A stretch of 64,000 nucleotides of DNA from Desulfobacterales bacterium (GTDB lineage: Bacteria > Desulfobacterota > UBA8473), in NCBI GenBank assembly GCA_016209225.1, contig JACQWO010000015.1, positions 83,588 to 147,587 of the forward strand, written 5' to 3'. A model generated the notes under the pieces. The model was not told where the DNA came from, did not search any database, and worked only from the letters and a program-made list of their open reading frames with translations. Made by a program: the position numbers and the translations under genes. Below are positions 1 through 64,000 of this stretch, in pieces; positions within the stretch are counted from its first letter, which is position 1; every line of letters begins with the position of its first letter.

Positions 1-174
1 AACACCCCCATAACCAACCATTTCGCCAAAGGAATGAACTGTATGAAGCGGGTTGAAATCACCGGATGCCCCTGCGTACATAACAAACTGAGTCTCCGTG
101 AGGGGTTCTGACACAAACTCCGGCATGCTGCCTCCCTCATTAACATCTTCAAAGAATACCTGTTTTCCTGCCAT
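1..174 (-). CDS. MaoC-like dehydratase, N-terminal part (runs off window edge)
   Basis: Reverse complement from ATG at 174 reads MAGKQVFFEDVNEGGSMPEFVSEPLTETQFVMYAGASGDFNPLHTVHSFGEMVGYGGV, hot-dog/MaoC style. Confidence 0.75.
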   Translation of the reverse strand, partial: MAGKQVFFEDVNEGGSMPEFVSEPLTETQFVMYAGASGDFNPLHTVHSFGEMVGYGGV

Positions 175-201
175 GGTTTCACCTCTTTTCCATATTAATT
201 T

Positions 202-657
202 TTATCTTCTCTGTATCATGGTACTTGTGTCTACCAAAACCCTTTCCCCATTCTGATTGGTATAGGTAGTCTCCATAACGATAAAGTCCATTGTTCCGGC
301 CTTGCCTGCTTTTTCAAAGGCATTGGCAATCCTTACTTTTCCTGTAACGGTATCCCCGGGTTTAATAGGCTTAAAGTACTCATATTGCTGTCCGCCGTGA
401 AGTATCTTTGACAGATCAAGCTTCAAATCACCCAGCATCACCTCCATTAACCCCCCGGCCATAGCAAAGACAGTTGGAAATGAGGGGGGTAGAACAAGTC
501 CCTCAAAGCCTGCCTCTTTAGCAGCCTTTTCATCATAGTACAGCGGATTTTTGTCTCCTATTGCCCTCGCAAACTCCTTTATTTTCCCTTTCTCCACCTC
601 AAAAGTAAACTCAGGGTACTCCCTTCCAATTATGCTCTTATCTACCATTTTAGTCAC
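202..657 (-). CDS. MaoC family dehydratase, N-terminal FAS1-DH-like
   Basis: 151 aa ORF with YPEFTFEVEKGKIKEFARAIGDKNPLYYDE and GGQQYEYFKPIKPGD. Confidence 0.8.
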   Translation of the reverse strand: MTKMVDKSIIGREYPEFTFEVEKGKIKEFARAIGDKNPLYYDEKAAKEAGFEGLVLPPSFPTVFAMAGGLMEVMLGDLKLDLSKILHGGQQYEYFKPIKPGDTVTGKVRIANAFEKAGKAGTMDFIVMETTYTNQNGERVLVDTSTMIQRR

Positions 658-752
658 CTCCTCATGTGTTACTTTAAACCTACCACCATGGTAAGTTTAA
701 TTGCTTGAATTTAAACCCACCAGATCTAAGCTGGTGGGTCTTTAGTTGGTTA

Positions 753-1955
753 TTAATCCTTGAAAGCCGGCTCCCTGATATCGGTAATCGGTATAAAGGT
801 CTGATTCTTTACATCCACTTTATACAATTTGTTTCCTATTCCGCCTTTATGATTGTTCTTGCTGTAACTTACCGGCACTGAAATTCCTCCGGTACTAAAG
901 TTTTTAAAGGTTTCATAAGCCTCTACCAGAGTATCAGAATCCAGATTTTTACCTGCCCTCTTTAGCCCCTCTGCACAGATAGCCGAGATTACCCAACCAT
1001 GGATATAATACAAGGTCTTCCTCTCACTGTCGGGTTGATACTTCTTGGTAATCTCTCTCAGTTCCGTCATCCCAGGGGTATTGTCACCCCAATAACCAAT
1101 GGGACTTGCCACTATAGTATCCCTCATGGCATCTCCAGTAGCTTTTATATTATACTCCTCACCGATATAAAAAAACCCAAAGACTTTACTTCTTAAGTCA
1201 TATCGTTTTGTAGCCCTATAGAACGAAATAAGACCACCAAGAACAGTATGGAGGATTATATAATCTGGATCTGATTTCTTTAAGGTCAATATCTGGGAGG
1301 TTGCATCAATCTCACCGAGGTTAATTACTGTCTTATTGCTCAATTTTAGGTTATACTTTGAAAGATACCCTTCTATAACCTGCAAACCGGTTTTACCGTA
1401 CTCAACATCTGGATAGACGAATGCTATTTTCGGGTTTTCTGCTTTTAGATCCTTCATGATATAATCTATAGGAACCTTTATCATGTCATCATAACTCGCC
1501 GATGATGTAAATATGTACCTTTTCAGTGGAGTTGTTATTGCCTCTGCACAGCTATAGGGTATTACCGGAACTTTGTGGGTTTCAATCTGCCTTGCAAGAG
1601 CAAGGGTCTGACCTGTCCCTCCGCAGGCAAGAATGGTAAGAACTTCGTCTTTAAAGATCAGTTTCTTGAAAGCAGCGAAAGCAGCGGGGATTGTATAATG
1701 ATCATCCTCAACAATGACCTTTACCTTCCTGCCATTGATTCCCCCCTGATCATTGATATGTCTAAAGTATGTCTTTACCCCATTAACCATGGGAACACCA
1801 CCTTGAGCAATCACTCCTGTCTGGTCAATAATAACCCCGACCTTTATGGTGTCTTTCGTTACACCCCTAACATCTCTTGCATAACCTGACCTTGTAACTG
1901 CACATAAGAGGCAGATTAGTAACGAGATGAATAGAATGATCGGTATTTTTTTCAT
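753..1955 (-). CDS. ABC transporter substrate-binding protein (LivK-like, branched-chain amino acid type)
   Basis: Signal peptide from MKKIPIILF; KVGVIIDQTGVIAQGGVPMVNGVKTYFRHINDQGGINGRKV. Start placed at the internal Met rather than at the longest ORF start. Confidence 0.85.
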   Translation of the reverse strand: MKKIPIILFISLLICLLCAVTRSGYARDVRGVTKDTIKVGVIIDQTGVIAQGGVPMVNGVKTYFRHINDQGGINGRKVKVIVEDDHYTIPAAFAAFKKLIFKDEVLTILACGGTGQTLALARQIETHKVPVIPYSCAEAITTPLKRYIFTSSASYDDMIKVPIDYIMKDLKAENPKIAFVYPDVEYGKTGLQVIEGYLSKYNLKLSNKTVINLGEIDATSQILTLKKSDPDYIILHTVLGGLISFYRATKRYDLRSKVFGFFYIGEEYNIKATGDAMRDTIVASPIGYWGDNTPGMTELREITKKYQPDSERKTLYYIHGWVISAICAEGLKRAGKNLDSDTLVEAYETFKNFSTGGISVPVSYSKNNHKGGIGNKLYKVDVKNQTFIPITDIREPAFKD

Positions 1956-2083
1956 AGCCCCCCCTGTCTCAAAACAAATACAGTTTTTCAAAGCTCTCAA
2001 TTACTAATGCAATCGGTAGCATAGATACCTTTTCAAATCAAGAAAAAAAATTTATGTTTGAACAGGTTTCTTAAGGGTTCTGA

Positions 2084-3112
2084 TTAAGCCTTACCCCATT
2101 TTTGAATGTATTTCTCCTTTACCTCGGGATTCAGCCAGCCAACCGGCCATTCTCCCTTTAAAACCCGTGCTACCTCTCTAGCCGGACGGTGGGTGAGTTC
2201 TATAAAAGCCGGTATAGAGAAATGGGCAGAATGGGCCGTCACAATAAAGTTGTCCAACGTCAGTAAAGGATCGTCTTGAGCGATAGGTTCCGGTTCTGTA
2301 ACATCAACAGCAGCCCCAGAGATTATGCCATCTTTAAGGGCTGTATATAAAGCCTTCCCGTCCACAATGGGACCCCGGGCAGTATTAACCAGGTTAGCAG
2401 TAGGCTTCATTTTTTTCAGTTCTTCCAGTCCCAGAATATGCTGCGTTTCCGGGGTAAGAGCACTGTGAATAGAGAGGATATCCGATTCCCTTAGGAGTTT
2501 ATCCATATCTACCTTCTCGACTCCCAGTTTTGCAAAAACGCTCTCCGGGGTATAAGGATCACAAACTATAATCCTCATACCAAAGCCCTTCGCCTTAGGA
2601 ATGAGCGTCTGCGGAATACGACCGAATCCAAGAAGTCCCAGGGTTTGTCCCTTTAGCCGGGACATCTTGGGCCATATCTGCTTTTGCATATCCGGGTCAG
2701 GTTCACCTTTCCACCCCCCACTCTTTACCGTCTCGTTCAATTTAACGATCCTTCTGGTGCAGGCAAGGATAAGGGCCATAGCGTGGTCTGACACCTCTTC
2801 CAGACAGTAATCAGGTATATTGGCCACCAGGACGCCATGTTCAGTCGCCGCGGCCACATCCAGCTTATCATAACCAATGCCCATACTCTGGATAAACCTG
2901 CACTTAGTCATCCCTTGAATTACCTTTTTCGAGAAGGGCTGAAAAGTAGCTACCCCTATTATGGCATCGGCATCGTGGGCAGTATCAATGATCTCCTCCT
3001 CGGACATACATAACTTTTTAACTACCTGAACATCCAATCCTTCCCCTTTAATCAGCTTTTCATAATCGGGCGCTAACGGAATATCAAAAACCTGAGCTAC
3101 CTTAAAACCCAT
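2084..3112 (-). CDS. D-isomer-specific 2-hydroxyacid dehydrogenase family protein
   Basis: LGLLGFGRIPQTLIPKAKGFGM NAD-binding motif; NTARGPIVDGKALYTAL; AAVDVTEPEP. Confidence 0.88.
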   Translation of the reverse strand: MGFKVAQVFDIPLAPDYEKLIKGEGLDVQVVKKLCMSEEEIIDTAHDADAIIGVATFQPFSKKVIQGMTKCRFIQSMGIGYDKLDVAAATEHGVLVANIPDYCLEEVSDHAMALILACTRRIVKLNETVKSGGWKGEPDPDMQKQIWPKMSRLKGQTLGLLGFGRIPQTLIPKAKGFGMRIIVCDPYTPESVFAKLGVEKVDMDKLLRESDILSIHSALTPETQHILGLEELKKMKPTANLVNTARGPIVDGKALYTALKDGIISGAAVDVTEPEPIAQDDPLLTLDNFIVTAHSAHFSIPAFIELTHRPAREVARVLKGEWPVGWLNPEVKEKYIQKWGKA

Positions 3113-3212
3113 TTTGCTTTCCTCCTTTCATAATTTAAGAGGTTGCTAAAAACTTTTTCAAAGCTCTCTATTTACCTGAGCAAAGGCATGTAGATACCCA
3201 TGTCAAAGAGCG

Positions 3213-3608
3213 TTATTTCTTAGCGGCATCCCTAGGATTTACAGTAAAAACATCTTCAACCTTAATTGTTCCAACCCCTTTAACATCCAACTTCATTTTT
3301 TCCTTTACGTTTTTTGCAAATTGATCAAAAAGTGGACCTGAGGTCTGAAATCCCTGAAATGTACCCTTCACCTGATACCCTGCCGGTGGAAATTTAAAGG
3401 ACAGGGCAGTAGCTTTCTTTGTCTTCTCCAAATTTTTATTGGTTTTGCTCCCAAATATGTCTGCAAAGACTATGGTTTCTTCATCAATTGCTGACAGTGT
3501 TCCCTTGGGAGCAAGATTTACAGTCCCCTTTTCATCTAATGTAGCCAGTATCTTTGAGGCACCCTGGTCATTGAACATGTCCATAACTTCCTTTGACATC
3601 TTATCCAT
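3213..3608 (-). CDS. Pyridoxamine 5'-phosphate oxidase-like FMN-binding protein
   Basis: LATLDEKGTVNLAPKGTLSAIDEETIVFADIFGSKTNKNLEKTKKATALSF. Confidence 0.75.
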   Translation of the reverse strand: MDKMSKEVMDMFNDQGASKILATLDEKGTVNLAPKGTLSAIDEETIVFADIFGSKTNKNLEKTKKATALSFKFPPAGYQVKGTFQGFQTSGPLFDQFAKNVKEKMKLDVKGVGTIKVEDVFTVNPRDAAKK

Positions 3609-3639
3609 TGTTTCTCCTCCTTTCAAAATGGAAAATACA

Positions 3640-4044
3640 CTAACCCTCCAATTTAAATGCCAGCGCTACTCCATCCCCTGCAGAAAATTTATCGCCTTTT
3701 ACTACCTTGTGTCCGATTGACACTCTTTTTCCTATCAGGTCCATACCGGCTTTATCAGGATCAAGATCAACGATATTCCCCATAACCCACGGTCCTTCAT
3801 CTAACTCTACCATACTAACGATATATGGAGCATCAAATCCTTCAGGGGGAACCCTTATCACAGTATAGGTCTTTATCTCTCCCCTGGCACTGAGCTCAAC
3901 AACATCCATGTCTTCACTGCTACATTCCATACAAACCTTTTTGGGCGGTACTGTATACCCACCACATTTATTACACTTAAGACCACAAAACTTACCACTC
4001 GTTAAAGCCTCTTTGTATTTATTATACGTTAATTTGTATTCCAC
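3640..4044 (-). CDS. DUF35 / Zn-ribbon OB-fold protein, thiolase partner
   Basis: GLKCNKCGGYTVPPKKVCMECSS zinc ribbon; YTVIRVPPEGFDAPYIV; directly downstream of a thiolase. Confidence 0.88.
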   Translation of the reverse strand: MEYKLTYNKYKEALTSGKFCGLKCNKCGGYTVPPKKVCMECSSEDMDVVELSARGEIKTYTVIRVPPEGFDAPYIVSMVELDEGPWVMGNIVDLDPDKAGMDLIGKRVSIGHKVVKGDKFSAGDGVALAFKLEG

Positions 4045-4048
4045 TTTC

Positions 4049-5218
4049 CTACCTCCTAAGAATCATATTGCATACTGTTGCAAGATCACCGCCAAGGGTA
4101 TCTATCATGCCTATCTTTGCCCCTTTGACCTGTCTCTCACCGCACTCTTCCCGCAACTGTTTCACTATCTCGTAAGCCTGAGCAGCTCCGGTAGCTCCAA
4201 TGGGATGGCCTTTTGCCTTCAACCCACCTGAGGGGTTTATAGGTATCTCGCCATTAAGGGATGTTTTACCTTCCTCAACAGCCTGACTTCCCTTTCCAAA
4301 ATCAAAGAATCCCAGTCCTTCAGTTGCAAGTATTTCTGCTATTGTAAAGCAGTCATGCAGCTCACAGATATCTATGTCTTTTGGTCCGACGCCTGCTTGC
4401 ATATATGATTGTTTGACGGCTGTCTCTCTTGCCCTTATCCTGGTAAAATCCTTTTGAGTATAAAGGGGGCCTGCTGATCCCTGCCCTACTCCTGCAATAT
4501 AAATAGGCTTTTTAGTAAGCTCTTTTGCCTTGTCAACAGAGGCAAACACCAGGGCTGCTGCTCCATCGGAGAACGGACAGCAGTCAAGCAATTGCAAAGG
4601 GTCTGCAATAACAATACCGCTTAAAACCTTTTCCACTGTTATCTCTTTCCTGAATTGGGCCTTGGGGTTTAAGACACCATTCTTATGATTCTTAACAGCA
4701 ACCATGGCCATCTGTTCTTTCAACTTTTGAAGGGGAATCCCATACTTCTTTGAATAAAGATGGGCTGCCATTCCAAACGCCCCAGGAAAGGTAATACCGG
4801 CAAAACCCTCATAACGGCTATCACTCCCCATAGCAAATGTCCTGGTAGCCATGGGGGTTCCCATAGCCATCGCCTTCTCTGTACCCCCTGTTAAGACTAT
4901 GTCATAGAAGCCCGATGCAACCCAAAGGTAGGCGTTCCTCATTGCCACCGTAGCAGAGGCACATGCCCCCTCAAACCTTGTGGCGGGTATATTCGGTATT
5001 CCAATCTCGGCTGCACACATAGGTGCCATATTCATCTGACCTTCCTCAAAATCCCCAAGACCATTCCCCAAAAAGAGTGCCTGGATGTCTCTGGGTTCTA
5101 TATTCGACTCGGTTATTGCATCCATTGCCGCCTCTGAGAACATCTCAACTTGAGTCTTTTCCGACATGCCAAACTGAGTCATGCCAACTCCAACTACTGC
5201 TACTTCTCTCATCTTCAA
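4049..5218 (-). CDS. Thiolase family protein / acetyl-CoA acetyltransferase (SCP-x type)
   Basis: EGACASATVAMRNA, CELHDCFTIAE, GHPIGATGAAQ. Confidence 0.9.
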   Translation of the reverse strand: MKMREVAVVGVGMTQFGMSEKTQVEMFSEAAMDAITESNIEPRDIQALFLGNGLGDFEEGQMNMAPMCAAEIGIPNIPATRFEGACASATVAMRNAYLWVASGFYDIVLTGGTEKAMAMGTPMATRTFAMGSDSRYEGFAGITFPGAFGMAAHLYSKKYGIPLQKLKEQMAMVAVKNHKNGVLNPKAQFRKEITVEKVLSGIVIADPLQLLDCCPFSDGAAALVFASVDKAKELTKKPIYIAGVGQGSAGPLYTQKDFTRIRARETAVKQSYMQAGVGPKDIDICELHDCFTIAEILATEGLGFFDFGKGSQAVEEGKTSLNGEIPINPSGGLKAKGHPIGATGAAQAYEIVKQLREECGERQVKGAKIGMIDTLGGDLATVCNMILRR

Positions 5219-5309
5219 TCCTCCTAGAAGAACTTTCTAATGTTTTCTCAACAAAAAACGGGTAATGTTTGAGCTAGAAGATACTCTTGGGGCAAATTAA
5301 TGAAAAGTC

Positions 5310-6476
5310 CTAACCCATCAGGGTATTAGCAATAACTACTCTTTGAATCTGATTCGTACCCTCATAGAGCTGGGTTATCTTTGCATCCCTCATCATACGT
5401 TCCACAGGATACTCTCTTATGTAGCCATAGCCGCCAAGAACTTGAATGGCGTCCACAGTCACTTTCATGGCCGTATCAGAAGCGAAATTCTTTGACATGG
5501 ATGAAAATCGAATCACCTCAGCAGGCAATCTGCTCATATCCTTAGCCTGCTTTTCAAGTAATGATGCCGTTTTGTATAAAAGCTGCCTTGCCGCCTCTAC
5601 CTGAGTCGTCATATCAGCCAGCATAAACTGTATACCCTGAAAGGTAGAAATAGGTTTGCCAAATTGCTTTCTCTCCTTCGCATATCCAACAGCATAGTCA
5701 AGGGCACCCTGGGCTATGCCAAGGGCCTGAGCAGCTATACCCGGTCGGGAGAAGTCCAGGGTCTTCATACAGATTGCAAACCCCATCCCTTCGTCACCGA
5801 GAAGGTTCGCAGCCGGTATCCTGCAGTCCTCAAAGATTAGTTCCGTCGTATCACTTCCCCGAATCCCCAATTTTTTCTCGTGTTTGCCGACGGAAAATCC
5901 CGGGGATCCCTTTTCAACGACAAAAACACTCAAAGCCTTGGAAGACTTTGCTGTATCCGGGTCTGTCTTGGCAAAAACAGAGTAAACATTGGCAATACTG
6001 CCGTTTGTGATAAATATCTTGGTGCCATTCAGGATGTATGCATCTCCGTCTTTTACTGCCCTTGTCTGAATACTTCCCACATCGGAACCTGCACCTGGCT
6101 CGGTTATGGCACAGGCACTAAGATGTTCTCCGCTGGCTATCTTTTGAAGAAACTTTTGCTTCTGTTCCTCACTGCCTCCCAAAAGGATTGGCAGCAAACC
6201 CAATTCCTGAACAGCAGGGATGAGTCCGGTACTGGCACATGCCTTTGATAACTCTTCAATAATAATACACAATGCCAGGGGACCTGATCCCATACCACCA
6301 TACACCTCAGGGACATCGGCACCCATAAGGGCGTTTTCCTTGAGGAGTTCCAAAATATCCCACGGGTATTCTTCTGTCTCATCTATTTCGGCTGCCCTAG
6401 GGGCAACCTTATCCACCGCGAGTTTCCTTACTGTCTGGCGGATCATCTCTTGTTCTTCAGTTAGATCATACTGCAT
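5310..6476 (-). CDS. Acyl-CoA dehydrogenase
   Basis: ACAITEPGAGSDVGSIQT, GYGYIREYPVERMMRDAKITQLYEGTNQIQR. Confidence 0.95.
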   Translation of the reverse strand: MQYDLTEEQEMIRQTVRKLAVDKVAPRAAEIDETEEYPWDILELLKENALMGADVPEVYGGMGSGPLALCIIIEELSKACASTGLIPAVQELGLLPILLGGSEEQKQKFLQKIASGEHLSACAITEPGAGSDVGSIQTRAVKDGDAYILNGTKIFITNGSIANVYSVFAKTDPDTAKSSKALSVFVVEKGSPGFSVGKHEKKLGIRGSDTTELIFEDCRIPAANLLGDEGMGFAICMKTLDFSRPGIAAQALGIAQGALDYAVGYAKERKQFGKPISTFQGIQFMLADMTTQVEAARQLLYKTASLLEKQAKDMSRLPAEVIRFSSMSKNFASDTAMKVTVDAIQVLGGYGYIREYPVERMMRDAKITQLYEGTNQIQRVVIANTLMG

Positions 6477-6525
6477 TTTTCCCCTCCTTTGCGGCTATTT
6501 GGGTAATCCCTTTGACTAGGGTCTA

Positions 6526-7305
6526 TCATCTTCCCTTGAATTGTGCCTTACGCTTCTCTAAAAATGCCTTTGCCCCTTCCTTTTGATCTTCGGTTGTAAA
6601 GAGTTCACCAAAGAGTTTCTTCTCTAATTTCAGACCTTCGTTCAGGGTCATATTAACACCCTCATCTATCGCCTTTTTAGCATACTTTATAGCTATGGGA
6701 CCTTTCTCCATAATCTTCTTTGCCATGTTTTTTGCCTCTGAAACGGCTTCTCCTTTTGGGGCAATCCTATCCACAAGGCCGATTTCTTTTGCCTCAGAGG
6801 CAGTTATCATATCGCCGGTAAATATTAGTTCCTTAGCCTTACCTTTCGACACTAATCTTGGAAGTCTCTGGGTACCGCCTGCACCCGGAATAACGCCCAG
6901 GTTCACCTCTGGTTGTCCAAACTTTGCACTCTCAGAGGCAATCCTGATATCACAGGCCATAGCCAGTTCACAACCTCCTCCCAAAGCCATACCGTTAACC
7001 GCACAGATAACCACTTTCTCAAGACCCTCGATTTTGTCAAAAACCCCTTGGAGTTCCTGAGAAAATTCCTCACCCTCTTTTTGGCCCATTTGAGGGAACA
7101 GACTTATATCCGCTCCTGCTACAAATATCTTCTCTCCTGACCCGGTCAGTACAACGGTTTTTACGGCCTCATCCTTTGCCAATTCTTCAAAAACCTCGTC
7201 TAGTTCACAGGTAGTCTTGTTATCCAGTGCATTCGCCGGCGGATGGTTAATAGTAACAACGGCTATCCCTTCTTCGACCACATAACTCACAAGGTCCCGA
7301 CTCAT
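6526..7305 (-). CDS. Enoyl-CoA hydratase/isomerase
   Basis: AVNGMALGGGCELAMACDIRIASESAKFGQPEVNLGVIPGAGGTQRL. Confidence 0.95.
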   Translation of the reverse strand: MSRDLVSYVVEEGIAVVTINHPPANALDNKTTCELDEVFEELAKDEAVKTVVLTGSGEKIFVAGADISLFPQMGQKEGEEFSQELQGVFDKIEGLEKVVICAVNGMALGGGCELAMACDIRIASESAKFGQPEVNLGVIPGAGGTQRLPRLVSKGKAKELIFTGDMITASEAKEIGLVDRIAPKGEAVSEAKNMAKKIMEKGPIAIKYAKKAIDEGVNMTLNEGLKLEKKLFGELFTTEDQKEGAKAFLEKRKAQFKGR

Positions 7306-7333
7306 TATCTATCCTCCTCAATAATTTATGTCT

Positions 7334-7408
7334 GCTTTCAGTTAATGTTTCCAGTACAAACAAAGCCCGATAGGGTTTGATAATATTTCGTTTGTGCTGT
7401 GTTAGCGG
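7334..7408 (-). repeat. attC-like recombination site (imperfect hairpin)
   Basis: Minus strand GCTAACACAGCACAAACGAAA...CAAACCCTATCGGGCTTTGTTTGTACTGGAAACATTAACTGAAAGC resembles the 44189 site; stem arms CAGCACAAAC/GTTTGTACTG. Confidence 0.55.
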
Positions 7409-7415
7409 AAGTACC

Positions 7416-7616
7416 CTATGCAGTTTCGTATTGAAGGACTTTTAACTGCTCCGGTTTTATTCTTGCACTCAGATTGAGCATTTCAACACCTACTACTTTG
7501 CCGTCTGCATTAAAGTCCAGAATTACGCCAGGTTGGACTTCCTCAGATTCTACGATGGATGCCTCATCCAATCGGAAATACAGGGCATCGTTTCCTTTGT
7601 CCACTTTTAACCTCAT
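7416..7616 (-). CDS. DUF2283 domain protein (putative antitoxin)
   Basis: DKGNDALYFRLDEASIVESEEVQPGVILDFNADGKVVGVEMLNLS is the DUF2283 pattern. Confidence 0.85.
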   Translation of the reverse strand: MRLKVDKGNDALYFRLDEASIVESEEVQPGVILDFNADGKVVGVEMLNLSARIKPEQLKVLQYETA

Positions 7617-7858
7617 TTCTGCCTCCTTACCCTACGGTCAAAAAATACTGTAACTACTTTCTTCGGTGAAACATGGGGGTTTACAACCAGATGGAGAATC
7701 CGTCCCTCATGTTCAGTAATACCTTTTAAATAATGAATATTGTTGTCCTCTCCTATATTTTTCCAATCGGAATTATCAATGGTTCGCCATACCCATTCCT
7801 CTAGAATCTCACGCTCTTTCAACATGTCTTGAGTATGTGCAGATAATTCATAATCCAT
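7613..7858 (-). CDS. DUF4258 domain protein (putative RelE-like toxin)
   Basis: 81 aa, YELSAHTQDMLKEREILEEWVWRTI...GRILHLVVNPHVSPKKVVTVFFDRR; overlaps the DUF2283 gene by 4 bp. Confidence 0.8.
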   Translation of the reverse strand: MDYELSAHTQDMLKEREILEEWVWRTIDNSDWKNIGEDNNIHYLKGITEHEGRILHLVVNPHVSPKKVVTVFFDRRVRRQK

Positions 7859-7892
7859 AATTAAAATCCTAAACCTATTTTACAAAATATAG

Positions 7893-7930
7893 GGCGTTTC
7901 AGATAATGTTCCAAGCGTATCTGAAACGCC
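7893..7930. repeat. 13-bp perfect inverted repeat (collapsed attC-like R boxes)
   Basis: GGCGTTTCAGATA (7893-7905) / TATCTGAAACGCC (7918-7930), 12-nt loop; arms match the TTCAGATAAC/GTTATCTGAA boxes at 44.2-45.4 kb. Confidence 0.6.
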
Positions 7931-8057
7931 AGGACACCTCTCTGTCTGACTTTTTTGCTACTTACCACATCCCTCTTTCATGTCTATACTATACAGTGGA
8001 CTTCTGATTTTGCCCAAGCTCTTTGTACTTACATGGTTATAAATCAACATCGTTCCA

Positions 8058-9719
8058 TCAAAAGGGTGAGATCAACACCCCCATAGTATCATAATGATAA
8101 CCGAATGCCTCTCTTATTGTTCCATTTATCTCACCGACAGTTCCATATGCCTTCACTGCATCTATTATAAAGGGAAGGAGGTTTTCTCCTGATTTCTTCT
8201 CTGCAACTTTCCGAAGCCTCATCAGTGTGTCTTTCAACTTTTCGTTATCCCTGGTCTTTCTCAACTCTCTGAGGCCTTCAATTTGGGTCTTTGCCGCTTC
8301 ACCTGAAATCTCATGGATATCACCTTCTATGTCCTCTTCAGGGGGTATTATGAACTCATTCACCCCAACAACTATTCTATCCTTGCTGTCTATTTCCTTC
8401 TGGTATTTATATGCTGCTTTTTCTATCTCATTGTCCAGCCATTTGCTGTCCATGGCAGCGGTTATTCCACCCATCTCTTCAATCTCATTGATTATCCTGG
8501 CAGCCTCCTCCTCTATCATATTTGTGAGGTTTTCAATATAGTAAGAACCTGCCAGAGGATCTGCCACATTGGCTACACCTGTTTCATAAGCAAGTACCTG
8601 CTGGGTTCTGAGGGCTATTCTGTGAGCCTCTTCAGTAGGTAGGGCTATTGGTTCGTCGTAAGAACAGCAGTGTAAAGACTGCACTCCGCTTAGAACAGCT
8701 GCCAGTGCCTCATAAGCAACCCGAATGATATTATTCATGGGCTGCTGGGGAACCAGTGAACAGCCGGCAGTATGAACCCCAAACCTGAATTTTATCGACC
8801 TGGGGTCCTTTGCCTCAAATTTCTCCTTCATTATCTTTGCCCACAGCCTTCTTGCGGCTCTCAGCTTGGCTACCTCCTCAAAGAAATCTATGTGCGAAGA
8901 ACAATAAAATGCCATTCTGGGGGTAAATTCATCTATTTTCAGCCCCCTCTTCAGTGCCGCCTTGATGTATGCTATTGCCATAGAAAACCCGAACCCAATT
9001 TCCTGATATGCATTTATTCCTGTTTCCCTCAAGTCGTATAAATTAACATTTATTGTATACCAATTGGGCATATTTTTCGTACAGTATTCTATTATATCAA
9101 CGGCCGACTGAAGGCACAGGTCTGTATGGGCTGTGTTGGGGCCAAACCCGCAGTATCGACCTTTTAAGGGTTCATTTTGAATGGTCCCCTTTACCGTGGA
9201 TATATCAACCCCTCTGTTCTCTGCTAGGGCTATATATTGAGCCAGCACAATGGGGGCAGTACATGTGGAGACGACTATGGATACACTGACTTTATCTATG
9301 GGTATCCCTTCCATCAGACTCTCCATATCCTTTAGGGAGGAGAGAGGAACACCAATAACTCCGATCTCTCCTTCGGCCAGGGGATGGTCAGAGTCTATCC
9401 CAAGGGCAGTAGGCAGATCATTGATAAAATTCAACCCACTCTGCCCCTCCTCTGTCAGATATTTAAGTCTCTTATTTGTGTCTGCAGGGGTCCCAAACCC
9501 GCAAAGCTCCCGCTTAGTCCAGACTCTACCCCTGAACATGTTCGAATGAATCCCTCTGGTATAGGGGTAATCACCCGGATTACCTATATCTTTGGAATAG
9601 TCAACCCCACTGAGGTCATCAGGGGTATAGACTTCTTTCACTGGAAAACCGGACCAGGTCTTCAACCGTTTCGCGCCTTCATAGTATGCCTTCTCTAACT
9701 TCTCAAACTTGTCCTCCAT
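8058..9719 (-). CDS. Methylmalonyl-CoA mutase family large (catalytic) subunit, divergent
   Basis: YPYTRGIHSNMFRGRVWTKRELCGFGTPADTNKRLKYL, VKGTIQNEPLK, ADPLAGSYYIENLT; no B12-binding domain in the ORF. Confidence 0.9.
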   Translation of the reverse strand: MEDKFEKLEKAYYEGAKRLKTWSGFPVKEVYTPDDLSGVDYSKDIGNPGDYPYTRGIHSNMFRGRVWTKRELCGFGTPADTNKRLKYLTEEGQSGLNFINDLPTALGIDSDHPLAEGEIGVIGVPLSSLKDMESLMEGIPIDKVSVSIVVSTCTAPIVLAQYIALAENRGVDISTVKGTIQNEPLKGRYCGFGPNTAHTDLCLQSAVDIIEYCTKNMPNWYTINVNLYDLRETGINAYQEIGFGFSMAIAYIKAALKRGLKIDEFTPRMAFYCSSHIDFFEEVAKLRAARRLWAKIMKEKFEAKDPRSIKFRFGVHTAGCSLVPQQPMNNIIRVAYEALAAVLSGVQSLHCCSYDEPIALPTEEAHRIALRTQQVLAYETGVANVADPLAGSYYIENLTNMIEEEAARIINEIEEMGGITAAMDSKWLDNEIEKAAYKYQKEIDSKDRIVVGVNEFIIPPEEDIEGDIHEISGEAAKTQIEGLRELRKTRDNEKLKDTLMRLRKVAEKKSGENLLPFIIDAVKAYGTVGEINGTIREAFGYHYDTMGVLISPF

Positions 9720-9794
9720 CTTATGACCTCCCTGGGATCAATGCCGCCTTCTTTTTGCTTCGAAAATGTCTTTTCATTCTGACTCCTGACTTCT

Positions 9795-10541
9795 CTACAT
9801 AATAATCCCGCCGTCAACCATTAATACCTGACCGGTTACATAGCAGGCATCGTCAGAAGCCAGAAAGGCAGCAACAAGAGCTACGTCTTCCGGCAGACCA
9901 AACCTTCCCAAAGGGATCTCAGAGATAAATTTCTCCCTGAACTTTGGATTTCCTCTGATTACTTCTGTCATAGCCGTTTCAATAACCCCAGGCGCTACGG
10001 CATTAACATTAATCCCATATTTGGCAAGCTCTCTCGCTGCTGATTTTGTGATTCCAATCACCCCTGCCTTTGCAGCTCCGTAGTTAATCTGGCCCATTGT
10101 CCCCCTTACACCTGCTACCGAGGTAACATTTACGATCTTCCCATACTTCCTTTCCATCATATGTGGAGCAACTGCTCGAATACAGTTGTAAACCCCTGTT
10201 AAATTCACGCTTATAACCTGATCCCATTCTTCCTGTGTCATTTTGTGAAGCATGGCAGTCCTCGTAATGCCCGCATTATTAACCAGTATGTCCACCTTAC
10301 CAAACTTCTCTATGGCTGTATCTATGAGCTTTTGAGCCTCTTCTCTGCTGTTAACACCGGCCTTTACGGCAATTGCCTTTTTGCCCATTCCTTCTATCTC
10401 TTTTACTACCTTATTCGCATTATCTACATTCACATCATTTACCACAACATCGGCACCCTGTTTTGCAAATTCCAAAGCATAGGCCCTTCCAAGCCCCTGT
10501 CCTGCACCTGTAATAACAGCCACTTTCCCTTCCAGTCTCAT
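9795..10541 (-). CDS. SDR family oxidoreductase, FabG-like
   Basis: VAVITGAGQGLGRAYAL, NNAG, YGAAKAGVIGITKSAARELAKYGINVNAVAPG. Confidence 0.93.
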   Translation of the reverse strand: MRLEGKVAVITGAGQGLGRAYALEFAKQGADVVVNDVNVDNANKVVKEIEGMGKKAIAVKAGVNSREEAQKLIDTAIEKFGKVDILVNNAGITRTAMLHKMTQEEWDQVISVNLTGVYNCIRAVAPHMMERKYGKIVNVTSVAGVRGTMGQINYGAAKAGVIGITKSAARELAKYGINVNAVAPGVIETAMTEVIRGNPKFREKFISEIPLGRFGLPEDVALVAAFLASDDACYVTGQVLMVDGGIIM

Positions 10542-10561
10542 TTCATTACCTCCTTATTGTA

Positions 10562-10724
10562 AATTTGATGAAGTCGTAAAAAGTCAAAAATCAGACGGCA
10601 CAGTAAAAAGCTCCATATGCAAGGCGCGCAAATCCGAAGGAATGAGGCGTACTTACATGTACGCTGCAATGACTGAGGATGCAGCAGAACGCCGCAGATG
10701 GACTTTTTACGAAGCCGTCAAATT
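10562..10724. repeat. MITE-like element (family 2) with terminal inverted repeats
   Basis: Left TTTGATGAAGTCGTAAAAAGTC, right GACTTTTTACGAAGCCGTCAAA; same ends at 55931-56072. Confidence 0.7.
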
Positions 10725-11881
10725 TAGCCATTGGCTCTTCTGTATCCAAGAGCATCCGTTCCAATTATCGTCTTCTGTATATTGGCAGCCCCCTCCACTA
10801 TCTGGTAAATCTTTGCTTCCCGGTAGTACCTCTCTACAGGGTACTCTCCTGAAATTCCATAAGCTCCATAGAGCTTTATAGCTTGATCAGCTGCCTTTAC
10901 GCCGTTCTCAGTTGCAAAGTACTTTGCCATACTGGTCTCCAGGGTATTGCGTCGCCCCTGGTCCTTCTGAACAGCACACCTGTGGGTTAGTAACCTGGCA
11001 GCCTCAGTCCCCACAATCATATCTGCTATTATCTCCTGGTTCATCTGAAACTTACCGATAAGCTGCCCGAACTGCTCCCTCTCATTACAGTACTTTACAC
11101 AAGCATCTATACATGCCTGGGCAACTCCAACCGCACCAGCAGCACAGCTCAGACGGGTACAGTCGAGATCGGCCATAACTATGGCAAATCCTTGGCCTGT
11201 TTCCCCCAGCAGGTTTTCTTTTGGAACCTTAACGTCTTCCATAATAACCTCACCCGTAGGGCAGGCATGCCATCCAAACTTGTCCGAGATATCGGGGGTT
11301 GAAATCCCTGGAGATTTCATGTCCAGTATAAATGCTGACATGCCCTTGTGTTTGAGACTTCTGTCTGTATAGGCAAACATCACGGCCACATCTGCCACCG
11401 ACGCATAGGTGATCCATGTCTTCGTGCCGTTTAAAATAAAATAATCTCCTTTTTCCACAGCGGTTGTCTTCATCGACGCTACATCTGATCCGGCATTTGG
11501 TTCTGTAATAGCAAAGGCGCCCAACGATTCAGCGCTCACCAATTTGGGGATATATTTCTTTTTCTGTTCCTCATTCCCAAACTTCAGTATTGTCATAGAA
11601 GTACCCATGGTTTGCATATTAAAAGGGGCTCTTAGGGAACCGCTGACTCTCGCAATCTCCTCTGTTACTATGGCATGTCCCAAAAATCCTACACCGGAAC
11701 CACCGTACTCTTCAGGAATAGGACAGCCCAAGAACCCCAACTCCCCCATCTTTCTTACAATCTCCCTTTGAAACCTGTGGGCTTTTTCATCAGCATCAAC
11801 CACAGGCGCAATCTCTTTGTCTGCAAAGTCCCTTGCCAATTTCTGCATCGCCAACTGTTCTTCCGTAAGATCGAAATTCAT
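10724..11881 (-). CDS. Acyl-CoA dehydrogenase
   Basis: GAFAITEPNAGSDVASMKTTA, YGAYGISGEYPVERYYREAKIYQIVEGAANIQK. Confidence 0.95.
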   Translation of the reverse strand: MNFDLTEEQLAMQKLARDFADKEIAPVVDADEKAHRFQREIVRKMGELGFLGCPIPEEYGGSGVGFLGHAIVTEEIARVSGSLRAPFNMQTMGTSMTILKFGNEEQKKKYIPKLVSAESLGAFAITEPNAGSDVASMKTTAVEKGDYFILNGTKTWITYASVADVAVMFAYTDRSLKHKGMSAFILDMKSPGISTPDISDKFGWHACPTGEVIMEDVKVPKENLLGETGQGFAIVMADLDCTRLSCAAGAVGVAQACIDACVKYCNEREQFGQLIGKFQMNQEIIADMIVGTEAARLLTHRCAVQKDQGRRNTLETSMAKYFATENGVKAADQAIKLYGAYGISGEYPVERYYREAKIYQIVEGAANIQKTIIGTDALGYRRANG

Positions 11882-12064
11882 TATTTTGCCCCCTTAAGAA
11901 TTTGTGTAAACGTTCACGGTTCTCAGTTTACAGTTTGTGTTCTAGTAACCGTTAACTGCAAACCGTAAACTGTGAACTATTACTCTTACTGAATGACTAT
12001 TCATTTTAACGATTAACATACAGGCACTGTTTTGTCAAGGTTTTTAGTTCGATCGACAAAACCG

Positions 12065-13549
12065 TCATGGAGCAATTTGGCATGTCAATCTATCAGAGAG
12101 TGCCAGGAGGTCTTTAGACACTTCATTGTCTGTTTTTATCATGTGGAAAGGTATTGCATACTCCCTTCCTGAAAGTACAGCTGGCATTAACCGAGAGGTT
12201 CCAACCTTTAAATAGGAAGCAACATTATAAGCCATTCTTTGAGCAAGGGTAATGTCCTGATTATTAGGTGCTGCACCTCTGATGTCTCTTGAGAAAGGCT
12301 CACACACCACCCTTTTATTGATCTTTATACCTGTCTGTTTCAGTTCTTCGTAAAAATACTCTGCTGCATTCATCTTTTTCCCTTTTGCTTCCCTTTCTTC
12401 CCTTTTATAGCCTTCAGCTAGAACAATTACACATTCTTCTCTCTTGTTAATTGCCTCTACTACCTTTTTATGGTCTATTTCGCTGCTGGGAAGAACAGCC
12501 AGGTGGGCGCGTGCCCCAAGACAAGAATGTAAAGCGTGGAATCCGCCTCGAGCCCCCATCATTTCTACAATGTACACCCTTTTATGGGTTCTTGCATCTG
12601 CCATATATGACCTTATCTTTTCAGAACCAACCTCTATACCTGTATGCTGGCCTATACAATCGGTTCCAGATAAATCACTATCGATTGTGACTGGAATAAA
12701 AAATGTTTGAACAGAGGCTGGAATAAACTCGCACAGTGAGCACAACCCTCTAAGAGTACCATCGCCACCAATGGCAATAATGCTTTTTACCTTTTTCTTT
12801 CTGGCTGTTATGGCAGCTTTTTCTACAATCTCTTTATTTTTAAATTCACTGTATCGCTCACTCCTCAACATTGCACCCCTGGCTTCAGAAAGGGGAGCCA
12901 CATGGTAAACTCCAGAGATATGATCCAGTTTCTTGAAAAGAACCGGATCATACACTAAACGGACAAAATCATCATCCCCCCCCAGCACCAATGATTTAAA
13001 TCCTTCCCTGGCAGCATAGACTTCTCTTCCTTGGTCTTCAAGATGTTGGGTTATAAAAGCAGTAACAGGATTATATCCTGGGGCACATCCACCGTCCTCT
13101 ATGAGCAAAACATCAAACTCAGAGAACATTCTTTTCCATTCAAAGGCTGATTTTTTAATCTTAGACATGACTTTCTGAGCCACCCTAAGCCTTACTTGAA
13201 GCTCCCCAGCATCAACTGGTGTGGTTAAATAGTCATCTGCGCCTTCATTCATAAATTTAATCATCTCTCCCTTCTCCTCTAAGGGGGCTGTGACTATGAA
13301 ATATATACCGGAATATGCGGAGTCAGGATTATCTTTCAAACGTTTGCACAACTCCTTTGCGTCCATTCCTGGCATTTTAAGAGAGCAGATAACAATATCA
13401 GGAACTGCCTTTTCCGACATCTTTAATGCCTCTTTACTATTCTTTGCTTCCCACAATAAGTAATCCTTGTTTTTCCCAAGTTGGTTCATATACAGTTTTC
13501 GTGTTTCTGCATCATTTTCCACCACTAAAATACGACACTTTTCTATCAT
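12065..13549 (-). CDS. Degenerate receiver (REC) domain fused to 6-phosphofructokinase-like domain
   Basis: REC: CRILVVENDAE...PDIVICSLKMPGMD...GADDYLTTPVDAGEL. PFK: GGCAPGYN, IAIGGDGTLRG, PVTIDSDLSGTD, VEMMGARGG, FSRDIRGAAPNNQDITLAQRMA. Confidence 0.85.
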   Translation of the reverse strand: MIEKCRILVVENDAETRKLYMNQLGKNKDYLLWEAKNSKEALKMSEKAVPDIVICSLKMPGMDAKELCKRLKDNPDSAYSGIYFIVTAPLEEKGEMIKFMNEGADDYLTTPVDAGELQVRLRVAQKVMSKIKKSAFEWKRMFSEFDVLLIEDGGCAPGYNPVTAFITQHLEDQGREVYAAREGFKSLVLGGDDDFVRLVYDPVLFKKLDHISGVYHVAPLSEARGAMLRSERYSEFKNKEIVEKAAITARKKKVKSIIAIGGDGTLRGLCSLCEFIPASVQTFFIPVTIDSDLSGTDCIGQHTGIEVGSEKIRSYMADARTHKRVYIVEMMGARGGFHALHSCLGARAHLAVLPSSEIDHKKVVEAINKREECVIVLAEGYKREEREAKGKKMNAAEYFYEELKQTGIKINKRVVCEPFSRDIRGAAPNNQDITLAQRMAYNVASYLKVGTSRLMPAVLSGREYAIPFHMIKTDNEVSKDLLALSDRLTCQIAP

Positions 13550-13655
13550 TTGTATCCCCCCTTCAATTTTAATCCCCTTATATCTTAAAATAGTTGACTA
13601 GATAGTCTTTTTTTGTTATTTGTTTGTGTAAATTCATTGAGCATTATTTATATCC

Positions 13656-14567
13656 ATGGAGGTGAAAACAATGATGAAGGAACCAAAATACCTATTAGGG
13701 CCAATGCGCGTCCCTTTTCTCATCTTAACGCCAGCCTGCGTTTTATTGGGGTTTGGGACTGCCGTCTGGAGAACCCATGAGGTAAACATCCTTTACCTTG
13801 TCTTAGCCTTAATTGGGGCTGTTTGTGCACATATCAGTGTCAATGCTCTTAATGAATACTTTGATTTCAGGAGTGGTTTAGACTTCAAAACAGAGCGAAC
13901 TCCCTTCAGCGGTGGCAGCGGAACCCTGCCTGAAAAACCTGACATGGCACGTTCAGCTTTGAAGACAGGACTGATAACCTTTGCCATTACAGGCATGATT
14001 GGGTTATACTTCGTTTATATAAGGGGTTTATTGCTTTTACCATTAGGCATTCTTGGACTGATCATTATATTTACCTATACTATCTGGATTACCCGTTATC
14101 CAATTCTGTGCCTGATTGCCCCTGGGTTGGGTTTCGGGACGCTTATGGTAATGGGTACGGATTTTGTCCTTACAGGCCAATATTCATGGACAGCGTTTAT
14201 TGCCTCGCTCGTGCCATTCTTTTTGGTAAGCGACCTCTTGCTTTTAAACCAATTCCCAGACGCTGAGGCAGATCAAAGCATAGGCAGGAAGCACTTCCCA
14301 GTTCTTGTTGGCAGGCAAAAGAGCAGCCTTATCTACGGTCTATTTCTCCTGTTAGCCTATATAACTATCATATTTGGTGTTCACCTTGGATACTTGCCCA
14401 AGATCAGTCTCATAGGGCTTGCTACAATTGTCATAGCTGTGCCTGCCTTTGTTGGTGCATCCCGACATGCTGAAGACATAAAGAAGCTAACGCCTTATAT
14501 GGGTTTGAATGTAATCATAAACATAGCAACGCCCATACTGGTTGCAACAGGACTGTTTATTGGATAG
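13656..14567 (+). CDS. UbiA/MenA family prenyltransferase
   Basis: Multi-TM; NALNEYFDFRSGLDFKTERTPFSGGSGTLP; LLLNQFPDAEADQSIGRKHFPVLVG. Confidence 0.85.
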   Translation: MEVKTMMKEPKYLLGPMRVPFLILTPACVLLGFGTAVWRTHEVNILYLVLALIGAVCAHISVNALNEYFDFRSGLDFKTERTPFSGGSGTLPEKPDMARSALKTGLITFAITGMIGLYFVYIRGLLLLPLGILGLIIIFTYTIWITRYPILCLIAPGLGFGTLMVMGTDFVLTGQYSWTAFIASLVPFFLVSDLLLLNQFPDAEADQSIGRKHFPVLVGRQKSSLIYGLFLLLAYITIIFGVHLGYLPKISLIGLATIVIAVPAFVGASRHAEDIKKLTPYMGLNVIINIATPILVATGLFIG

Positions 14568-14596
14568 GCGTTTAGGGCATGTAGGACAGTCATCCC

Positions 14597-15448
14597 CTAC
14601 TCTACCAACTCCCTGTATGCTTCAGCAATCCTTTTATAGACAGGGCCTGGGCTACCATCCCTTATCTTTTTATCGTTTACTTCAACGACCGGCATTACTT
14701 CCATTATAGAATTTGTTAAAAATACCTCATCTGATGTGAAGAGTTCTTCAGGGGTAATTCTTTTTTCAGCCACATTGAGTTGCAACTTAGGAATGATACC
14801 CAATACCGCCTCCCTTGTTACCCCGGGCAGAATATGGCTGGATACAGGGGGGGTAAAAATCCTCTCAGATTTTGCTATGAATATGTTGCTTGTGGCGCCC
14901 TCGGCCACCTCCCCCTCAGAATTCAACAGGATGGCTTCAAATACCCCTTTTATTCTCGCCTCTTCCTTTGCCAGGATGCTGTTAAGGTAGCTTAAGGATT
15001 TATGCTGAGACAAGGGAGAAAAGGAATTCTGTCTAATGCCTGATATTATCACCTTAACACCTTGAGTATAGTATTCTTGAGGATATGGGGAGATTTCCTT
15101 TGCCATTATTACTATGGTAGGGTCATAGCTATCATTAAAAGTCAGAGTGCCGCGGTGGAGCCCCCTGGATAAAGTAAGCCTTATATAGGCATCGGATAGG
15201 CGGTTGAGTTTTATCAATCTATCTATGGCCGATTTCAGTTCTTCTCTATCCTTCTTGAGAGGAATCCGTAACTTATAAAGGGAGTCGAATAATCGGGAGA
15301 GATGTTCGTCAAGCATAAAGACCCGGCCCGAATATGCCCTCATAGTCTCAAATAATCCATCTCCGTATAAAAATCCCCTATCGAATACAGATATCTTCGC
15401 TTCTTCCTTTGACACAAAATCCCCGTTTAGATATACGTAATTGTTCAC
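14597..15448 (-). CDS. Class IV aminotransferase (PabC or IlvE-like)
   Basis: VYLNGDFVSKEEAKISVFDRGFLYGDGLFETMRAY; EGATSNIFI; pab gene context. Confidence 0.85.
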   Translation of the reverse strand: MNNYVYLNGDFVSKEEAKISVFDRGFLYGDGLFETMRAYSGRVFMLDEHLSRLFDSLYKLRIPLKKDREELKSAIDRLIKLNRLSDAYIRLTLSRGLHRGTLTFNDSYDPTIVIMAKEISPYPQEYYTQGVKVIISGIRQNSFSPLSQHKSLSYLNSILAKEEARIKGVFEAILLNSEGEVAEGATSNIFIAKSERIFTPPVSSHILPGVTREAVLGIIPKLQLNVAEKRITPEELFTSDEVFLTNSIMEVMPVVEVNDKKIRDGSPGPVYKRIAEAYRELVE

Positions 15449-15478
15449 AATATCAACTCTCCATTAATCGCGTGGATT

Positions 15479-15609
15479 CTGAAAAATGAAAAATTTCCTT
15501 TGGAGCGAACATTAGCAGGATTATTAAATCGTTTACAGTTCGCAGTTAACCGTGAACCGTGAACAGTTTTTAAAACCTGCTCCAGGTAGCGGAAAAGGGA
15601 ATTTTTCAG
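15479..15609. repeat. MITE-like palindromic element, family 1
   Basis: CTGAAAAATGAAAAATTTCCTTTGGAGCGAACATTAGCAGGATT ... CTGCTCCAGGTAGCGGAAAAGGGAATTTTTCAG; shared with 21693-21896. Confidence 0.7.
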
Positions 15610-15615
15610 GATGAG

Positions 15616-17055
15616 CTAAGTAGTCAAAGCTTCAATCAATGCCTTTGCCTTGTCAAGGGTCTCATCATATTCCCCTTCCAGGGTAGAATCAGCCACTACC
15701 CCCCCGCCCACCTGGAAATAGACGTCATCCCCCTTTATCAGAAAGGTACGAATAGCGATATTCAGGTCTATATGATTATTAAAACCCAAATATCCGATAG
15801 ACCCTGTATATACGCTTCTGGCAGTAGGCTCCAGCTCATCTATGATCTCCATTGCCCGAATCTTTGGAGCGCCTGTTATAGACCCCCCGGGGAAACATGC
15901 CTTTAACAGGTCTATGCAATTGTATCTGGGGAGCAACCTTCCTTCTACCGTTGAAACCAGGTGAAAAACCGTAGCATAGGTTTCCGCAATAGCATGCTCC
16001 GTTACTTTGACTGAGCCATAGTCACATACCCGTCCCAGGTCATTCCGTTCCAGATCCACAATCATATTGAGCTCTGCCCTGTCCTTCTTGCTTGCCAGGA
16101 GCTCTTCTTTTAACCTTCTATCCTCATCATCATCTTTTCCCCTTGGTCGGGTCCCTTTTATGGGTCTTGTCTGTACCCTATCCCCTTCCACTTTTAGAAA
16201 TCTCTCTGGTGAAGAGCTGACTATTGTGACATCATCGAAGTTCAGGTAACAGGCGAAGGGGGCAGGATTGATATTACGGAGTTTCTTATACAATTGATAA
16301 TGCCCCATGGGAAGCTTTGCATGAAACCTCTGAGACAGGTTCACCTGGTATATATCCCCGGCAAAGATATACTCTTTGGCCTTTTCTATAGCCTTTAAAT
16401 AGTCTTCTCTCGTGAAGTTTGATTCAAGGGCTGCTTTGGGTCTTGTTGCATTGATAGGGTCTAATTGTTGTATTCCAGGGTTATTCAGCAGGGTGAGTAT
16501 CTCCTCTTCTGATTCTCTTACATGGTCTTCAGTCGTTTTTATGGATCGAGAGCCCTCTGTCCCGTCAAAATCAGTTACAGAGAGATACCATCTGTTCTCC
16601 TGATGGTCATAGGTTATAACCCTGTCATAGAAACAGAAATAACAATCGGGAAGACCCAGATCATCAACCACGGTTTTTGGTAACCTTTCAACAAAATGGC
16701 AGAGGTCATACGCAAAATAGCCAACCCCTCCACCGATGAAGGGGGAAATAGTCAGATCGGATTGAATCTTATAATGCCTGATGATGCTGTCAATGACATG
16801 GAAGGGATTGCCTATCCGTATGTACACATCGCCCCCAATAGTAATCTCAATCCTGTTACCTTTGCTTTTTAGTATTAAAAAAGGGGCATACCCCATAAAC
16901 GAATACCTCCCCAGTTTATACCTGTCCATGCCGCTGTCCAGAAAGAAACTGAAAGGCTTCGAGTGAATCCTGTCAAAAACAGATTCAGGTGGAGAAGAGA
17001 TACGAAGCTCTCTTACTACAGGCTTTCCAATCTTGACACCATTTAAAAAGTCCAC
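15616..17055 (-). CDS. pabB: Aminodeoxychorismate/anthranilate synthase component I
   Basis: IFAGDIYQVNLSQRF, IKGTRPRG, DRAELNMIVDLERNDLGRVC, FPGGSITGAPKIRAMEIIDELE. Confidence 0.9.
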   Translation of the reverse strand: MDFLNGVKIGKPVVRELRISSPPESVFDRIHSKPFSFFLDSGMDRYKLGRYSFMGYAPFLILKSKGNRIEITIGGDVYIRIGNPFHVIDSIIRHYKIQSDLTISPFIGGGVGYFAYDLCHFVERLPKTVVDDLGLPDCYFCFYDRVITYDHQENRWYLSVTDFDGTEGSRSIKTTEDHVRESEEEILTLLNNPGIQQLDPINATRPKAALESNFTREDYLKAIEKAKEYIFAGDIYQVNLSQRFHAKLPMGHYQLYKKLRNINPAPFACYLNFDDVTIVSSSPERFLKVEGDRVQTRPIKGTRPRGKDDDEDRRLKEELLASKKDRAELNMIVDLERNDLGRVCDYGSVKVTEHAIAETYATVFHLVSTVEGRLLPRYNCIDLLKACFPGGSITGAPKIRAMEIIDELEPTARSVYTGSIGYLGFNNHIDLNIAIRTFLIKGDDVYFQVGGGVVADSTLEGEYDETLDKAKALIEALTT

Positions 17056-17064
17056 AGTACATCC

Positions 17065-17631
17065 CTAAAGGTCTATAAAGTTCTTGACAATCTTTTTTCC
17101 CTCACCGGTAAGAAACGACTCCGGATGGAACTGCACCCCTTCAATGATATATTCCCTGTGCCTTGTGCCCATTATGATGTCATCTTCTGTCCTTGCCGTG
17201 ATCTCAAGACAGGGGGGGAATCCATCGTTTGATACAACCAGAGAATGATACCTGGCGGCTTCAAAGGGGTTTCCTACACCTTTATAGATACCCTTCCCAT
17301 CATGATAGATCATAGAGGTCTTGCCGTGCATAACGACATCGGCCCTTGTGATCTTCCCTCCAAAGACCTCTCCTATGCATTGATGGCCCAGACAAACGCC
17401 AAGTATCCATTTCTTCTCTCCAAAATGCCTGATGACGTCTTTTGATATGCCGGCATCATCCGGGGTGCCTGGGCCTGGGGAGATAACTATCTTATCCGGG
17501 TTTATATCTTCTATCCCTTCCAAGGTTATCTTATCGTTTCTTATTACCTTGAGCCTTACCCCCAACTCCCCGAAGTACTGAACCAGATTATAGGTGAAGG
17601 AATCGTAATTGTCGATCATCAGTATAAGCAT
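17065..17631 (-). CDS. pabA: Aminodeoxychorismate/anthranilate synthase component II (glutamine amidotransferase)
   Basis: MIDNYDSFTYNLVQYFGELG, ISPGPGTP, LGVCLGHQCIGE, EGVQFHPES. Confidence 0.92.
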   Translation of the reverse strand: MLILMIDNYDSFTYNLVQYFGELGVRLKVIRNDKITLEGIEDINPDKIVISPGPGTPDDAGISKDVIRHFGEKKWILGVCLGHQCIGEVFGGKITRADVVMHGKTSMIYHDGKGIYKGVGNPFEAARYHSLVVSNDGFPPCLEITARTEDDIIMGTRHREYIIEGVQFHPESFLTGEGKKIVKNFIDL

Positions 17632-17833
17632 CTATTTTTCCGCCAGTACTCAACTATACCATTTCTTCTTAAGTTTTTCAATAAATATTCAGCCCCCTTC
17701 CTTTCTCTTCCATTGATATTCCCTGTCTTTCCCCATTACTCTGCTATAGTAATTTGAAATCCTTCTCACATTTTGTATTTGACAAACCATATGGAAGATG
17801 TTAATAAAACATCCTCGCAAGTCATATCTCTCT

Positions 17834-17863
17834 CAAAGCTCTCGGCAGGTTGTGCAAAGGTCT
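17834..17863 (+). repeat. 30-bp interspersed repeat, copy A
   Basis: CAAAGCTCTCGGCAGGTTGTGCAAAGGTCT; also at 29678, 31564 (inverted) and 42449. Confidence 0.8.
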
Positions 17864-17881
17864 CAAGGATTAAAAGATCGA

Positions 17882-17955
17882 GCCCCCGTAGCTCAGGTGG
17901 ATAGAGCAAGGGATTCCTAATCCCTGTGCCACAGGTTCGAGTCCTGTCGGGGGCA
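17882..17955 (+). tRNA. tRNA-Arg (anticodon CCT)
   Basis: GCCCCCG/CGGGGGC acceptor, GCTC/GAGC D-stem, AGGGA-TTCCTAA-TCCCT anticodon arm, ACAGG-TTCGAGT-CCTGT T arm. Confidence 0.95.
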
Positions 17956-18267
17956 CTTTTTTATAACCTCCTCCAATTTTTCAATACTTACTCCCTTTGC
18001 CCACATTTTACATTATCCAGAATATTCCCTAAAATTCCCCTATGCCTGTCTTCAATAAGTGAGTTACAAAACACCCCTTCTTTCTTATCGAGTAATGTTT
18101 CTTGCGAATCACTTCACGGACTTGATCGAGGAGCTTGATACAACCTGCTGACTTTCATTATTTATCAGGTTCAATATCCCTTGACTAAATGCTTATGGGG
18201 TTGTATCTTAAGGTATTGATAAACGGTTCGAAATCTCGATGCTTATCACGAGGAATCAGGGGACAGA

Positions 18268-21153
18268 ATGAAACTAAACGAAAATCAGCTGAAGGCAGTT
18301 ACCCATGTGAACGGCCCACTCTTGATTATTGCCGGAGCAGGTACGGGTAAGACCAGTGTAATTGCCCATCGGATAGCCAATTTGATTCAAAACGAAGGCG
18401 TAAATCCAGCGAATATCCTAGCCCTGACCTTTTCCAATAAAGCGGCTGAGGAGATGAGAAACAGGGTTGAGGAACTTCTCGCATCAAGTCATGACGATAT
18501 ATGGATCAGCACCTTCCATTCCTTCTGTGCAGAGGTCTTAAGGGAAAATGCCCTGGAATTCGGTTTAAGTCCTTTTTTCAAACTCATCACCGAGGCAGAG
18601 CAGCTATCTATAATGGTTACAAATATCAATAGGCTGGATTTGAAGTATTATGAAATCAAAGGAACCCCTCACGGCTTTATGAAACAGATGCTGGACATTA
18701 TCTCCCGCGCCAAAGATGAGATGATAACGGCAGATGATTATACCCGGTTTGCCAAAAGATTAGCCCGTTCAGATGGAAAAAAGGAATTGAATACACTGAA
18801 GATCAGTGAAGTGGCCGGTGTTTATTCTATCTATCAAAAACTCCTCCTGGAGCACGACTTTGTGGATTTTGGCGACCTCATCCTGTATACCCTTCAGGGT
18901 TTTAAGGAAAAACCCCATCTCCTTCTTCAATATCAGCAGAGATTTAAGTATCTACTGGTGGATGAATTTCAGGATACCAATTTTGCCCAGGGTCAGTTGT
19001 TGGATATCCTGTCAGCATCCCACAGGAACATCTGTGTGGTGGGCGACGATGACCAGAGTATTTACAGATTCCGGGGGGCCTCCATAAAGAACATCCTGGA
19101 TTTTGAAACAAGGTACCCCGATGCCAGGATTGTAACCCTGGATGAGAATTACAGATCGCCCCAGGAGATACTGGATGCATCCCATGCCCTGATAGCCCAT
19201 AACCGTTCCAGACTGGATAAAAGATTAAAGGCTGCTGCTGACAAGAACCTGCACAATACCAATCCTATCACGCACCTTTCCTTTAGCAATGATAAGGAAC
19301 AGGCAGATTATCTCGTATCGGAGATCCAAAACCTTTTAGCGCAGGATAAAACCCTCGGTCTCTCTGACATAGCGGTCCTTATGAGAAGCATCAAGACCCA
19401 ATCAAAACCTGTCATTGCTGCTCTGGAAAGGGCAGGAATCCCCTATAACCTCATTGGCGGTTCAGGGTTCTTTGAAAGAAAAGAGATAAGGGATATCCTC
19501 TCCTGGATGAAGGCCACAGATAACCCCTTTGACACAGAAAACCTTATAAGGGCTATACATACCTCGCCATTCAAGATAGCCCCCATCCATGTATGCCGTA
19601 TATCAAATTGGGCAAGAAGCAATTCGGACATAAACCTCTATGATGCATTAAAGGATGTGGATTCTGTTGCAAATCTGGAGAATGGAGTAACCGAAGAAGT
19701 TCACTCCTTTCAACGCTTGCTTCAGGAATTGATAGATCAAAAAGAGGATTTGACAGCAGGGGAAATGGTCAGGCAGATAATCGATAAGATTGGGTACAGG
19801 GAGGGACTGCTACAGACAGGTACCAGGGAATATATGACCGGTTTGATCAATCTCCAAAAGCTGGAAAGAATGGCAGAGGACTACTCTTCTATTGAGGGTT
19901 ATCCTAACCTGAGGTCTTTTCTCAGATACCTGACCTATATCATGCTTTCAAGTGAAAAGCCTCCCGATCTCCCTCTATTCGATGCAGTCAACGTGATGAC
20001 CATTCACCAGGCCAAGGGTCTTGAGTTCAGGGTTGTGTTTGTGACGGATCTTGCCCAGTCCAGATTCCCCGGCAGAAGACGTTCCTTATCTATAGACCTT
20101 CCCGATGAACTTCTTAAAGAAGAGCTGCCTGACGCTTCATCCAGAGAACTCCATCTGAATGAAGAGAGACGCCTGTTTTATGTTGGAATGACCAGGGCTA
20201 AGGAGAAGCTTCGCCTCTTTCACGTAGAAAGGTATAAAGAAGATCAAAAGGAAAGCAAGCCCTCCCAGTTTCTGGGAGAGGCAATGGGAAAAAACGCTGA
20301 AACAGAGCATGTATTGAATAAGGATGATAAATTGGGGGGCAGGTTTCCGGACAAAGAGGATAAGGGTAAAAAAAAGCCCGTCCCCAAAGACCAGGAGTCT
20401 TATCTGGAGTTCCTGCCCATAACAGATGGGGGTCTGGATATTACCTTCTCTGCCCTGGATACCTACGACAAATGTCCTCTAAAGTTTAAGTATTCATTTA
20501 TTTACAAAATCCCTCGGAAATCTACCATCAATATGAGGGTTGGCAGTCTATTGCATAGGGTTTTAGAGCACTTTCATAAAAACTATACCAGAAAAGAGGC
20601 TTCTGTGGAAGATATCTTGAGATTGTTTGAAGACGCATGGAAGATGGCCCGGCTGCCTGATTCGATTCAATGGAAACAATTCAAGGAAAAGGCAACAACA
20701 GGGTTAACCGACTATTTTGATGACTTTAAGCTGGACAACAATAAACCAGAGTATTTTGAAAGGCCATTTACCTTGAAGGTGGGAAAACACAGGGTTAAAG
20801 GCCGGGTGGACAGGATAGATATTACAGAAACAGGTGATTATGAATTGATAGACTATAAAACCGGCAGGACATGGACACAAAGGGAGGTGGACAGAGACCT
20901 CCAGCTTTCTGTTTACAGTCTTGGGGCAATCGAGGCATGGAACATTAAACCGGAAAAGGCAAGTTACTGCTTTTTGATTGAGAATAAGAGGGTTTCTGTC
21001 AGCCACAGGGATGAGCAGTTAGATGAGGCCAGGGAAAAGATATTGGAGTTGGCTGATGGTATCCTGGCTGAAAATTTTGAGCCTAAACCGGATTATCAAA
21101 ACTGTAGATACTGCGATTACCAGATTCTCTGCGGAGTGGGAGAGATGGCGTAG
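18268..21153 (+). CDS. UvrD/PcrA-family helicase with C-terminal PD-(D/E)XK nuclease and likely Fe-S cluster cysteines
   Basis: Walker A GAGTGKTS, VDEFQDTN, GDDDQSIYRFRGA, VMTIHQAKGLEFRVVF; C-terminal YELIDYKTG and CRYCDYQILC. Confidence 0.93.
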   Translation: MKLNENQLKAVTHVNGPLLIIAGAGTGKTSVIAHRIANLIQNEGVNPANILALTFSNKAAEEMRNRVEELLASSHDDIWISTFHSFCAEVLRENALEFGLSPFFKLITEAEQLSIMVTNINRLDLKYYEIKGTPHGFMKQMLDIISRAKDEMITADDYTRFAKRLARSDGKKELNTLKISEVAGVYSIYQKLLLEHDFVDFGDLILYTLQGFKEKPHLLLQYQQRFKYLLVDEFQDTNFAQGQLLDILSASHRNICVVGDDDQSIYRFRGASIKNILDFETRYPDARIVTLDENYRSPQEILDASHALIAHNRSRLDKRLKAAADKNLHNTNPITHLSFSNDKEQADYLVSEIQNLLAQDKTLGLSDIAVLMRSIKTQSKPVIAALERAGIPYNLIGGSGFFERKEIRDILSWMKATDNPFDTENLIRAIHTSPFKIAPIHVCRISNWARSNSDINLYDALKDVDSVANLENGVTEEVHSFQRLLQELIDQKEDLTAGEMVRQIIDKIGYREGLLQTGTREYMTGLINLQKLERMAEDYSSIEGYPNLRSFLRYLTYIMLSSEKPPDLPLFDAVNVMTIHQAKGLEFRVVFVTDLAQSRFPGRRRSLSIDLPDELLKEELPDASSRELHLNEERRLFYVGMTRAKEKLRLFHVERYKEDQKESKPSQFLGEAMGKNAETEHVLNKDDKLGGRFPDKEDKGKKKPVPKDQESYLEFLPITDGGLDITFSALDTYDKCPLKFKYSFIYKIPRKSTINMRVGSLLHRVLEHFHKNYTRKEASVEDILRLFEDAWKMARLPDSIQWKQFKEKATTGLTDYFDDFKLDNNKPEYFERPFTLKVGKHRVKGRVDRIDITETGDYELIDYKTGRTWTQREVDRDLQLSVYSLGAIEAWNIKPEKASYCFLIENKRVSVSHRDEQLDEAREKILELADGILAENFEPKPDYQNCRYCDYQILCGVGEMA

Positions 21154-21172
21154 AAACGCAAAAGGAGGTAAG

Positions 21173-21685
21173 ATGATTGTAGAGTTTAATGGGAAGAAAC
21201 CCCAGATAGACAACAGTTCTTTTATTGCCCCAAACTCCACCTTAATTGGAGACATCGTTATTTCTGAAAACACATTGATACTCTATGGGGCTATTTGCAG
21301 GGCCGATTTTAATCGCATCTTTATAGGCCCTGGCTCATGCGTACAGGAAAACGTTGTCTTAAATCCTATGCCGGATGAAGCGATAATAATAAAGGGGGAA
21401 TCTATCATAGGATATGGTTGTATAATACATGGGGGAACAATTGAGAAAAACTCCTTTATAGGAGCAGGGTCAATAATCCTCCATGGCGTGGTTATAGGGA
21501 CTGAATCTATTGTTGCAGCAGGGTCTATGATAACTGCCGGGACCAAAGTTCCTCCTCGCTCTCTGGTTATGGGGATACCTGGTAAAGTCGTCAGAAAGCT
21601 GGAAAACTCTGACGTTGCATGGATAAAGAACGGGGTCAATGGTTATCAAAAACTGTTGCCTGAGTACAAAAAGATCAATAGATGA
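21173..21685 (+). CDS. Gamma-carbonic anhydrase family protein (left-handed beta-helix hexapeptide)
   Basis: GDIVISENTLILYGAICRADFNRIFIGPGSCVQENVVLN, IGYGCIIHGGTIEKNSFIGAGSIILHG; AAAGGAGG upstream of ATG 21173. Confidence 0.9.
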   Translation: MIVEFNGKKPQIDNSSFIAPNSTLIGDIVISENTLILYGAICRADFNRIFIGPGSCVQENVVLNPMPDEAIIIKGESIIGYGCIIHGGTIEKNSFIGAGSIILHGVVIGTESIVAAGSMITAGTKVPPRSLVMGIPGKVVRKLENSDVAWIKNGVNGYQKLLPEYKKINR

Positions 21686-21692
21686 GCATAAT

Positions 21693-21896
21693 TAGTTCAC
21701 ACTGAAAAATTTCCTTTGGAGCGAACATCAGCAGGATTTTTGGGGTGCCCATCTTGACAAAGCGGAAAATAAGCATTTTCAGGTGGTTGAACCCGAAGGG
21801 CAAGTTTCTGAAAATGCCTGAAGTGAGTCATAGATGGGTCAAAAAACCCGCTCCAGAGAGCGGAAAAGGGAATTTTTCATTTTTCAGGATGAACTA
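21693..21896. repeat. MITE-like palindromic element, family 1, longest clear copy
   Basis: Ends TAGTTCACACTGAAAAAT / ATTTTTCAGGATGAACTA; internal CCCATCTTGAC...GATGGGTCAAAAAA. Confidence 0.75.
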
Positions 21897-21915
21897 TTTA
21901 ATTAAAGGATCATAA

Positions 21916-23061
21916 ATGACAAATAAAGACTCAAATAGGTTACCCAACAAACAAAAGCCCAGCTACCCTAATTTGGTCGAAGCCATAGGCGGGTTAATCC
22001 ATTCGGCTCGTTCCCGGGCCGTTCAAACCATTAACACGGAGATGGTGAATCTTTACTGGGAGATTGGTCAGCATATTGTTGAGTATGAGCAAGGGGGCAG
22101 TGATCGAGCAAGGTATGGAGAAAAACTCCTGGAACACCTATCCGAGGATTTAACCAAGCAGTTTGGTAAGGGTTTTTCTCTCCGCAATATAAGGAATTTT
22201 CGTTTACTATATCAAGCCTTTCCAATTCGGCAGGCAGTGCCTGCCGAATCTTCCCATGATAAAAAGAGCACATCACAGGCTCTTGAATTAAAAACCATTG
22301 ATAAACGGCAATCAGTGGTTGCCGAATCCGACCCTAATATTAATTTGAAGGCATTACCTGCAAATCTATCCTGGACGCATCTCCTTCTCATACTTTGGGT
22401 CAAAGAACCTCTTGCCAGACGATTTTACATCAAACAATGCCAGTTGGAACAATGGTCAACAAGAGAACTGGAACGGCAGATTAATTCGATGCTTTTTGAA
22501 AGGATTGCTTTATCCAAAGACAAAAAAGGTGTACTCGAAATGGCAGAAAAAGGACAGCAGGTATCAAAACCGGAAGACCTGCTGAAAGATCCTTATGTAT
22601 TCGAGTTCCTAAATTTGCCTGAAGATTACAGGCTTTCCGAGACCGATCTGGAGCAGAGACTAATTGATCATCTTCAACATTTTCTCTTAGAATTAGGCAG
22701 AGGATTTTGTTTTGTCGCCAGACAGAAGCGGATTACCGTGGGGACAGACCATTTCTACATTGATCTGGTGTTCTACCACCGTATCTTAAAATGCTACGTT
22801 CTAATTGATCTTAAGATGGAGGCTTTCAAACCAGCCGATGCAGGACAGATGAACTTTTACATAAATTACATGAAGGAAAATCAGAGCGAACCGGATGATA
22901 ATCCACCCATTGGGATTCTTCTTTGCCTGGACCGCAATGAGTTATATGTAAAGTATGCTACCGCGGGAATGGACAATCTCATTCTTGCCGGGCGTTTTAA
23001 GCTGGCACTTCCGTCGGCAGAATTACTCAAAAAAGAGGTGCAGAAAGTTTTAGAGGGATAA
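21916..23061 (+). CDS. DUF1016 / YhcG-like PD-(D/E)XK nuclease family protein
   Basis: VNLYWEIGQHIVEYEQGGSDRARYGEKLLEHLSEDL; FYIDLVFYHRILKCYVLIDLKMEAFKPADAGQMNFYINYM. Confidence 0.93.
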   Translation: MTNKDSNRLPNKQKPSYPNLVEAIGGLIHSARSRAVQTINTEMVNLYWEIGQHIVEYEQGGSDRARYGEKLLEHLSEDLTKQFGKGFSLRNIRNFRLLYQAFPIRQAVPAESSHDKKSTSQALELKTIDKRQSVVAESDPNINLKALPANLSWTHLLLILWVKEPLARRFYIKQCQLEQWSTRELERQINSMLFERIALSKDKKGVLEMAEKGQQVSKPEDLLKDPYVFEFLNLPEDYRLSETDLEQRLIDHLQHFLLELGRGFCFVARQKRITVGTDHFYIDLVFYHRILKCYVLIDLKMEAFKPADAGQMNFYINYMKENQSEPDDNPPIGILLCLDRNELYVKYATAGMDNLILAGRFKLALPSAELLKKEVQKVLEG

Positions 23062-23215
23062 AAGCTCTCACACGACATAATCGACAACCGCAACAAGAGG
23101 CTGGTGGATCATATTAAGAACTTGTCCGTAAATAATATTTGTTTAATTTAATCAATGGGGGAGTGGTGGATATTAGAGTGACTTCGCAATGCCCGAGAAT
23201 GTTAAAGGAAAATAA

Positions 23216-26200
23216 ATGAACAAAACGAAAAAAAGCAAACTTGAAAAAGCCCTCAAGACTTACTTCAGGGAAATCCACACAATTTATGTGGGTGGTAATT
23301 TCCGGGAGGAAAGCTTTTATCCCTCGTTAAAGGGGCTTATTGAAGAGTGTTTTCAACTTTTCTCCATGGAAGGCGGGGCAGGGGTGCTTGTTCAACCTAA
23401 GAAGACAGAGGCAGGAATCCCTGACTTTCTTATCCGAAAAGATGGAGATATCATAGGCTATATCGAAGCCAAGACGCCAGATACCAATCTTCTGGATGTT
23501 GAGGACAGTGAACAACTCAAAAGGTATAGAGCCTCCCTTCCGAACCTTATTCTAACCAATTTTTTAGAGTTTAGATTGTATAGAGAAGGCGAGCCTATAG
23601 ATCGAGTGGAGGTGGGTCGTCAGTTTACCCTAAAGGATTTAAAGCATCCTCCTGTTCCTGAGAAGCTGGACATCTTCTCTGGACTCATGGAAAAATTCTT
23701 CTCCTTTTCCACTCCTGAAATAAAGACCTCCTCTGATCTCTCCATTGAACTTGCCAGGAGAACCCGCTTTCTTGAACACATTTTAGAGGAAGAGCTTTCA
23801 AGAAAAAACGAGGAAGTAACCAGATTTTACCATGCCTTTCAGGAAGAGCTTATAGACACTCTGACCAAAGAGCGGTTTGCCGACCTCTATGCTCAGACTA
23901 TCACCTACGGACTTTTTGCTGCCAGGATGAGGGTTCCCACAACAGATGGATTCAGGAAGGAACTCGCCTGGCAGTCCATCCCTAAGAGTTTATCCCTGCT
24001 TAGAGAAATCTTCTATTCCTTCACCGGGCCCCATTTCCCTGAATCATTACTGTGGGTGGTTGACGACATAAGTCAAGTACTGGAAAAGGCGGATATCTCC
24101 TCGATTCTTAAGGAATTTAAGACTACAAGGTGGGACGAAGATCCGGTAATACACTTTTACGAAACCTTCCTTGCCACGTATAATCCCAGGGAAAGGCAGA
24201 GGCTGGGGGTTTACTACACACCCCTCCCTGTGGTTTCCTATATCGTAGAGTCAATCCACAGGCTTCTAAAGGAGCGATTTGGAAAACCCGAGGGTTTTGC
24301 CACCAGGGATGTAACCCTTCTTGATCCGGCAGCCGGGACGTTGACCTTTGTGGTTCAGGCCATCAAACAAGTGCAAAAAGAACTGAAGGAAAGGACAAAA
24401 TCAGGGCTTATAAAATCCTATATACAGGAACACATTTTACGCCATTTCCATGCCTTTGAGATCCTGGTGGCTCCCTATACTATAGGGCATTTCAAGGTGT
24501 CAATGGTTCTGGAAGAGATGGGCTATAAGTTCAAGGATAATGAGCGATTCCAATTTTACCTGACCAATACCCTGGAGATAAAAGAGCCCAAACAGCTCAG
24601 CTTCCTCATTGACTTAGCCAAAGAGGGCCAGGAGGCAAAGAGGATAAAGGAAAAGGTGACAATCCTGGTTGTCCTGGGCAATCCACCTTATTCCGTGAGT
24701 TCGGAAAACAAGTCGGATTTTATCGAAGGTTTGATGAACGATTACAAAGAGGATGTCCGGGCTGAGCGAAATATCCAGCCTCTCTCTGATGACTATATAA
24801 AATTCATAAGGTTTGCCCACTGGAAGATAGACCAGGCGGGTAAAGGCATCCTGGGCTTCATTACCAATAATTCCTACCTTTCAGGGGTAATCCATCGTGG
24901 CATGAGAAGAAGGCTTCTTGAGACTTTTGATGAGATTTATATTTTAAACCTGCACGGCTCATCCAGGATTGGTGAAAAGACACCTGAAGGCAGTAAAGAC
25001 GAGAATGTCTTTGACATCCAGCAAGGGGTGACCATTGCCCTTTATATAAAACTCACAGAACCGCTGCTTAAAGAGAAGCGGATTTACTATGCCGATCTCT
25101 GGGGGCTGAGAAATGAAAAATATGAGTACCTTCTGGAAAATGATATTGGAACTACCGGATGGCAGGCACTCAAGCCGGTTGCACCTTACTATTTCTTTGT
25201 CCCCAAGGATTTCGCCCTGCAGGAAGAGTATGGGAGATTCTGGAAGGTGACGGAGATTTTTGGGGATTTTCAGATAGGATTAATGACAGGACAAGATGAT
25301 TTTTTTGTTGATACAAATCCTCTGGGGCTAAAAGCTAGAGTTTTAGCTGTGTTTAATAAAAGCTTAAACAATGAAAATCTTGAAACCCTATATAACCTTA
25401 AGACCCAAGCAGGCAAAAAAACTATAAGAGCGAGGAATTCAACGAATTTCAACGAAGACTTTATTCGTCCTTATTGTTATAGGCCTTTTGATATACGGTA
25501 TGTTTATGGGGAAAACAAATTCTTATGGAGGTCCGTTGAAGCATTAAGGCAGCATTTTAACTTTGAAAACGTTGCACTAGTTACCACTCGTATCTTGGCA
25601 AAACCACCATTTAGTCATGTTTTTGTAGCTCAGTATGTTGGAGATAATACCTTTATCTCAGCACAAACTAAAGAAAGAAACTACTTCTTCCCCCTTTACC
25701 TCTACCCGGATCAAACTGAAGGGCTGTTATTTGCCAAGGATGAAGTGGAACGCACCTCCAACCTCACCGATAAGTTCTTGCAAGCCATAAGAGAGTCTCT
25801 GAACACAGAGCCAACTCCAGAGGAGATTTTCTATTACATCTATGCAGTGCTTTATTCTCCCACTTATCGCAAACGCTACGAGGAATTTCTGAAGATAGAC
25901 TTTCCCCGGATTCCTATGCCTGCTGATTATGAATCTTTCAAGGCTTTGAGTAACCTCGGCAGAGAACTCATTGACCTCCATCTGCTAAAACATCATGCCC
26001 TTGATGAAACTGGGGTTGGTTTTCCACAAAGCGATTCCAATAAAGTAGAAAAGGTTTACTATGATGAAAAGACCCGGAGGGTCTACCTCAATAAAGAACA
26101 GTACTTTGAGGGCATCCCGAAGGCGGTATGGGAATACCGCATCGGCGCCTATCGGGTAATGGAGAAATACTTGAAGGATAGGAAAGGACGAAAACTATCC

Positions 26201-26311
26201 CTGGATGAGATCAACCACTATATGAAGGTAGCCAGGGCAATCAGACTTACGATTGATTTGCAAGAAAAGGTCGATGATATTTATAGAAAAGATTTTACCA
26301 TGACCCTGTAG
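23216..26311 (+). CDS. Type IIG / ISP-like restriction-modification enzyme (nuclease plus N6-adenine MTase)
   Basis: GIPDFLIRKDGDIIGYIEAKTP nuclease-like motif; LDPAAGTLTF; VVLGNPPYSVSS; ISP-like C-terminal domain; no helicase motifs noticed. Confidence 0.9.
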   Translation: MNKTKKSKLEKALKTYFREIHTIYVGGNFREESFYPSLKGLIEECFQLFSMEGGAGVLVQPKKTEAGIPDFLIRKDGDIIGYIEAKTPDTNLLDVEDSEQLKRYRASLPNLILTNFLEFRLYREGEPIDRVEVGRQFTLKDLKHPPVPEKLDIFSGLMEKFFSFSTPEIKTSSDLSIELARRTRFLEHILEEELSRKNEEVTRFYHAFQEELIDTLTKERFADLYAQTITYGLFAARMRVPTTDGFRKELAWQSIPKSLSLLREIFYSFTGPHFPESLLWVVDDISQVLEKADISSILKEFKTTRWDEDPVIHFYETFLATYNPRERQRLGVYYTPLPVVSYIVESIHRLLKERFGKPEGFATRDVTLLDPAAGTLTFVVQAIKQVQKELKERTKSGLIKSYIQEHILRHFHAFEILVAPYTIGHFKVSMVLEEMGYKFKDNERFQFYLTNTLEIKEPKQLSFLIDLAKEGQEAKRIKEKVTILVVLGNPPYSVSSENKSDFIEGLMNDYKEDVRAERNIQPLSDDYIKFIRFAHWKIDQAGKGILGFITNNSYLSGVIHRGMRRRLLETFDEIYILNLHGSSRIGEKTPEGSKDENVFDIQQGVTIALYIKLTEPLLKEKRIYYADLWGLRNEKYEYLLENDIGTTGWQALKPVAPYYFFVPKDFALQEEYGRFWKVTEIFGDFQIGLMTGQDDFFVDTNPLGLKARVLAVFNKSLNNENLETLYNLKTQAGKKTIRARNSTNFNEDFIRPYCYRPFDIRYVYGENKFLWRSVEALRQHFNFENVALVTTRILAKPPFSHVFVAQYVGDNTFISAQTKERNYFFPLYLYPDQTEGLLFAKDEVERTSNLTDKFLQAIRESLNTEPTPEEIFYYIYAVLYSPTYRKRYEEFLKIDFPRIPMPADYESFKALSNLGRELIDLHLLKHHALDETGVGFPQSDSNKVEKVYYDEKTRRVYLNKEQYFEGIPKAVWEYRIGAYRVMEKYLKDRKGRKLSLDEINHYMKVARAIRLTIDLQEKVDDIYRKDFTMTL

Positions 26312-26312
26312 G

Positions 26313-26371
26313 AGGGGCAGGGCTTGCCCCTGCCCTCAAGAAAGGGCAACCACAAGGGTTGCCCCTACAAT
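26313..26371. repeat. REP-like hairpin pair ending GCCCCTAC
   Basis: AGGGGCAGGGCTTGCCCCTGCCCT and GGGCAACCACAAGGGTTGCCCCTAC. Confidence 0.6.
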
Positions 26372-26439
26372 TTTAAGGAAGGAAAATTATCCGGTAAAGA
26401 CCTTCTGGAGAGTAGCCGAAAAAACATAAAAGGAAATCT

Positions 26440-27282
26440 ATGGATCAGGAAACAAAGCCTAAATTTAAGATAAGCATCCTGCTTTTTGTTGCAACTCTAG
26501 CTACAACAATGATTGCCGGTGCCATTCAGCAGGGGGTAAATCCCATAGAAACCCCTTTTCAAATCGTAAAAGGGTTACCTTTTGCTTTGACACTTATGCT
26601 GATTCTATTATCCCATGAACTGGGGCATTATATCATGTCCAAAAGACACCACATCAATGTTACCCTTCCCTACTTTATTCCAGCTCCATCGTTTATCGGA
26701 ACCTTCGGGGCATTTATAAAGATGAAATCACCCTTACTGGACAGAAAGACCCTATTGGATGTAGGCGCCAGTGGCCCACTGGTTGGGACTATCGTCTCAA
26801 TCCCCTTTCTCATCATAGGCTTGAAGCTGTCTGAAGTGAGGGTAGCAATAGAGCCTGCTGGTACAGCCCTGGGTTCTTCGATCCTTTTCTCCCTTATTGC
26901 CAAACTCACGCTGGGTTCTCTCCCGGAAACTAACGATATTATCCTGCATCCCATAGGGTTTGCCGGATGGATAGGGTTATTGATTACTTCACTGAACCTT
27001 CTACCAGTAGGACAGCTTGATGGAGGACACGTAGCATACGCAGTTCTGGGAGAAAAACACGAAAGGCTTTCTATAATAACCGTCTTCTTCCTCTTTGCCC
27101 TGGGATTCTTTGGCTGGAATGGATGGTTTGTCTGGGGGTTTTTACTCCTGGTAATGGGGATAAGACACCCTCGTCCACTGGATCAATGGACACCGCTGGA
27201 TAGAAAAAGGAAAATCACTGGGTGGATAACCCTGATCACATTCATTTTAACCTTTACTCCAATGCCGTTTGCGTATATTTAG
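26440..27282 (+). CDS. Site-2 protease family M50 metalloprotease
   Basis: LLSHELGHYIMSKRHH (HExxH), LLPVGQLDGGHVAYAVLG; multi-TM. Confidence 0.9.
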   Translation: MDQETKPKFKISILLFVATLATTMIAGAIQQGVNPIETPFQIVKGLPFALTLMLILLSHELGHYIMSKRHHINVTLPYFIPAPSFIGTFGAFIKMKSPLLDRKTLLDVGASGPLVGTIVSIPFLIIGLKLSEVRVAIEPAGTALGSSILFSLIAKLTLGSLPETNDIILHPIGFAGWIGLLITSLNLLPVGQLDGGHVAYAVLGEKHERLSIITVFFLFALGFFGWNGWFVWGFLLLVMGIRHPRPLDQWTPLDRKRKITGWITLITFILTFTPMPFAYI

Positions 27283-27475
27283 ATTCTTACACAGTAACTA
27301 TTCAGCCACAGATTCACACAGATGAACGCGGATAGATTTAAATACAAAGAAATATCAGAGATTATTCTCTAAATAACCTGAGTAATTACAATAAAAGAAA
27401 AAATATCAGTGATGATCAGTGATGATCAGCGTAGATCGGTGGCTAAGTAGTTACCTTACACATTCAATCTGAAAA

Positions 27476-28963
27476 ATGAAAATATCAAAAGGATACCCTA
27501 AGATATTAGCCATCTCCATTATTGCCTTCTGGTTGGTAATGATGGGCTTGTTGGTCAAAAGGACCTACTTTAATATCCCGGAATTATCCCAGACCCCGGC
27601 TCTGGCAGATATTGATAAAGCCGACCTGATCTCAGGGGAAGAATGGATGGGCATTTATATGGGTAAGGATAAGATCGGATATAGTGTCACAAATATCCGG
27701 AAGGGAAATGACATCTATCTGGTCTCAGAGAGGACTTTAATGAGACTAAATGTGATGGGTAGCCCTCAGGAGATAACGATCCTTACAAATGCTATCCTTG
27801 ACAGGGATTTTTCTATAAAATCATTTCGTTTTGATCTCCAGTCCGGCGTAGTTAAGTTTCAGTCCCAGGCAAAGGTCTCTAAAGGCGAGATGGAATTGAA
27901 TATCACTTCAGGAGGACGTAAGACTAAAGAAACAATTCCCTTAAAAACAACTCCTTACCTGCCCAGCAGCTTAAGACTCATGCTGTTACAGCAAGGATTA
28001 AGCGTAGGAAAGGAGTTTAGTGTGGCCATCTTCGACCCTTCAACCATGAGCAATGAGGAAATAGTTGTCAAGGTTGAGGGAAAAGAAAAGCTCAAAATCG
28101 GCAATGAAAGGTTTTCTGCCTATCGCCTGAAAGAGACCTTCAAAGGTGTGGTGATTAGATCCTGGATCACTGAAGAAGGCAAGACACTGAAAGAGGAAAG
28201 CCCTATGGGAATGGTAATGGTAAGGGAGGCAGGGGAAGAGGCATTAACAAAGAACTGGGGTAAAGGTTCCGGTGTTGACATCATCTCATCTACTGCCATC
28301 CCGGCAAATATCCACATCGAAAAACCCCAATCTGTCAAGTACTTGAAGATAAAACTTAAAGCTATTCCCCTGAGTGATTTCAATTTGAGCAAGGGCAGAC
28401 AGGTATTGAAAGGGGATATCCTGGAGATAACCCGAGAAGAGACCAAGACCATCAATACATATCTTTTACCCCTAAAGGAAAAGGGATTTGAGGAGTATCT
28501 TAAACCATCCCCTTTAGTTCAGAGCAACGATGCAAAGATAATAGAAGAAGCAAAGAGAATCGTTGGAGATGAGAGGGATGCCTTAAAGGCAGCAAAAAAA
28601 ATAATGGAGTGGGTCTATCAAAGCATAGATAAGAAACCTACCATAAGTATCCCGAGCGCTCTTGAGGTACTGGAATCAAAGGTTGGAGATTGCAACGAAC
28701 ACACAACCCTTTTCACAGCATTGACCAGAGCAGTGGGGATACCAACCAGAATTATTACAGGCATTGTCTTATCCGATAATAATTTTTACTACCACGCATG
28801 GGCAGAAGTGTACGTAGGGAAGTGGGTGTCCATTGATCCAACTATGAACCAATTCCCTGCGGATGCCACCCATATAGGATTTGTGGAGGGCGGGCTGGAT
28901 AAACAGGTTGAGATGATGAAGGTGATTGGACACCTAAAGGCAGAAATTCTGGGGTATAAATGA
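27476..28963 (+). CDS. Transglutaminase-like domain protein, membrane anchored
   Basis: SALEVLESKVGDCNEHTTLFTALTRAVGIPTRIITGIV...YYHAWAEVYVGKWVSIDPTMNQ. Confidence 0.9.
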   Translation: MKISKGYPKILAISIIAFWLVMMGLLVKRTYFNIPELSQTPALADIDKADLISGEEWMGIYMGKDKIGYSVTNIRKGNDIYLVSERTLMRLNVMGSPQEITILTNAILDRDFSIKSFRFDLQSGVVKFQSQAKVSKGEMELNITSGGRKTKETIPLKTTPYLPSSLRLMLLQQGLSVGKEFSVAIFDPSTMSNEEIVVKVEGKEKLKIGNERFSAYRLKETFKGVVIRSWITEEGKTLKEESPMGMVMVREAGEEALTKNWGKGSGVDIISSTAIPANIHIEKPQSVKYLKIKLKAIPLSDFNLSKGRQVLKGDILEITREETKTINTYLLPLKEKGFEEYLKPSPLVQSNDAKIIEEAKRIVGDERDALKAAKKIMEWVYQSIDKKPTISIPSALEVLESKVGDCNEHTTLFTALTRAVGIPTRIITGIVLSDNNFYYHAWAEVYVGKWVSIDPTMNQFPADATHIGFVEGGLDKQVEMMKVIGHLKAEILGYK

Positions 28964-29721
28964 TTCAACTCATCGATCTTACAAAAAAATACAGCAAGGT
29001 AAAAGCAATAGACGGTATCAATCTGGAGATAAAACCGGGAGAAATATTCGGGTTTCTTGGGCCTAATGGCGCCGGAAAAACCACCACCATTAAGATAATG
29101 GCAGGACTGCTTAAACCAACCTCCGGGAGAGTTATAATAGACGGGAACGACATTGCCAAAAACCCACTGGAAGCAAAGAAAGTGGTTGGTTTTATTCCAG
29201 ATCGTCCGTTTCTCTATGGAAAACTGACAGGTAAAGAATTCCTTCGCTTTATGGCAGGTCTATACAGTATTGATACAAATAGCCATGAAAGTAAAATCTC
29301 TGAACTTTTAGGACTCTTTGAACTTACTGAATGGGGTGACGAACTGATAGAGGGGTATTCTCATGGGATGCAGCAGCGATTGGTAATGTCATCAGCCCTG
29401 ATCCATAACCCTAAGGTAATAATAGTTGATGAACCCATGGTTGGGTTAGACCCTAAAGGCGCCAGACTGGTTAAAGAGATATTCAAGGCAATCTCATCGA
29501 AAGGGACCACTATCTTTATGTCAACCCATACTCTGGAGATTGCCGAAGAGATGTGTGACAGGATAGCAATCATTCAAGAAGGCAAGGTGATCGCATTGGG
29601 GACGATGGATGAGCTACGAAAGAAAGTGGACAGCGCTAAGGATCAGGGGCTGGAATCTGTCTTTCTGGCACTTACTGAGACCCTTGCACAACCTGCCGAG
29701 AGCTTTGAAGAAGTCCCCTGA
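28960..29721 (+). CDS. ABC transporter ATP-binding protein
   Basis: GPNGAGKTTTIK, YSHGMQQRL, VIIVDEPMVGLDP. Confidence 0.95.
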   Translation: MIQLIDLTKKYSKVKAIDGINLEIKPGEIFGFLGPNGAGKTTTIKIMAGLLKPTSGRVIIDGNDIAKNPLEAKKVVGFIPDRPFLYGKLTGKEFLRFMAGLYSIDTNSHESKISELLGLFELTEWGDELIEGYSHGMQQRLVMSSALIHNPKVIIVDEPMVGLDPKGARLVKEIFKAISSKGTTIFMSTHTLEIAEEMCDRIAIIQEGKVIALGTMDELRKKVDSAKDQGLESVFLALTETLAQPAESFEEVP

Positions 29722-29803
29722 GAGCGAATTCATAGATTTTTTGACCCAAAAATCCTGCTCATGTTCGCTCCACAGGAAATTTTTCATTTTTCAGGATGAA
29801 CTA
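29678..29803 (-). repeat. 30-bp repeat copy B plus MITE family 1 fragment
   Basis: AGACCCTTGCACAACCTGCCGAGAGCTTTGA then GAGCGAATTCATAGATTTTTTGACCC...GAAATTTTTCATTTTTCAGGATGAACTA; matches inverted 42.3-42.5 kb. Confidence 0.7.
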
Positions 29804-29819
29804 AATAGCTGAGGGAAAA

Positions 29820-31523
29820 ATGGAAAATGTCGCTCTACTATTAACCCCAAGGATAATCTCTTTCAAAAACCGGGTACGCAGCCGGGATAAATGGGAAACG
29901 GCAAAAGCAATTATGCTTCTGCTGCTGGCTGTCTGTTTCTGGATCGGGATATTCATAGGGGTTTACAGGGTCTTAACATACTTTCAGGGCATTGAGATCA
30001 TAGGGGATCTGCTGACAAGAAGGTTGCTTTCCATGGTCTTCCTTACCTTTTTCTCCATCCTATTATTCAGCAATGTAATAACCTCCCTATCCACCTTCTA
30101 TCTTTCAGATGACCTCAATCTGATCCATTCAGCTCCTGTCCCCCTTGGCAAGATATACCTGGCAAGATTTATTGAGACGACTGTCGATAGTTCATGGATG
30201 GCACTCCTCTTTGGGTTACCGGTATTCATCGCCTATGGATTTGTATACAGCGCATCCTTTACATACTACTTGTGGTTAATGGTTGTAATAATCCCATTCC
30301 TTATCATCCCGGCAGGATTGGGGATAATCCTGACAATGGTTTTGGTAAACATATTCCCGGCGAAGAGGACGAAGGATATATTTCTGCTGCTCTCTATTGT
30401 AGCTGTAATAATACTCTACCTCCTTTTCCGGTTCCTTAGACCAGAGAAGCTCGTTGATCCGGAAACATTTTCCGCTGTAGCAGCCTACCTTACCGCATTA
30501 AAGACGCCTTCATCTCCTTTTCTCCCAAACCACTGGGCAACTGAGGCGATTCTTCCCCTTCTTCAAAACTATGAGGGCAGTCCTGTCTTCTTTTTCCTCC
30601 TCCTTTTAAGTACCGGATTGGCATTGATTGTAATCGGAAATTACCTTTCTTCCCATCTATACTATGACGGATGGTCAAAATCCCAAGAGGCTAAAAAATC
30701 CACCATATCAAAGACCAGGGTAATCGAAAGACTCATAACCTTTTTTACCAGATACTTCTCTCCCCAAACCAGGGCTTTAATGATAAAGGATATAAAGACC
30801 TTCTTCAGAGACACTACACAATGGTCACAGTTGTTCTTATTGGCTGCCTTGGTTGTGGTATATCTATACAACTTCAGTGTTCTCCCTCTGGACAGGTCCC
30901 CTATTCCTACCTTTTATCTGCAAAACCTAATCTCTTTCTTAAACATGGGGCTTGCAGGATTTGTCCTTTCTGCCGTAGCAGCGAGGTTTGCATTCCCCGC
31001 TGTGAGCCTGGAAGGACCATCATTCTGGATAATCGGCACCTCACCTATAACCATAAGGGGTTTTCTCTGGAGCAAGTTCTTCACCAACCTCCTGCCTTTG
31101 CTGGTACTAGCGGAGACCATTATAATCCTGTCAAATTATCTCCTGAAGGTTAGCAACTTTATGATGCTTCTGTCATCGCTTACCGTATTCTTTATGACCT
31201 TTGGTATAATCGGCATAGCCATTGGAATTGGCGCTTCTTATCCAAGATTCAATGTGGAAAATGTAGCCAAAATGGCAACCAGCTTTGGCGGAGCGGTCTA
31301 TATGATATGCAGTATGATCTTTATTGGTCTGATAGTTATATTGGAGGCATGGCCGGTTTACACAGTATTTATGTCCCGGATAACCCATCGCCCCCTTGAT
31401 CTTTCGCAATGGATAGCAATATGGCTATCATTCTTCGCCGTAGGGGTTATAAACATCCTTGCCGTTTTCCTGCCAATGAAGATTGGGGTAATGAAGCTAT
31501 CTGAGATGGAAGAATATCCTTGA
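29820..31523 (+). CDS. ABC-2 type exporter permease, putative
   Basis: 567 aa, many TM segments; follows the ATPase gene. Confidence 0.75.
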   Translation: MENVALLLTPRIISFKNRVRSRDKWETAKAIMLLLLAVCFWIGIFIGVYRVLTYFQGIEIIGDLLTRRLLSMVFLTFFSILLFSNVITSLSTFYLSDDLNLIHSAPVPLGKIYLARFIETTVDSSWMALLFGLPVFIAYGFVYSASFTYYLWLMVVIIPFLIIPAGLGIILTMVLVNIFPAKRTKDIFLLLSIVAVIILYLLFRFLRPEKLVDPETFSAVAAYLTALKTPSSPFLPNHWATEAILPLLQNYEGSPVFFFLLLLSTGLALIVIGNYLSSHLYYDGWSKSQEAKKSTISKTRVIERLITFFTRYFSPQTRALMIKDIKTFFRDTTQWSQLFLLAALVVVYLYNFSVLPLDRSPIPTFYLQNLISFLNMGLAGFVLSAVAARFAFPAVSLEGPSFWIIGTSPITIRGFLWSKFFTNLLPLLVLAETIIILSNYLLKVSNFMMLLSSLTVFFMTFGIIGIAIGIGASYPRFNVENVAKMATSFGGAVYMICSMIFIGLIVILEAWPVYTVFMSRITHRPLDLSQWIAIWLSFFAVGVINILAVFLPMKIGVMKLSEMEEYP

Positions 31524-31563
31524 AATGTCTGTAAACAAGAGATATTATTATCACACTCTGTAG

Positions 31564-31594
31564 AGACCTTTGCACAACCTGCCGAGAGCTTTGA
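31564..31594 (-). repeat. 30-bp interspersed repeat, copy C
   Basis: AGACCTTTGCACAACCTGCCGAGAGCTTTGA. Confidence 0.8.
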
Positions 31595-31613
31595 ATAGAT
31601 TTAGGGACACTGT

Positions 31614-31802
31614 ATGAAATTTAGTGAGCTTGTTCGATTGTTGGAACAGAATGGATTTAGGATTATAAAGGAAAAGGGCTCTATCCGATATTATGGCAAG
31701 CCCGGTTGGAACAATTTGATTAGAGTTGATTACCATGGTTCAAAAGAAGTTCCAAAAGGTACTTGTCATGCAATTTTGAAGGATGCAGGGATAAAGAAAT
31801 AA
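31614..31802 (+). CDS. hicA: HicA family toxin
   Basis: MKFSELVRLLEQNGFRIIKEKGSIRYYGKPGWNNLIRVDYHGSKEVPKGTCHAILKDAGIKK. Confidence 0.85.
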   Translation: MKFSELVRLLEQNGFRIIKEKGSIRYYGKPGWNNLIRVDYHGSKEVPKGTCHAILKDAGIKK

Positions 31803-31821
31803 AGTGGATGGAGGTGCAAAG

Positions 31822-32067
31822 ATGATAGATTTAGAATATTCATTGACGATTGAGGCGACCAAGGAACCTGATTTTTTTGGATTTTATTCCCCTGACTTAC
31901 CAGGTTTTTCAGGTATCGGACATTCCGTTGAGGATTGTCTTTATAAAGCCAAATGGGGGATGATTGAACATATGAATTTATTAAAAGAACAAGGGTTGCC
32001 TATTCCGTCCAAAAATGTAAATCCAAAAATTATTATTCAAAATGAAGAGTCTTTAAAAGCTGCCTGA
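31822..32067 (+). CDS. hicB: HicB family antitoxin
   Basis: EYSLTIEATKEPDFFGFYSPDLPGFSGIGHSVEDCLYKAKWGMIEHM. Confidence 0.85.
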   Translation: MIDLEYSLTIEATKEPDFFGFYSPDLPGFSGIGHSVEDCLYKAKWGMIEHMNLLKEQGLPIPSKNVNPKIIIQNEESLKAA

Positions 32068-32079
32068 AAATTCAAGCTA

Positions 32080-32217
32080 GGGGTTCAACCGGCACTGGTG
32101 GGGAAAGAAGGTTCGGTGCGCGAGCTGGTTCCCATTGCCAACGAACACGGCTTTTTCTGGGGCGGGCACTACGCTAAGCGGCCGGACGGCATGCACTTCG
32201 AAGTCGCAGTGCTTTAG
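32080..32217 (+). pseudogene. C-terminal remnant of an M15-family (VanY-like) peptidase
   Basis: In-frame GVQPALVGKEGSVRELVPIANEHGFFWGGHYAKRPDGMHFEVAVL-stop with no upstream catalytic domain. Confidence 0.75.
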
Positions 32218-32249
32218 GTGTCCTTCCCTTGATTCGGGCAGGAGAGGTT

Positions 32250-32960
32250 ATGCACGTGGACAAGGGAATGGGGTTTGGGATGGGGAGAGACAGAGAAAAA
32301 GGAATGAAAGAAGAAAAGGTATTCTTCGACTGCGGAGATATAAAGCTAGAGGGCATCCTCACATTGACAAAAACCCATAGTCCCGCCCCTGCGGTGGTGG
32401 TATGCCACCCTCATCCCGAGTACGGGGGAAATATGCACAATAACGTCGTTACAGGCATAACACATACCCTCTCCAAACAAGGTTTTATTACACTAAGGTT
32501 TAATTTTAGGGGGGTTGGCGATAGTGAGGGGACCTATGGCGGGGGTGTAGAGGAAATAAAGGATGTAAAAGGGGCAATTGATTTTCTTTCTGAAGGGGTT
32601 CAAAATTTTGAACCCCTATCGGAGACCAACAGTATCTTCCTCGTGGGGTATTCCTTCGGGGCAATGGTTGGTCTACAGGTTGCCGCTAAGGATGACAGAA
32701 TCACGGGTTGGGTTGGAATATCCCCTCCTGTTGCCATGTATGACTTTAGTTTCCTTAAAGGGTCTTCTAAGCCTAAACTGCTCCTTCTTGGAGATTCGGA
32801 TTTTGTATGTCCCAGGGAAGACATGGAAAAACTCTTTGATTCTTTACAAGAGCCAAAATCTATGAGTGTTATCCCTGGCGCTGACCACTTCTTCTGGGGG
32901 AAGGAAGATGCCGTTGCGGAGCATGTCTCGAATTTCTTTAGTACATCTTTTCTCAAATAA
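32250..32960 (+). CDS. Alpha/beta hydrolase, dienelactone hydrolase-like
   Basis: CHPHPEYGGNMHNNVV, LRFNFRGVGDSEGTYG, LVGYSFGAMVG, PGADHFFWG. Confidence 0.88.
   Translation: MHVDKGMGFGMGRDREKGMKEEKVFFDCGDIKLEGILTLTKTHSPAPAVVVCHPHPEYGGNMHNNVVTGITHTLSKQGFITLRFNFRGVGDSEGTYGGGVEEIKDVKGAIDFLSEGVQNFEPLSETNSIFLVGYSFGAMVGLQVAAKDDRITGWVGISPPVAMYDFSFLKGSSKPKLLLLGDSDFVCPREDMEKLFDSLQEPKSMSVIPGADHFFWGKEDAVAEHVSNFFSTSFLK
32594..32617. repeat. 24-bp perfect palindrome inside CDS
   Basis: AGGGGTTCAAAATTTTGAACCCCT; core identical to 35948-35977. Confidence 0.95.
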
Positions 32961-33043
32961 TAGTTACAATAATGTCATTTCGAGTAAAACGAGAAATCAT
33001 TTTTATCACAGTGAATAAGTTTTCAATAAGAAAGGATAAGTAA

Positions 33044-33250
33044 ATGAAAGAGTTTAGTGTTGTTATTGAAAAAGATGAGGATGGTTGTTTCGTGGCTTCG
33101 GTACCAACTCTTCGAGGGTGCCATACTCAAGCAAAATCGCTTGATATCTTGATGAAGAGGATTAAAGAAGCTATTGAACTCTGCCTTGAAGTAGAGAAGC
33201 CAACATCGAATGAGTTTATTGGCGTCCAAAAAGTAGCGGTAAACGTATGA
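33044..33250 (+). CDS. hicB: HicB family antitoxin
   Basis: FSVVIEKDEDGCFVASVPTLRGCHTQAKSLDILMKRIKEAIELCLE. Confidence 0.88.
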   Translation: MKEFSVVIEKDEDGCFVASVPTLRGCHTQAKSLDILMKRIKEAIELCLEVEKPTSNEFIGVQKVAVNV

Positions 33251-33471
33251 GCACGTTTCCATCTATTACAGGTAGCCGGCTCATTAGCGCATTAAGAAAA
33301 ATGGGTTTTGAAGTTTTACGAACCAAAGGAAGTCATCACTTCCTACAACATCCTGATGGTCGGTGTACAGTGGTCCCTGTCCATCGTCGAGAAACCATAG
33401 GGCAAGGGCTTCTTGCCCAAATTTTAAGAGATTGTGATATTACACGGGAAGAATTACAAAAAATGCTTTGA
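33247..33471 (+). CDS. hicA: HicA family toxin
   Basis: ISALRKMGFEVLRTKGSHHFLQHPDGRCTVVPVHRRETIGQGLLAQILRDCDITREEL. Confidence 0.9.
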   Translation: MSTFPSITGSRLISALRKMGFEVLRTKGSHHFLQHPDGRCTVVPVHRRETIGQGLLAQILRDCDITREELQKML

Positions 33472-33540
33472 GCGAACAACGGCATAGAACTGATTCCAAA
33501 AGCCTTGCGTTTTTTGGTTCAGGTGATGGTTGGATGTTGG
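33472..33540. repeat. attC-like hairpin, orientation uncertain
   Basis: CTGATTCCAAAAGCCTTGCGTTTTTTGGTTCAG; GTTGGAT fits GTTRRRY; reverse complement carries CGCAAGGC as at 44.2 kb. Confidence 0.4.
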
Positions 33541-33566
33541 AATGATAAAAAAATGGAGATTTCGCC

Positions 33567-34478
33567 ATGTCTTTAGTTATACCCACCGCGAGTTCTACTT
33601 ATGGAGATTCAAGCAAGACTGAAGGTCATGCCCTAAGCCGCAAGTACGTTCTTGCACAGTTCCGTTCGGCCGCAGATCTCGAATGGGTGCATCGCCTCCG
33701 AGCGATACTCGTCAAGGAGGAACTAAAATACATAGATTTTCGAGAAGCACGCCCTAAACTCAAAACTCAAAAAGAACTCTGGGGGCGAACTGAGTTAGGT
33801 GTAGGTCAGGCAACAATTGTTGTTATTGATCCAGATCCCCTTGAGATCGAAATTCGACAGTACATCAAATCCGAAAAACTGACGCCACAGGACGGCGCCA
33901 CAGATAAAGTTATCATTGAGACCTGTGCGACCGCTATCATTTCCAGAACGCCTGTTGCATATCTTCCCAATGAGCTTTTCCATGCGGTTCCTTGGGGAAT
34001 TTACACTCCTATTGCATCTCTTGAGGATTTCGCTCCAGAGGCTATAAAAGCTGAAATTGGAGGTGGTTTAAAGCATGCGATGATTTTTGCAGCACGAGCG
34101 CATGCTATGTTCGATTTGCAAAACATTGATTCTACAACTTCAACAACCTGGGATGTTTTCCGCTCACCACTTGCAAGGGTTCTATTGGCTGAACTTCTTG
34201 CTACAGAACGAAATTTTGACAAAGAAAATCCAAAAACAATTAAAGTGCTTAATCGTATGGCTGATGAGATCGCTGTTTCGCTTGGAGAACAGCTTCCTCT
34301 CGCTGGAAAGATAACTGACCAGCCGCTTGTGAAAGAGGTGGACTCTAGAGCTATTGATGAGATTCAAGCCGCTGACATAGCTGCTGGCTGGGCTCGTGAG
34401 ATTTTGGAAACAAACGATCCTAAAACATTGGCATATAGATTCGAACGTGTTTGGATCAATGGTCAAAGGATTAAGTAG
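33567..34478 (+). CDS. Hypothetical protein, 303 aa, possible cassette cargo
   Basis: Long ORF; ends ...AIDEIQAADIAAGWAREILE...FERVWINGQRIK; family not recognised. Confidence 0.7.
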   Translation: MSLVIPTASSTYGDSSKTEGHALSRKYVLAQFRSAADLEWVHRLRAILVKEELKYIDFREARPKLKTQKELWGRTELGVGQATIVVIDPDPLEIEIRQYIKSEKLTPQDGATDKVIIETCATAIISRTPVAYLPNELFHAVPWGIYTPIASLEDFAPEAIKAEIGGGLKHAMIFAARAHAMFDLQNIDSTTSTTWDVFRSPLARVLLAELLATERNFDKENPKTIKVLNRMADEIAVSLGEQLPLAGKITDQPLVKEVDSRAIDEIQAADIAAGWAREILETNDPKTLAYRFERVWINGQRIK

Positions 34479-34485
34479 GGTTATC

Positions 34486-34546
34486 GGCCCAACATTTTAC
34501 TTCACCAGACTCCCGGAATCTAGTGCTGGTAACCAATTCGTTATAT
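34486..34546 (+). repeat. attC-like site
   Basis: GCCCAAC (RYYYAAC) ... CACCAGACT/AGTGCTGGT stem with one unpaired G ... CGTTATAT. Confidence 0.45.
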
Positions 34547-34556
34547 GGTATAGATA

Positions 34557-35135
34557 ATGAACCCAAAAGAAATAATAGAAACAATAAAGGCAGACATTAA
34601 CTCGGCAAAAGAACAAGGTGCTTCTGCTATAGAGACCGAGAGGCTTATTAAATATCTAGATGCTTTATCAAATCAAGTAAATGAAGCAGGGAAAAACCTT
34701 GACAGAAATGCTGAATTAGAACGTATACGTGCACACTATGCTAATCAGCTAGCACATTATAACTGGCTCAAGGAACAAGATATTGAGCTTTTCAAATCAG
34801 TAATCACCAGTGGTCAAAATACGCTTAGGGCGAGCATGCTGCTTCATGGTGGAGCCGCAGTAGCCTTACTGGCATTTATTGGCCATCTTGTTGTTAATCC
34901 AAACACTAAAACATTGGTAAGCCAATTCGCTCCTATTATGACTTGTTTTTTAATAGGTGTTCTTACTGTTGTCGTATGTCACGGGATTACATATTTGACT
35001 CAATATTGTTATCATCATCAGCGAAATATTTTGGGCCATGTTCTAAATATTTCATCATCAGTGTTATCCGTATTTGGATACGGTCTTTTCGGTTATGCCT
35101 GTTATTTAAGTTATCAGGTGTTAAAGGCCATATAA
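34557..35135 (+). CDS. Hypothetical membrane protein, 192 aa, cassette cargo candidate
   Basis: N-terminal coiled-coil-like region, then ASMLLHGGAAVALLAFIGHLVV and at least two further hydrophobic segments. Confidence 0.75.
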   Translation: MNPKEIIETIKADINSAKEQGASAIETERLIKYLDALSNQVNEAGKNLDRNAELERIRAHYANQLAHYNWLKEQDIELFKSVITSGQNTLRASMLLHGGAAVALLAFIGHLVVNPNTKTLVSQFAPIMTCFLIGVLTVVVCHGITYLTQYCYHHQRNILGHVLNISSSVLSVFGYGLFGYACYLSYQVLKAI

Positions 35136-35190
35136 CATCGGGCTGGACAAGAATGCGTGAAAAAAGCCCGCGCACCTGTCAGCCCGGGCA
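35128..35190 (+). repeat. attC-like site
   Basis: CCATATAAC complementary to cassette start GTTATATGG at 34540; stem CGGGCTGgACA/TGTCAGCCCG with one unpaired G. Confidence 0.55.
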
Positions 35191-35362
35191 TTCCCCCATA
35201 TAAAACAACAAAATAAGATTCTTTTATGACCATAAATAATGATTCGATAGAAAAAATGAATTAGAAGAAATAGAATATGAACCAATTCCCACAAAACCCA
35301 TATCAGATTCTTGATCCGAATATTCGATGGGCGCCTTCGCAGGTAAATGATGTGTTAATAGT

Positions 35363-35608
35363 ATGGAAAAAGAAATTTTAAAACAAGAGACATTATCAGA
35401 GGTATTCAAAGCAACACCACATCTGTTAAAATTTCCTGCTACCAAGATGTGGATAGACTATGACAAGGAAGCTGACGTGCTTTATATCGGTTTTGATCGC
35501 CCTCAGAACGCAACGGATTCTGAGATGGACAAAGACGGTATTCTGCATAGATATCGGGGTGAAAAACTTGTTGGAATAACCATACTCGAAGCATCAAAAA
35601 GACATTGA
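35363..35608 (+). CDS. DUF2283 domain protein without adjacent toxin
   Basis: MWIDYDKEADVLYIGFDRPQNATDSEMDKDGILHRYRGEKLVGITILEASKRH. Confidence 0.85.
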   Translation: MEKEILKQETLSEVFKATPHLLKFPATKMWIDYDKEADVLYIGFDRPQNATDSEMDKDGILHRYRGEKLVGITILEASKRH

Positions 35609-35660
35609 AAAGAAATGGTTTGAAAACATTTAACAATGCCATAAAATTATTTCTGCTCAG

Positions 35661-36218
35661 ATGAAATATAATCCTGAAAAACACCACCGCCGTTCCATCC
35701 GTTTAAAGGGATATGATTATTCACAACAAGGCGGATATTATATGACCATTGTTACGCAAAACCGGGAATGTTTATTTGGGAATGTGGCGGATGGGAAAAT
35801 GGTGTTGAATGATGCGGGATGGGTTGCACAAACATGTTGGTTGGAAATTCCAAATCATTTTCCAAACGTTCATTTGGATGCATTTATTATTATGCCAAAC
35901 CATATCCATGGGATAATTTTTATAATTGATAATGAAATGGGAAAATCTGTAGGGGTTCAAAATTTTGAACCCCTACAACGTTCCAATCAAAATAAATATC
36001 AACAAATTATATCCCATTCAATAGGTTCGATTATCCGGGGATTTAAAATTGGTGTCACCAAATGGTTTCGCCACAACACCGATATTTATACCGTTTGGCA
36101 ACGCAATTATTGGGAACACGTCATTCGGGATGAAAATGAATTAAACCACATTCGGGAATATATTATAAACAACCCATTAAAATGGGAATCGGACGATGAA
36201 AACCCAAATCGATGGTAA
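35661..36218 (+). CDS. REP-associated tyrosine transposase (RAYT, Y1/HUH family)
   Basis: DYSQQGGYYMTIVTQNRECLFG, AFIIMPNHIHGIIF (HUH), WQRNYWEHVIRDENELNHIREYIINNPLKW. Confidence 0.93.
   Translation: MKYNPEKHHRRSIRLKGYDYSQQGGYYMTIVTQNRECLFGNVADGKMVLNDAGWVAQTCWLEIPNHFPNVHLDAFIIMPNHIHGIIFIIDNEMGKSVGVQNFEPLQRSNQNKYQQIISHSIGSIIRGFKIGVTKWFRHNTDIYTVWQRNYWEHVIRDENELNHIREYIINNPLKWESDDENPNRW
35948..35977. repeat. 30-bp perfect palindrome inside the RAYT gene
   Basis: TGTAGGGGTTCAAAATTTTGAACCCCTACA. Confidence 0.95.
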
Positions 36219-36220
36219 CG

Positions 36221-36314
36221 GTAGGGGCAGACCTGCGTGTCTGCCCTATAAATAAATCGGGCGAACATCATTTGGGCGAACACCATTCGGGCAAACACAC
36301 AGGTTAGCCCCTAC
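36221..36314. repeat. REP-like element with 15-bp imperfect tandem units, downstream of RAYT
   Basis: GTAGGGGCAGACCTGCGTGTCTGCCC ... CGGGCGAACATCATT TGGGCGAACACCATT CGGGCAAACACACAG ... GCCCCTAC. Confidence 0.65.
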
Positions 36315-36367
36315 GGAAATGACCATTTGGAGGATTAATAAAAACGGTTAAGAATAACAGTGAGATT

Positions 36368-37417
36368 ATGATCCCTCATTCAAAACCAACCCTTGATCAG
36401 AGAGATTACAATGCTGTCCTTAGGGTATTGCAATCAGGACAGATATCTCAAGGGGAGTATGTGAAGAGGTTTGAAGCCAACCTCTATGAATTTATCGGGG
36501 TTAAGGGAGGGGTGGCGACAAACTCAGGGACTTCTGCCCTACACTTGGCATTGTTGGCTTTAGAGGTAGGCAAAGGAGATGAAATAATCCTTCCAAGCTA
36601 TGTTTGTACCGCCTTGTTGAATGCGATAAACTATGTAGAGGCAACCCCAATCCTTGTAGGCATTGAACCAGACAGCTTCAACCTCGATGCAAAAAGGGTA
36701 AAAGAATCTCTTACTGAAAAAACAAAGGCAATTATTGTCCCTCATCTTTTTGGCCTGCCTGCTGACATGGAGGAACTACTGTCCTTTGGAATCCCGTTGA
36801 TAGAAGACTGCGCTCAAGCCCTTGGCGCCACATATAAGGGAAAGCAGGCAGGCAGTTTCGGCACGCTCTCGATATTCTCCTTTTATGCTACTAAGGTGAT
36901 AGCCTCGGGAGAAGGCGGGATGGTTCTTTCAGATTCTCCCCATCTGCTGGAAAGGGTGAGAGACCTACGAGATTACGATAACAGAGACGACTACAAAATC
37001 CGCTTTAACTATAAGATGACCGACCTTCAGGCTGCTCTGGGCATCAGTCAGATGGAGAGACTACCATCTTTTTTAGAAAGAAGGAGATACATCGCAAAGA
37101 GATACTCCACGGAGCTGGCAAATACACCTGCCCTTTTGCCCACGGGATACCCTGGCAAAGAGCATATCTTTTACCGTTATGTTATACGGGTTGAAGGAGA
37201 CCTGGAAAGACTTTTAGAACAAATTAAAGAAGAAGGCATTTGTTGTGATCGCCCTGTGTACCGTCCATTACACCATTATCTAGGGCTATCCGATTTTCCT
37301 GAGACAGATAGGATGTGGGGCAGCGCCTTATCCATCCCTATTTATCCCTCTCTAACCTCTGATGAAGTGACGGAGGTTATTAGAGGTGTAAAAGGGGTGT
37401 TAGAAGGAGGGGGATAG
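36368..37417 (+). CDS. DegT/DnrJ/EryC1 family aminotransferase
   Basis: TNSGTSALHLALLAL, IEDCAQALGATYKGKQAGSFGTLSIFSFYATKVIASGEGGMV. Confidence 0.93.
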   Translation: MIPHSKPTLDQRDYNAVLRVLQSGQISQGEYVKRFEANLYEFIGVKGGVATNSGTSALHLALLALEVGKGDEIILPSYVCTALLNAINYVEATPILVGIEPDSFNLDAKRVKESLTEKTKAIIVPHLFGLPADMEELLSFGIPLIEDCAQALGATYKGKQAGSFGTLSIFSFYATKVIASGEGGMVLSDSPHLLERVRDLRDYDNRDDYKIRFNYKMTDLQAALGISQMERLPSFLERRRYIAKRYSTELANTPALLPTGYPGKEHIFYRYVIRVEGDLERLLEQIKEEGICCDRPVYRPLHHYLGLSDFPETDRMWGSALSIPIYPSLTSDEVTEVIRGVKGVLEGGG

Positions 37418-37419
37418 AT

Positions 37420-38571
37420 TTGAAAAATTCTAAGATAATTTTCTTCGGGGGAAAGGTCTTATATTTTCTGGTCCTCGCAGTTTTTATATTCTTATTGGTG
37501 CCATTTACGAGGAACTCTTTTTTCGGACAGGGTCATAGATGGTTCCTTATGCTTCTTCTCTCCTTTTCCATCTCCTTTACTGTAACCCCCTGGCTAAGAT
37601 ACCTTGCAAAAAAAGTAAATATCTTAGACTATCCGGACAACAGAAAAGTTCACCATCAGGCTACACCCCTCTTGGGAGGCATTGCTATTTATATTGCCTT
37701 TGTCAGCTCTATTTTTATTAACAATATCTATACAAAACCATTGCTCGGCATTTTAATAGGTGGAACCATAGTATTCTTAATTAGTGCGATAGACGACATA
37801 ATAGAAATCCCGGCAGGGCCAAAGCTTCTGGCTCAATTTCTGGCCACATCCATCATTATTGGCTCAGGAATAGTATTGGACCTGTTCCCCAAAACACCAC
37901 TGGGGGATGCAGGAAATGTATTCTTAACGCTTTTATGGGTAATTGGAATTACCAATTCCTTTAACTTCTTCGATGGAATGGATGGCTTAGCTTCGGGCCT
38001 GGGTATAATTACAGCCTTCTTCATCGGGATTATTTCCTTTCAAACAGATCAGCCTTTCCTGGGCTGGATAGCCATTTCCGTAATGGGCAGTTGCATTGGA
38101 TTCTTCCCTTATAACTTCAGACTGAATAAGCCTGCTACTATATTCATGGGTGATTCCGGGAGTAACTTCCTGGGGTTTACACTGGCATCTCTTGCCATAT
38201 TCGGTGAGTGGGCAGATAATAACCCCATAGTTTCAATGGCTACCCCTCTGCTTATCTTTTGGGTCTTTGTCTTTGATATGACACATATAACTTTAACAAG
38301 GATTGTTTCGGGAAAGGTTACCAATTTTAAGGAGTGGATCAACTATGTAGGGAAGGACCACCTACACCACCGTTTGGAGTTCTTATTAAAGAGCAAAAAA
38401 CAAAGCGTCCTATTCATCTTCTTTCTCTGTGCATGTATGGGTATAAGCGCCATTGTACTACGCTATGCCCGAACCGTTGATGCAGTCCTTCTGGTAATCC
38501 AGGCAGTAATAATCGTCATCCTTGTGACTATCCTGGAAGCCAGAGCAAAAAAACAGGCAAACAAAGACTAG
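37420..38571 (+). CDS. MraY/WecA-like undecaprenyl-phosphate glycosyl-1-phosphate transferase
   Basis: NFFDGMDGLASGLGII, IFMGDSGSNFLGFTLA, GKDHLHHRL; multi-TM. Confidence 0.92.
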   Translation: MKNSKIIFFGGKVLYFLVLAVFIFLLVPFTRNSFFGQGHRWFLMLLLSFSISFTVTPWLRYLAKKVNILDYPDNRKVHHQATPLLGGIAIYIAFVSSIFINNIYTKPLLGILIGGTIVFLISAIDDIIEIPAGPKLLAQFLATSIIIGSGIVLDLFPKTPLGDAGNVFLTLLWVIGITNSFNFFDGMDGLASGLGIITAFFIGIISFQTDQPFLGWIAISVMGSCIGFFPYNFRLNKPATIFMGDSGSNFLGFTLASLAIFGEWADNNPIVSMATPLLIFWVFVFDMTHITLTRIVSGKVTNFKEWINYVGKDHLHHRLEFLLKSKKQSVLFIFFLCACMGISAIVLRYARTVDAVLLVIQAVIIVILVTILEARAKKQANKD

Positions 38572-38591
38572 AAAACACTGGGTTAAATAAG

Positions 38592-39485
38592 ATGACCATG
38601 GTGAAACTGCTCGATGAATTCCTGAACTACCTTGTAGTTGAGAGAGGATTATCTAAAAACACCCTGGAATCATACAGCAGAGACTTAAACAAATACCTTG
38701 ATTATCTGGAAAAAAACAAGATCGCAGAGATTAAAGAGACCTCCGGCTCTCATATAATGGCTTTCATTTATACACTAAAGCAAAAGGGGCTGGCAACCAA
38801 GACCACTGCAAGAAACCTGGTGGCTATCAAGATGTTTTATAAGTTCCTGGTTAACGAGAATTATCTTGAGAAAAACCCTGCTATAAGAATTGACTCTCCA
38901 AAGACATGGGTCAAATTGCCAAATACCCTGGCACTAAACGAAGTGGAGATGTTGCTTGATCAACCCGATACGAAAAGCCCTTTAGGCATGAGGGATTCTG
39001 CTATGCTAGAACTGCTGTATGCCACCGGATTAAGGGTTTCTGAGCTCGTTTCTCTGTCCCTAAATAGTATTAACCTTGAGGTCGGTTATATTATTGCCTT
39101 TGGAAAGGGCAATAAGGAAAGAATCGTTCCCATAGGAAATCAGGCAACAGAAAAGGTGAGGGAGTATCTGGTATCCGCCAGAAAAAAACTACTTAAAAGC
39201 TCAAGCAGTCCTTCTCTTTTTGTAAATCGTTCAGGGAATTCTCTATCCCGTCAGGGTTTTTGGAAGATTATCAAAAAGTATACCTTTAAGGCGGGAATAA
39301 AGAAGAATATAACACCTCACACCTTAAGGCATTCTTTTGCCACTCATCTCCTGGAAAGGGGAGCAGACCTGCGTTCAGTGCAGACTATGCTGGGTCATGT
39401 TGATATCTCTACCACCCAGATATATACCCATGTGACAAGAGAAAGATTGAAGAAGCTCCATAATCAATTACATCCCAGGGCCTAG
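38592..39485 (+). CDS. Tyrosine recombinase XerC/XerD
   Basis: ATGLRVSELVSL, TPHTLRHSFATHLLERGADLRSVQTMLGHVDISTTQIYTHV. Confidence 0.95.
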   Translation: MTMVKLLDEFLNYLVVERGLSKNTLESYSRDLNKYLDYLEKNKIAEIKETSGSHIMAFIYTLKQKGLATKTTARNLVAIKMFYKFLVNENYLEKNPAIRIDSPKTWVKLPNTLALNEVEMLLDQPDTKSPLGMRDSAMLELLYATGLRVSELVSLSLNSINLEVGYIIAFGKGNKERIVPIGNQATEKVREYLVSARKKLLKSSSSPSLFVNRSGNSLSRQGFWKIIKKYTFKAGIKKNITPHTLRHSFATHLLERGADLRSVQTMLGHVDISTTQIYTHVTRERLKKLHNQLHPRA

Positions 39486-39525
39486 GCCTGTCAGTGGTCC
39501 GTATCAGGAGACCGACACCGATCAG

Positions 39526-39553
39526 TACGGGCGAGGTTATTCTCGCCCCTACG
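39526..39553. repeat. REP-like hairpin ending GCCCCTAC
   Basis: ACGGGCGAGGTTATTCTCGCCCCTACGT. Confidence 0.6.
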
Positions 39554-39597
39554 TAACACCGACACTGAATTTTTACGCCTTGCGGTGAGCTATTACG

Positions 39598-42237
39598 ATG
39601 GAAGTAATTACTACACATGTAAATGCCGATTTTGATTCTCTTGCTTCGATGTTGGCGGCAAAAAAGCTGTATCCAGAGGCCCGGCTTGTCTTTCCCGGCT
39701 CCCAGGAAAAAAGCATAAGGGACTTTTTTATCCAGTCAACGATATACATCTTTGAAGTAGAAAAACTAAAGAACATGGACATTGAAAGCATCCATCGGCT
39801 TATCCTGGTTGATACAAGACAGGCAAGTCGGATAGGAAAATTCGCAGAGATTACAGATAGGACGAACTTAGATATCCATATATACGACCATCATCCACCT
39901 TCATCTGACGATATCTCAGGTTCCATAGAAATAATAAAAGAGGTAGGGTCCACTGCGACTATTTTAACCCAGATTTTAAAAGACCGGAATATTGAAATCA
40001 GTCCTGATGAGGCTACAATCATGACCCTGGGGATATACGAAGACACAGGTTCGTTCACCTTCTCTTCCACCACAAGCGATGATTACCTGGCTGCGGGTTA
40101 TCTCCTTTCCAAAGGTGCCAACCTTAATATCGTTTCAGATATGCTTATCAAAGAATTAACAGCTGAAGAGGTCTCACTACTGAATGATCTTGTCCTTTCT
40201 GCTGTCACTCACAATATAAACGGTATTGACGTTGTAATAGCCAAGGCATCCACCGATAAATATATAGGGGATTTTGCAGTATTAGTCCATAAACTAAAAG
40301 ACATGAAAAATATGAATATAGTCTTCGCATTGGCCAGAATGGAGGATCGGATATATCTGATTTGCAGAAGCAGAGTTGATTATGTCAACGTTGGTGAAAT
40401 TGCCATGGAATTTGGAGGAGGGGGGCACTCGACTGCCGCATCTGCAACCATTAGGGATCTGACACTTATTCAAGTCGAAGAAAAACTGCTGGGTGTTATC
40501 CGTAACAAGATAGGAGCACAGGTACATGCAAAGGATATAATGGCCTTTCCGGTAAAGGTGGTGGAGTCAACAGAATCGTTACAAAGAGCAGGGAAGCTTT
40601 TGACAAGGTACAATATCAATGTATTGCCAGTGGTTAAAGAAAATAAACTTGTGGGCCTAATCTCCAGGCAAATAATTGAAAAAGCTGCTTACCATGGCCT
40701 GCAGGATCTACCTACTAAGGAGTATATGTCCACAGATTTTTCATCAGTAAACCCGGATTCCCCATTCCTTGCCGTCCAAAAAATTATCATAGAAAACAAT
40801 CAAAGGTTTCTTCCGGTTGTGGAAAATGGCAGTATTGTGGGGGCGATCACCCGAACAGATCTGCTAAGGATAATGCAGCGTGATCTTTTAAAAGACCCTT
40901 CCTACCTGTATGCTTTTGATCGCGACCCTCGTCTCACAAGAAAAAAATCCGTTGCAAAACTTATAAAAGAACGGCTGGACCAAAGGACCCTTGAAATACT
41001 ACAAATCATAGGTAAAAAGGCCGAAGACCTCCATTACAATGCCTATCTTGTGGGGGGGACCGTCAGGGATATTATCCTTCGGCGCGAGACCCTTGATATT
41101 GATGTTGTTATTGAAGGGGATGGCATTGAACTGGCAAAGCAGTTTGCTGTGGATTACCCCTGCAAGGTGAGATCTCATGAGAAATTCGGCACTGCCACAT
41201 TGATCTTTCCTGACAATCTCAGGATAGACATAGCCACAGCCCGACTCGAATACTATAAATCCCCCGCAGCTCTCCCTACCGTTGAATTGAGTTCGATAAA
41301 ACTGGACCTTTACCGCAGGGATTTCACAATGAACACCTTAGCAATACGGCTGAATCCCACAAGTTTTGGTGAACTGATAGACTCCTTCGGCGCCCAGAAA
41401 GATATCAAGGAAAAGACAATCAGGGTGATACATAATCTGAGTTTTGTCGAGGACCCGACAAGGATATTCAGGGCTATCCGTTTCGAACAGAGATTCGGCT
41501 TTCAGATAGGGAAGCACACCGCTAATCTTATAAACAACGCACTCAGGATGAATTTTCTCGACCAACTGGACGGTTACAGGTTTTTTTCTGAGTTAAAACT
41601 TATATTTCAGGAAGAAGACCCTGTACCGGTGATAAAGAGATTGGCTGAATTCGATATTCTAAGGTTTATCCATCCAAAGATAAAATTCAACGAGAAAATG
41701 AAGAAACACCTCCAAAACATTAAAGGAATTATTTCCTGGTTCAATCTCCTGTACTTAGAAGAAAAATATGAAAAGTGGCAAATCTATTTCTTTGGATTGA
41801 TAGATTCCCTGAATAAACAAGAGATTCTTCAGGTCTGTCAAAGGTTATCTATAACTGAAAAAAATGAGGAGAAGGTTATTCTGGGTATTGAACAGGCGGA
41901 GACTATCCTTAAACAGATCGAAAAAAGAGATACAGCAGAGAGGAGTAAAATCTATAATCTTCTTAGACCCATATACACAGAGTCTCTGCTTTTCGCCATG
42001 GCAAAAACCGATAAAAACTATATAAAGATGACTATATCCCTTTATTTTACTCAACTGAAAAGGACTCATTGCCTTTTAAACGGCGAAGATCTCAAAAATC
42101 TGGGAATAGCGCCAGGGAAGATATTTAAAAGGATACTGGACGATCTTCTTGAAGCCAAACTGGATGGAAGGGTTAAAACTAAGAAGGAAGAAATCAATTT
42201 TATAAAAGAAAATTATACAGACAGTGTCACTATCTAA
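39598..42237 (+). CDS. DHH + CBS pair + tRNA nucleotidyltransferase (CCA-adding type) fusion
   Basis: THVNADFDSLAS, YDHHPPS, two CBS-like stretches, YLVGGTVRDIILRRETLDIDVVIEGDGIELA, RRDFTMNTLAI. Confidence 0.93.
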   Translation: MEVITTHVNADFDSLASMLAAKKLYPEARLVFPGSQEKSIRDFFIQSTIYIFEVEKLKNMDIESIHRLILVDTRQASRIGKFAEITDRTNLDIHIYDHHPPSSDDISGSIEIIKEVGSTATILTQILKDRNIEISPDEATIMTLGIYEDTGSFTFSSTTSDDYLAAGYLLSKGANLNIVSDMLIKELTAEEVSLLNDLVLSAVTHNINGIDVVIAKASTDKYIGDFAVLVHKLKDMKNMNIVFALARMEDRIYLICRSRVDYVNVGEIAMEFGGGGHSTAASATIRDLTLIQVEEKLLGVIRNKIGAQVHAKDIMAFPVKVVESTESLQRAGKLLTRYNINVLPVVKENKLVGLISRQIIEKAAYHGLQDLPTKEYMSTDFSSVNPDSPFLAVQKIIIENNQRFLPVVENGSIVGAITRTDLLRIMQRDLLKDPSYLYAFDRDPRLTRKKSVAKLIKERLDQRTLEILQIIGKKAEDLHYNAYLVGGTVRDIILRRETLDIDVVIEGDGIELAKQFAVDYPCKVRSHEKFGTATLIFPDNLRIDIATARLEYYKSPAALPTVELSSIKLDLYRRDFTMNTLAIRLNPTSFGELIDSFGAQKDIKEKTIRVIHNLSFVEDPTRIFRAIRFEQRFGFQIGKHTANLINNALRMNFLDQLDGYRFFSELKLIFQEEDPVPVIKRLAEFDILRFIHPKIKFNEKMKKHLQNIKGIISWFNLLYLEEKYEKWQIYFFGLIDSLNKQEILQVCQRLSITEKNEEKVILGIEQAETILKQIEKRDTAERSKIYNLLRPIYTESLLFAMAKTDKNYIKMTISLYFTQLKRTHCLLNGEDLKNLGIAPGKIFKRILDDLLEAKLDGRVKTKKEEINFIKENYTDSVTI

Positions 42238-42244
42238 ATTGACA

Positions 42245-42480
42245 ACACCCTCCCTATCTGTTATATACCAAGAGAGCTTTGAAAAAGTACCCCTTTTCGC
42301 TTCAGCATACATTTTTTGACCCATCTAAGTTCACTCCATTGAAAATTCAAAACTCGCCCTTCGGGCTCAAACATGTGAATTTTCTACATTACGCTCGCCA
42401 AGATGGGTTCCCTAAAAAATCTATGAATTCGCTCTCAGGAATACTTCTTCAAAGCTCTCGGCAGGTTGTGCAAAAGGTCT
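42245..42480 (-). repeat. MITE family 1 relative fused to 30-bp repeat copy D
   Basis: Reverse complement AGACCTTTTGCACAACCTGCCGAGAGCTTTGAAGAAGTATTCCTGAGAGCGAATTCATAGATTTTTTAGG... plus TTGAGCCCGAAGGGCGAGTTTT and GATGGGTCAAAAAA. Confidence 0.7.
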
Positions 42481-42537
42481 TACCAAGAGTACAAAGGTAT
42501 GCCCTGCTGACGTTGAACAGAAAAGGAGAAGCGCTAT

Positions 42538-43521
42538 ATGTCTAAAAAGAGAATATTGAGTGGTATGCGGCCCTCTGGCAAATTGCACCTTGGAAACTTT
42601 TTCGGAGCTTTAGACAGTTGGGTGAAACTTCAAGATGAGTATGAATGTTTCTACTTTGCCGCTGATTGGCATGCCCTGACCAGTGAGTATGAAAATACAG
42701 AGCTAATAAAAGAGAGTATCACGGATATGTTCCTCGATTGGTTGAGTGCAGGTATTGACCCCGAGAAAAGCACCATCTTTATACAGTCGAAGATACCGGA
42801 ACATGCTGAACTCCATGTCTTACTCTCAATGATCACCCCTTTGTCCTGGCTTGAGCGGAATCCCACTTACAAAGAGCAGCAACAAGAACTGACAAACAAG
42901 GACATTTCTACCTATGGTTTTTTGGGCTATCCTGTCTTACAGGCAGCAGATATAATTATCTATAAAGCCCATAAGGTTCCTGTTGGGATAGACCAGGTGC
43001 CTCACCTTGAATTGACCCGAGAGATTGCCCGCCGTTTTAATTTTCTTTACAAGGAAACCTTCCCCCTCCCAGAGCCTATTTTGACCGAGACACCTAAACT
43101 GCTGGGCATAGATGGAAGGAAGATGAGCAAAACGTACAACAACGCTATATACCTATCAGACCCTCCAGAGGCAATCAACGAAAAGATAGATCAAATGTTC
43201 ACAGATCCCCAAAGGGCAAGAAAATCCGACCCAGGAGACCCGAAAATTTGCAATGTCTTTTCCTTCCATAAGCTGTTTAGCCCCCCTGAGGAGGTTACTG
43301 AAATCTCCCACAGTTGTCGATCCGCCGGTATTGGATGTGTTGACTGCAAGAAAAGAATGGCATCCAGGGTAATTGCTTTTCTCTCTCCGCTTCAGATCAA
43401 AAGGGAATACTTCTTAACCCATGTTAAAAGGGTAGAAGAAATCATAGAAACGGGAATTAAAAAGGCTCAAGGTATAGCAAGAGAGACTATGAATGAGGTA
43501 AGGGAGACAATAGGGATTTAG
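42538..43521 (+). CDS. trpS: Tryptophanyl-tRNA synthetase
   Basis: SGMRPSGKLHLGNFFGALDSW (HIGH region), DGRKMSKTYNNAI (KMSKS). Confidence 0.95.
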   Translation: MSKKRILSGMRPSGKLHLGNFFGALDSWVKLQDEYECFYFAADWHALTSEYENTELIKESITDMFLDWLSAGIDPEKSTIFIQSKIPEHAELHVLLSMITPLSWLERNPTYKEQQQELTNKDISTYGFLGYPVLQAADIIIYKAHKVPVGIDQVPHLELTREIARRFNFLYKETFPLPEPILTETPKLLGIDGRKMSKTYNNAIYLSDPPEAINEKIDQMFTDPQRARKSDPGDPKICNVFSFHKLFSPPEEVTEISHSCRSAGIGCVDCKKRMASRVIAFLSPLQIKREYFLTHVKRVEEIIETGIKKAQGIARETMNEVRETIGI

Positions 43522-43679
43522 TATTGCTAATTCTTAAAGGAAAGAAGGATAGTCTATAGGGTGTATAGACGACTATGTCGTCTACACCACTAAAATTTGA
43601 GAAAGGGCGACATTGTCGTCTGTGAACAAGTTAGGCGACATGTTTCTTCAGAAAAGGTTTAAAGGATTGGTATTATAAA

Positions 43680-43991
43680 ATGAGATGGTTCAAGGATTTA
43701 TATGACAGGAATGTGCGTCTTACTGATGAGCGCCTTGAACATTTTGAAAATGACCATCCAGAAATGGCTGGTCAAATTGACAAGGTTGCAGAAACATTAT
43801 CACAGCCGGAGATTGTTGTCAGATCGAAGACAGATTCAGAAGCGGAACTTTTTTATCGCCATTACCTGACGACTCCTATTGGTGAGAAATATATATGTGT
43901 TGTCGTGAAGGTCAAGGTTGATGATGTTTTTATACTGACGGCATATTTTACGGACGCTATCAAAAAAGGAGATGCGTTATGGGAGAAGTAA
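43680..43991 (+). CDS. PBECR2-like nuclease-fold protein (putative toxin)
   Basis: VRLTDERLEHFENDHPEMAGQIDKVAETLSQPEIVVRSKTDSEAELFYRHY...YICVVVKVKVDDVFILTAYFTD. Confidence 0.6.
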   Translation: MRWFKDLYDRNVRLTDERLEHFENDHPEMAGQIDKVAETLSQPEIVVRSKTDSEAELFYRHYLTTPIGEKYICVVVKVKVDDVFILTAYFTDAIKKGDALWEK

Positions 43992-44194
43992 TAAAAGTTT
44001 GGTATGATAAAGAAGGGGATTATCTTGAAGTTCTCTTTGAACGAAAGACAGGGTATTTCAAAGAGACAGAAAATGACGCAGTGATGGAAAAAGTAGATAA
44101 TGAAGGAAATGTTATTGGATTTTCCATATTGAAAGTCAGTGCGTTAAAAAAGCAAAGACCTCTATCAATTGAACTGAAGAAACACGTCGCCTAA
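43979..44194 (+). CDS. DUF2283 domain protein (putative antitoxin)
   Basis: KVWYDKEGDYLEVLFERKTGYFKETENDAVMEKVDNEGNVIGFSILKVS; overlaps the preceding ORF. Confidence 0.85.
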   Translation: MGEVIKVWYDKEGDYLEVLFERKTGYFKETENDAVMEKVDNEGNVIGFSILKVSALKKQRPLSIELKKHVA

Positions 44195-44253
44195 CACAGT
44201 GCAAACAGCTCACGCCCAAACCGCAAGGCTTTGTTTGCACTTGAACGTTATCT
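44189..44253 (+). repeat. attC-like site (best copy)
   Basis: R'' GCCTAAC (RYYYAAC), 9-bp stem GTGCAAACA (44199-44207)/TGTTTGCAC (44232-44240), R' GTTATCT. Confidence 0.7.
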
Positions 44254-44331
44254 GAAAGCCGCCGTCAGTATATACTGTTGGAAAATCAAGAAACATGGTA
44301 CGATTGTTTAAAATGTCAAAAGGGGGGCATT

Positions 44332-44557
44332 GTGAAACAATTTAAGATTGTTGTAAAAGCTTTTGAGATATTGGGTTTTCATATGGTTCGTGAAAGGGAG
44401 CATATCTACTATGGAACGAGAAAATCCAGACGGCAGCAAAACCCATCTGACCATGCCGCCAAATCATCCTAAAATAAAGGCTTCTACCTTAAGGACAATC
44501 TGCACGCAAGCGGGCATTTCAAGAGACGATTTCATAAAAGCATACGAAAAGACATGA
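44332..44557 (+). pseudogene. HicA family toxin with apparent frameshift
   Basis: Frame 1 VKQFKIVVKAFEILGFHMVREREHI, frame 2 STMERENPDGSKTHLTMPPNHPKIKASTLRTICTQAGISRDDFIKAYEKT; break near 44404-44414. Confidence 0.75.
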
Positions 44558-44568
44558 CGGCAGCCTTC

Positions 44569-44634
44569 AGATAACAGCTGCCGAAAAAACTGACGTCCAA
44601 ACCCCAAGGGTTTCTTTTCCGCCTTGAACAATAC
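44569..44634 (+). repeat. attC-like site, degenerate 3' end
   Basis: AGATAAC...ACGTCCAAACCCCAAGGGTTTCTTTTCCGCCTTGAACAATACC parallels ACGCCCAAACCGCAAGGCTTTGTTTGCACTTGAACGTTATC. Confidence 0.55.
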
Positions 44635-44843
44635 CCAAAATGCCGCTCCGCTTGAACTCCCACAGGTGTTGACAGAAGCAATAGCTAAAAGAGTTGGATA
44701 TATTAATAAATCCCAGGAATATATATAGAGTAAGACGGTGTTCACATTTTGGCTAACGGACTCATAAAAATGCTTTGCCTTTACATTCTTTTGTGGTATC
44801 ATTTTAAGTATCAAATATAATATTAGAAAGGATGTGAATTGTA

Positions 44844-45128
44844 ATGTCTCTCATTATTTCTGAAGACATAAAATCCGTTTCAGAGCTAAAAAAGAAGACG
44901 AACGAAATCTTCAGGCAAATGCACCATACCGGCAGACCTATTATCGTTACTGTCAATGGAAAACCTGATGCTGTTTTGCTGGATGTAGAGGTTTTTGAAA
45001 AGAAATTGAGATCACTAAATCTTGGTGTGCTGTTGGCTGAGGCGGAAAACGATGTTAGAGAAGACCGTACCAGAGATGCACGAGATTTTATGAAGGAGTT
45101 TCAGGAGGGTGCAAAAGTATCGGGTTGA
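44844..45128 (+). CDS. Phd/YefM family antitoxin
   Basis: SVSELKKKTNEIFRQMHHTGRPIIVTVNGKPDAVLLDVEVFE. Confidence 0.88.
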   Translation: MSLIISEDIKSVSELKKKTNEIFRQMHHTGRPIIVTVNGKPDAVLLDVEVFEKKLRSLNLGVLLAEAENDVREDRTRDARDFMKEFQEGAKVSG

Positions 45129-45420
45129 GATCACGAAAGTTGCCGAATCAGATATACGGGAAATCTTCCAATATATTGCATCTGACAATGAGATCTCGGC
45201 AATAAAATTGATAAGCGAAATAGTGCTACAAATTGATTCATTAGAACAATTTCCTTTAAGGTGCCCGGTTATCCCCGAATCTCGCGAACTAGGAAGAGAA
45301 TATCGGCATATTATCTATGGGAATTACAGAACCATCTTTAGAATTGATGGATCCAGGGTGATTATTATGCGGGTTATTCACGGTGCGCAGTTGCTGAGCT
45401 TAGAAATATTCGAAAAATAG
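45109..45420 (+). CDS. RelE/ParE family toxin
   Basis: YRVEITKVAESDIREIFQYIASDNEISA...LGREYRHIIYGNYRTIFRIDGSRVIIMRVIHGAQ. Confidence 0.9.
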   Translation: MQKYRVEITKVAESDIREIFQYIASDNEISAIKLISEIVLQIDSLEQFPLRCPVIPESRELGREYRHIIYGNYRTIFRIDGSRVIIMRVIHGAQLLSLEIFEK

Positions 45421-45480
45421 AACAACGGAATGAGCCCTACTTCAGATAACAAGCGCTCAGGTTTTATTGGAGGAATTTTT

Positions 45481-45540
45481 AAGGGCTGACTGATTAAGGG
45501 AGTAGACCATGCCGTACAATGTTAAACTCAAGATATTGAG
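45481..45540 (+). pseudogene. Duplicated scpA start fragment
   Basis: GACTGATTAAGGGAGTAGACCATGCCGTACAATGTTAAACTCAAGATATTGAG versus scpA start at 48270-48320. Confidence 0.9.
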
Positions 45541-45580
45541 TTTTTGGATACTATAAATTCAGAAAAAAAGGAGGGAATGA

Positions 45581-45811
45581 ATGGCTAAAAAAGGTGAAAT
45601 AGTTATTGAGGAGAGTTTTTGTAAAGGGTGTGGGCTTTGCGAATTATTTTGCAGTAAAAAAAGCATCTCCATGGGGAAGATAGGCCCTGGCGGGTTCTCT
45701 ATAGCGCATATTTCTGATCCTGAAACGTGCAATGGCTGTGGGATCTGCGGCTTGATGTGCCCTGATATGGCGATTGAAGTCTACAAATACGTTGCCGGGA
45801 GGTCGTTATGA
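45581..45811 (+). CDS. 2-oxoacid:ferredoxin oxidoreductase delta subunit (4Fe-4S ferredoxin)
   Basis: CKGCGLCELFCSKKSI and CNGCGICGLMCPDMAIEVYKY. Confidence 0.88.
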   Translation: MAKKGEIVIEESFCKGCGLCELFCSKKSISMGKIGPGGFSIAHISDPETCNGCGICGLMCPDMAIEVYKYVAGRSL

Positions 45812-46881
45812 CAGAAAGGATTTTAAGCACTGGAAATGATGCAGTAGCGAGGGCTGCCATTTATGCGGGCTGTAAAAACTATTTTGGGTATCCGATTACC
45901 CCCCAGAGCGAAATTGCCCATTATATGGCCCGTGAACTTCCCAAAATAGGGGGGTGTTTTCTCCAAAGCGAAGGAGAATATGCGGCAGCATACATGTTGC
46001 TTGGGGCAGCGCTGTCAGGGGAAAGGGCGTTGACTTCTACCTCAAGCCCTGGGGTCGCTCTAATGCAAGAACCGCTCTCTATGATGATAACCGCTGAGAT
46101 ACCGGCAGTGGTTGTTGATACCCAGCGGCTTGGGCCTGGCACCGGCACAGGGGGACAGCAAGGCCAAACGGATTATTCCTTTGTTACCCGAGGGGTATAT
46201 GGTGGTATACATTATCCTGTTCTTGCCCCATATTCTGTTTCAGAAATCTTTGAATTTGTCCAACTCGCTTTTCATATAGCCGATAAATATCGAGTCTTAA
46301 CGATGGTATTGACCGACTTCATATTAGGAAGGATGACGGAATACCTGGAACTGAAAACCTTTGCTTTTGGTCCACTGCCGGAAAAGGATTGGGCATTAAA
46401 GGGAAAGGCTCATAAAGGAGGAAGAACCGATTTTTTACTAACTGTCACAGGCATGATGTTGGACATTCCTGGTTTCTTTGCGCACCAACAGGAAAAATCT
46501 AACAGGATTATAGATTCAGAAACAAGATATGAGACCTATAAGGCTGAAGATGCTGATTTACTTATCGTAGCCTATGGATACACGGCCAGGGTGTCTAAAA
46601 GGGCAGTCAATATGGCGCGGGAACAGGGCATCAAGGCAGGGTTGTTTAGACCGATAACCCTTTGGCCTTTTCCAAAAGAAGCTCTGAAGCGAGAAGCCTT
46701 AAAAGCTGGGAAAGTGCTGGTTGTAGAGGATAGTCCTGGTGGATTGGCAGAGGATGTAAAGTCGGCAGTAGAGGGTGTATCTCCTGTCCATTTTTTAGGC
46801 ATTCAGGCTCGTCATACCGCCAGCCCAGAGGGTTTAATATTTCCAGAAAGAATTCTACAGGAAGTGAGGGAACTGCTATGA
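45808..46881 (+). CDS. 2-oxoacid:ferredoxin oxidoreductase alpha subunit (KorA/VorB-like)
   Basis: GNDAVARAAIYAGCKNYFGYPITPQSEIAHYM; GPGTGTGGQQGQ. Confidence 0.92.
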   Translation: MTERILSTGNDAVARAAIYAGCKNYFGYPITPQSEIAHYMARELPKIGGCFLQSEGEYAAAYMLLGAALSGERALTSTSSPGVALMQEPLSMMITAEIPAVVVDTQRLGPGTGTGGQQGQTDYSFVTRGVYGGIHYPVLAPYSVSEIFEFVQLAFHIADKYRVLTMVLTDFILGRMTEYLELKTFAFGPLPEKDWALKGKAHKGGRTDFLLTVTGMMLDIPGFFAHQQEKSNRIIDSETRYETYKAEDADLLIVAYGYTARVSKRAVNMAREQGIKAGLFRPITLWPFPKEALKREALKAGKVLVVEDSPGGLAEDVKSAVEGVSPVHFLGIQARHTASPEGLIFPERILQEVRELL

Positions 46882-47645
46882 GTCAGAAAACTGCTATTAC
46901 CAAAAAGCCGATCTGTAAGAGACCGACGTTCAGGATGTTACCCCTTGGGTTCTGTTCCGGATGTCATTATGGGATTATCTATCGCCTGCTGGATGAGGTC
47001 ATTCAAGAGATGGGAGTTAAGGGAGATGCCATATGTATCGGCGGAGGGGGATGCAGCATGATAGGCGCTATGGCTATGGATATTGATACATTCGGAGGTC
47101 CTCATGGGCCTGGCGCTGCCATTGCTTCTGCACTGAAACGGGTGTCCCCCAATGCCTTCATCTTTGCTGTACAAGGTGATGGGGAGCAGGGGGCGATTGG
47201 ATTAGGCAGTTTTGTTGCCACCGCTGCAAGAGGTGAAAATATCACCGTTATAACTATGAATAACGCCTGTTATGGGATGACAGGGGGACAGCTTGCGCCT
47301 ACTACCTTGCTTGGGATGGTGACCCCCACTACCCCTGAAGGGAGAGACCATGGGATGTCAGGATATCCCATGCATGGGCCTGAGCTGGTGGCCCCGCTGA
47401 AGGGAGTGGCTTATGCAGCACGAGGAACCGTTCACACACCTGCCAACCGCCAGAAGTCTAAAAAGATGCTGAAAAACGCTTTCCAAAAACAACAACAACG
47501 ATTGGGGTTTGGGGTAGTCGAGTTTCTCTCTGCCTGTCCTACCAACTGGAAACTTTCCCCCACTGATTGTATACAATTCATCGAAGAAAAGATGCTCCCT
47601 GAATTCCCTTTAGGTGAATTCAAGAATATAGAAAGGAAGGAGTAA
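46878..47645 (+). CDS. 2-oxoacid:ferredoxin oxidoreductase beta subunit (TPP-binding)
   Basis: GFCSGCHYGIIYRLLDEV, VQGDGEQGAIGLGSFVATAARGENITVITMNNACYGMTGGQLAPTT. Confidence 0.92.
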   Translation: MSQKTAITKKPICKRPTFRMLPLGFCSGCHYGIIYRLLDEVIQEMGVKGDAICIGGGGCSMIGAMAMDIDTFGGPHGPGAAIASALKRVSPNAFIFAVQGDGEQGAIGLGSFVATAARGENITVITMNNACYGMTGGQLAPTTLLGMVTPTTPEGRDHGMSGYPMHGPELVAPLKGVAYAARGTVHTPANRQKSKKMLKNAFQKQQQRLGFGVVEFLSACPTNWKLSPTDCIQFIEEKMLPEFPLGEFKNIERKE

Positions 47646-47647
47646 TC

Positions 47648-48226
47648 ATGGCAGTCAAATATGATAAACGGGTTCGAGTAATTTTCGCCGGCCTGGGGGG
47701 ACACGGGGCTTTGGCGTTTGGTGAGCTTTTAACCGAAGCAGCTGCAAGGAGTTATAAGTACGTCTCCTTTGTTCCCAATTATTCTCCAATGATGAGAGGT
47801 GGGGAGAGTGAAACCATGATAGCTGCCTCTCAAGAAGAGATTGATTCCCCTGTCTGGCGTGAGGCGGATGTCATCATAGTTACAAGCCCTACTGGATTCC
47901 GGGTAGCTGAGCAGAGGGTATCTCCTGGGGGAATCTTGATTGTTGATGATTCCGTAGTCCGTGAAAAGGCAGTGCGAGAAGACATAAAGGTGTTTTATAT
48001 CCCTGCTCGCAGGATTGCCTGTGAGACAGGCGATCCTTTAACGGCCAACTTTATCCTTATGGGAGCATATCTTGAAGCGACAAAAGCCTTCCCTGTTGAG
48101 ATATTGGAGGAAACAATAGAAAGCACATCAAAAGGCACTTCCAGAGAAAGGCTTTTATCTGCCAACAAAAGGGCTCTTCACGAAGGAATTAAGCTTATAG
48201 CCAATTACAGAGAAGAGCCTTCGTAG
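47648..48226 (+). CDS. 2-oxoacid:ferredoxin oxidoreductase gamma subunit
   Basis: VIFAGLGGHGALAFGELLTEAA...YVSFVPNYSPMMRGGESETMIAAS. Confidence 0.9.
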   Translation: MAVKYDKRVRVIFAGLGGHGALAFGELLTEAAARSYKYVSFVPNYSPMMRGGESETMIAASQEEIDSPVWREADVIIVTSPTGFRVAEQRVSPGGILIVDDSVVREKAVREDIKVFYIPARRIACETGDPLTANFILMGAYLEATKAFPVEILEETIESTSKGTSRERLLSANKRALHEGIKLIANYREEPS

Positions 48227-48287
48227 ATATTCATCCGTCAGTTCATTTCAGCGTGAATTTTCAGGGCGGACTGATTAATGGTGTACT

Positions 48288-49028
48288 ATGCCGTACAATG
48301 TTAAACTCAAGGTATTCGAGGGGCCTTTAGACCTCTTGCTACACCTGATTAAAAAAAATGAAGTGGACATATATGACATACCCATTGCCTCCATAACCGC
48401 ACAGTACCTTGAATACCTGGACATTATGAAGACCTTAAACCTGGATATTGCCGGTGAATTTCTCGTAATGGCAGCAACCCTCATGCATATCAAATCCAGG
48501 ATGCTCCTGCCTCCAGCAGAAGATGAAAGAGAAGAGTTTGAAAGAGAAGAAGATCCACGGGCTGAGCTGGCAAGACGGCTCATAGAATATCAGAGATTCA
48601 AAGATACCGCTGATAAACTGATGAGCTATGAAATCTTAAATAGAGATGTATTTACCAGGGGTTTAGCCGGTGAGGCTTCAGAAGAAAATGAAAAAGACCT
48701 GAACGAAATAAGCATTATTGAATTGATAGAGGCATTTAAAAGTGTTTTAAAAGAAGAACCTCCGGAAAAATTTTTCTATGTTGCCATTGAAAAGATGTCA
48801 GTTAATGACAAGATAACAGAGATCATTGAAAGAATGAAGCACACAGGAAACATTGTTTTTCAGTCTCTATTCACCGGGATCGCCGACAAACACGAAATAA
48901 TACTTACCTTCCTCGCCTTGCTTGAGCTAATAAGGCTTAAGGTGGTAAGGGTTATACAGGCAACACCCTTTGGAACCATTAGAATCTGTCCCATAAATTT
49001 ACAACTTCCAAAAGGACTCAGTGTCTGA
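48288..49028 (+). CDS. scpA: Segregation and condensation protein A
   Basis: YNVKLKVFEGPLDLLLHLIKKNEVDIYDIPIASITAQYLEYL; MAATLMHIKSRMLLP. Confidence 0.95.
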   Translation: MPYNVKLKVFEGPLDLLLHLIKKNEVDIYDIPIASITAQYLEYLDIMKTLNLDIAGEFLVMAATLMHIKSRMLLPPAEDEREEFEREEDPRAELARRLIEYQRFKDTADKLMSYEILNRDVFTRGLAGEASEENEKDLNEISIIELIEAFKSVLKEEPPEKFFYVAIEKMSVNDKITEIIERMKHTGNIVFQSLFTGIADKHEIILTFLALLELIRLKVVRVIQATPFGTIRICPINLQLPKGLSV

Positions 49029-49048
49029 CAGCGCAAAGTATAAATAAC

Positions 49049-49570
49049 ATGGATAAAAAACATATAAAATCTATTATAGAGAGTCTGATATTCGCCTCTG
49101 ATGCCCCTATCCCCATTAACAAACTCCAGGAAATCATTGAAGTGCCAGACAGGAAAACCATTAGGGGTTTGATAACGGAATTGATGGAAGAATACCAAAC
49201 AATAAACAAAGGTTTCTTCTTAAAAGAAGTTGCCGGCGGATATCAATTCCGAACCAGACCAGAATATTCGGAGTGGGTTAAGAAGTTGAAGAAAAGCAAA
49301 CCTCTAAAACTAAGCCAAGCAGCCCTGGAAACCCTCGCCATTATTGCATATAAACAGCCGGCTACCCGTTCTGAAATTGAATATATCAGGGGTGTTGATG
49401 TGGGAGGGATTTTGAGATCCCTTGCGGATAAGAAATTAATCAGAATTTTAGGGAAAAAGGAGGTTCCAGGAAGGCCTCTGATCTATGGGACATCTAAAAG
49501 GTTTCTGGAAGTATTCGCACTGAAAGATTTGTCAAGCCTTCCAACTTTACAAGAAGTTGAGGAATTATAA
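49049..49570 (+). CDS. scpB: Segregation and condensation protein B
   Basis: IIESLIFASDAPIPINKLQEII; ALETLAIIAYKQPATRSEIEYIRGVDVGGILRSL. Confidence 0.95.
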   Translation: MDKKHIKSIIESLIFASDAPIPINKLQEIIEVPDRKTIRGLITELMEEYQTINKGFFLKEVAGGYQFRTRPEYSEWVKKLKKSKPLKLSQAALETLAIIAYKQPATRSEIEYIRGVDVGGILRSLADKKLIRILGKKEVPGRPLIYGTSKRFLEVFALKDLSSLPTLQEVEEL

Positions 49571-49583
49571 ATCAAAGGAAGAT

Positions 49584-50195
49584 ATGAAAGAGCGGCTTCA
49601 AAAGATTATTGCAAAAGCCGGCCTAGCATCGCGCCGACAGGCAGAAAATCTTATTAGAGACGGCATGGTGAGAGTTAATGGAATAATCGTAACTGAGCTA
49701 GGCAGTAAGGCCGATCCCACTGAAGACAGCATCGAAGTTAATGGCAAGCCTATAACCAATCTGGAACCAAAGGTTTATGTAGTGCTGAATAAACCCAAAG
49801 GATATGTTACAACGCTGAAGGATCCTCAAAAAAGACCCATAGTTACAGACCTCTTAAAAGATATAAAATCAAGGGTTTTTCCCGTTGGAAGATTGGACTA
49901 TAATACCGAAGGTCTACTCCTCTTTACTAACGATGGTGACGTAACTCAAAGGTTGATCCATCCTAGGAATAAGGTACTAAAGACATATTTGGTTGAGATG
50001 CATGGCATATTAACCTCAAGTGAAATCAATAAACTTGAATCTGGAATTGAACTGGACGATGGGTTTACCGCACCTGCTAAATTGAAATTCATAAAAAAGA
50101 TAAAAGATAAAAGTTGGTGGGAGATCAGTATCCACGAAGGGAAAAAAAGACAGATTAAGAGAATGTTTGAAGGCATTATCAATTACGTAGAATAA
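49584..50195 (+). CDS. Pseudouridine synthase, RluB/RsuA family, apparently frameshifted at C-terminus
   Basis: LQKIIAKAGLASRRQAENLIRDGMVRVNG (S4), VGRLDYNTEGLLLFTNDG, HEGKKRQIKRMFE; out-of-frame continuation at 50189-50287. Confidence 0.9.
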   Translation: MKERLQKIIAKAGLASRRQAENLIRDGMVRVNGIIVTELGSKADPTEDSIEVNGKPITNLEPKVYVVLNKPKGYVTTLKDPQKRPIVTDLLKDIKSRVFPVGRLDYNTEGLLLFTNDGDVTQRLIHPRNKVLKTYLVEMHGILTSSEINKLESGIELDDGFTAPAKLKFIKKIKDKSWWEISIHEGKKRQIKRMFEGIINYVE

Positions 50196-50474
50196 GATTT
50201 GGCCCTTTAGAATTAGGAGAACTGACACCTGGAAAATACCGCTTTTTAACTGATCAAGAGATCAGGGAACTGGTTGGCTCCGCCTGAAAAAGCATAGAAC
50301 AAGAAGTATTGATTCTTACAGCTATTCAAAAACTTTAGGGATAAGAGAGTACATAGTATTCCCTTTGATATTTATTTTTAGAATCCTTCTTGATCTTAGA
50401 GTTTTTCTCTAGTATAATTTTGTCTCTCGAAAGTGGTTTTTTGTCAACCTTTATTAAGAATAAGGAGAAGAGTT

Positions 50475-51287
50475 ATGTCTATTATTACAATTTCAAGAGG
50501 CTCATATAGTAGGGGGAAAGAAGTGGCAGAGAAGGTGGCTAAAAAGCTTGGCTACGAGTGTATCGCTAGAGACGTCCTTCTTGAGGCATCGGAAGAATTC
50601 AATGTTCCTGAGACAAAGCTTAACCATGCCATCCAGGACGCTCCTTCCTTTCTGGATCGCTTCACCTATGGAAAGGAGAGGTATATCGCTTATGTCCAAT
50701 CGGCTTTGTTAAGACATTTACAGAAAGATAACATAGTCTATCATGGTCTTGCTGGTCACTTCTTCGTCAAAGGCGTATCCCATGTGCTCAAAGTTAGGAT
50801 CATTGCCGATCTGGAGGATCGTATCAGACTGGTGATGGACCGGGACAGGGTTTCTAGAAAAAAGGCATTGCAGTCTCTAAAAAAGATTGACGAACAACGA
50901 AGAAAATGGAGTATATCCCTCTATGGGATCGATACCTCGGACCCTGGCCTCTATGATATGGTTCTACATATCAGAAAAATCACTGTGAATGATGCAGTGG
51001 ACATCATATGCCATACTGTGGGGTTGAAGGATTTTCAGACAATACCTGAGTCCCAAAAGGCAATGGATGATCTTTTACTTGCTTCTGAGGTTAAGGCTAC
51101 CCTGATAGACCTGAAACCCGATGTCGAAGTCTATTCTGATAGTGGAAAGGTATCAGTAACAACCAGCGCTCGACTATCCCAGGAGGAAAAATTAATTCAA
51201 GATATAGAGGGGGTTGTTAAAAACATTCCAGGTGTTAAAGAGGTGACTGTTCATATACATCTGGACCCGATCGAGACATACGACTGA
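50475..51287 (+). CDS. Cytidylate kinase-like family protein with C-terminal BON-like domain
   Basis: ITISRGSYSRGKEVAEKVAKKLGYECIARDVL; RDRVSRKKALQSLKKIDEQRRKW; C-terminal DVEVYSDSGKVSVTTSA...VVKNIPGVKEVTVHIH. Confidence 0.8.
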   Translation: MSIITISRGSYSRGKEVAEKVAKKLGYECIARDVLLEASEEFNVPETKLNHAIQDAPSFLDRFTYGKERYIAYVQSALLRHLQKDNIVYHGLAGHFFVKGVSHVLKVRIIADLEDRIRLVMDRDRVSRKKALQSLKKIDEQRRKWSISLYGIDTSDPGLYDMVLHIRKITVNDAVDIICHTVGLKDFQTIPESQKAMDDLLLASEVKATLIDLKPDVEVYSDSGKVSVTTSARLSQEEKLIQDIEGVVKNIPGVKEVTVHIHLDPIETYD

Positions 51288-51530
51288 AGGACTGAGGGTC
51301 ACCGACCTTTTCCAATCTTTGGTACACAGTTCCGAATCATTTCAAGTTAAGTGCCTAAAGTGAGCTAAAGTTTAAAGTGCCTAAAGTTATTTAAAAAGGA
51401 AATTCCTATACTATTAAATTAGGATGTCTTTTTCCATTCTATACCCCATATTAGATAATCCTCCATTAGTCCATTTGGGAACCCTCGAAGATAATCCCCA
51501 AAAAAGCAAGAGGATTCAAAGAGGAACTTT

Positions 51531-52100
51531 ATGAAGAATGAAAGGGACCCAGATTCTAAAGATGAATTGAAGATAGTCAAGGAGACTCTCAAGAACTGGG
51601 AAGGAGACAAGAATATGATTGCCATGCTCCTCTCAATTCAGGATCACCTTGGTTATCTTCCAGAAGAAGGTATGATAGAAGTAGCCAGGTATCTGAATAT
51701 CTCAGAAACAACCATTTATGGAGTGGCTACATTTTACAACCAATTTCGCTTTACCCCACCGGGCAAGAATCATATCCAGGTATGTATGGGTACGGCATGC
51801 CATGTAAAACGGGGTAACATCGTTCTGGAATCGTGGGAAAGACGTCTGGAAATAAAGGAAGGAGAAGTAACAGAAGATCGGGAATTCAGCTTGGAAAGGG
51901 TGAATTGTGTGGGATGTTGTGTCTTGGCACCTGTAACGGTTATCAATAAAGAGGTGCGTGGTCAGATGGATCCTACTAAAGTGGATGGTATCCTTCTAAA
52001 ATATCAATTGGGAAAAGAAGACGAAACGAAAAGAAAGAAAGAATCTGAATCAAGGACAGAAGAAGGTTGCAAAGAATCAAATGATGGAAAGAACAGTTAG
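51531..52100 (+). CDS. NuoE-like 2Fe-2S thioredoxin-fold subunit
   Basis: IQDHLGYLPEEGMIEVARYLNISETTIYGVATFYNQFRFTPPGKNHIQVCMGTACHVKRG; VNCVGCCVLAP. Confidence 0.93.
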   Translation: MKNERDPDSKDELKIVKETLKNWEGDKNMIAMLLSIQDHLGYLPEEGMIEVARYLNISETTIYGVATFYNQFRFTPPGKNHIQVCMGTACHVKRGNIVLESWERRLEIKEGEVTEDREFSLERVNCVGCCVLAPVTVINKEVRGQMDPTKVDGILLKYQLGKEDETKRKKESESRTEEGCKESNDGKNS

Positions 52101-54057
52101 TGAAAGGTTCGAAGAACTTAAAAAAAACGCATTAAAAGATTTTCCAGGTATGGATGAAAAAAAAGGGATAACTATCTATGTGGGGACAGCTACATGCGGA
52201 AGGTCAGCCAGTTCTCTTGAAGTGCTTTCCTCTTTTGAGGGCATTTTAAAGACCCTCAACATCGAAGCCAGAATAATTAAGGTTGGATGCCACGGGCACT
52301 GCTATGCTGAACCCATGGCTGTTGTTTCCAAACCCGGATGGCCTCCCATAATGTATGGTTACCTCACCCCTAACCGAGCCCAAATACTCATAAGGAGATT
52401 TTTCAACGAAGAAGATCCTGCCCTTGAATGGGCTTTAGGAGCGATGGAAGAAAACGATATGGTCCCCACAGTTTACGAAACCCCAAGGTGGTACAGGGAA
52501 CGGAGATGGCTGCTAAAAAACTGCGGCTGCATAGACCCAGAGGATATTAATCATTACATAGCAGTAGGTGGATATGAAGGTTTGACGTATGCCATTAAAA
52601 TGGAACCCAGAGGGATAATAGAAGAGATAGAGGCTGCAGGGTTACGGGGACTGGGAGGCGCAGGTTTTGACACCTGGAAAAAGTGGGATATATGCCGAGA
52701 TGCCCCTGAATTCCCGAAGTATCTTATATGCAATGCTGATGAAGGGGACCCTGGCGCCTTTATGGACAGGACAATACTGGAAAGCGACCCTCATTCCATT
52801 ATAGAAGGAATGATTATAGCAGGTTATACAATCGGAGCTGAGTCTGGTTACATATACGTTAGAAAAGAGTATCCACAAGCAGTATCCGTATTAACAACGG
52901 CAGTCTGTCAGGCAAGAGAACTGGGGCTTTTGGGGAAGAATATCCTGGACAGCAAAATCAGCTTTGATATCAAAATAAACCAGGGTGCAGGGGCATTCGT
53001 TTGTGGTGAAGAAACGGCTCTGATAGCATCCATAGAGGGGAGAAGGGGGATGCCGAACCCCAGACCTCCTTATCCGGCAAACAGAGGACTCTGGGGAAAA
53101 CCTACCCTGATAAACAATGTCAAAACCCTTGCCTCTATCCCCAAAATACTCGTCTATGGAGCTGAAAAGGTCTCCTCTGTGGGTATGAAAGGATGTATGG
53201 GTACAGCCGTCTTTGCCCTGGCCGGTAAGATAAAAAATGCGGGTTTAGTGGAAATTCCCTTTGGAACTACCTTAAGAGAAATCATATTTGATATTGGGGG
53301 TGGAGTTCCTTCCAGAATAAAGGTTTCAAACGTTGCAGGGGAACTCCCAAAAACCATTAAGAAACAATTTAAAGCAGTTCAAATAGGGGGGCCGTCAGGG
53401 GGGTGCCTTCCGGAATCACTTCTGGATACACCCGTATGCTTTGACACGATAGTTGATACAGGAGCTATTATGGGTTCCGGTGGGATGGTGGTCATGGACG
53501 AAGACAACTGTGCTGTAGAGACTGCTCGGTACTTTTTAGAATTTACCCAGAAAGAATCCTGTGGCAAGTGTACCTTCTGCCGGATTGGGACAAAACATAT
53601 GCTGAATATCCTCACTGACATCACAAGAGGAGCAGGCATTATGGAAGACCTGGATATGCTTGAGGAATTGGCTGAAACCATTAAGAAGGGTTCTCTCTGT
53701 AACCTGGGAAAGACCGCCCCTAATCCCATACTTACAACCCTGTGTTATTTTAAGGAAGAATACGAGGCCCACATCTTAGATAAAAGATGTCCTTCACTGG
53801 AATGTAAGGATCTTATTGCATACTACATTTTACCTGAAAAATGTCGGCGGGCATGTGACGCCTGTGTTGGCAGCTGTCCAACAGAGGCTATCTATACCAG
53901 GAGGGATCGCCTGAAGGCTATAGAGCAGGAGAAATGCGTTAAGTGTGCGAGCTGTATGGATGCCTGTCCTGCCCAATATGATGCAGTAATAAAGATATCA
54001 CCTATATCTCAGCTTCCTGAATCTGAACCTCGGGATGATGATGGAAAGAAAAAATAG
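52081..54057 (+). CDS. NuoF-like NADH-binding subunit with C-terminal 2x[4Fe-4S] domain
   Basis: GLRGLGGAGFDTWKKW, CNADEGDPGAFMDRTILESDPH, GAGAFVCGEETALIASIEG, ESCGKCTFCRIGT. Confidence 0.95.
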   Translation: MMERTVSERFEELKKNALKDFPGMDEKKGITIYVGTATCGRSASSLEVLSSFEGILKTLNIEARIIKVGCHGHCYAEPMAVVSKPGWPPIMYGYLTPNRAQILIRRFFNEEDPALEWALGAMEENDMVPTVYETPRWYRERRWLLKNCGCIDPEDINHYIAVGGYEGLTYAIKMEPRGIIEEIEAAGLRGLGGAGFDTWKKWDICRDAPEFPKYLICNADEGDPGAFMDRTILESDPHSIIEGMIIAGYTIGAESGYIYVRKEYPQAVSVLTTAVCQARELGLLGKNILDSKISFDIKINQGAGAFVCGEETALIASIEGRRGMPNPRPPYPANRGLWGKPTLINNVKTLASIPKILVYGAEKVSSVGMKGCMGTAVFALAGKIKNAGLVEIPFGTTLREIIFDIGGGVPSRIKVSNVAGELPKTIKKQFKAVQIGGPSGGCLPESLLDTPVCFDTIVDTGAIMGSGGMVVMDEDNCAVETARYFLEFTQKESCGKCTFCRIGTKHMLNILTDITRGAGIMEDLDMLEELAETIKKGSLCNLGKTAPNPILTTLCYFKEEYEAHILDKRCPSLECKDLIAYYILPEKCRRACDACVGSCPTEAIYTRRDRLKAIEQEKCVKCASCMDACPAQYDAVIKISPISQLPESEPRDDDGKKK

Positions 54058-54075
54058 AGCGCATCGGAATGAAAT

Positions 54076-54714
54076 ATGGAAACAGTATCTTTAACGATTA
54101 ACGGGGAAAAGATAGTAACGGAAAAGGGAAAAAAGGTGCTATGGGCTGCCCTGGAAAATGGCATATTCATTCCTCATCTCTGTGCAATCGAAGAAAATCC
54201 TTCACCTTTTGGAAGTTGTAGACTCTGCTTTATTGAGATAGAAGGAAAAAAAGAGCCCGTGACGAGTTGCACTGAAGAGGTAACCGATGGGATGGTCGTA
54301 AATACAAGGACAGAGTCTGTATTGCGATTGGTACGAATGGGATTCGAATTGATCATGTCGAGACATCCGATAATATGCAAGGAGTGCCCGGCTAATAAGA
54401 AGTGCGCCCTTCAAGACATCTCCCGTGAGATGGGGTTTAAACTCAAACCTAAGAGGCTGCCCCAAATACTCCCTGACTTACCGGTAGACGACAGTCATTC
54501 TCTCTTTACCTATAACCCCAATCTATGTGTATTGTGCGGTCTCTGTGTCTATATCTGTAATGAAATTGTCAAAGAGGCGATCTTGGACTTTAACTTCCGA
54601 GGTTTTATAACCAAAGTAGGAACCTTCCAAAACAGACCCCTTGCCAAGGCTAAATGTAATTCCTGTTTAAAATGTGTAGCAGCATGTCCGGTAGGCGCTT
54701 TATCAAGGAAGTGA
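54076..54714 (+). CDS. NuoG N-terminal/HoxU-like iron-sulfur subunit
   Basis: 2Fe-2S ferredoxin-like IPHLCAIEENPSPFGSCRLC; CKECPANKKCALQ; CVLCGLCVYIC; CNSCLKCVAACPVGAL. Confidence 0.92.
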   Translation: METVSLTINGEKIVTEKGKKVLWAALENGIFIPHLCAIEENPSPFGSCRLCFIEIEGKKEPVTSCTEEVTDGMVVNTRTESVLRLVRMGFELIMSRHPIICKECPANKKCALQDISREMGFKLKPKRLPQILPDLPVDDSHSLFTYNPNLCVLCGLCVYICNEIVKEAILDFNFRGFITKVGTFQNRPLAKAKCNSCLKCVAACPVGALSRK

Positions 54715-54717
54715 CTA

Positions 54718-55755
54718 ATGAGCTTGAATTCTGTGTATGAAAAGATAATAACTCACAGTGATTTTGATGGTATTGTAAGTGGAGCAATATGTTCAGTTGC
54801 CCTGGGTGTAAGAAAAATATATTTTGCAGGACCATCAACTATAACAAAATCCCTTATTCCAATATCTGAGAATGACATTGTCTGCGATCTTCCTTACCCA
54901 CTGTGCTGTGGTCTCTGGTTCGATCATCATGAGGGTAACCTTCAGGAACTCCATCACAGGAAAATTGATCCGGCAACTATAAAAGGGAGAGCTGGTGCAT
55001 CAAAAAGCTGTGCAAGAATAGTATTCGAGTATTTTTCAGAAAGGACAAGTCTCCCTGAATTCATAGAGGATGCTGTAAAGGAAGCTGACATCATTGATAG
55101 CTTTGAATACAGATCGATAGAAGATTGGAGAAAGGAGTCACCAGGAAAGATAATTGATAACTCATTGAATATAAAAGAGTCATCAAGGCATGCAATGGAC
55201 TCGTACATGAGGGCGATACTCTTTCTTCTTACAGAGAGGTCAATTGAAGAGGTTGCCAATACACCGAAGGTAAGAGAGAGGTTCGAGAAGTATAAAAGAG
55301 AAGAGGAAGGTATGCTGAGGATAATAAAGGAGAGTTCAACCTTTATGCCAACTGATCAAGATTGTGAGATTGTTCTGCTTGATCTTACAAAATACAGCAG
55401 AAGGACATCACTCATAAAGAATCTTGCCTATCTTGTTTACCCTGATGCATTGGCTGTACTTCAAATATCAAACCTTTTTGAAAGAAATACAAAGAAAAAT
55501 GATCTCAGCTTTTCGATGTCGTTAAGTATAGCCTTAAAATCCACTGCTCATGGTAAAGATGTAGGAGAAATCATGAGAACACTGAACATAGGTGATGGCC
55601 ACAAAGGGGCAGGAGCAGGCACGGTACACAGTAAGTCAAAGCAGGAAATGCTTGAAAAGAAGGCATTGATAACAGAGAAAATCTTCAGACTATGGAAAAA
55701 CCAGTTGGACCAGGGTGTGCCTTTAATCCAAACCAATACCCCCCCAAGGATATGA
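54718..55755 (+). CDS. DHH-family phosphoesterase-like protein
   Basis: IITHSDFDGIVSGAICS; LWFDHHEGN; C-terminal GDGHKGAGAGTVHS. Confidence 0.82.
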   Translation: MSLNSVYEKIITHSDFDGIVSGAICSVALGVRKIYFAGPSTITKSLIPISENDIVCDLPYPLCCGLWFDHHEGNLQELHHRKIDPATIKGRAGASKSCARIVFEYFSERTSLPEFIEDAVKEADIIDSFEYRSIEDWRKESPGKIIDNSLNIKESSRHAMDSYMRAILFLLTERSIEEVANTPKVRERFEKYKREEEGMLRIIKESSTFMPTDQDCEIVLLDLTKYSRRTSLIKNLAYLVYPDALAVLQISNLFERNTKKNDLSFSMSLSIALKSTAHGKDVGEIMRTLNIGDGHKGAGAGTVHSKSKQEMLEKKALITEKIFRLWKNQLDQGVPLIQTNTPPRI

Positions 55756-55930
55756 ATAGTGTATACCATGTTCCATATTATAGTGAATGGCTTAAATAAG
55801 TTGATATTCAATGACTACTTTCTTTTGTCATTTACTAGATAAAACGGCTAAAATTTGTGTAACTGAACCATGGTATTGAACCTCCGTTTTTTGCTCCAAA
55901 GCTGCAACATTTCAAGTGTCTACTTTTCAA

Positions 55931-56072
55931 GTTTGATTGACTCGTAAAAAGTCTTAATTCCGTCACTCCGGCGTAAGCCGGAGTCCAGAACTCCTTGAAA
56001 TTACTGGATTCCGGCTTACGCCGGAATGACAAAATAGGGAAAACTCGACTTTTTACGAAGCCATCAAGTTTA
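55931..56072. repeat. MITE-like element family 2 enclosing two hairpins of a common dispersed repeat
   Basis: Ends GTTTGATTGACTCGTAAAAAGTC / GACTTTTTACGAAGCCATCAAGTTT; inner CCGTCACTCCGGCGTAAGCCGGAGTCCAG and CTGGATTCCGGCTTACGCCGGAATGAC. Confidence 0.75.
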
Positions 56073-56162
56073 GATTGCAGGAAAAATAAATAGTTGACAA
56101 TTTTACAAATAATGGAGAGAATGTCTTCGTATTTTTCCAATGATTTTTTAAGGAGGTGTTCT

Positions 56163-56624
56163 ATGGCTAAGCGTACCATTGAGGACTTGGAAGAGCTGAA
56201 AACAATGGTGGGACAGGAGATTGGTGTAAGTGACTGGATTAAAGTAACGCAGGAAAGGGTTAACACATTTGCCGAGGCGACCGGGGACCATCAGTGGATT
56301 CATGTAGACCCGGAACGGGCTAAGAAAGAATCACCCTATGGGGGACCAATTGCCCACGGGTATTTAACCATGAGTTTGGCCCCTTATTTTCTTCAGCAGA
56401 TTATGGAGATAAAAAAGAAGCGGATGGGGGTCAATTATGGGTTGAATAAGGTGCGTTTTCCTGCCCCTGTACCTGTTGGAGGTAAATTGCGGATGAAAGC
56501 CGAAGTGGCTGAAATTGAAGAGATCAAGGGAGGGATTCAGATTGTAATTAAGATGACCTTTGAGGTAGAAGGTCAGGAGAAGCCCTGTTGTATTGCCGAG
56601 GCCATCTATCGTTATTACAGCTGA
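56163..56624 (+). CDS. MaoC family dehydratase
   Basis: MVGQEIGVSDWIKVTQERVNTFAEATGDHQWIHVDPERAKKESPYGGPIAHGYLTMSL; AAGGAGGTG upstream. Confidence 0.93.
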   Translation: MAKRTIEDLEELKTMVGQEIGVSDWIKVTQERVNTFAEATGDHQWIHVDPERAKKESPYGGPIAHGYLTMSLAPYFLQQIMEIKKKRMGVNYGLNKVRFPAPVPVGGKLRMKAEVAEIEEIKGGIQIVIKMTFEVEGQEKPCCIAEAIYRYYS

Positions 56625-56667
56625 TTAACCCATTTTTTAAAAAAACAAATACGAAAGGAGAAAGACT

Positions 56668-57309
56668 ATGTATGTAAAAGACATTATGACAACGAATGTT
56701 GTCACTGTTCCCAGCACTACATCTATTGCGGATGCAAAGAGGATAATGCAGGCCCACAGGTTTCGCAGGTTACCAGTGGTAGACAAGGGAAAGCTGGTAG
56801 GCATGGTTACCGAGCACAGATTGGAGAGTGTTTCGCCTTCCAAGGCAACATCCCTTACCGTTTGGGAAATTGGTTATCTTCTTGAAAAGACGACCGTAAA
56901 AGAGATTATGGAAAAGCATTTAATCACAGTAAAACCTGAGATGACCGTTGAGGAGGCAATATCTCTATCCCAGGAGAACAAGGTAGGCGCCTTGATAGTG
57001 CTTGAGGATGGTAGGGTAGTGGGAATACTTACTACCAATGACGTCTTCTACAAGATTGTAAACAAGGTGTTGGGTATAGGTAGTCCAGGCTCTAGGATCG
57101 AAGTCAGCCAGGCAGGAGAGGGGAAAGCCCTGGAAGAAGTGATTTCTTGCATCAATAAGCACGGGCTTCGGATCATAACACTTCATGTTATTACTCCGCC
57201 TGAAAAGGGGAAGAATGACCTTGTCATTCATGTAGATAGTGAAGATGCCGGCAAGGTTGTTGATGAGTTGAGGGGGAAAGGTTATGAGGTAACCTTGAGG
57301 AAAAGATAG
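56668..57309 (+). CDS. CBS-domain pair protein with ACT-like C-terminus
   Basis: VKDIMTTNVVTVPSTTSIADAKRIM; VKEIMEKHLITVKPEMTVEEAI; LRIITLHVITP...DLVIHVDSEDAGKVVDELRGKGYEV. Confidence 0.88.
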   Translation: MYVKDIMTTNVVTVPSTTSIADAKRIMQAHRFRRLPVVDKGKLVGMVTEHRLESVSPSKATSLTVWEIGYLLEKTTVKEIMEKHLITVKPEMTVEEAISLSQENKVGALIVLEDGRVVGILTTNDVFYKIVNKVLGIGSPGSRIEVSQAGEGKALEEVISCINKHGLRIITLHVITPPEKGKNDLVIHVDSEDAGKVVDELRGKGYEVTLRKR

Positions 57310-57377
57310 CCTATTATTTATCAAAGAAGTTCAGATAAACTCTGTTAAAGATGCCATCTCTAGCGGGGTAAAAAATG

Positions 57378-57413
57378 AAAGCGGACTATTGAATAAATAG
57401 TCCGCTTTTTTAT
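57378..57413 (+). terminator. Rho-independent terminator
   Basis: AAAGCGGACTATT-GAATA-AATAGTCCGCTTT followed by T-rich tract; 13-bp perfect stem. Confidence 0.93.
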
Positions 57414-57664
57414 TTATACTTATATATTTCTACCTATATACAGTGTCAATAACAACCCTGGATGGCTACATTCCCAAGTTCAATATTAGCACTATATGTT
57501 GTGGTATAAATATAACTGTATACATTTTGTTGTATTTTTTTCCTTTACAAGGGGTAAAATTAATGCTAAACTAATCAAAAATTTTGTAGGTAAATTCAGA
57601 TGTTAGTTAATTAACTGGCTGTAGGTAATTTAATTGTAGAGGAATTTCCTTTTTGGACGCAGAT

Positions 57665-57677
57665 GGACGCAGATTTT
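57665..57677 (+). repeat. Left 13-bp inverted repeat flanking RM cassette
   Basis: GGACGCAGATTTT; inverse AAAATCTGCGTCC at 60207-60219. Confidence 0.8.
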
Positions 57678-57712
57678 AGAGATTTTAAATAGAAAAGGTT
57701 ATAGGCACATAG

Positions 57713-59153
57713 ATGACACAACAGGCAGCAAAATCAGCAACAATGAAGAGATTGAACAATGAAAGTGCTGCGCCTGTCGTATCTGAAGCAATTACTTACG
57801 TAGAGAAGTTGAATAGTGAAGCCGAAGCACGATGGGCAGACAAACTGCGGGTTGACAACTCGCTCACTCGCGCAATGGTGAGTTTTCAAGCTAACAAGGG
57901 CGAGTCCTTCTATCGTTGGTTCAAGTATAAGGAAGCCTTCTCTGTTGGTCTTATTGAGCACTTATTGGAGAGGCACCGTGCTCGATCCATTTTCAGGAAT
58001 CGGGACGGCTTTGTTTGCGGCAGGTGGTCTGGGGATGAAGGCCGAGGGCATCGAACTGCTTCCGATAGGCCAAACCGTTATTACAACTAAGCAATTAATT
58101 GATTGGGAAATAAAGGATGTGGATGTTGAGCAGCTTGTCTATTGGAGAGATAAACATCCTTGGGAAAATGGCAAGCTTGCCAAATCCATAAATGAACTCA
58201 GAATTACTCGTGGAGCTTATTCAGCAGAAACGCTTGATGCAATGGGACGATTTCTCGACGTATCCGAACAAGAGGGGCAGCGAGTAAAATCTGTTCTGCT
58301 GTTTGCCTTACTTTGCATTCTTGAAAGTATCAGTTACACGAGAAAAGACGGACAGTATTTGCGATGGGATTATCGTTCTGACCGACGCCAAGGCAAAAAG
58401 ATCTTCGACAAAGGTAAGATTTTGAGTTTTAACCAGGCAATCACAAGCAAACTTAACGAAATAGTTGTGGATTTGCGCTTTACTAACATGCCCATAGATT
58501 TATTCGGCACAATCCGTTCAAAGGCAGAGATTAAATTGCATAGTGGTTCATGTCTCAATATCCTGCCGAATCTCAAGCATCAGTCCTACGATGGCTTAAT
58601 CACATCTCCGCCATACTGCAATCGCTACGACTATACGCGTACCTATGCGCTGGAACTTGCTCTCCTTGGTGTTGATGAGGAAGGGTTGGCCAAACTCAGG
58701 CAGGAGATGTTGAGTTGCACAGTTGAAAACCGGGCAAAAGATCTTTTGGCGATGAATCCGGAATGGAAGGCCGCCGTCACTGCTGCTGACCAACACCCGC
58801 TACTCCAAAGCATCATTGCTTACTTGGATTTACAAAAAGAACTTGACTTACTCAATAATAACGGAATCCCACGTATGGTTCGCGGTTACTTCTATGAGAT
58901 GGCATGTGTCATTTTTGAGTCAGCGCGTGTATTAAAAAAGCATGCACCACTCATCATGGTAAACGACAATGTACGATACGCCGGTGCAAGCATCTCGGTG
59001 GACATCATTCTATCAGAGATTGCCGAGCATTTAGGTTTCAAGGCAGAGCAGATATTGGTACTGCCAAATGGCAAAGGAAATAGTAGCCAGCAAATGGGAA
59101 TACATGGGCGAGAGGCGTTGCGAAAATGCGTGTATGTCTGGCGAAAGGAATAA
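57713..59153 (+). pseudogene. DNA methyltransferase of the AvaI/BsoBI-like RM system, apparently frameshifted
   Basis: Frame 1 ...FYRWFKYKEAFSVGLIEHLLER, then frame 2 GTVLDPFSGIGTALFAAGGL...LITSPPYCNRYDYTRTYALE; break near 57970-57985. Confidence 0.8.
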
Positions 59154-59157
59154 CAAA

Positions 59158-60111
59158 ATGGCGAAACCATATCTTCAACACCTTACATCCGGCAAAAGCC
59201 TTGAGACAACCTACGAAGCTGTCCGCGCTGGATTTGTCGCTCTTGCGCTTGAAAAGAATCGGCGAGCTACACCCTTTGTAGCTCAGGCGCGAGCCTTGAA
59301 ATCAGCCGCCAGTAAAGCCAAGTCGCCTGCTGGTTTACTGAAGATTTCCGGCATTCAAGCCGCCTTACTTACGGCTGCCGGCGTGTCGGATAAGGCGACA
59401 AACCACTTGCAGGACTCAGATAAACGCGAAGCCGTTAACGGTCTCATCAAAAACTTCCTCGAACCTTCAGGGGTCAATTTTGTTGAGGAACTCGTCTTCC
59501 GTTTTCTCCTGACTCGCGGCGATACGCTTGGCGGTTCAATGCGAAATGTCGGTGGCTTTATGGCTCAAAAGAAACTCACACGGGCTATCATTGCCTACCT
59601 GAAAGTTGCAGGATATAAGTGCCAGTGGCTTCACAGTGAAACCAATACATGGGCGGAACTACCTGATGATGACGCTGACGTGGAATTGACGCTACGTGGC
59701 CTCTGTTGGAATACGTTAAAAGGCCCACGAACGCTCCTATATAATCTCACTGTCCCGTTTTTCCGAAACAATGTGGATTTGTCGCTGTTCAATTGCTCTG
59801 CTATAGACCTGACACGAGAAGTCATCAAAACGCCTTCGGCCTATATCGCTCTCGGTGAATTGAAGGGCGGCATTGACCCTGCGGGAGCCGATGAACATTG
59901 GAAAACTGCTCGAACAGCACTAAATCGAATTCATAAAGCATTTTTAAAGCTGAAGCTCAAACCACACACTTTCTTCATTGGAGCTGCCATTGAAACCAAA
60001 ACGGCAACGGAAATTTGGGATATGCTCAGGCGAGGTAGTTTGGAGAACGCCGCGAACCTTACAGACGAAGATCAAGTTGCTTCTGTTTCACAATGGCTTT
60101 GCTCACTTTGA
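59158..60111 (+). CDS. Type II restriction endonuclease, AvaI/BsoBI family
   Basis: [57 protein letters not shown]; family assigned from memory. Confidence 0.78.
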
Positions 60112-60206
60112 GATAAAAGAAAAAGAATACAACATTAGCACTGAACCAGAACTTAAACGTAAGGCATTTGATAATTTGAGAAAATAGTTATCTGCGGGTA
60201 TCGGCG

Positions 60207-60219
60207 AAAATCTGCGTCC
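60207..60219 (-). repeat. Right 13-bp inverted repeat flanking RM cassette
   Basis: AAAATCTGCGTCC, exact inverse of 57665-57677. Confidence 0.8.
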
Positions 60220-60282
60220 TAATTAAATCCTTAGGTTGTAATAAGAGTTGAGGGGTTACCTGAAGAAGAAAGGCTTTTGGGT

Positions 60283-63200
60283 ATGAAGATAAAAGAGGTG
60301 GAGGTTTTGGGATTTAAATCCTTTGCTGAAAAAACAACCCTTTCCTTCCAGCCCGGTATTACAGCTATAGTTGGACCAAATGGTTGTGGAAAGAGCAATG
60401 TTATAGATGCCATACGGTGGGCTATGGGGGAACTTAGTGCCAAACAGCTCAGGGGAGCTTTAATGGAAGATGTCATTTTCAACGGAAGTGAAGGGATAAA
60501 ACCAACAGGAGTTGCAGAGGTTTCGTTGATCTTCTCAAACGATGACGGCATGGCCCCACCTGAATATCATGAGTTCAGCGAGATCCAGGTAACCAGACGT
60601 CTCTTTCGGTCAGGAGAAAGCGAATACTATATTAATAAGATTCCCTGTCGTCTCAAAGACGTTGCAGAGCTTTTTATGGACACGGGGCTGGGTACCAAGA
60701 CTTATTCTATGGTCGAGCAGGGAAAGGTCGAGATGATTTTGAATTCTAAGCCCCAGGACAGAAGATTTCTGATTGAAGAGGCAGCCGGTGTGACAAAATA
60801 TAAGAATAGAAAAAAAGAGGCGTTGAGTAAGATTGAATCTACAAAACAAAACCTGATAAGGTTGTCTGATATCATTGGAGAGATCAAAAGACAGATTAAT
60901 TCACTGAAACGACAGGCAAAAAAGGCGGAAAAGTATAACTCTATTAAAAAAGATATAAAAGAGGTAGAACTAACCCTGGCATTAGGAGATTACAGAGAGA
61001 TTTTAAGAGATAAGAAGGATAAAGAAGGCTTACTAGAGATATTAAAGGCTAAAGATGTTGAAATTTCCGCAAAAATACAGAGCAGCGAGAATCGAATTGA
61101 AGAAACTAAGATCAGATTGTTGGAAAAAGAAAAAGAGTTAATTGCTGTTCAAGAGAGGCTTCATAGCGCAGATAACTCTATCCAGAAGGATGAGAACATT
61201 ATAGAATACGGCGGTAAGGAGTTGGAGACCCTTAGGAAACAGCAGTCCCGCTTCGGAGAAGACACTAAAAAGCTTAAGTTCCAACTGGAAGGCACAGAAA
61301 AAGAGATTCAGGGGTTAGAGAAGAACGAAAAGGGTTTACAAGATGCCCTGGTCACTGAAGAATTTAATCTAACCGAGAGAGAAAGCCAGTTCAAAAAGCT
61401 GGAAGAGCATTACGAAGCTGCATTAGAAAGGATCGAAGCAGAGAAGACCGATCTTATTGATATACTGACTGATATAACACATATAAAAAATTCTATAACT
61501 AATTTGACAGATCAACAGGCAGGCTTCCTTCGAAGGGAGGAGAAGAGTAAGGAAGAGTTGAAAAACGCCGCAGGAATGATTGAAGAACTGGAAGATAAGG
61601 CATCTAAGTTAAAGAAAGAGTTGGATGAGTTAAGTAGGTTGAAAGGGGTATTAGAGGAAGAGAAGGAAAAGAGGCTTGAAGAGATAGACAATCTTAAGCT
61701 GACGGTGGAAGGGAAAGAAAAAACCCTGAATGATCTCAAAGAGGAACTGAACAGAAAAACTGCCCGATTGAACTCTTTAAAAGAGTTTCAGAAGAACCTT
61801 GAGGGATACCAGGAAGGGGTTCGTTCAATAATGCTTAAAAGTGGCGACAACAATTCAAAGAAGAATGGGATCTATGGAGTGGTAGCCGACATAATTGAAA
61901 CTGCGCCAAAATACGAGACAGCCCTGGAGTCCATTCTGGGAGAAAAGCTCCAGTACATTATTGTCAAAAGTCAAAATGAAGGTGTAGAGGCTATTGAGTA
62001 TTTGAAGGAACAGGCTGCCGGTAGAAGCAGTTTTATCCCTCTCAACCTCAGAGAGGAGAAAGGCTCTTTACCGGCTGTTTACTCTGCGGAGGCTGATTAT
62101 ACCCCTTTGGCAAGTGTAGTTAAAGCAAGAGAAGGTTTTTACAATATCGCCAATTACCTGTTGGCAAATGTACTGGTAGTAGAGGACTTTGATAGGGCTA
62201 TAAAATTATGGGAAAATAATGGCTACATAGGCACTTTGGTTACCCTGGATGGGGATGTAATAGACTCCTGTGGGGTTCTGACCGGTGGGAGTAAGTCTGC
62301 TGTTTCGAGTGGAGTGCTTCAAAAGAAGAGAGAAATTAGAGAATTGGAGCAGATAACAAAAAGTATAAGAGAAGAGTATAGTAGAGTTGAGAAGGAGTAT
62401 AAACAGATTGTTGAGGAGACATCCTTAATACAAAAGCGTATAGAAAAATTGAGCCATGAGTTATATACCGGGGACGTTAAGATTCTTGCCCTTAAAAATG
62501 AACAGACCCAGGCTTATTCAGAGTTAAACCGACTTAAGGAAAAGATAGAGATATTAAGTTTTGAGAGAGAGCAATTGCAGGTAGAGAAGGAAAAAACGAA
62601 GGTGGATCTTTCAGCAAAAGGAGAGAAGTTACAGGGTCTAAACGACTTGAAAGACGAAAAAGAAAGGCTGGTAGGCAGTCTGCAAGGGGAAGATAAGAAG
62701 ATAAAAGAAAAAATAGATGGGCTAAGAGCCGGTCTTACCAATTCAAAGATTACAATAAGCTCTGTTAAAGAAAGGCTGAAAGGCACATCTTCTAATATAA
62801 ACCGCTTAAGGAGTGTCAGAGAAGAATTTACCAAGGGTATTGAAGAGAAAAGAAGGGAAAGTGAAGAAAGCGAAAAGGAGTGTCTTAGAATCGCTAAAAA
62901 GATAGAAGATTCTCAAAACAGGCTTGATGGATTGCTTAAAATCCATAAAGATCTCCATGACTCTTTAAGCATAAAGAAGGCTGAAACAGAAGAAGATGCC
63001 GAGGATTTAAGAAAAGAAGATCGCGCATGTAAAACCTACCTGAAGGAGCAAGAAGATATCCATAGAAGGTTAAGTGATTTGAATCTTAAAATAGTTGAGA
63101 TAGAGCTCAACATCTCACATCTGAAAGACAGGGTAGAGGAAAAATACCGTATTAAATTAGAGTCTATGCCCAGCCTTCCTGTCAATAGGTTCTCTGGGGA

Positions 63201-63840
63201 AGAAGCAAAAGAAAGGCTTGCATATCTGAAAGAATCTCTGGAAAATATGGGTGAAGTAAATCTCTTGTCCATCGGTGAATACGAAGAATTGAAAGAAAGA
63301 TACGAGTTCTTGACAGGTCAACAGGATGACCTGAACCAGTCTTTGGAATCTCTTCAGAAGACCATAAGTAAAATCAATCGAGCAACAAGAAAGAGGTTTA
63401 ACGAGACCTTTCTGGCTGTCAATGGAAAGTTCAGGGAGATATTCCCTCGTCTCTTTGGGGGTGGTATGGGAGAACTTGTATTAACCGATGAAGATGATCT
63501 GTTAGAAACTGGAATAGAAATAGTTGCTCAGCCTCCTGGTAAGAAGCTCCAAAATATCAAACTCCTCTCCGGTGGAGAGAAGGCATTGGCAACTATCGCA
63601 TTGATCTTTTCTATGTTTGCCATAAAACCCAGCCCTTTTTGTCTTTTGGATGAAGTAGATGCTGCCCTGGACGATGTCAATATAGACAGATTCAATGAAC
63701 TGCTTTTAGAGACGTCTAAAAACTCCCAATTTATCCTTGTGACCCATAACAAACAGGCCATGGAGATAGTGGATACCCTTATAGGTGTGACCATGGAAAA
63801 TCCCGGGGTATCCAAACTGGTTTCAGTGAAAATGAACTAA
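60283..63840 (+). CDS. smc: Chromosome segregation protein SMC
   Basis: KIKEVEVLGFKSFAEKTTLSFQPGITAIVGPNGCGKSNVIDAIRWAMGE; long coiled coils; hinge; LLSGGEKALATIALIFSMF; CLLDEVDAALDD. Confidence 0.97.
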   Translation: MKIKEVEVLGFKSFAEKTTLSFQPGITAIVGPNGCGKSNVIDAIRWAMGELSAKQLRGALMEDVIFNGSEGIKPTGVAEVSLIFSNDDGMAPPEYHEFSEIQVTRRLFRSGESEYYINKIPCRLKDVAELFMDTGLGTKTYSMVEQGKVEMILNSKPQDRRFLIEEAAGVTKYKNRKKEALSKIESTKQNLIRLSDIIGEIKRQINSLKRQAKKAEKYNSIKKDIKEVELTLALGDYREILRDKKDKEGLLEILKAKDVEISAKIQSSENRIEETKIRLLEKEKELIAVQERLHSADNSIQKDENIIEYGGKELETLRKQQSRFGEDTKKLKFQLEGTEKEIQGLEKNEKGLQDALVTEEFNLTERESQFKKLEEHYEAALERIEAEKTDLIDILTDITHIKNSITNLTDQQAGFLRREEKSKEELKNAAGMIEELEDKASKLKKELDELSRLKGVLEEEKEKRLEEIDNLKLTVEGKEKTLNDLKEELNRKTARLNSLKEFQKNLEGYQEGVRSIMLKSGDNNSKKNGIYGVVADIIETAPKYETALESILGEKLQYIIVKSQNEGVEAIEYLKEQAAGRSSFIPLNLREEKGSLPAVYSAEADYTPLASVVKAREGFYNIANYLLANVLVVEDFDRAIKLWENNGYIGTLVTLDGDVIDSCGVLTGGSKSAVSSGVLQKKREIRELEQITKSIREEYSRVEKEYKQIVEETSLIQKRIEKLSHELYTGDVKILALKNEQTQAYSELNRLKEKIEILSFEREQLQVEKEKTKVDLSAKGEKLQGLNDLKDEKERLVGSLQGEDKKIKEKIDGLRAGLTNSKITISSVKERLKGTSSNINRLRSVREEFTKGIEEKRRESEESEKECLRIAKKIEDSQNRLDGLLKIHKDLHDSLSIKKAETEEDAEDLRKEDRACKTYLKEQEDIHRRLSDLNLKIVEIELNISHLKDRVEEKYRIKLESMPSLPVNRFSGEEAKERLAYLKESLENMGEVNLLSIGEYEELKERYEFLTGQQDDLNQSLESLQKTISKINRATRKRFNETFLAVNGKFREIFPRLFGGGMGELVLTDEDDLLETGIEIVAQPPGKKLQNIKLLSGGEKALATIALIFSMFAIKPSPFCLLDEVDAALDDVNIDRFNELLLETSKNSQFILVTHNKQAMEIVDTLIGVTMENPGVSKLVSVKMN

Positions 63841-63863
63841 ATCAATTGTTAATGCTCACTAAG

Positions 63864-63881
63864 TAGTTCCCCCTGAAAAAT
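63864..63881. repeat. MITE family 1 terminus only
   Basis: TAGTTCCCCCTGAAAAAT matches the left end of 21693 (TAGTTCACACTGAAAAAT). Confidence 0.5.
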
Positions 63882-64000
63882 GCGGCATGAAACCCGCGTA
63901 AATATTGATACTGTTCTTTGAAAACTGAAGAAAGTTGTGGATTTTAGTTGTTTTTATCTGGGATTTATGCTATAAGCTATTGATATGAAAGTACAAATTC

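Follow-up and report, generated by a model that had tools for sequence, protein, structure and literature searches.

Sequence comparisons indicated that the segment running from trpS to the phd/parE-scpA junction, within the 64-kb stretch of DNA analysed here (the window), is very probably a decayed chromosomal integron whose integrase gene was deleted, most likely one of the type without an I2 helix (I2-less) found at sister loci. IntegronFinder 2.0 defines clusters of attC lacking an integrase (CALINs) as groups of two or more attC sites with no integrase gene in the vicinity, and these are proposed to be degraded integrons (PMC9024848). With its two predicted attC sites and no integrase gene close by, the window locus is a CALIN; it differs from those described in keeping an attI and in the non-canonical integrase type of its sister loci. 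It is more than a CALIN, namely a putative once-whole integron that has since lost its integrase gene: because an attI is retained at 43559-43633, we read the locus as a decayed integron and not merely as cassettes inserted at a secondary site. An earlier note on this DNA had described a CALIN-like, integrase-less array. The sequences it quoted were all verified at their positions, and its integrase-less cassettes agree with a held-out attC model and with homologous cassettes that break at G^TT; its proposed site at 45440 is not an attC, and it had missed both the attI and a second relic.

The attC sites were detected with a covariance model (R1) trained on twelve sites, none of them from the window; a local consensus came from sites beside integrase genes in the same genome and sister species. 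Stem positions covary. Both sites anticipated by the earlier note were found on the plus strand, attC1 at 44189-44253 (57.2 bits, E 5e-12) and attC2 at 44569-44636 (43.6 bits, E 2e-8). The R' box of attC2 is altered to AATACCC, and the site is also matched by an integrase-linked attC of genome G002. R1 located a third attC, previously overlooked, at 7340-7407 (minus strand, 47.3 bits), and the next-best match in the 64-kb window reached 10.4 bits. The whole genome contains 18 R1 matches and G003 contains 15, and 10 of the 29 genomes searched have any. A strict search for GTTRRRY/RYYYAAC returned no attC in the window because the R boxes here depart from the consensus, and an Rfam search of the window matched only a tRNA.

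The complementarity of the cassette ends extended further than first claimed: GTTAGGCGACATGTTTCTTCAG (43630-43651) is complementary to 44174-44195 at 21 of 22 bases, and 44247-44267 to 44555-44575 at 19 of 21. These are the two GTT...AAC pairs of the real sequence with at least 19/21 complementary bases; 200 dinucleotide shuffles produced none, the best reaching 17/21. Folding of the bottom strand as DNA was modest for attC1 alone (z -1.7). The third box, CTTCAGATAAC (45440-45450, plus strand), is present in the sequence, gave neither an R1 match nor a fold and is directly followed by the scpA leader. A G^TT at 45518 was rejected as the right-hand cassette edge, being part of a scpA start that is duplicated. 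The scpA leader and start occur at both 45477-45537 and 48258-48316, with the ferredoxin/2-oxoacid oxidoreductase operon between them; in G003, phd/parE leads directly to scpA.

The attI lies on the plus strand at 43559-43633, with its crossover between G43630 and T43631. It was recognised by a second model (R2), built from eight sites directly 3' of integrase genes with the window excluded (50.8 bits, E 3.7e-9); the next-best match in the window scored 14 bits. The wider homology, from 43537 to 43634, is 77-78% identical to the 3' flanks of integrase genes, and the roughly 100 bases preceding cassette 1 match sequence directly 3' of such genes. For eight attI with a defined integrase end, an I2-less gene, or the 3' fragment of one, ends 21-77 bp before the site. 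Inspected by eye, the trpS junctions of G003 and G002 seem to keep half an attI and an attI tail, neither of which is reported by R2.

Cassette 1 (43631-44247, plus strand) runs from TT through attC1 to G. Together with its attC it recurs in other surroundings in L155 (93.2% identity over window 43630-44250) and L161 (94.5% over 43623-44245), and the whole-cassette match in another genome (93%) spans G^TT to G^TT. Its coding part (74%) is also found in G004:C19, beginning at the same G^TT behind a different attC-like site. Because the TrpS of the L161 genome is only 62% identical to that of the window, cassette 1 appears to have moved horizontally, unless the L161 contig was misbinned; the carrier genomes are draft assemblies, and we make no claim of transfer across phyla. 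The cassette encodes a PBECR2-like protein (43680-43991, plus strand; PF18810, 25.1 bits, just under the cut-off of 27.1) and a DUF2283 protein (43979-44194, plus strand; PF10049, 31.7 bits, over the cut-off), the cargo named in the earlier note. No relatives of PBECR2 were found in viral contigs.

Cassette 2 (44248-44630, plus strand) shares its starting G^TT with hicBA homologues in C92 of the same genome, G002:C7 and G001:C196, which sit behind a different attC. Alignment to these full hicBA cassettes showed that the window copy has lost the greater part of hicB along with the beginning of hicA. The remaining HicA part (44363-44557, plus strand; PF07927, 22.8 bits, under the cut-off), previously taken for a frameshifted HicA, belongs to a hicBA cassette that carries an internal deletion and not a simple frameshift. 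The phd/parE pair (44844-45420, plus strand; PF02604 and PF05016), also listed as array cargo, is present and common to G003. Its status as a third cassette was unsupported: beyond the window, the pair turned up only in G003, at the corresponding locus, and in G001, as a piece of 111 bp.

Comparison of the trpS-scpA junction in relatives revealed a different cassette in G003, with a GmrSD-type gene and an attC that matches attC1 over 59 bases at 88% identity. This GmrSD/HEC-06-like gene (G003:C24; L106:1618-3273, minus strand) is defence-type cargo. The trpS site of G002 was considered as a cleanly empty counterpart and rejected, there being no clean G^TT footprint. The clean presence and absence at G^TT sought at this junction was found instead at a second relic (7306-8057, minus strand), between the methylmalonyl-CoA mutase and enoyl-CoA hydratase genes. 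This locus contains a cassette with DUF4258 and DUF2283 genes (7416-7858, minus strand; PF14076 and PF10049), the attC at 7340-7407 and the 3' relic of an integrase gene (7949-8045, minus strand), which matches the 3' end of the C54 integrase of the same genome at 82% over 98 bp. In G003:C143, an empty attI lies between the same two genes. Homology between the filled and empty loci resumes at ^TT (window ACA^TTAACTGAAAGCAGACATAAATTATTGAGG, G003 GAG^TTGTTTGAAATCAGATATAATTATTGAGG).

In agreement with the earlier note, no integron integrase gene was found in the 64-kb window, which contains only an ordinary XerD at 38592-39485 (398 bits to TIGR02225) and the 3' relic of about 97 bp, belonging to the second locus. 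At the trpS locus itself, the attI and a short tail alone are left. The attI, the attC sites, the exchange of cassettes at G^TT, as marked by homologue edges and the empty attI of the second locus, and the loss of the integrase are evident from sequence, by comparison among draft assemblies. The search for a distant intI found integrases elsewhere in the genome, including a canonical IntI on contig C19.

The integrase genes adjoining attI at sister loci encode tyrosine recombinases and are oriented toward the cassettes. The integrase genes of Treponema chromosomal integrons also read toward their cassettes, and in T. phagedenis intI was lost while attC sites remain (PMC3607928); the likeness is one of organisation, and the sister-locus recombinase here differs in lacking I2. 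According to published descriptions, only integron integrases possess the I2 helix (PMC9176274, PMC7790495), and its presence serves to filter what is accepted as an integron integrase (PMC9176274). Where the catalytic region is complete (C54 of the same genome, G002:C18, G003:C84 and two in G003:C218), the stretch that carries I2 is missing. In these five copies KDR and HxLRH lie 59 residues apart; the distance was 100 for each canonical IntI measured, and 65 for XerD. The five come from three genomes within a single genus, and the remaining copies are fragments. An integrase of G003:C218 is 393 aa long (L048:9278-10459). Two long copies scored 216.6 and 235.7 bits with TIGR02249, under its cut-off of 265, and 235 and 234 bits with NF040815 (XerA), over its cut-off of 220. 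A HARP-like N-terminal domain reached 25.6 bits (cut-off 25) in the C54 copy and stayed under the cut-off in two others; the motif is visible in G003:C84 as well. In the G002:C18 and C54 frames, no ordinary start codon precedes the HARP-like part. Weak support came from a structure predicted at a mean pLDDT of 71, which had no extra helix at the place of I2; its best fold match was the integron integrase 2A3V, with XerA second. No relatives of the I2-less integrase were found in viral contigs.

The I2-less recombinase appears to branch as sister to canonical IntI: in a tree built without the I2 stretch and with a Xer outgroup, IntI (100/99) and the I2-less clade (97/94) were sisters. It resembles canonical IntI (TIGR02249, class 1 IntI1, 2A3V) in its conserved catalytic residues, SPLD C-terminus and linkage to attI and attC, and differs in its shorter spacing, sub-threshold TIGR02249 scores and HARP-like N-terminus. 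With XerA and XerD it shares a similar inter-motif length and a passing NF040815 score; unlike them, it groups with IntI and is linked to attI/attC arrays. Because the canonical IntI domain is absent, standard integrase profiles would probably miss the integrase type paired with the window attI.

Cassette ends were compared in cassettes of the genus and relatives with both ends set by neighbouring attI or attC matches. The ends are complementary to about position 20-21, with one conserved mismatch at position 11. This position never pairs on the top strand, where the start has A or C and the end C; it is mostly A/C, so that G faces T on the bottom strand. Once near-duplicates were removed, leaving 16 cassettes, positions 12-20 matched in 92 of 144 cases, compared with 49.6 +/- 6.4 under permutation (none of 20,000 permutations was as high). 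In the predicted circle form, the bottom strand folded better in all 16 cassettes. The extended stem was rejected as a general integron feature, since pairing in 11 class 1 cassettes stops near position 12.

Collectively, these observations indicate an ancestral order of integrase, attI and cassettes, all in the same direction. Cassettes were gained and lost through recombination at G^TT, where homologues end and where a sister species has a different cassette. Deletion of the integrase gene left the attI, a short tail and two cassettes, with the PBECR2-like and DUF2283 pair intact and hicBA broken. The window array was probably made by an I2-less integrase. To judge from linkage, this would be a tyrosine recombinase that has a HARP-like N-terminus, lacks the region of the I2 helix and is sister to canonical IntI, and its recombination of attI and attC is putative on the same grounds. 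Its substrates were probably cassette ends in folded form; the attC stem of the excised circle is predicted to reach about 13 bp beyond the R box and to pair better on the bottom strand. The array would now be static, unless an integrase encoded at another place in the genome acts on it.

The I2 helix is regarded as the innovation through which a recombinase of double strands became able to work on single strands in folded form (PMC7790495). We tentatively propose, with somewhat more doubt than conviction, that the I2-less loci could form a separate natural integron class: its integrase, sister to all canonical IntI and with a HARP-like N-terminus, would never have had I2, and cassettes would be recognised instead through the extended attC stem of the circle form (some 20 bp long, one position being conserved as G.T on the bottom and A.C on the top strand), a living pre-I2 stage of integron evolution. 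Searches of an open-access library gave no report of integrons without an I2 helix, which does not prove their absence. If such a family exists, the order of events in the origin of integrons becomes directly testable, and some attC clusters labelled "integrase-less" are parts of integrons overlooked by current profiles. Alternatively, the I2-less integrase may be a canonical IntI that secondarily lost I2. The usable sequences number only five, all from a single genus, and sampling may bias the deep placement, but IntI formed one clade excluding the I2-less proteins in trees both with and without the I2 region, and we consider secondary loss unlikely.

The locus might also be a plain CALIN, in which a canonical IntI left the cassettes behind or inserted them in trans and the I2-less recombinase is a neighbour without a role. 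The CALIN definition applies, and the genome does encode canonical IntI (on C19, for example, at 377 bits) that could act in trans. Other points that weigh against a decayed integron are the missing integrase gene, whose type is read from sister loci, the altered R' of attC2 and the lack of a clean G^TT at the G002 trpS site. Nevertheless, the locus retains an attI, I2-less genes or fragments precede attI of the window type at eight loci, and a search of 161 kb covering 17 canonical IntI loci found no attI or attC of this type, which makes a plain CALIN improbable. Chance inverted repeats or terminators among ordinary toxin-antitoxin genes would fit the modest single-sequence folding of the sites, but are refuted by the held-out models, the shuffles and the homologue breakpoints and deserve practically no credence. 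We therefore retain the reading as a decayed integron.

Two further elements were observed. On C19 of the same genome, a canonical IntI (L013:8813-10255) has a weak second IntI N-terminal match upstream in the same frame (L013:7034-7119), and a different attC lies on its other side, forming a second, separate integron system. In the window, a non-coding, MITE-like element of about 133 bp with inverted ends GATACCCAAAATG / CATTTTGGGTATC is located at the attC2 crossover (44630-44763, plus strand). It has four homologues, in C48 and C95 of the same genome, G002:C18 and G003:C153. Because all five copies sit at an attI or attC crossover, the data suggest a MITE that targets integron sites.
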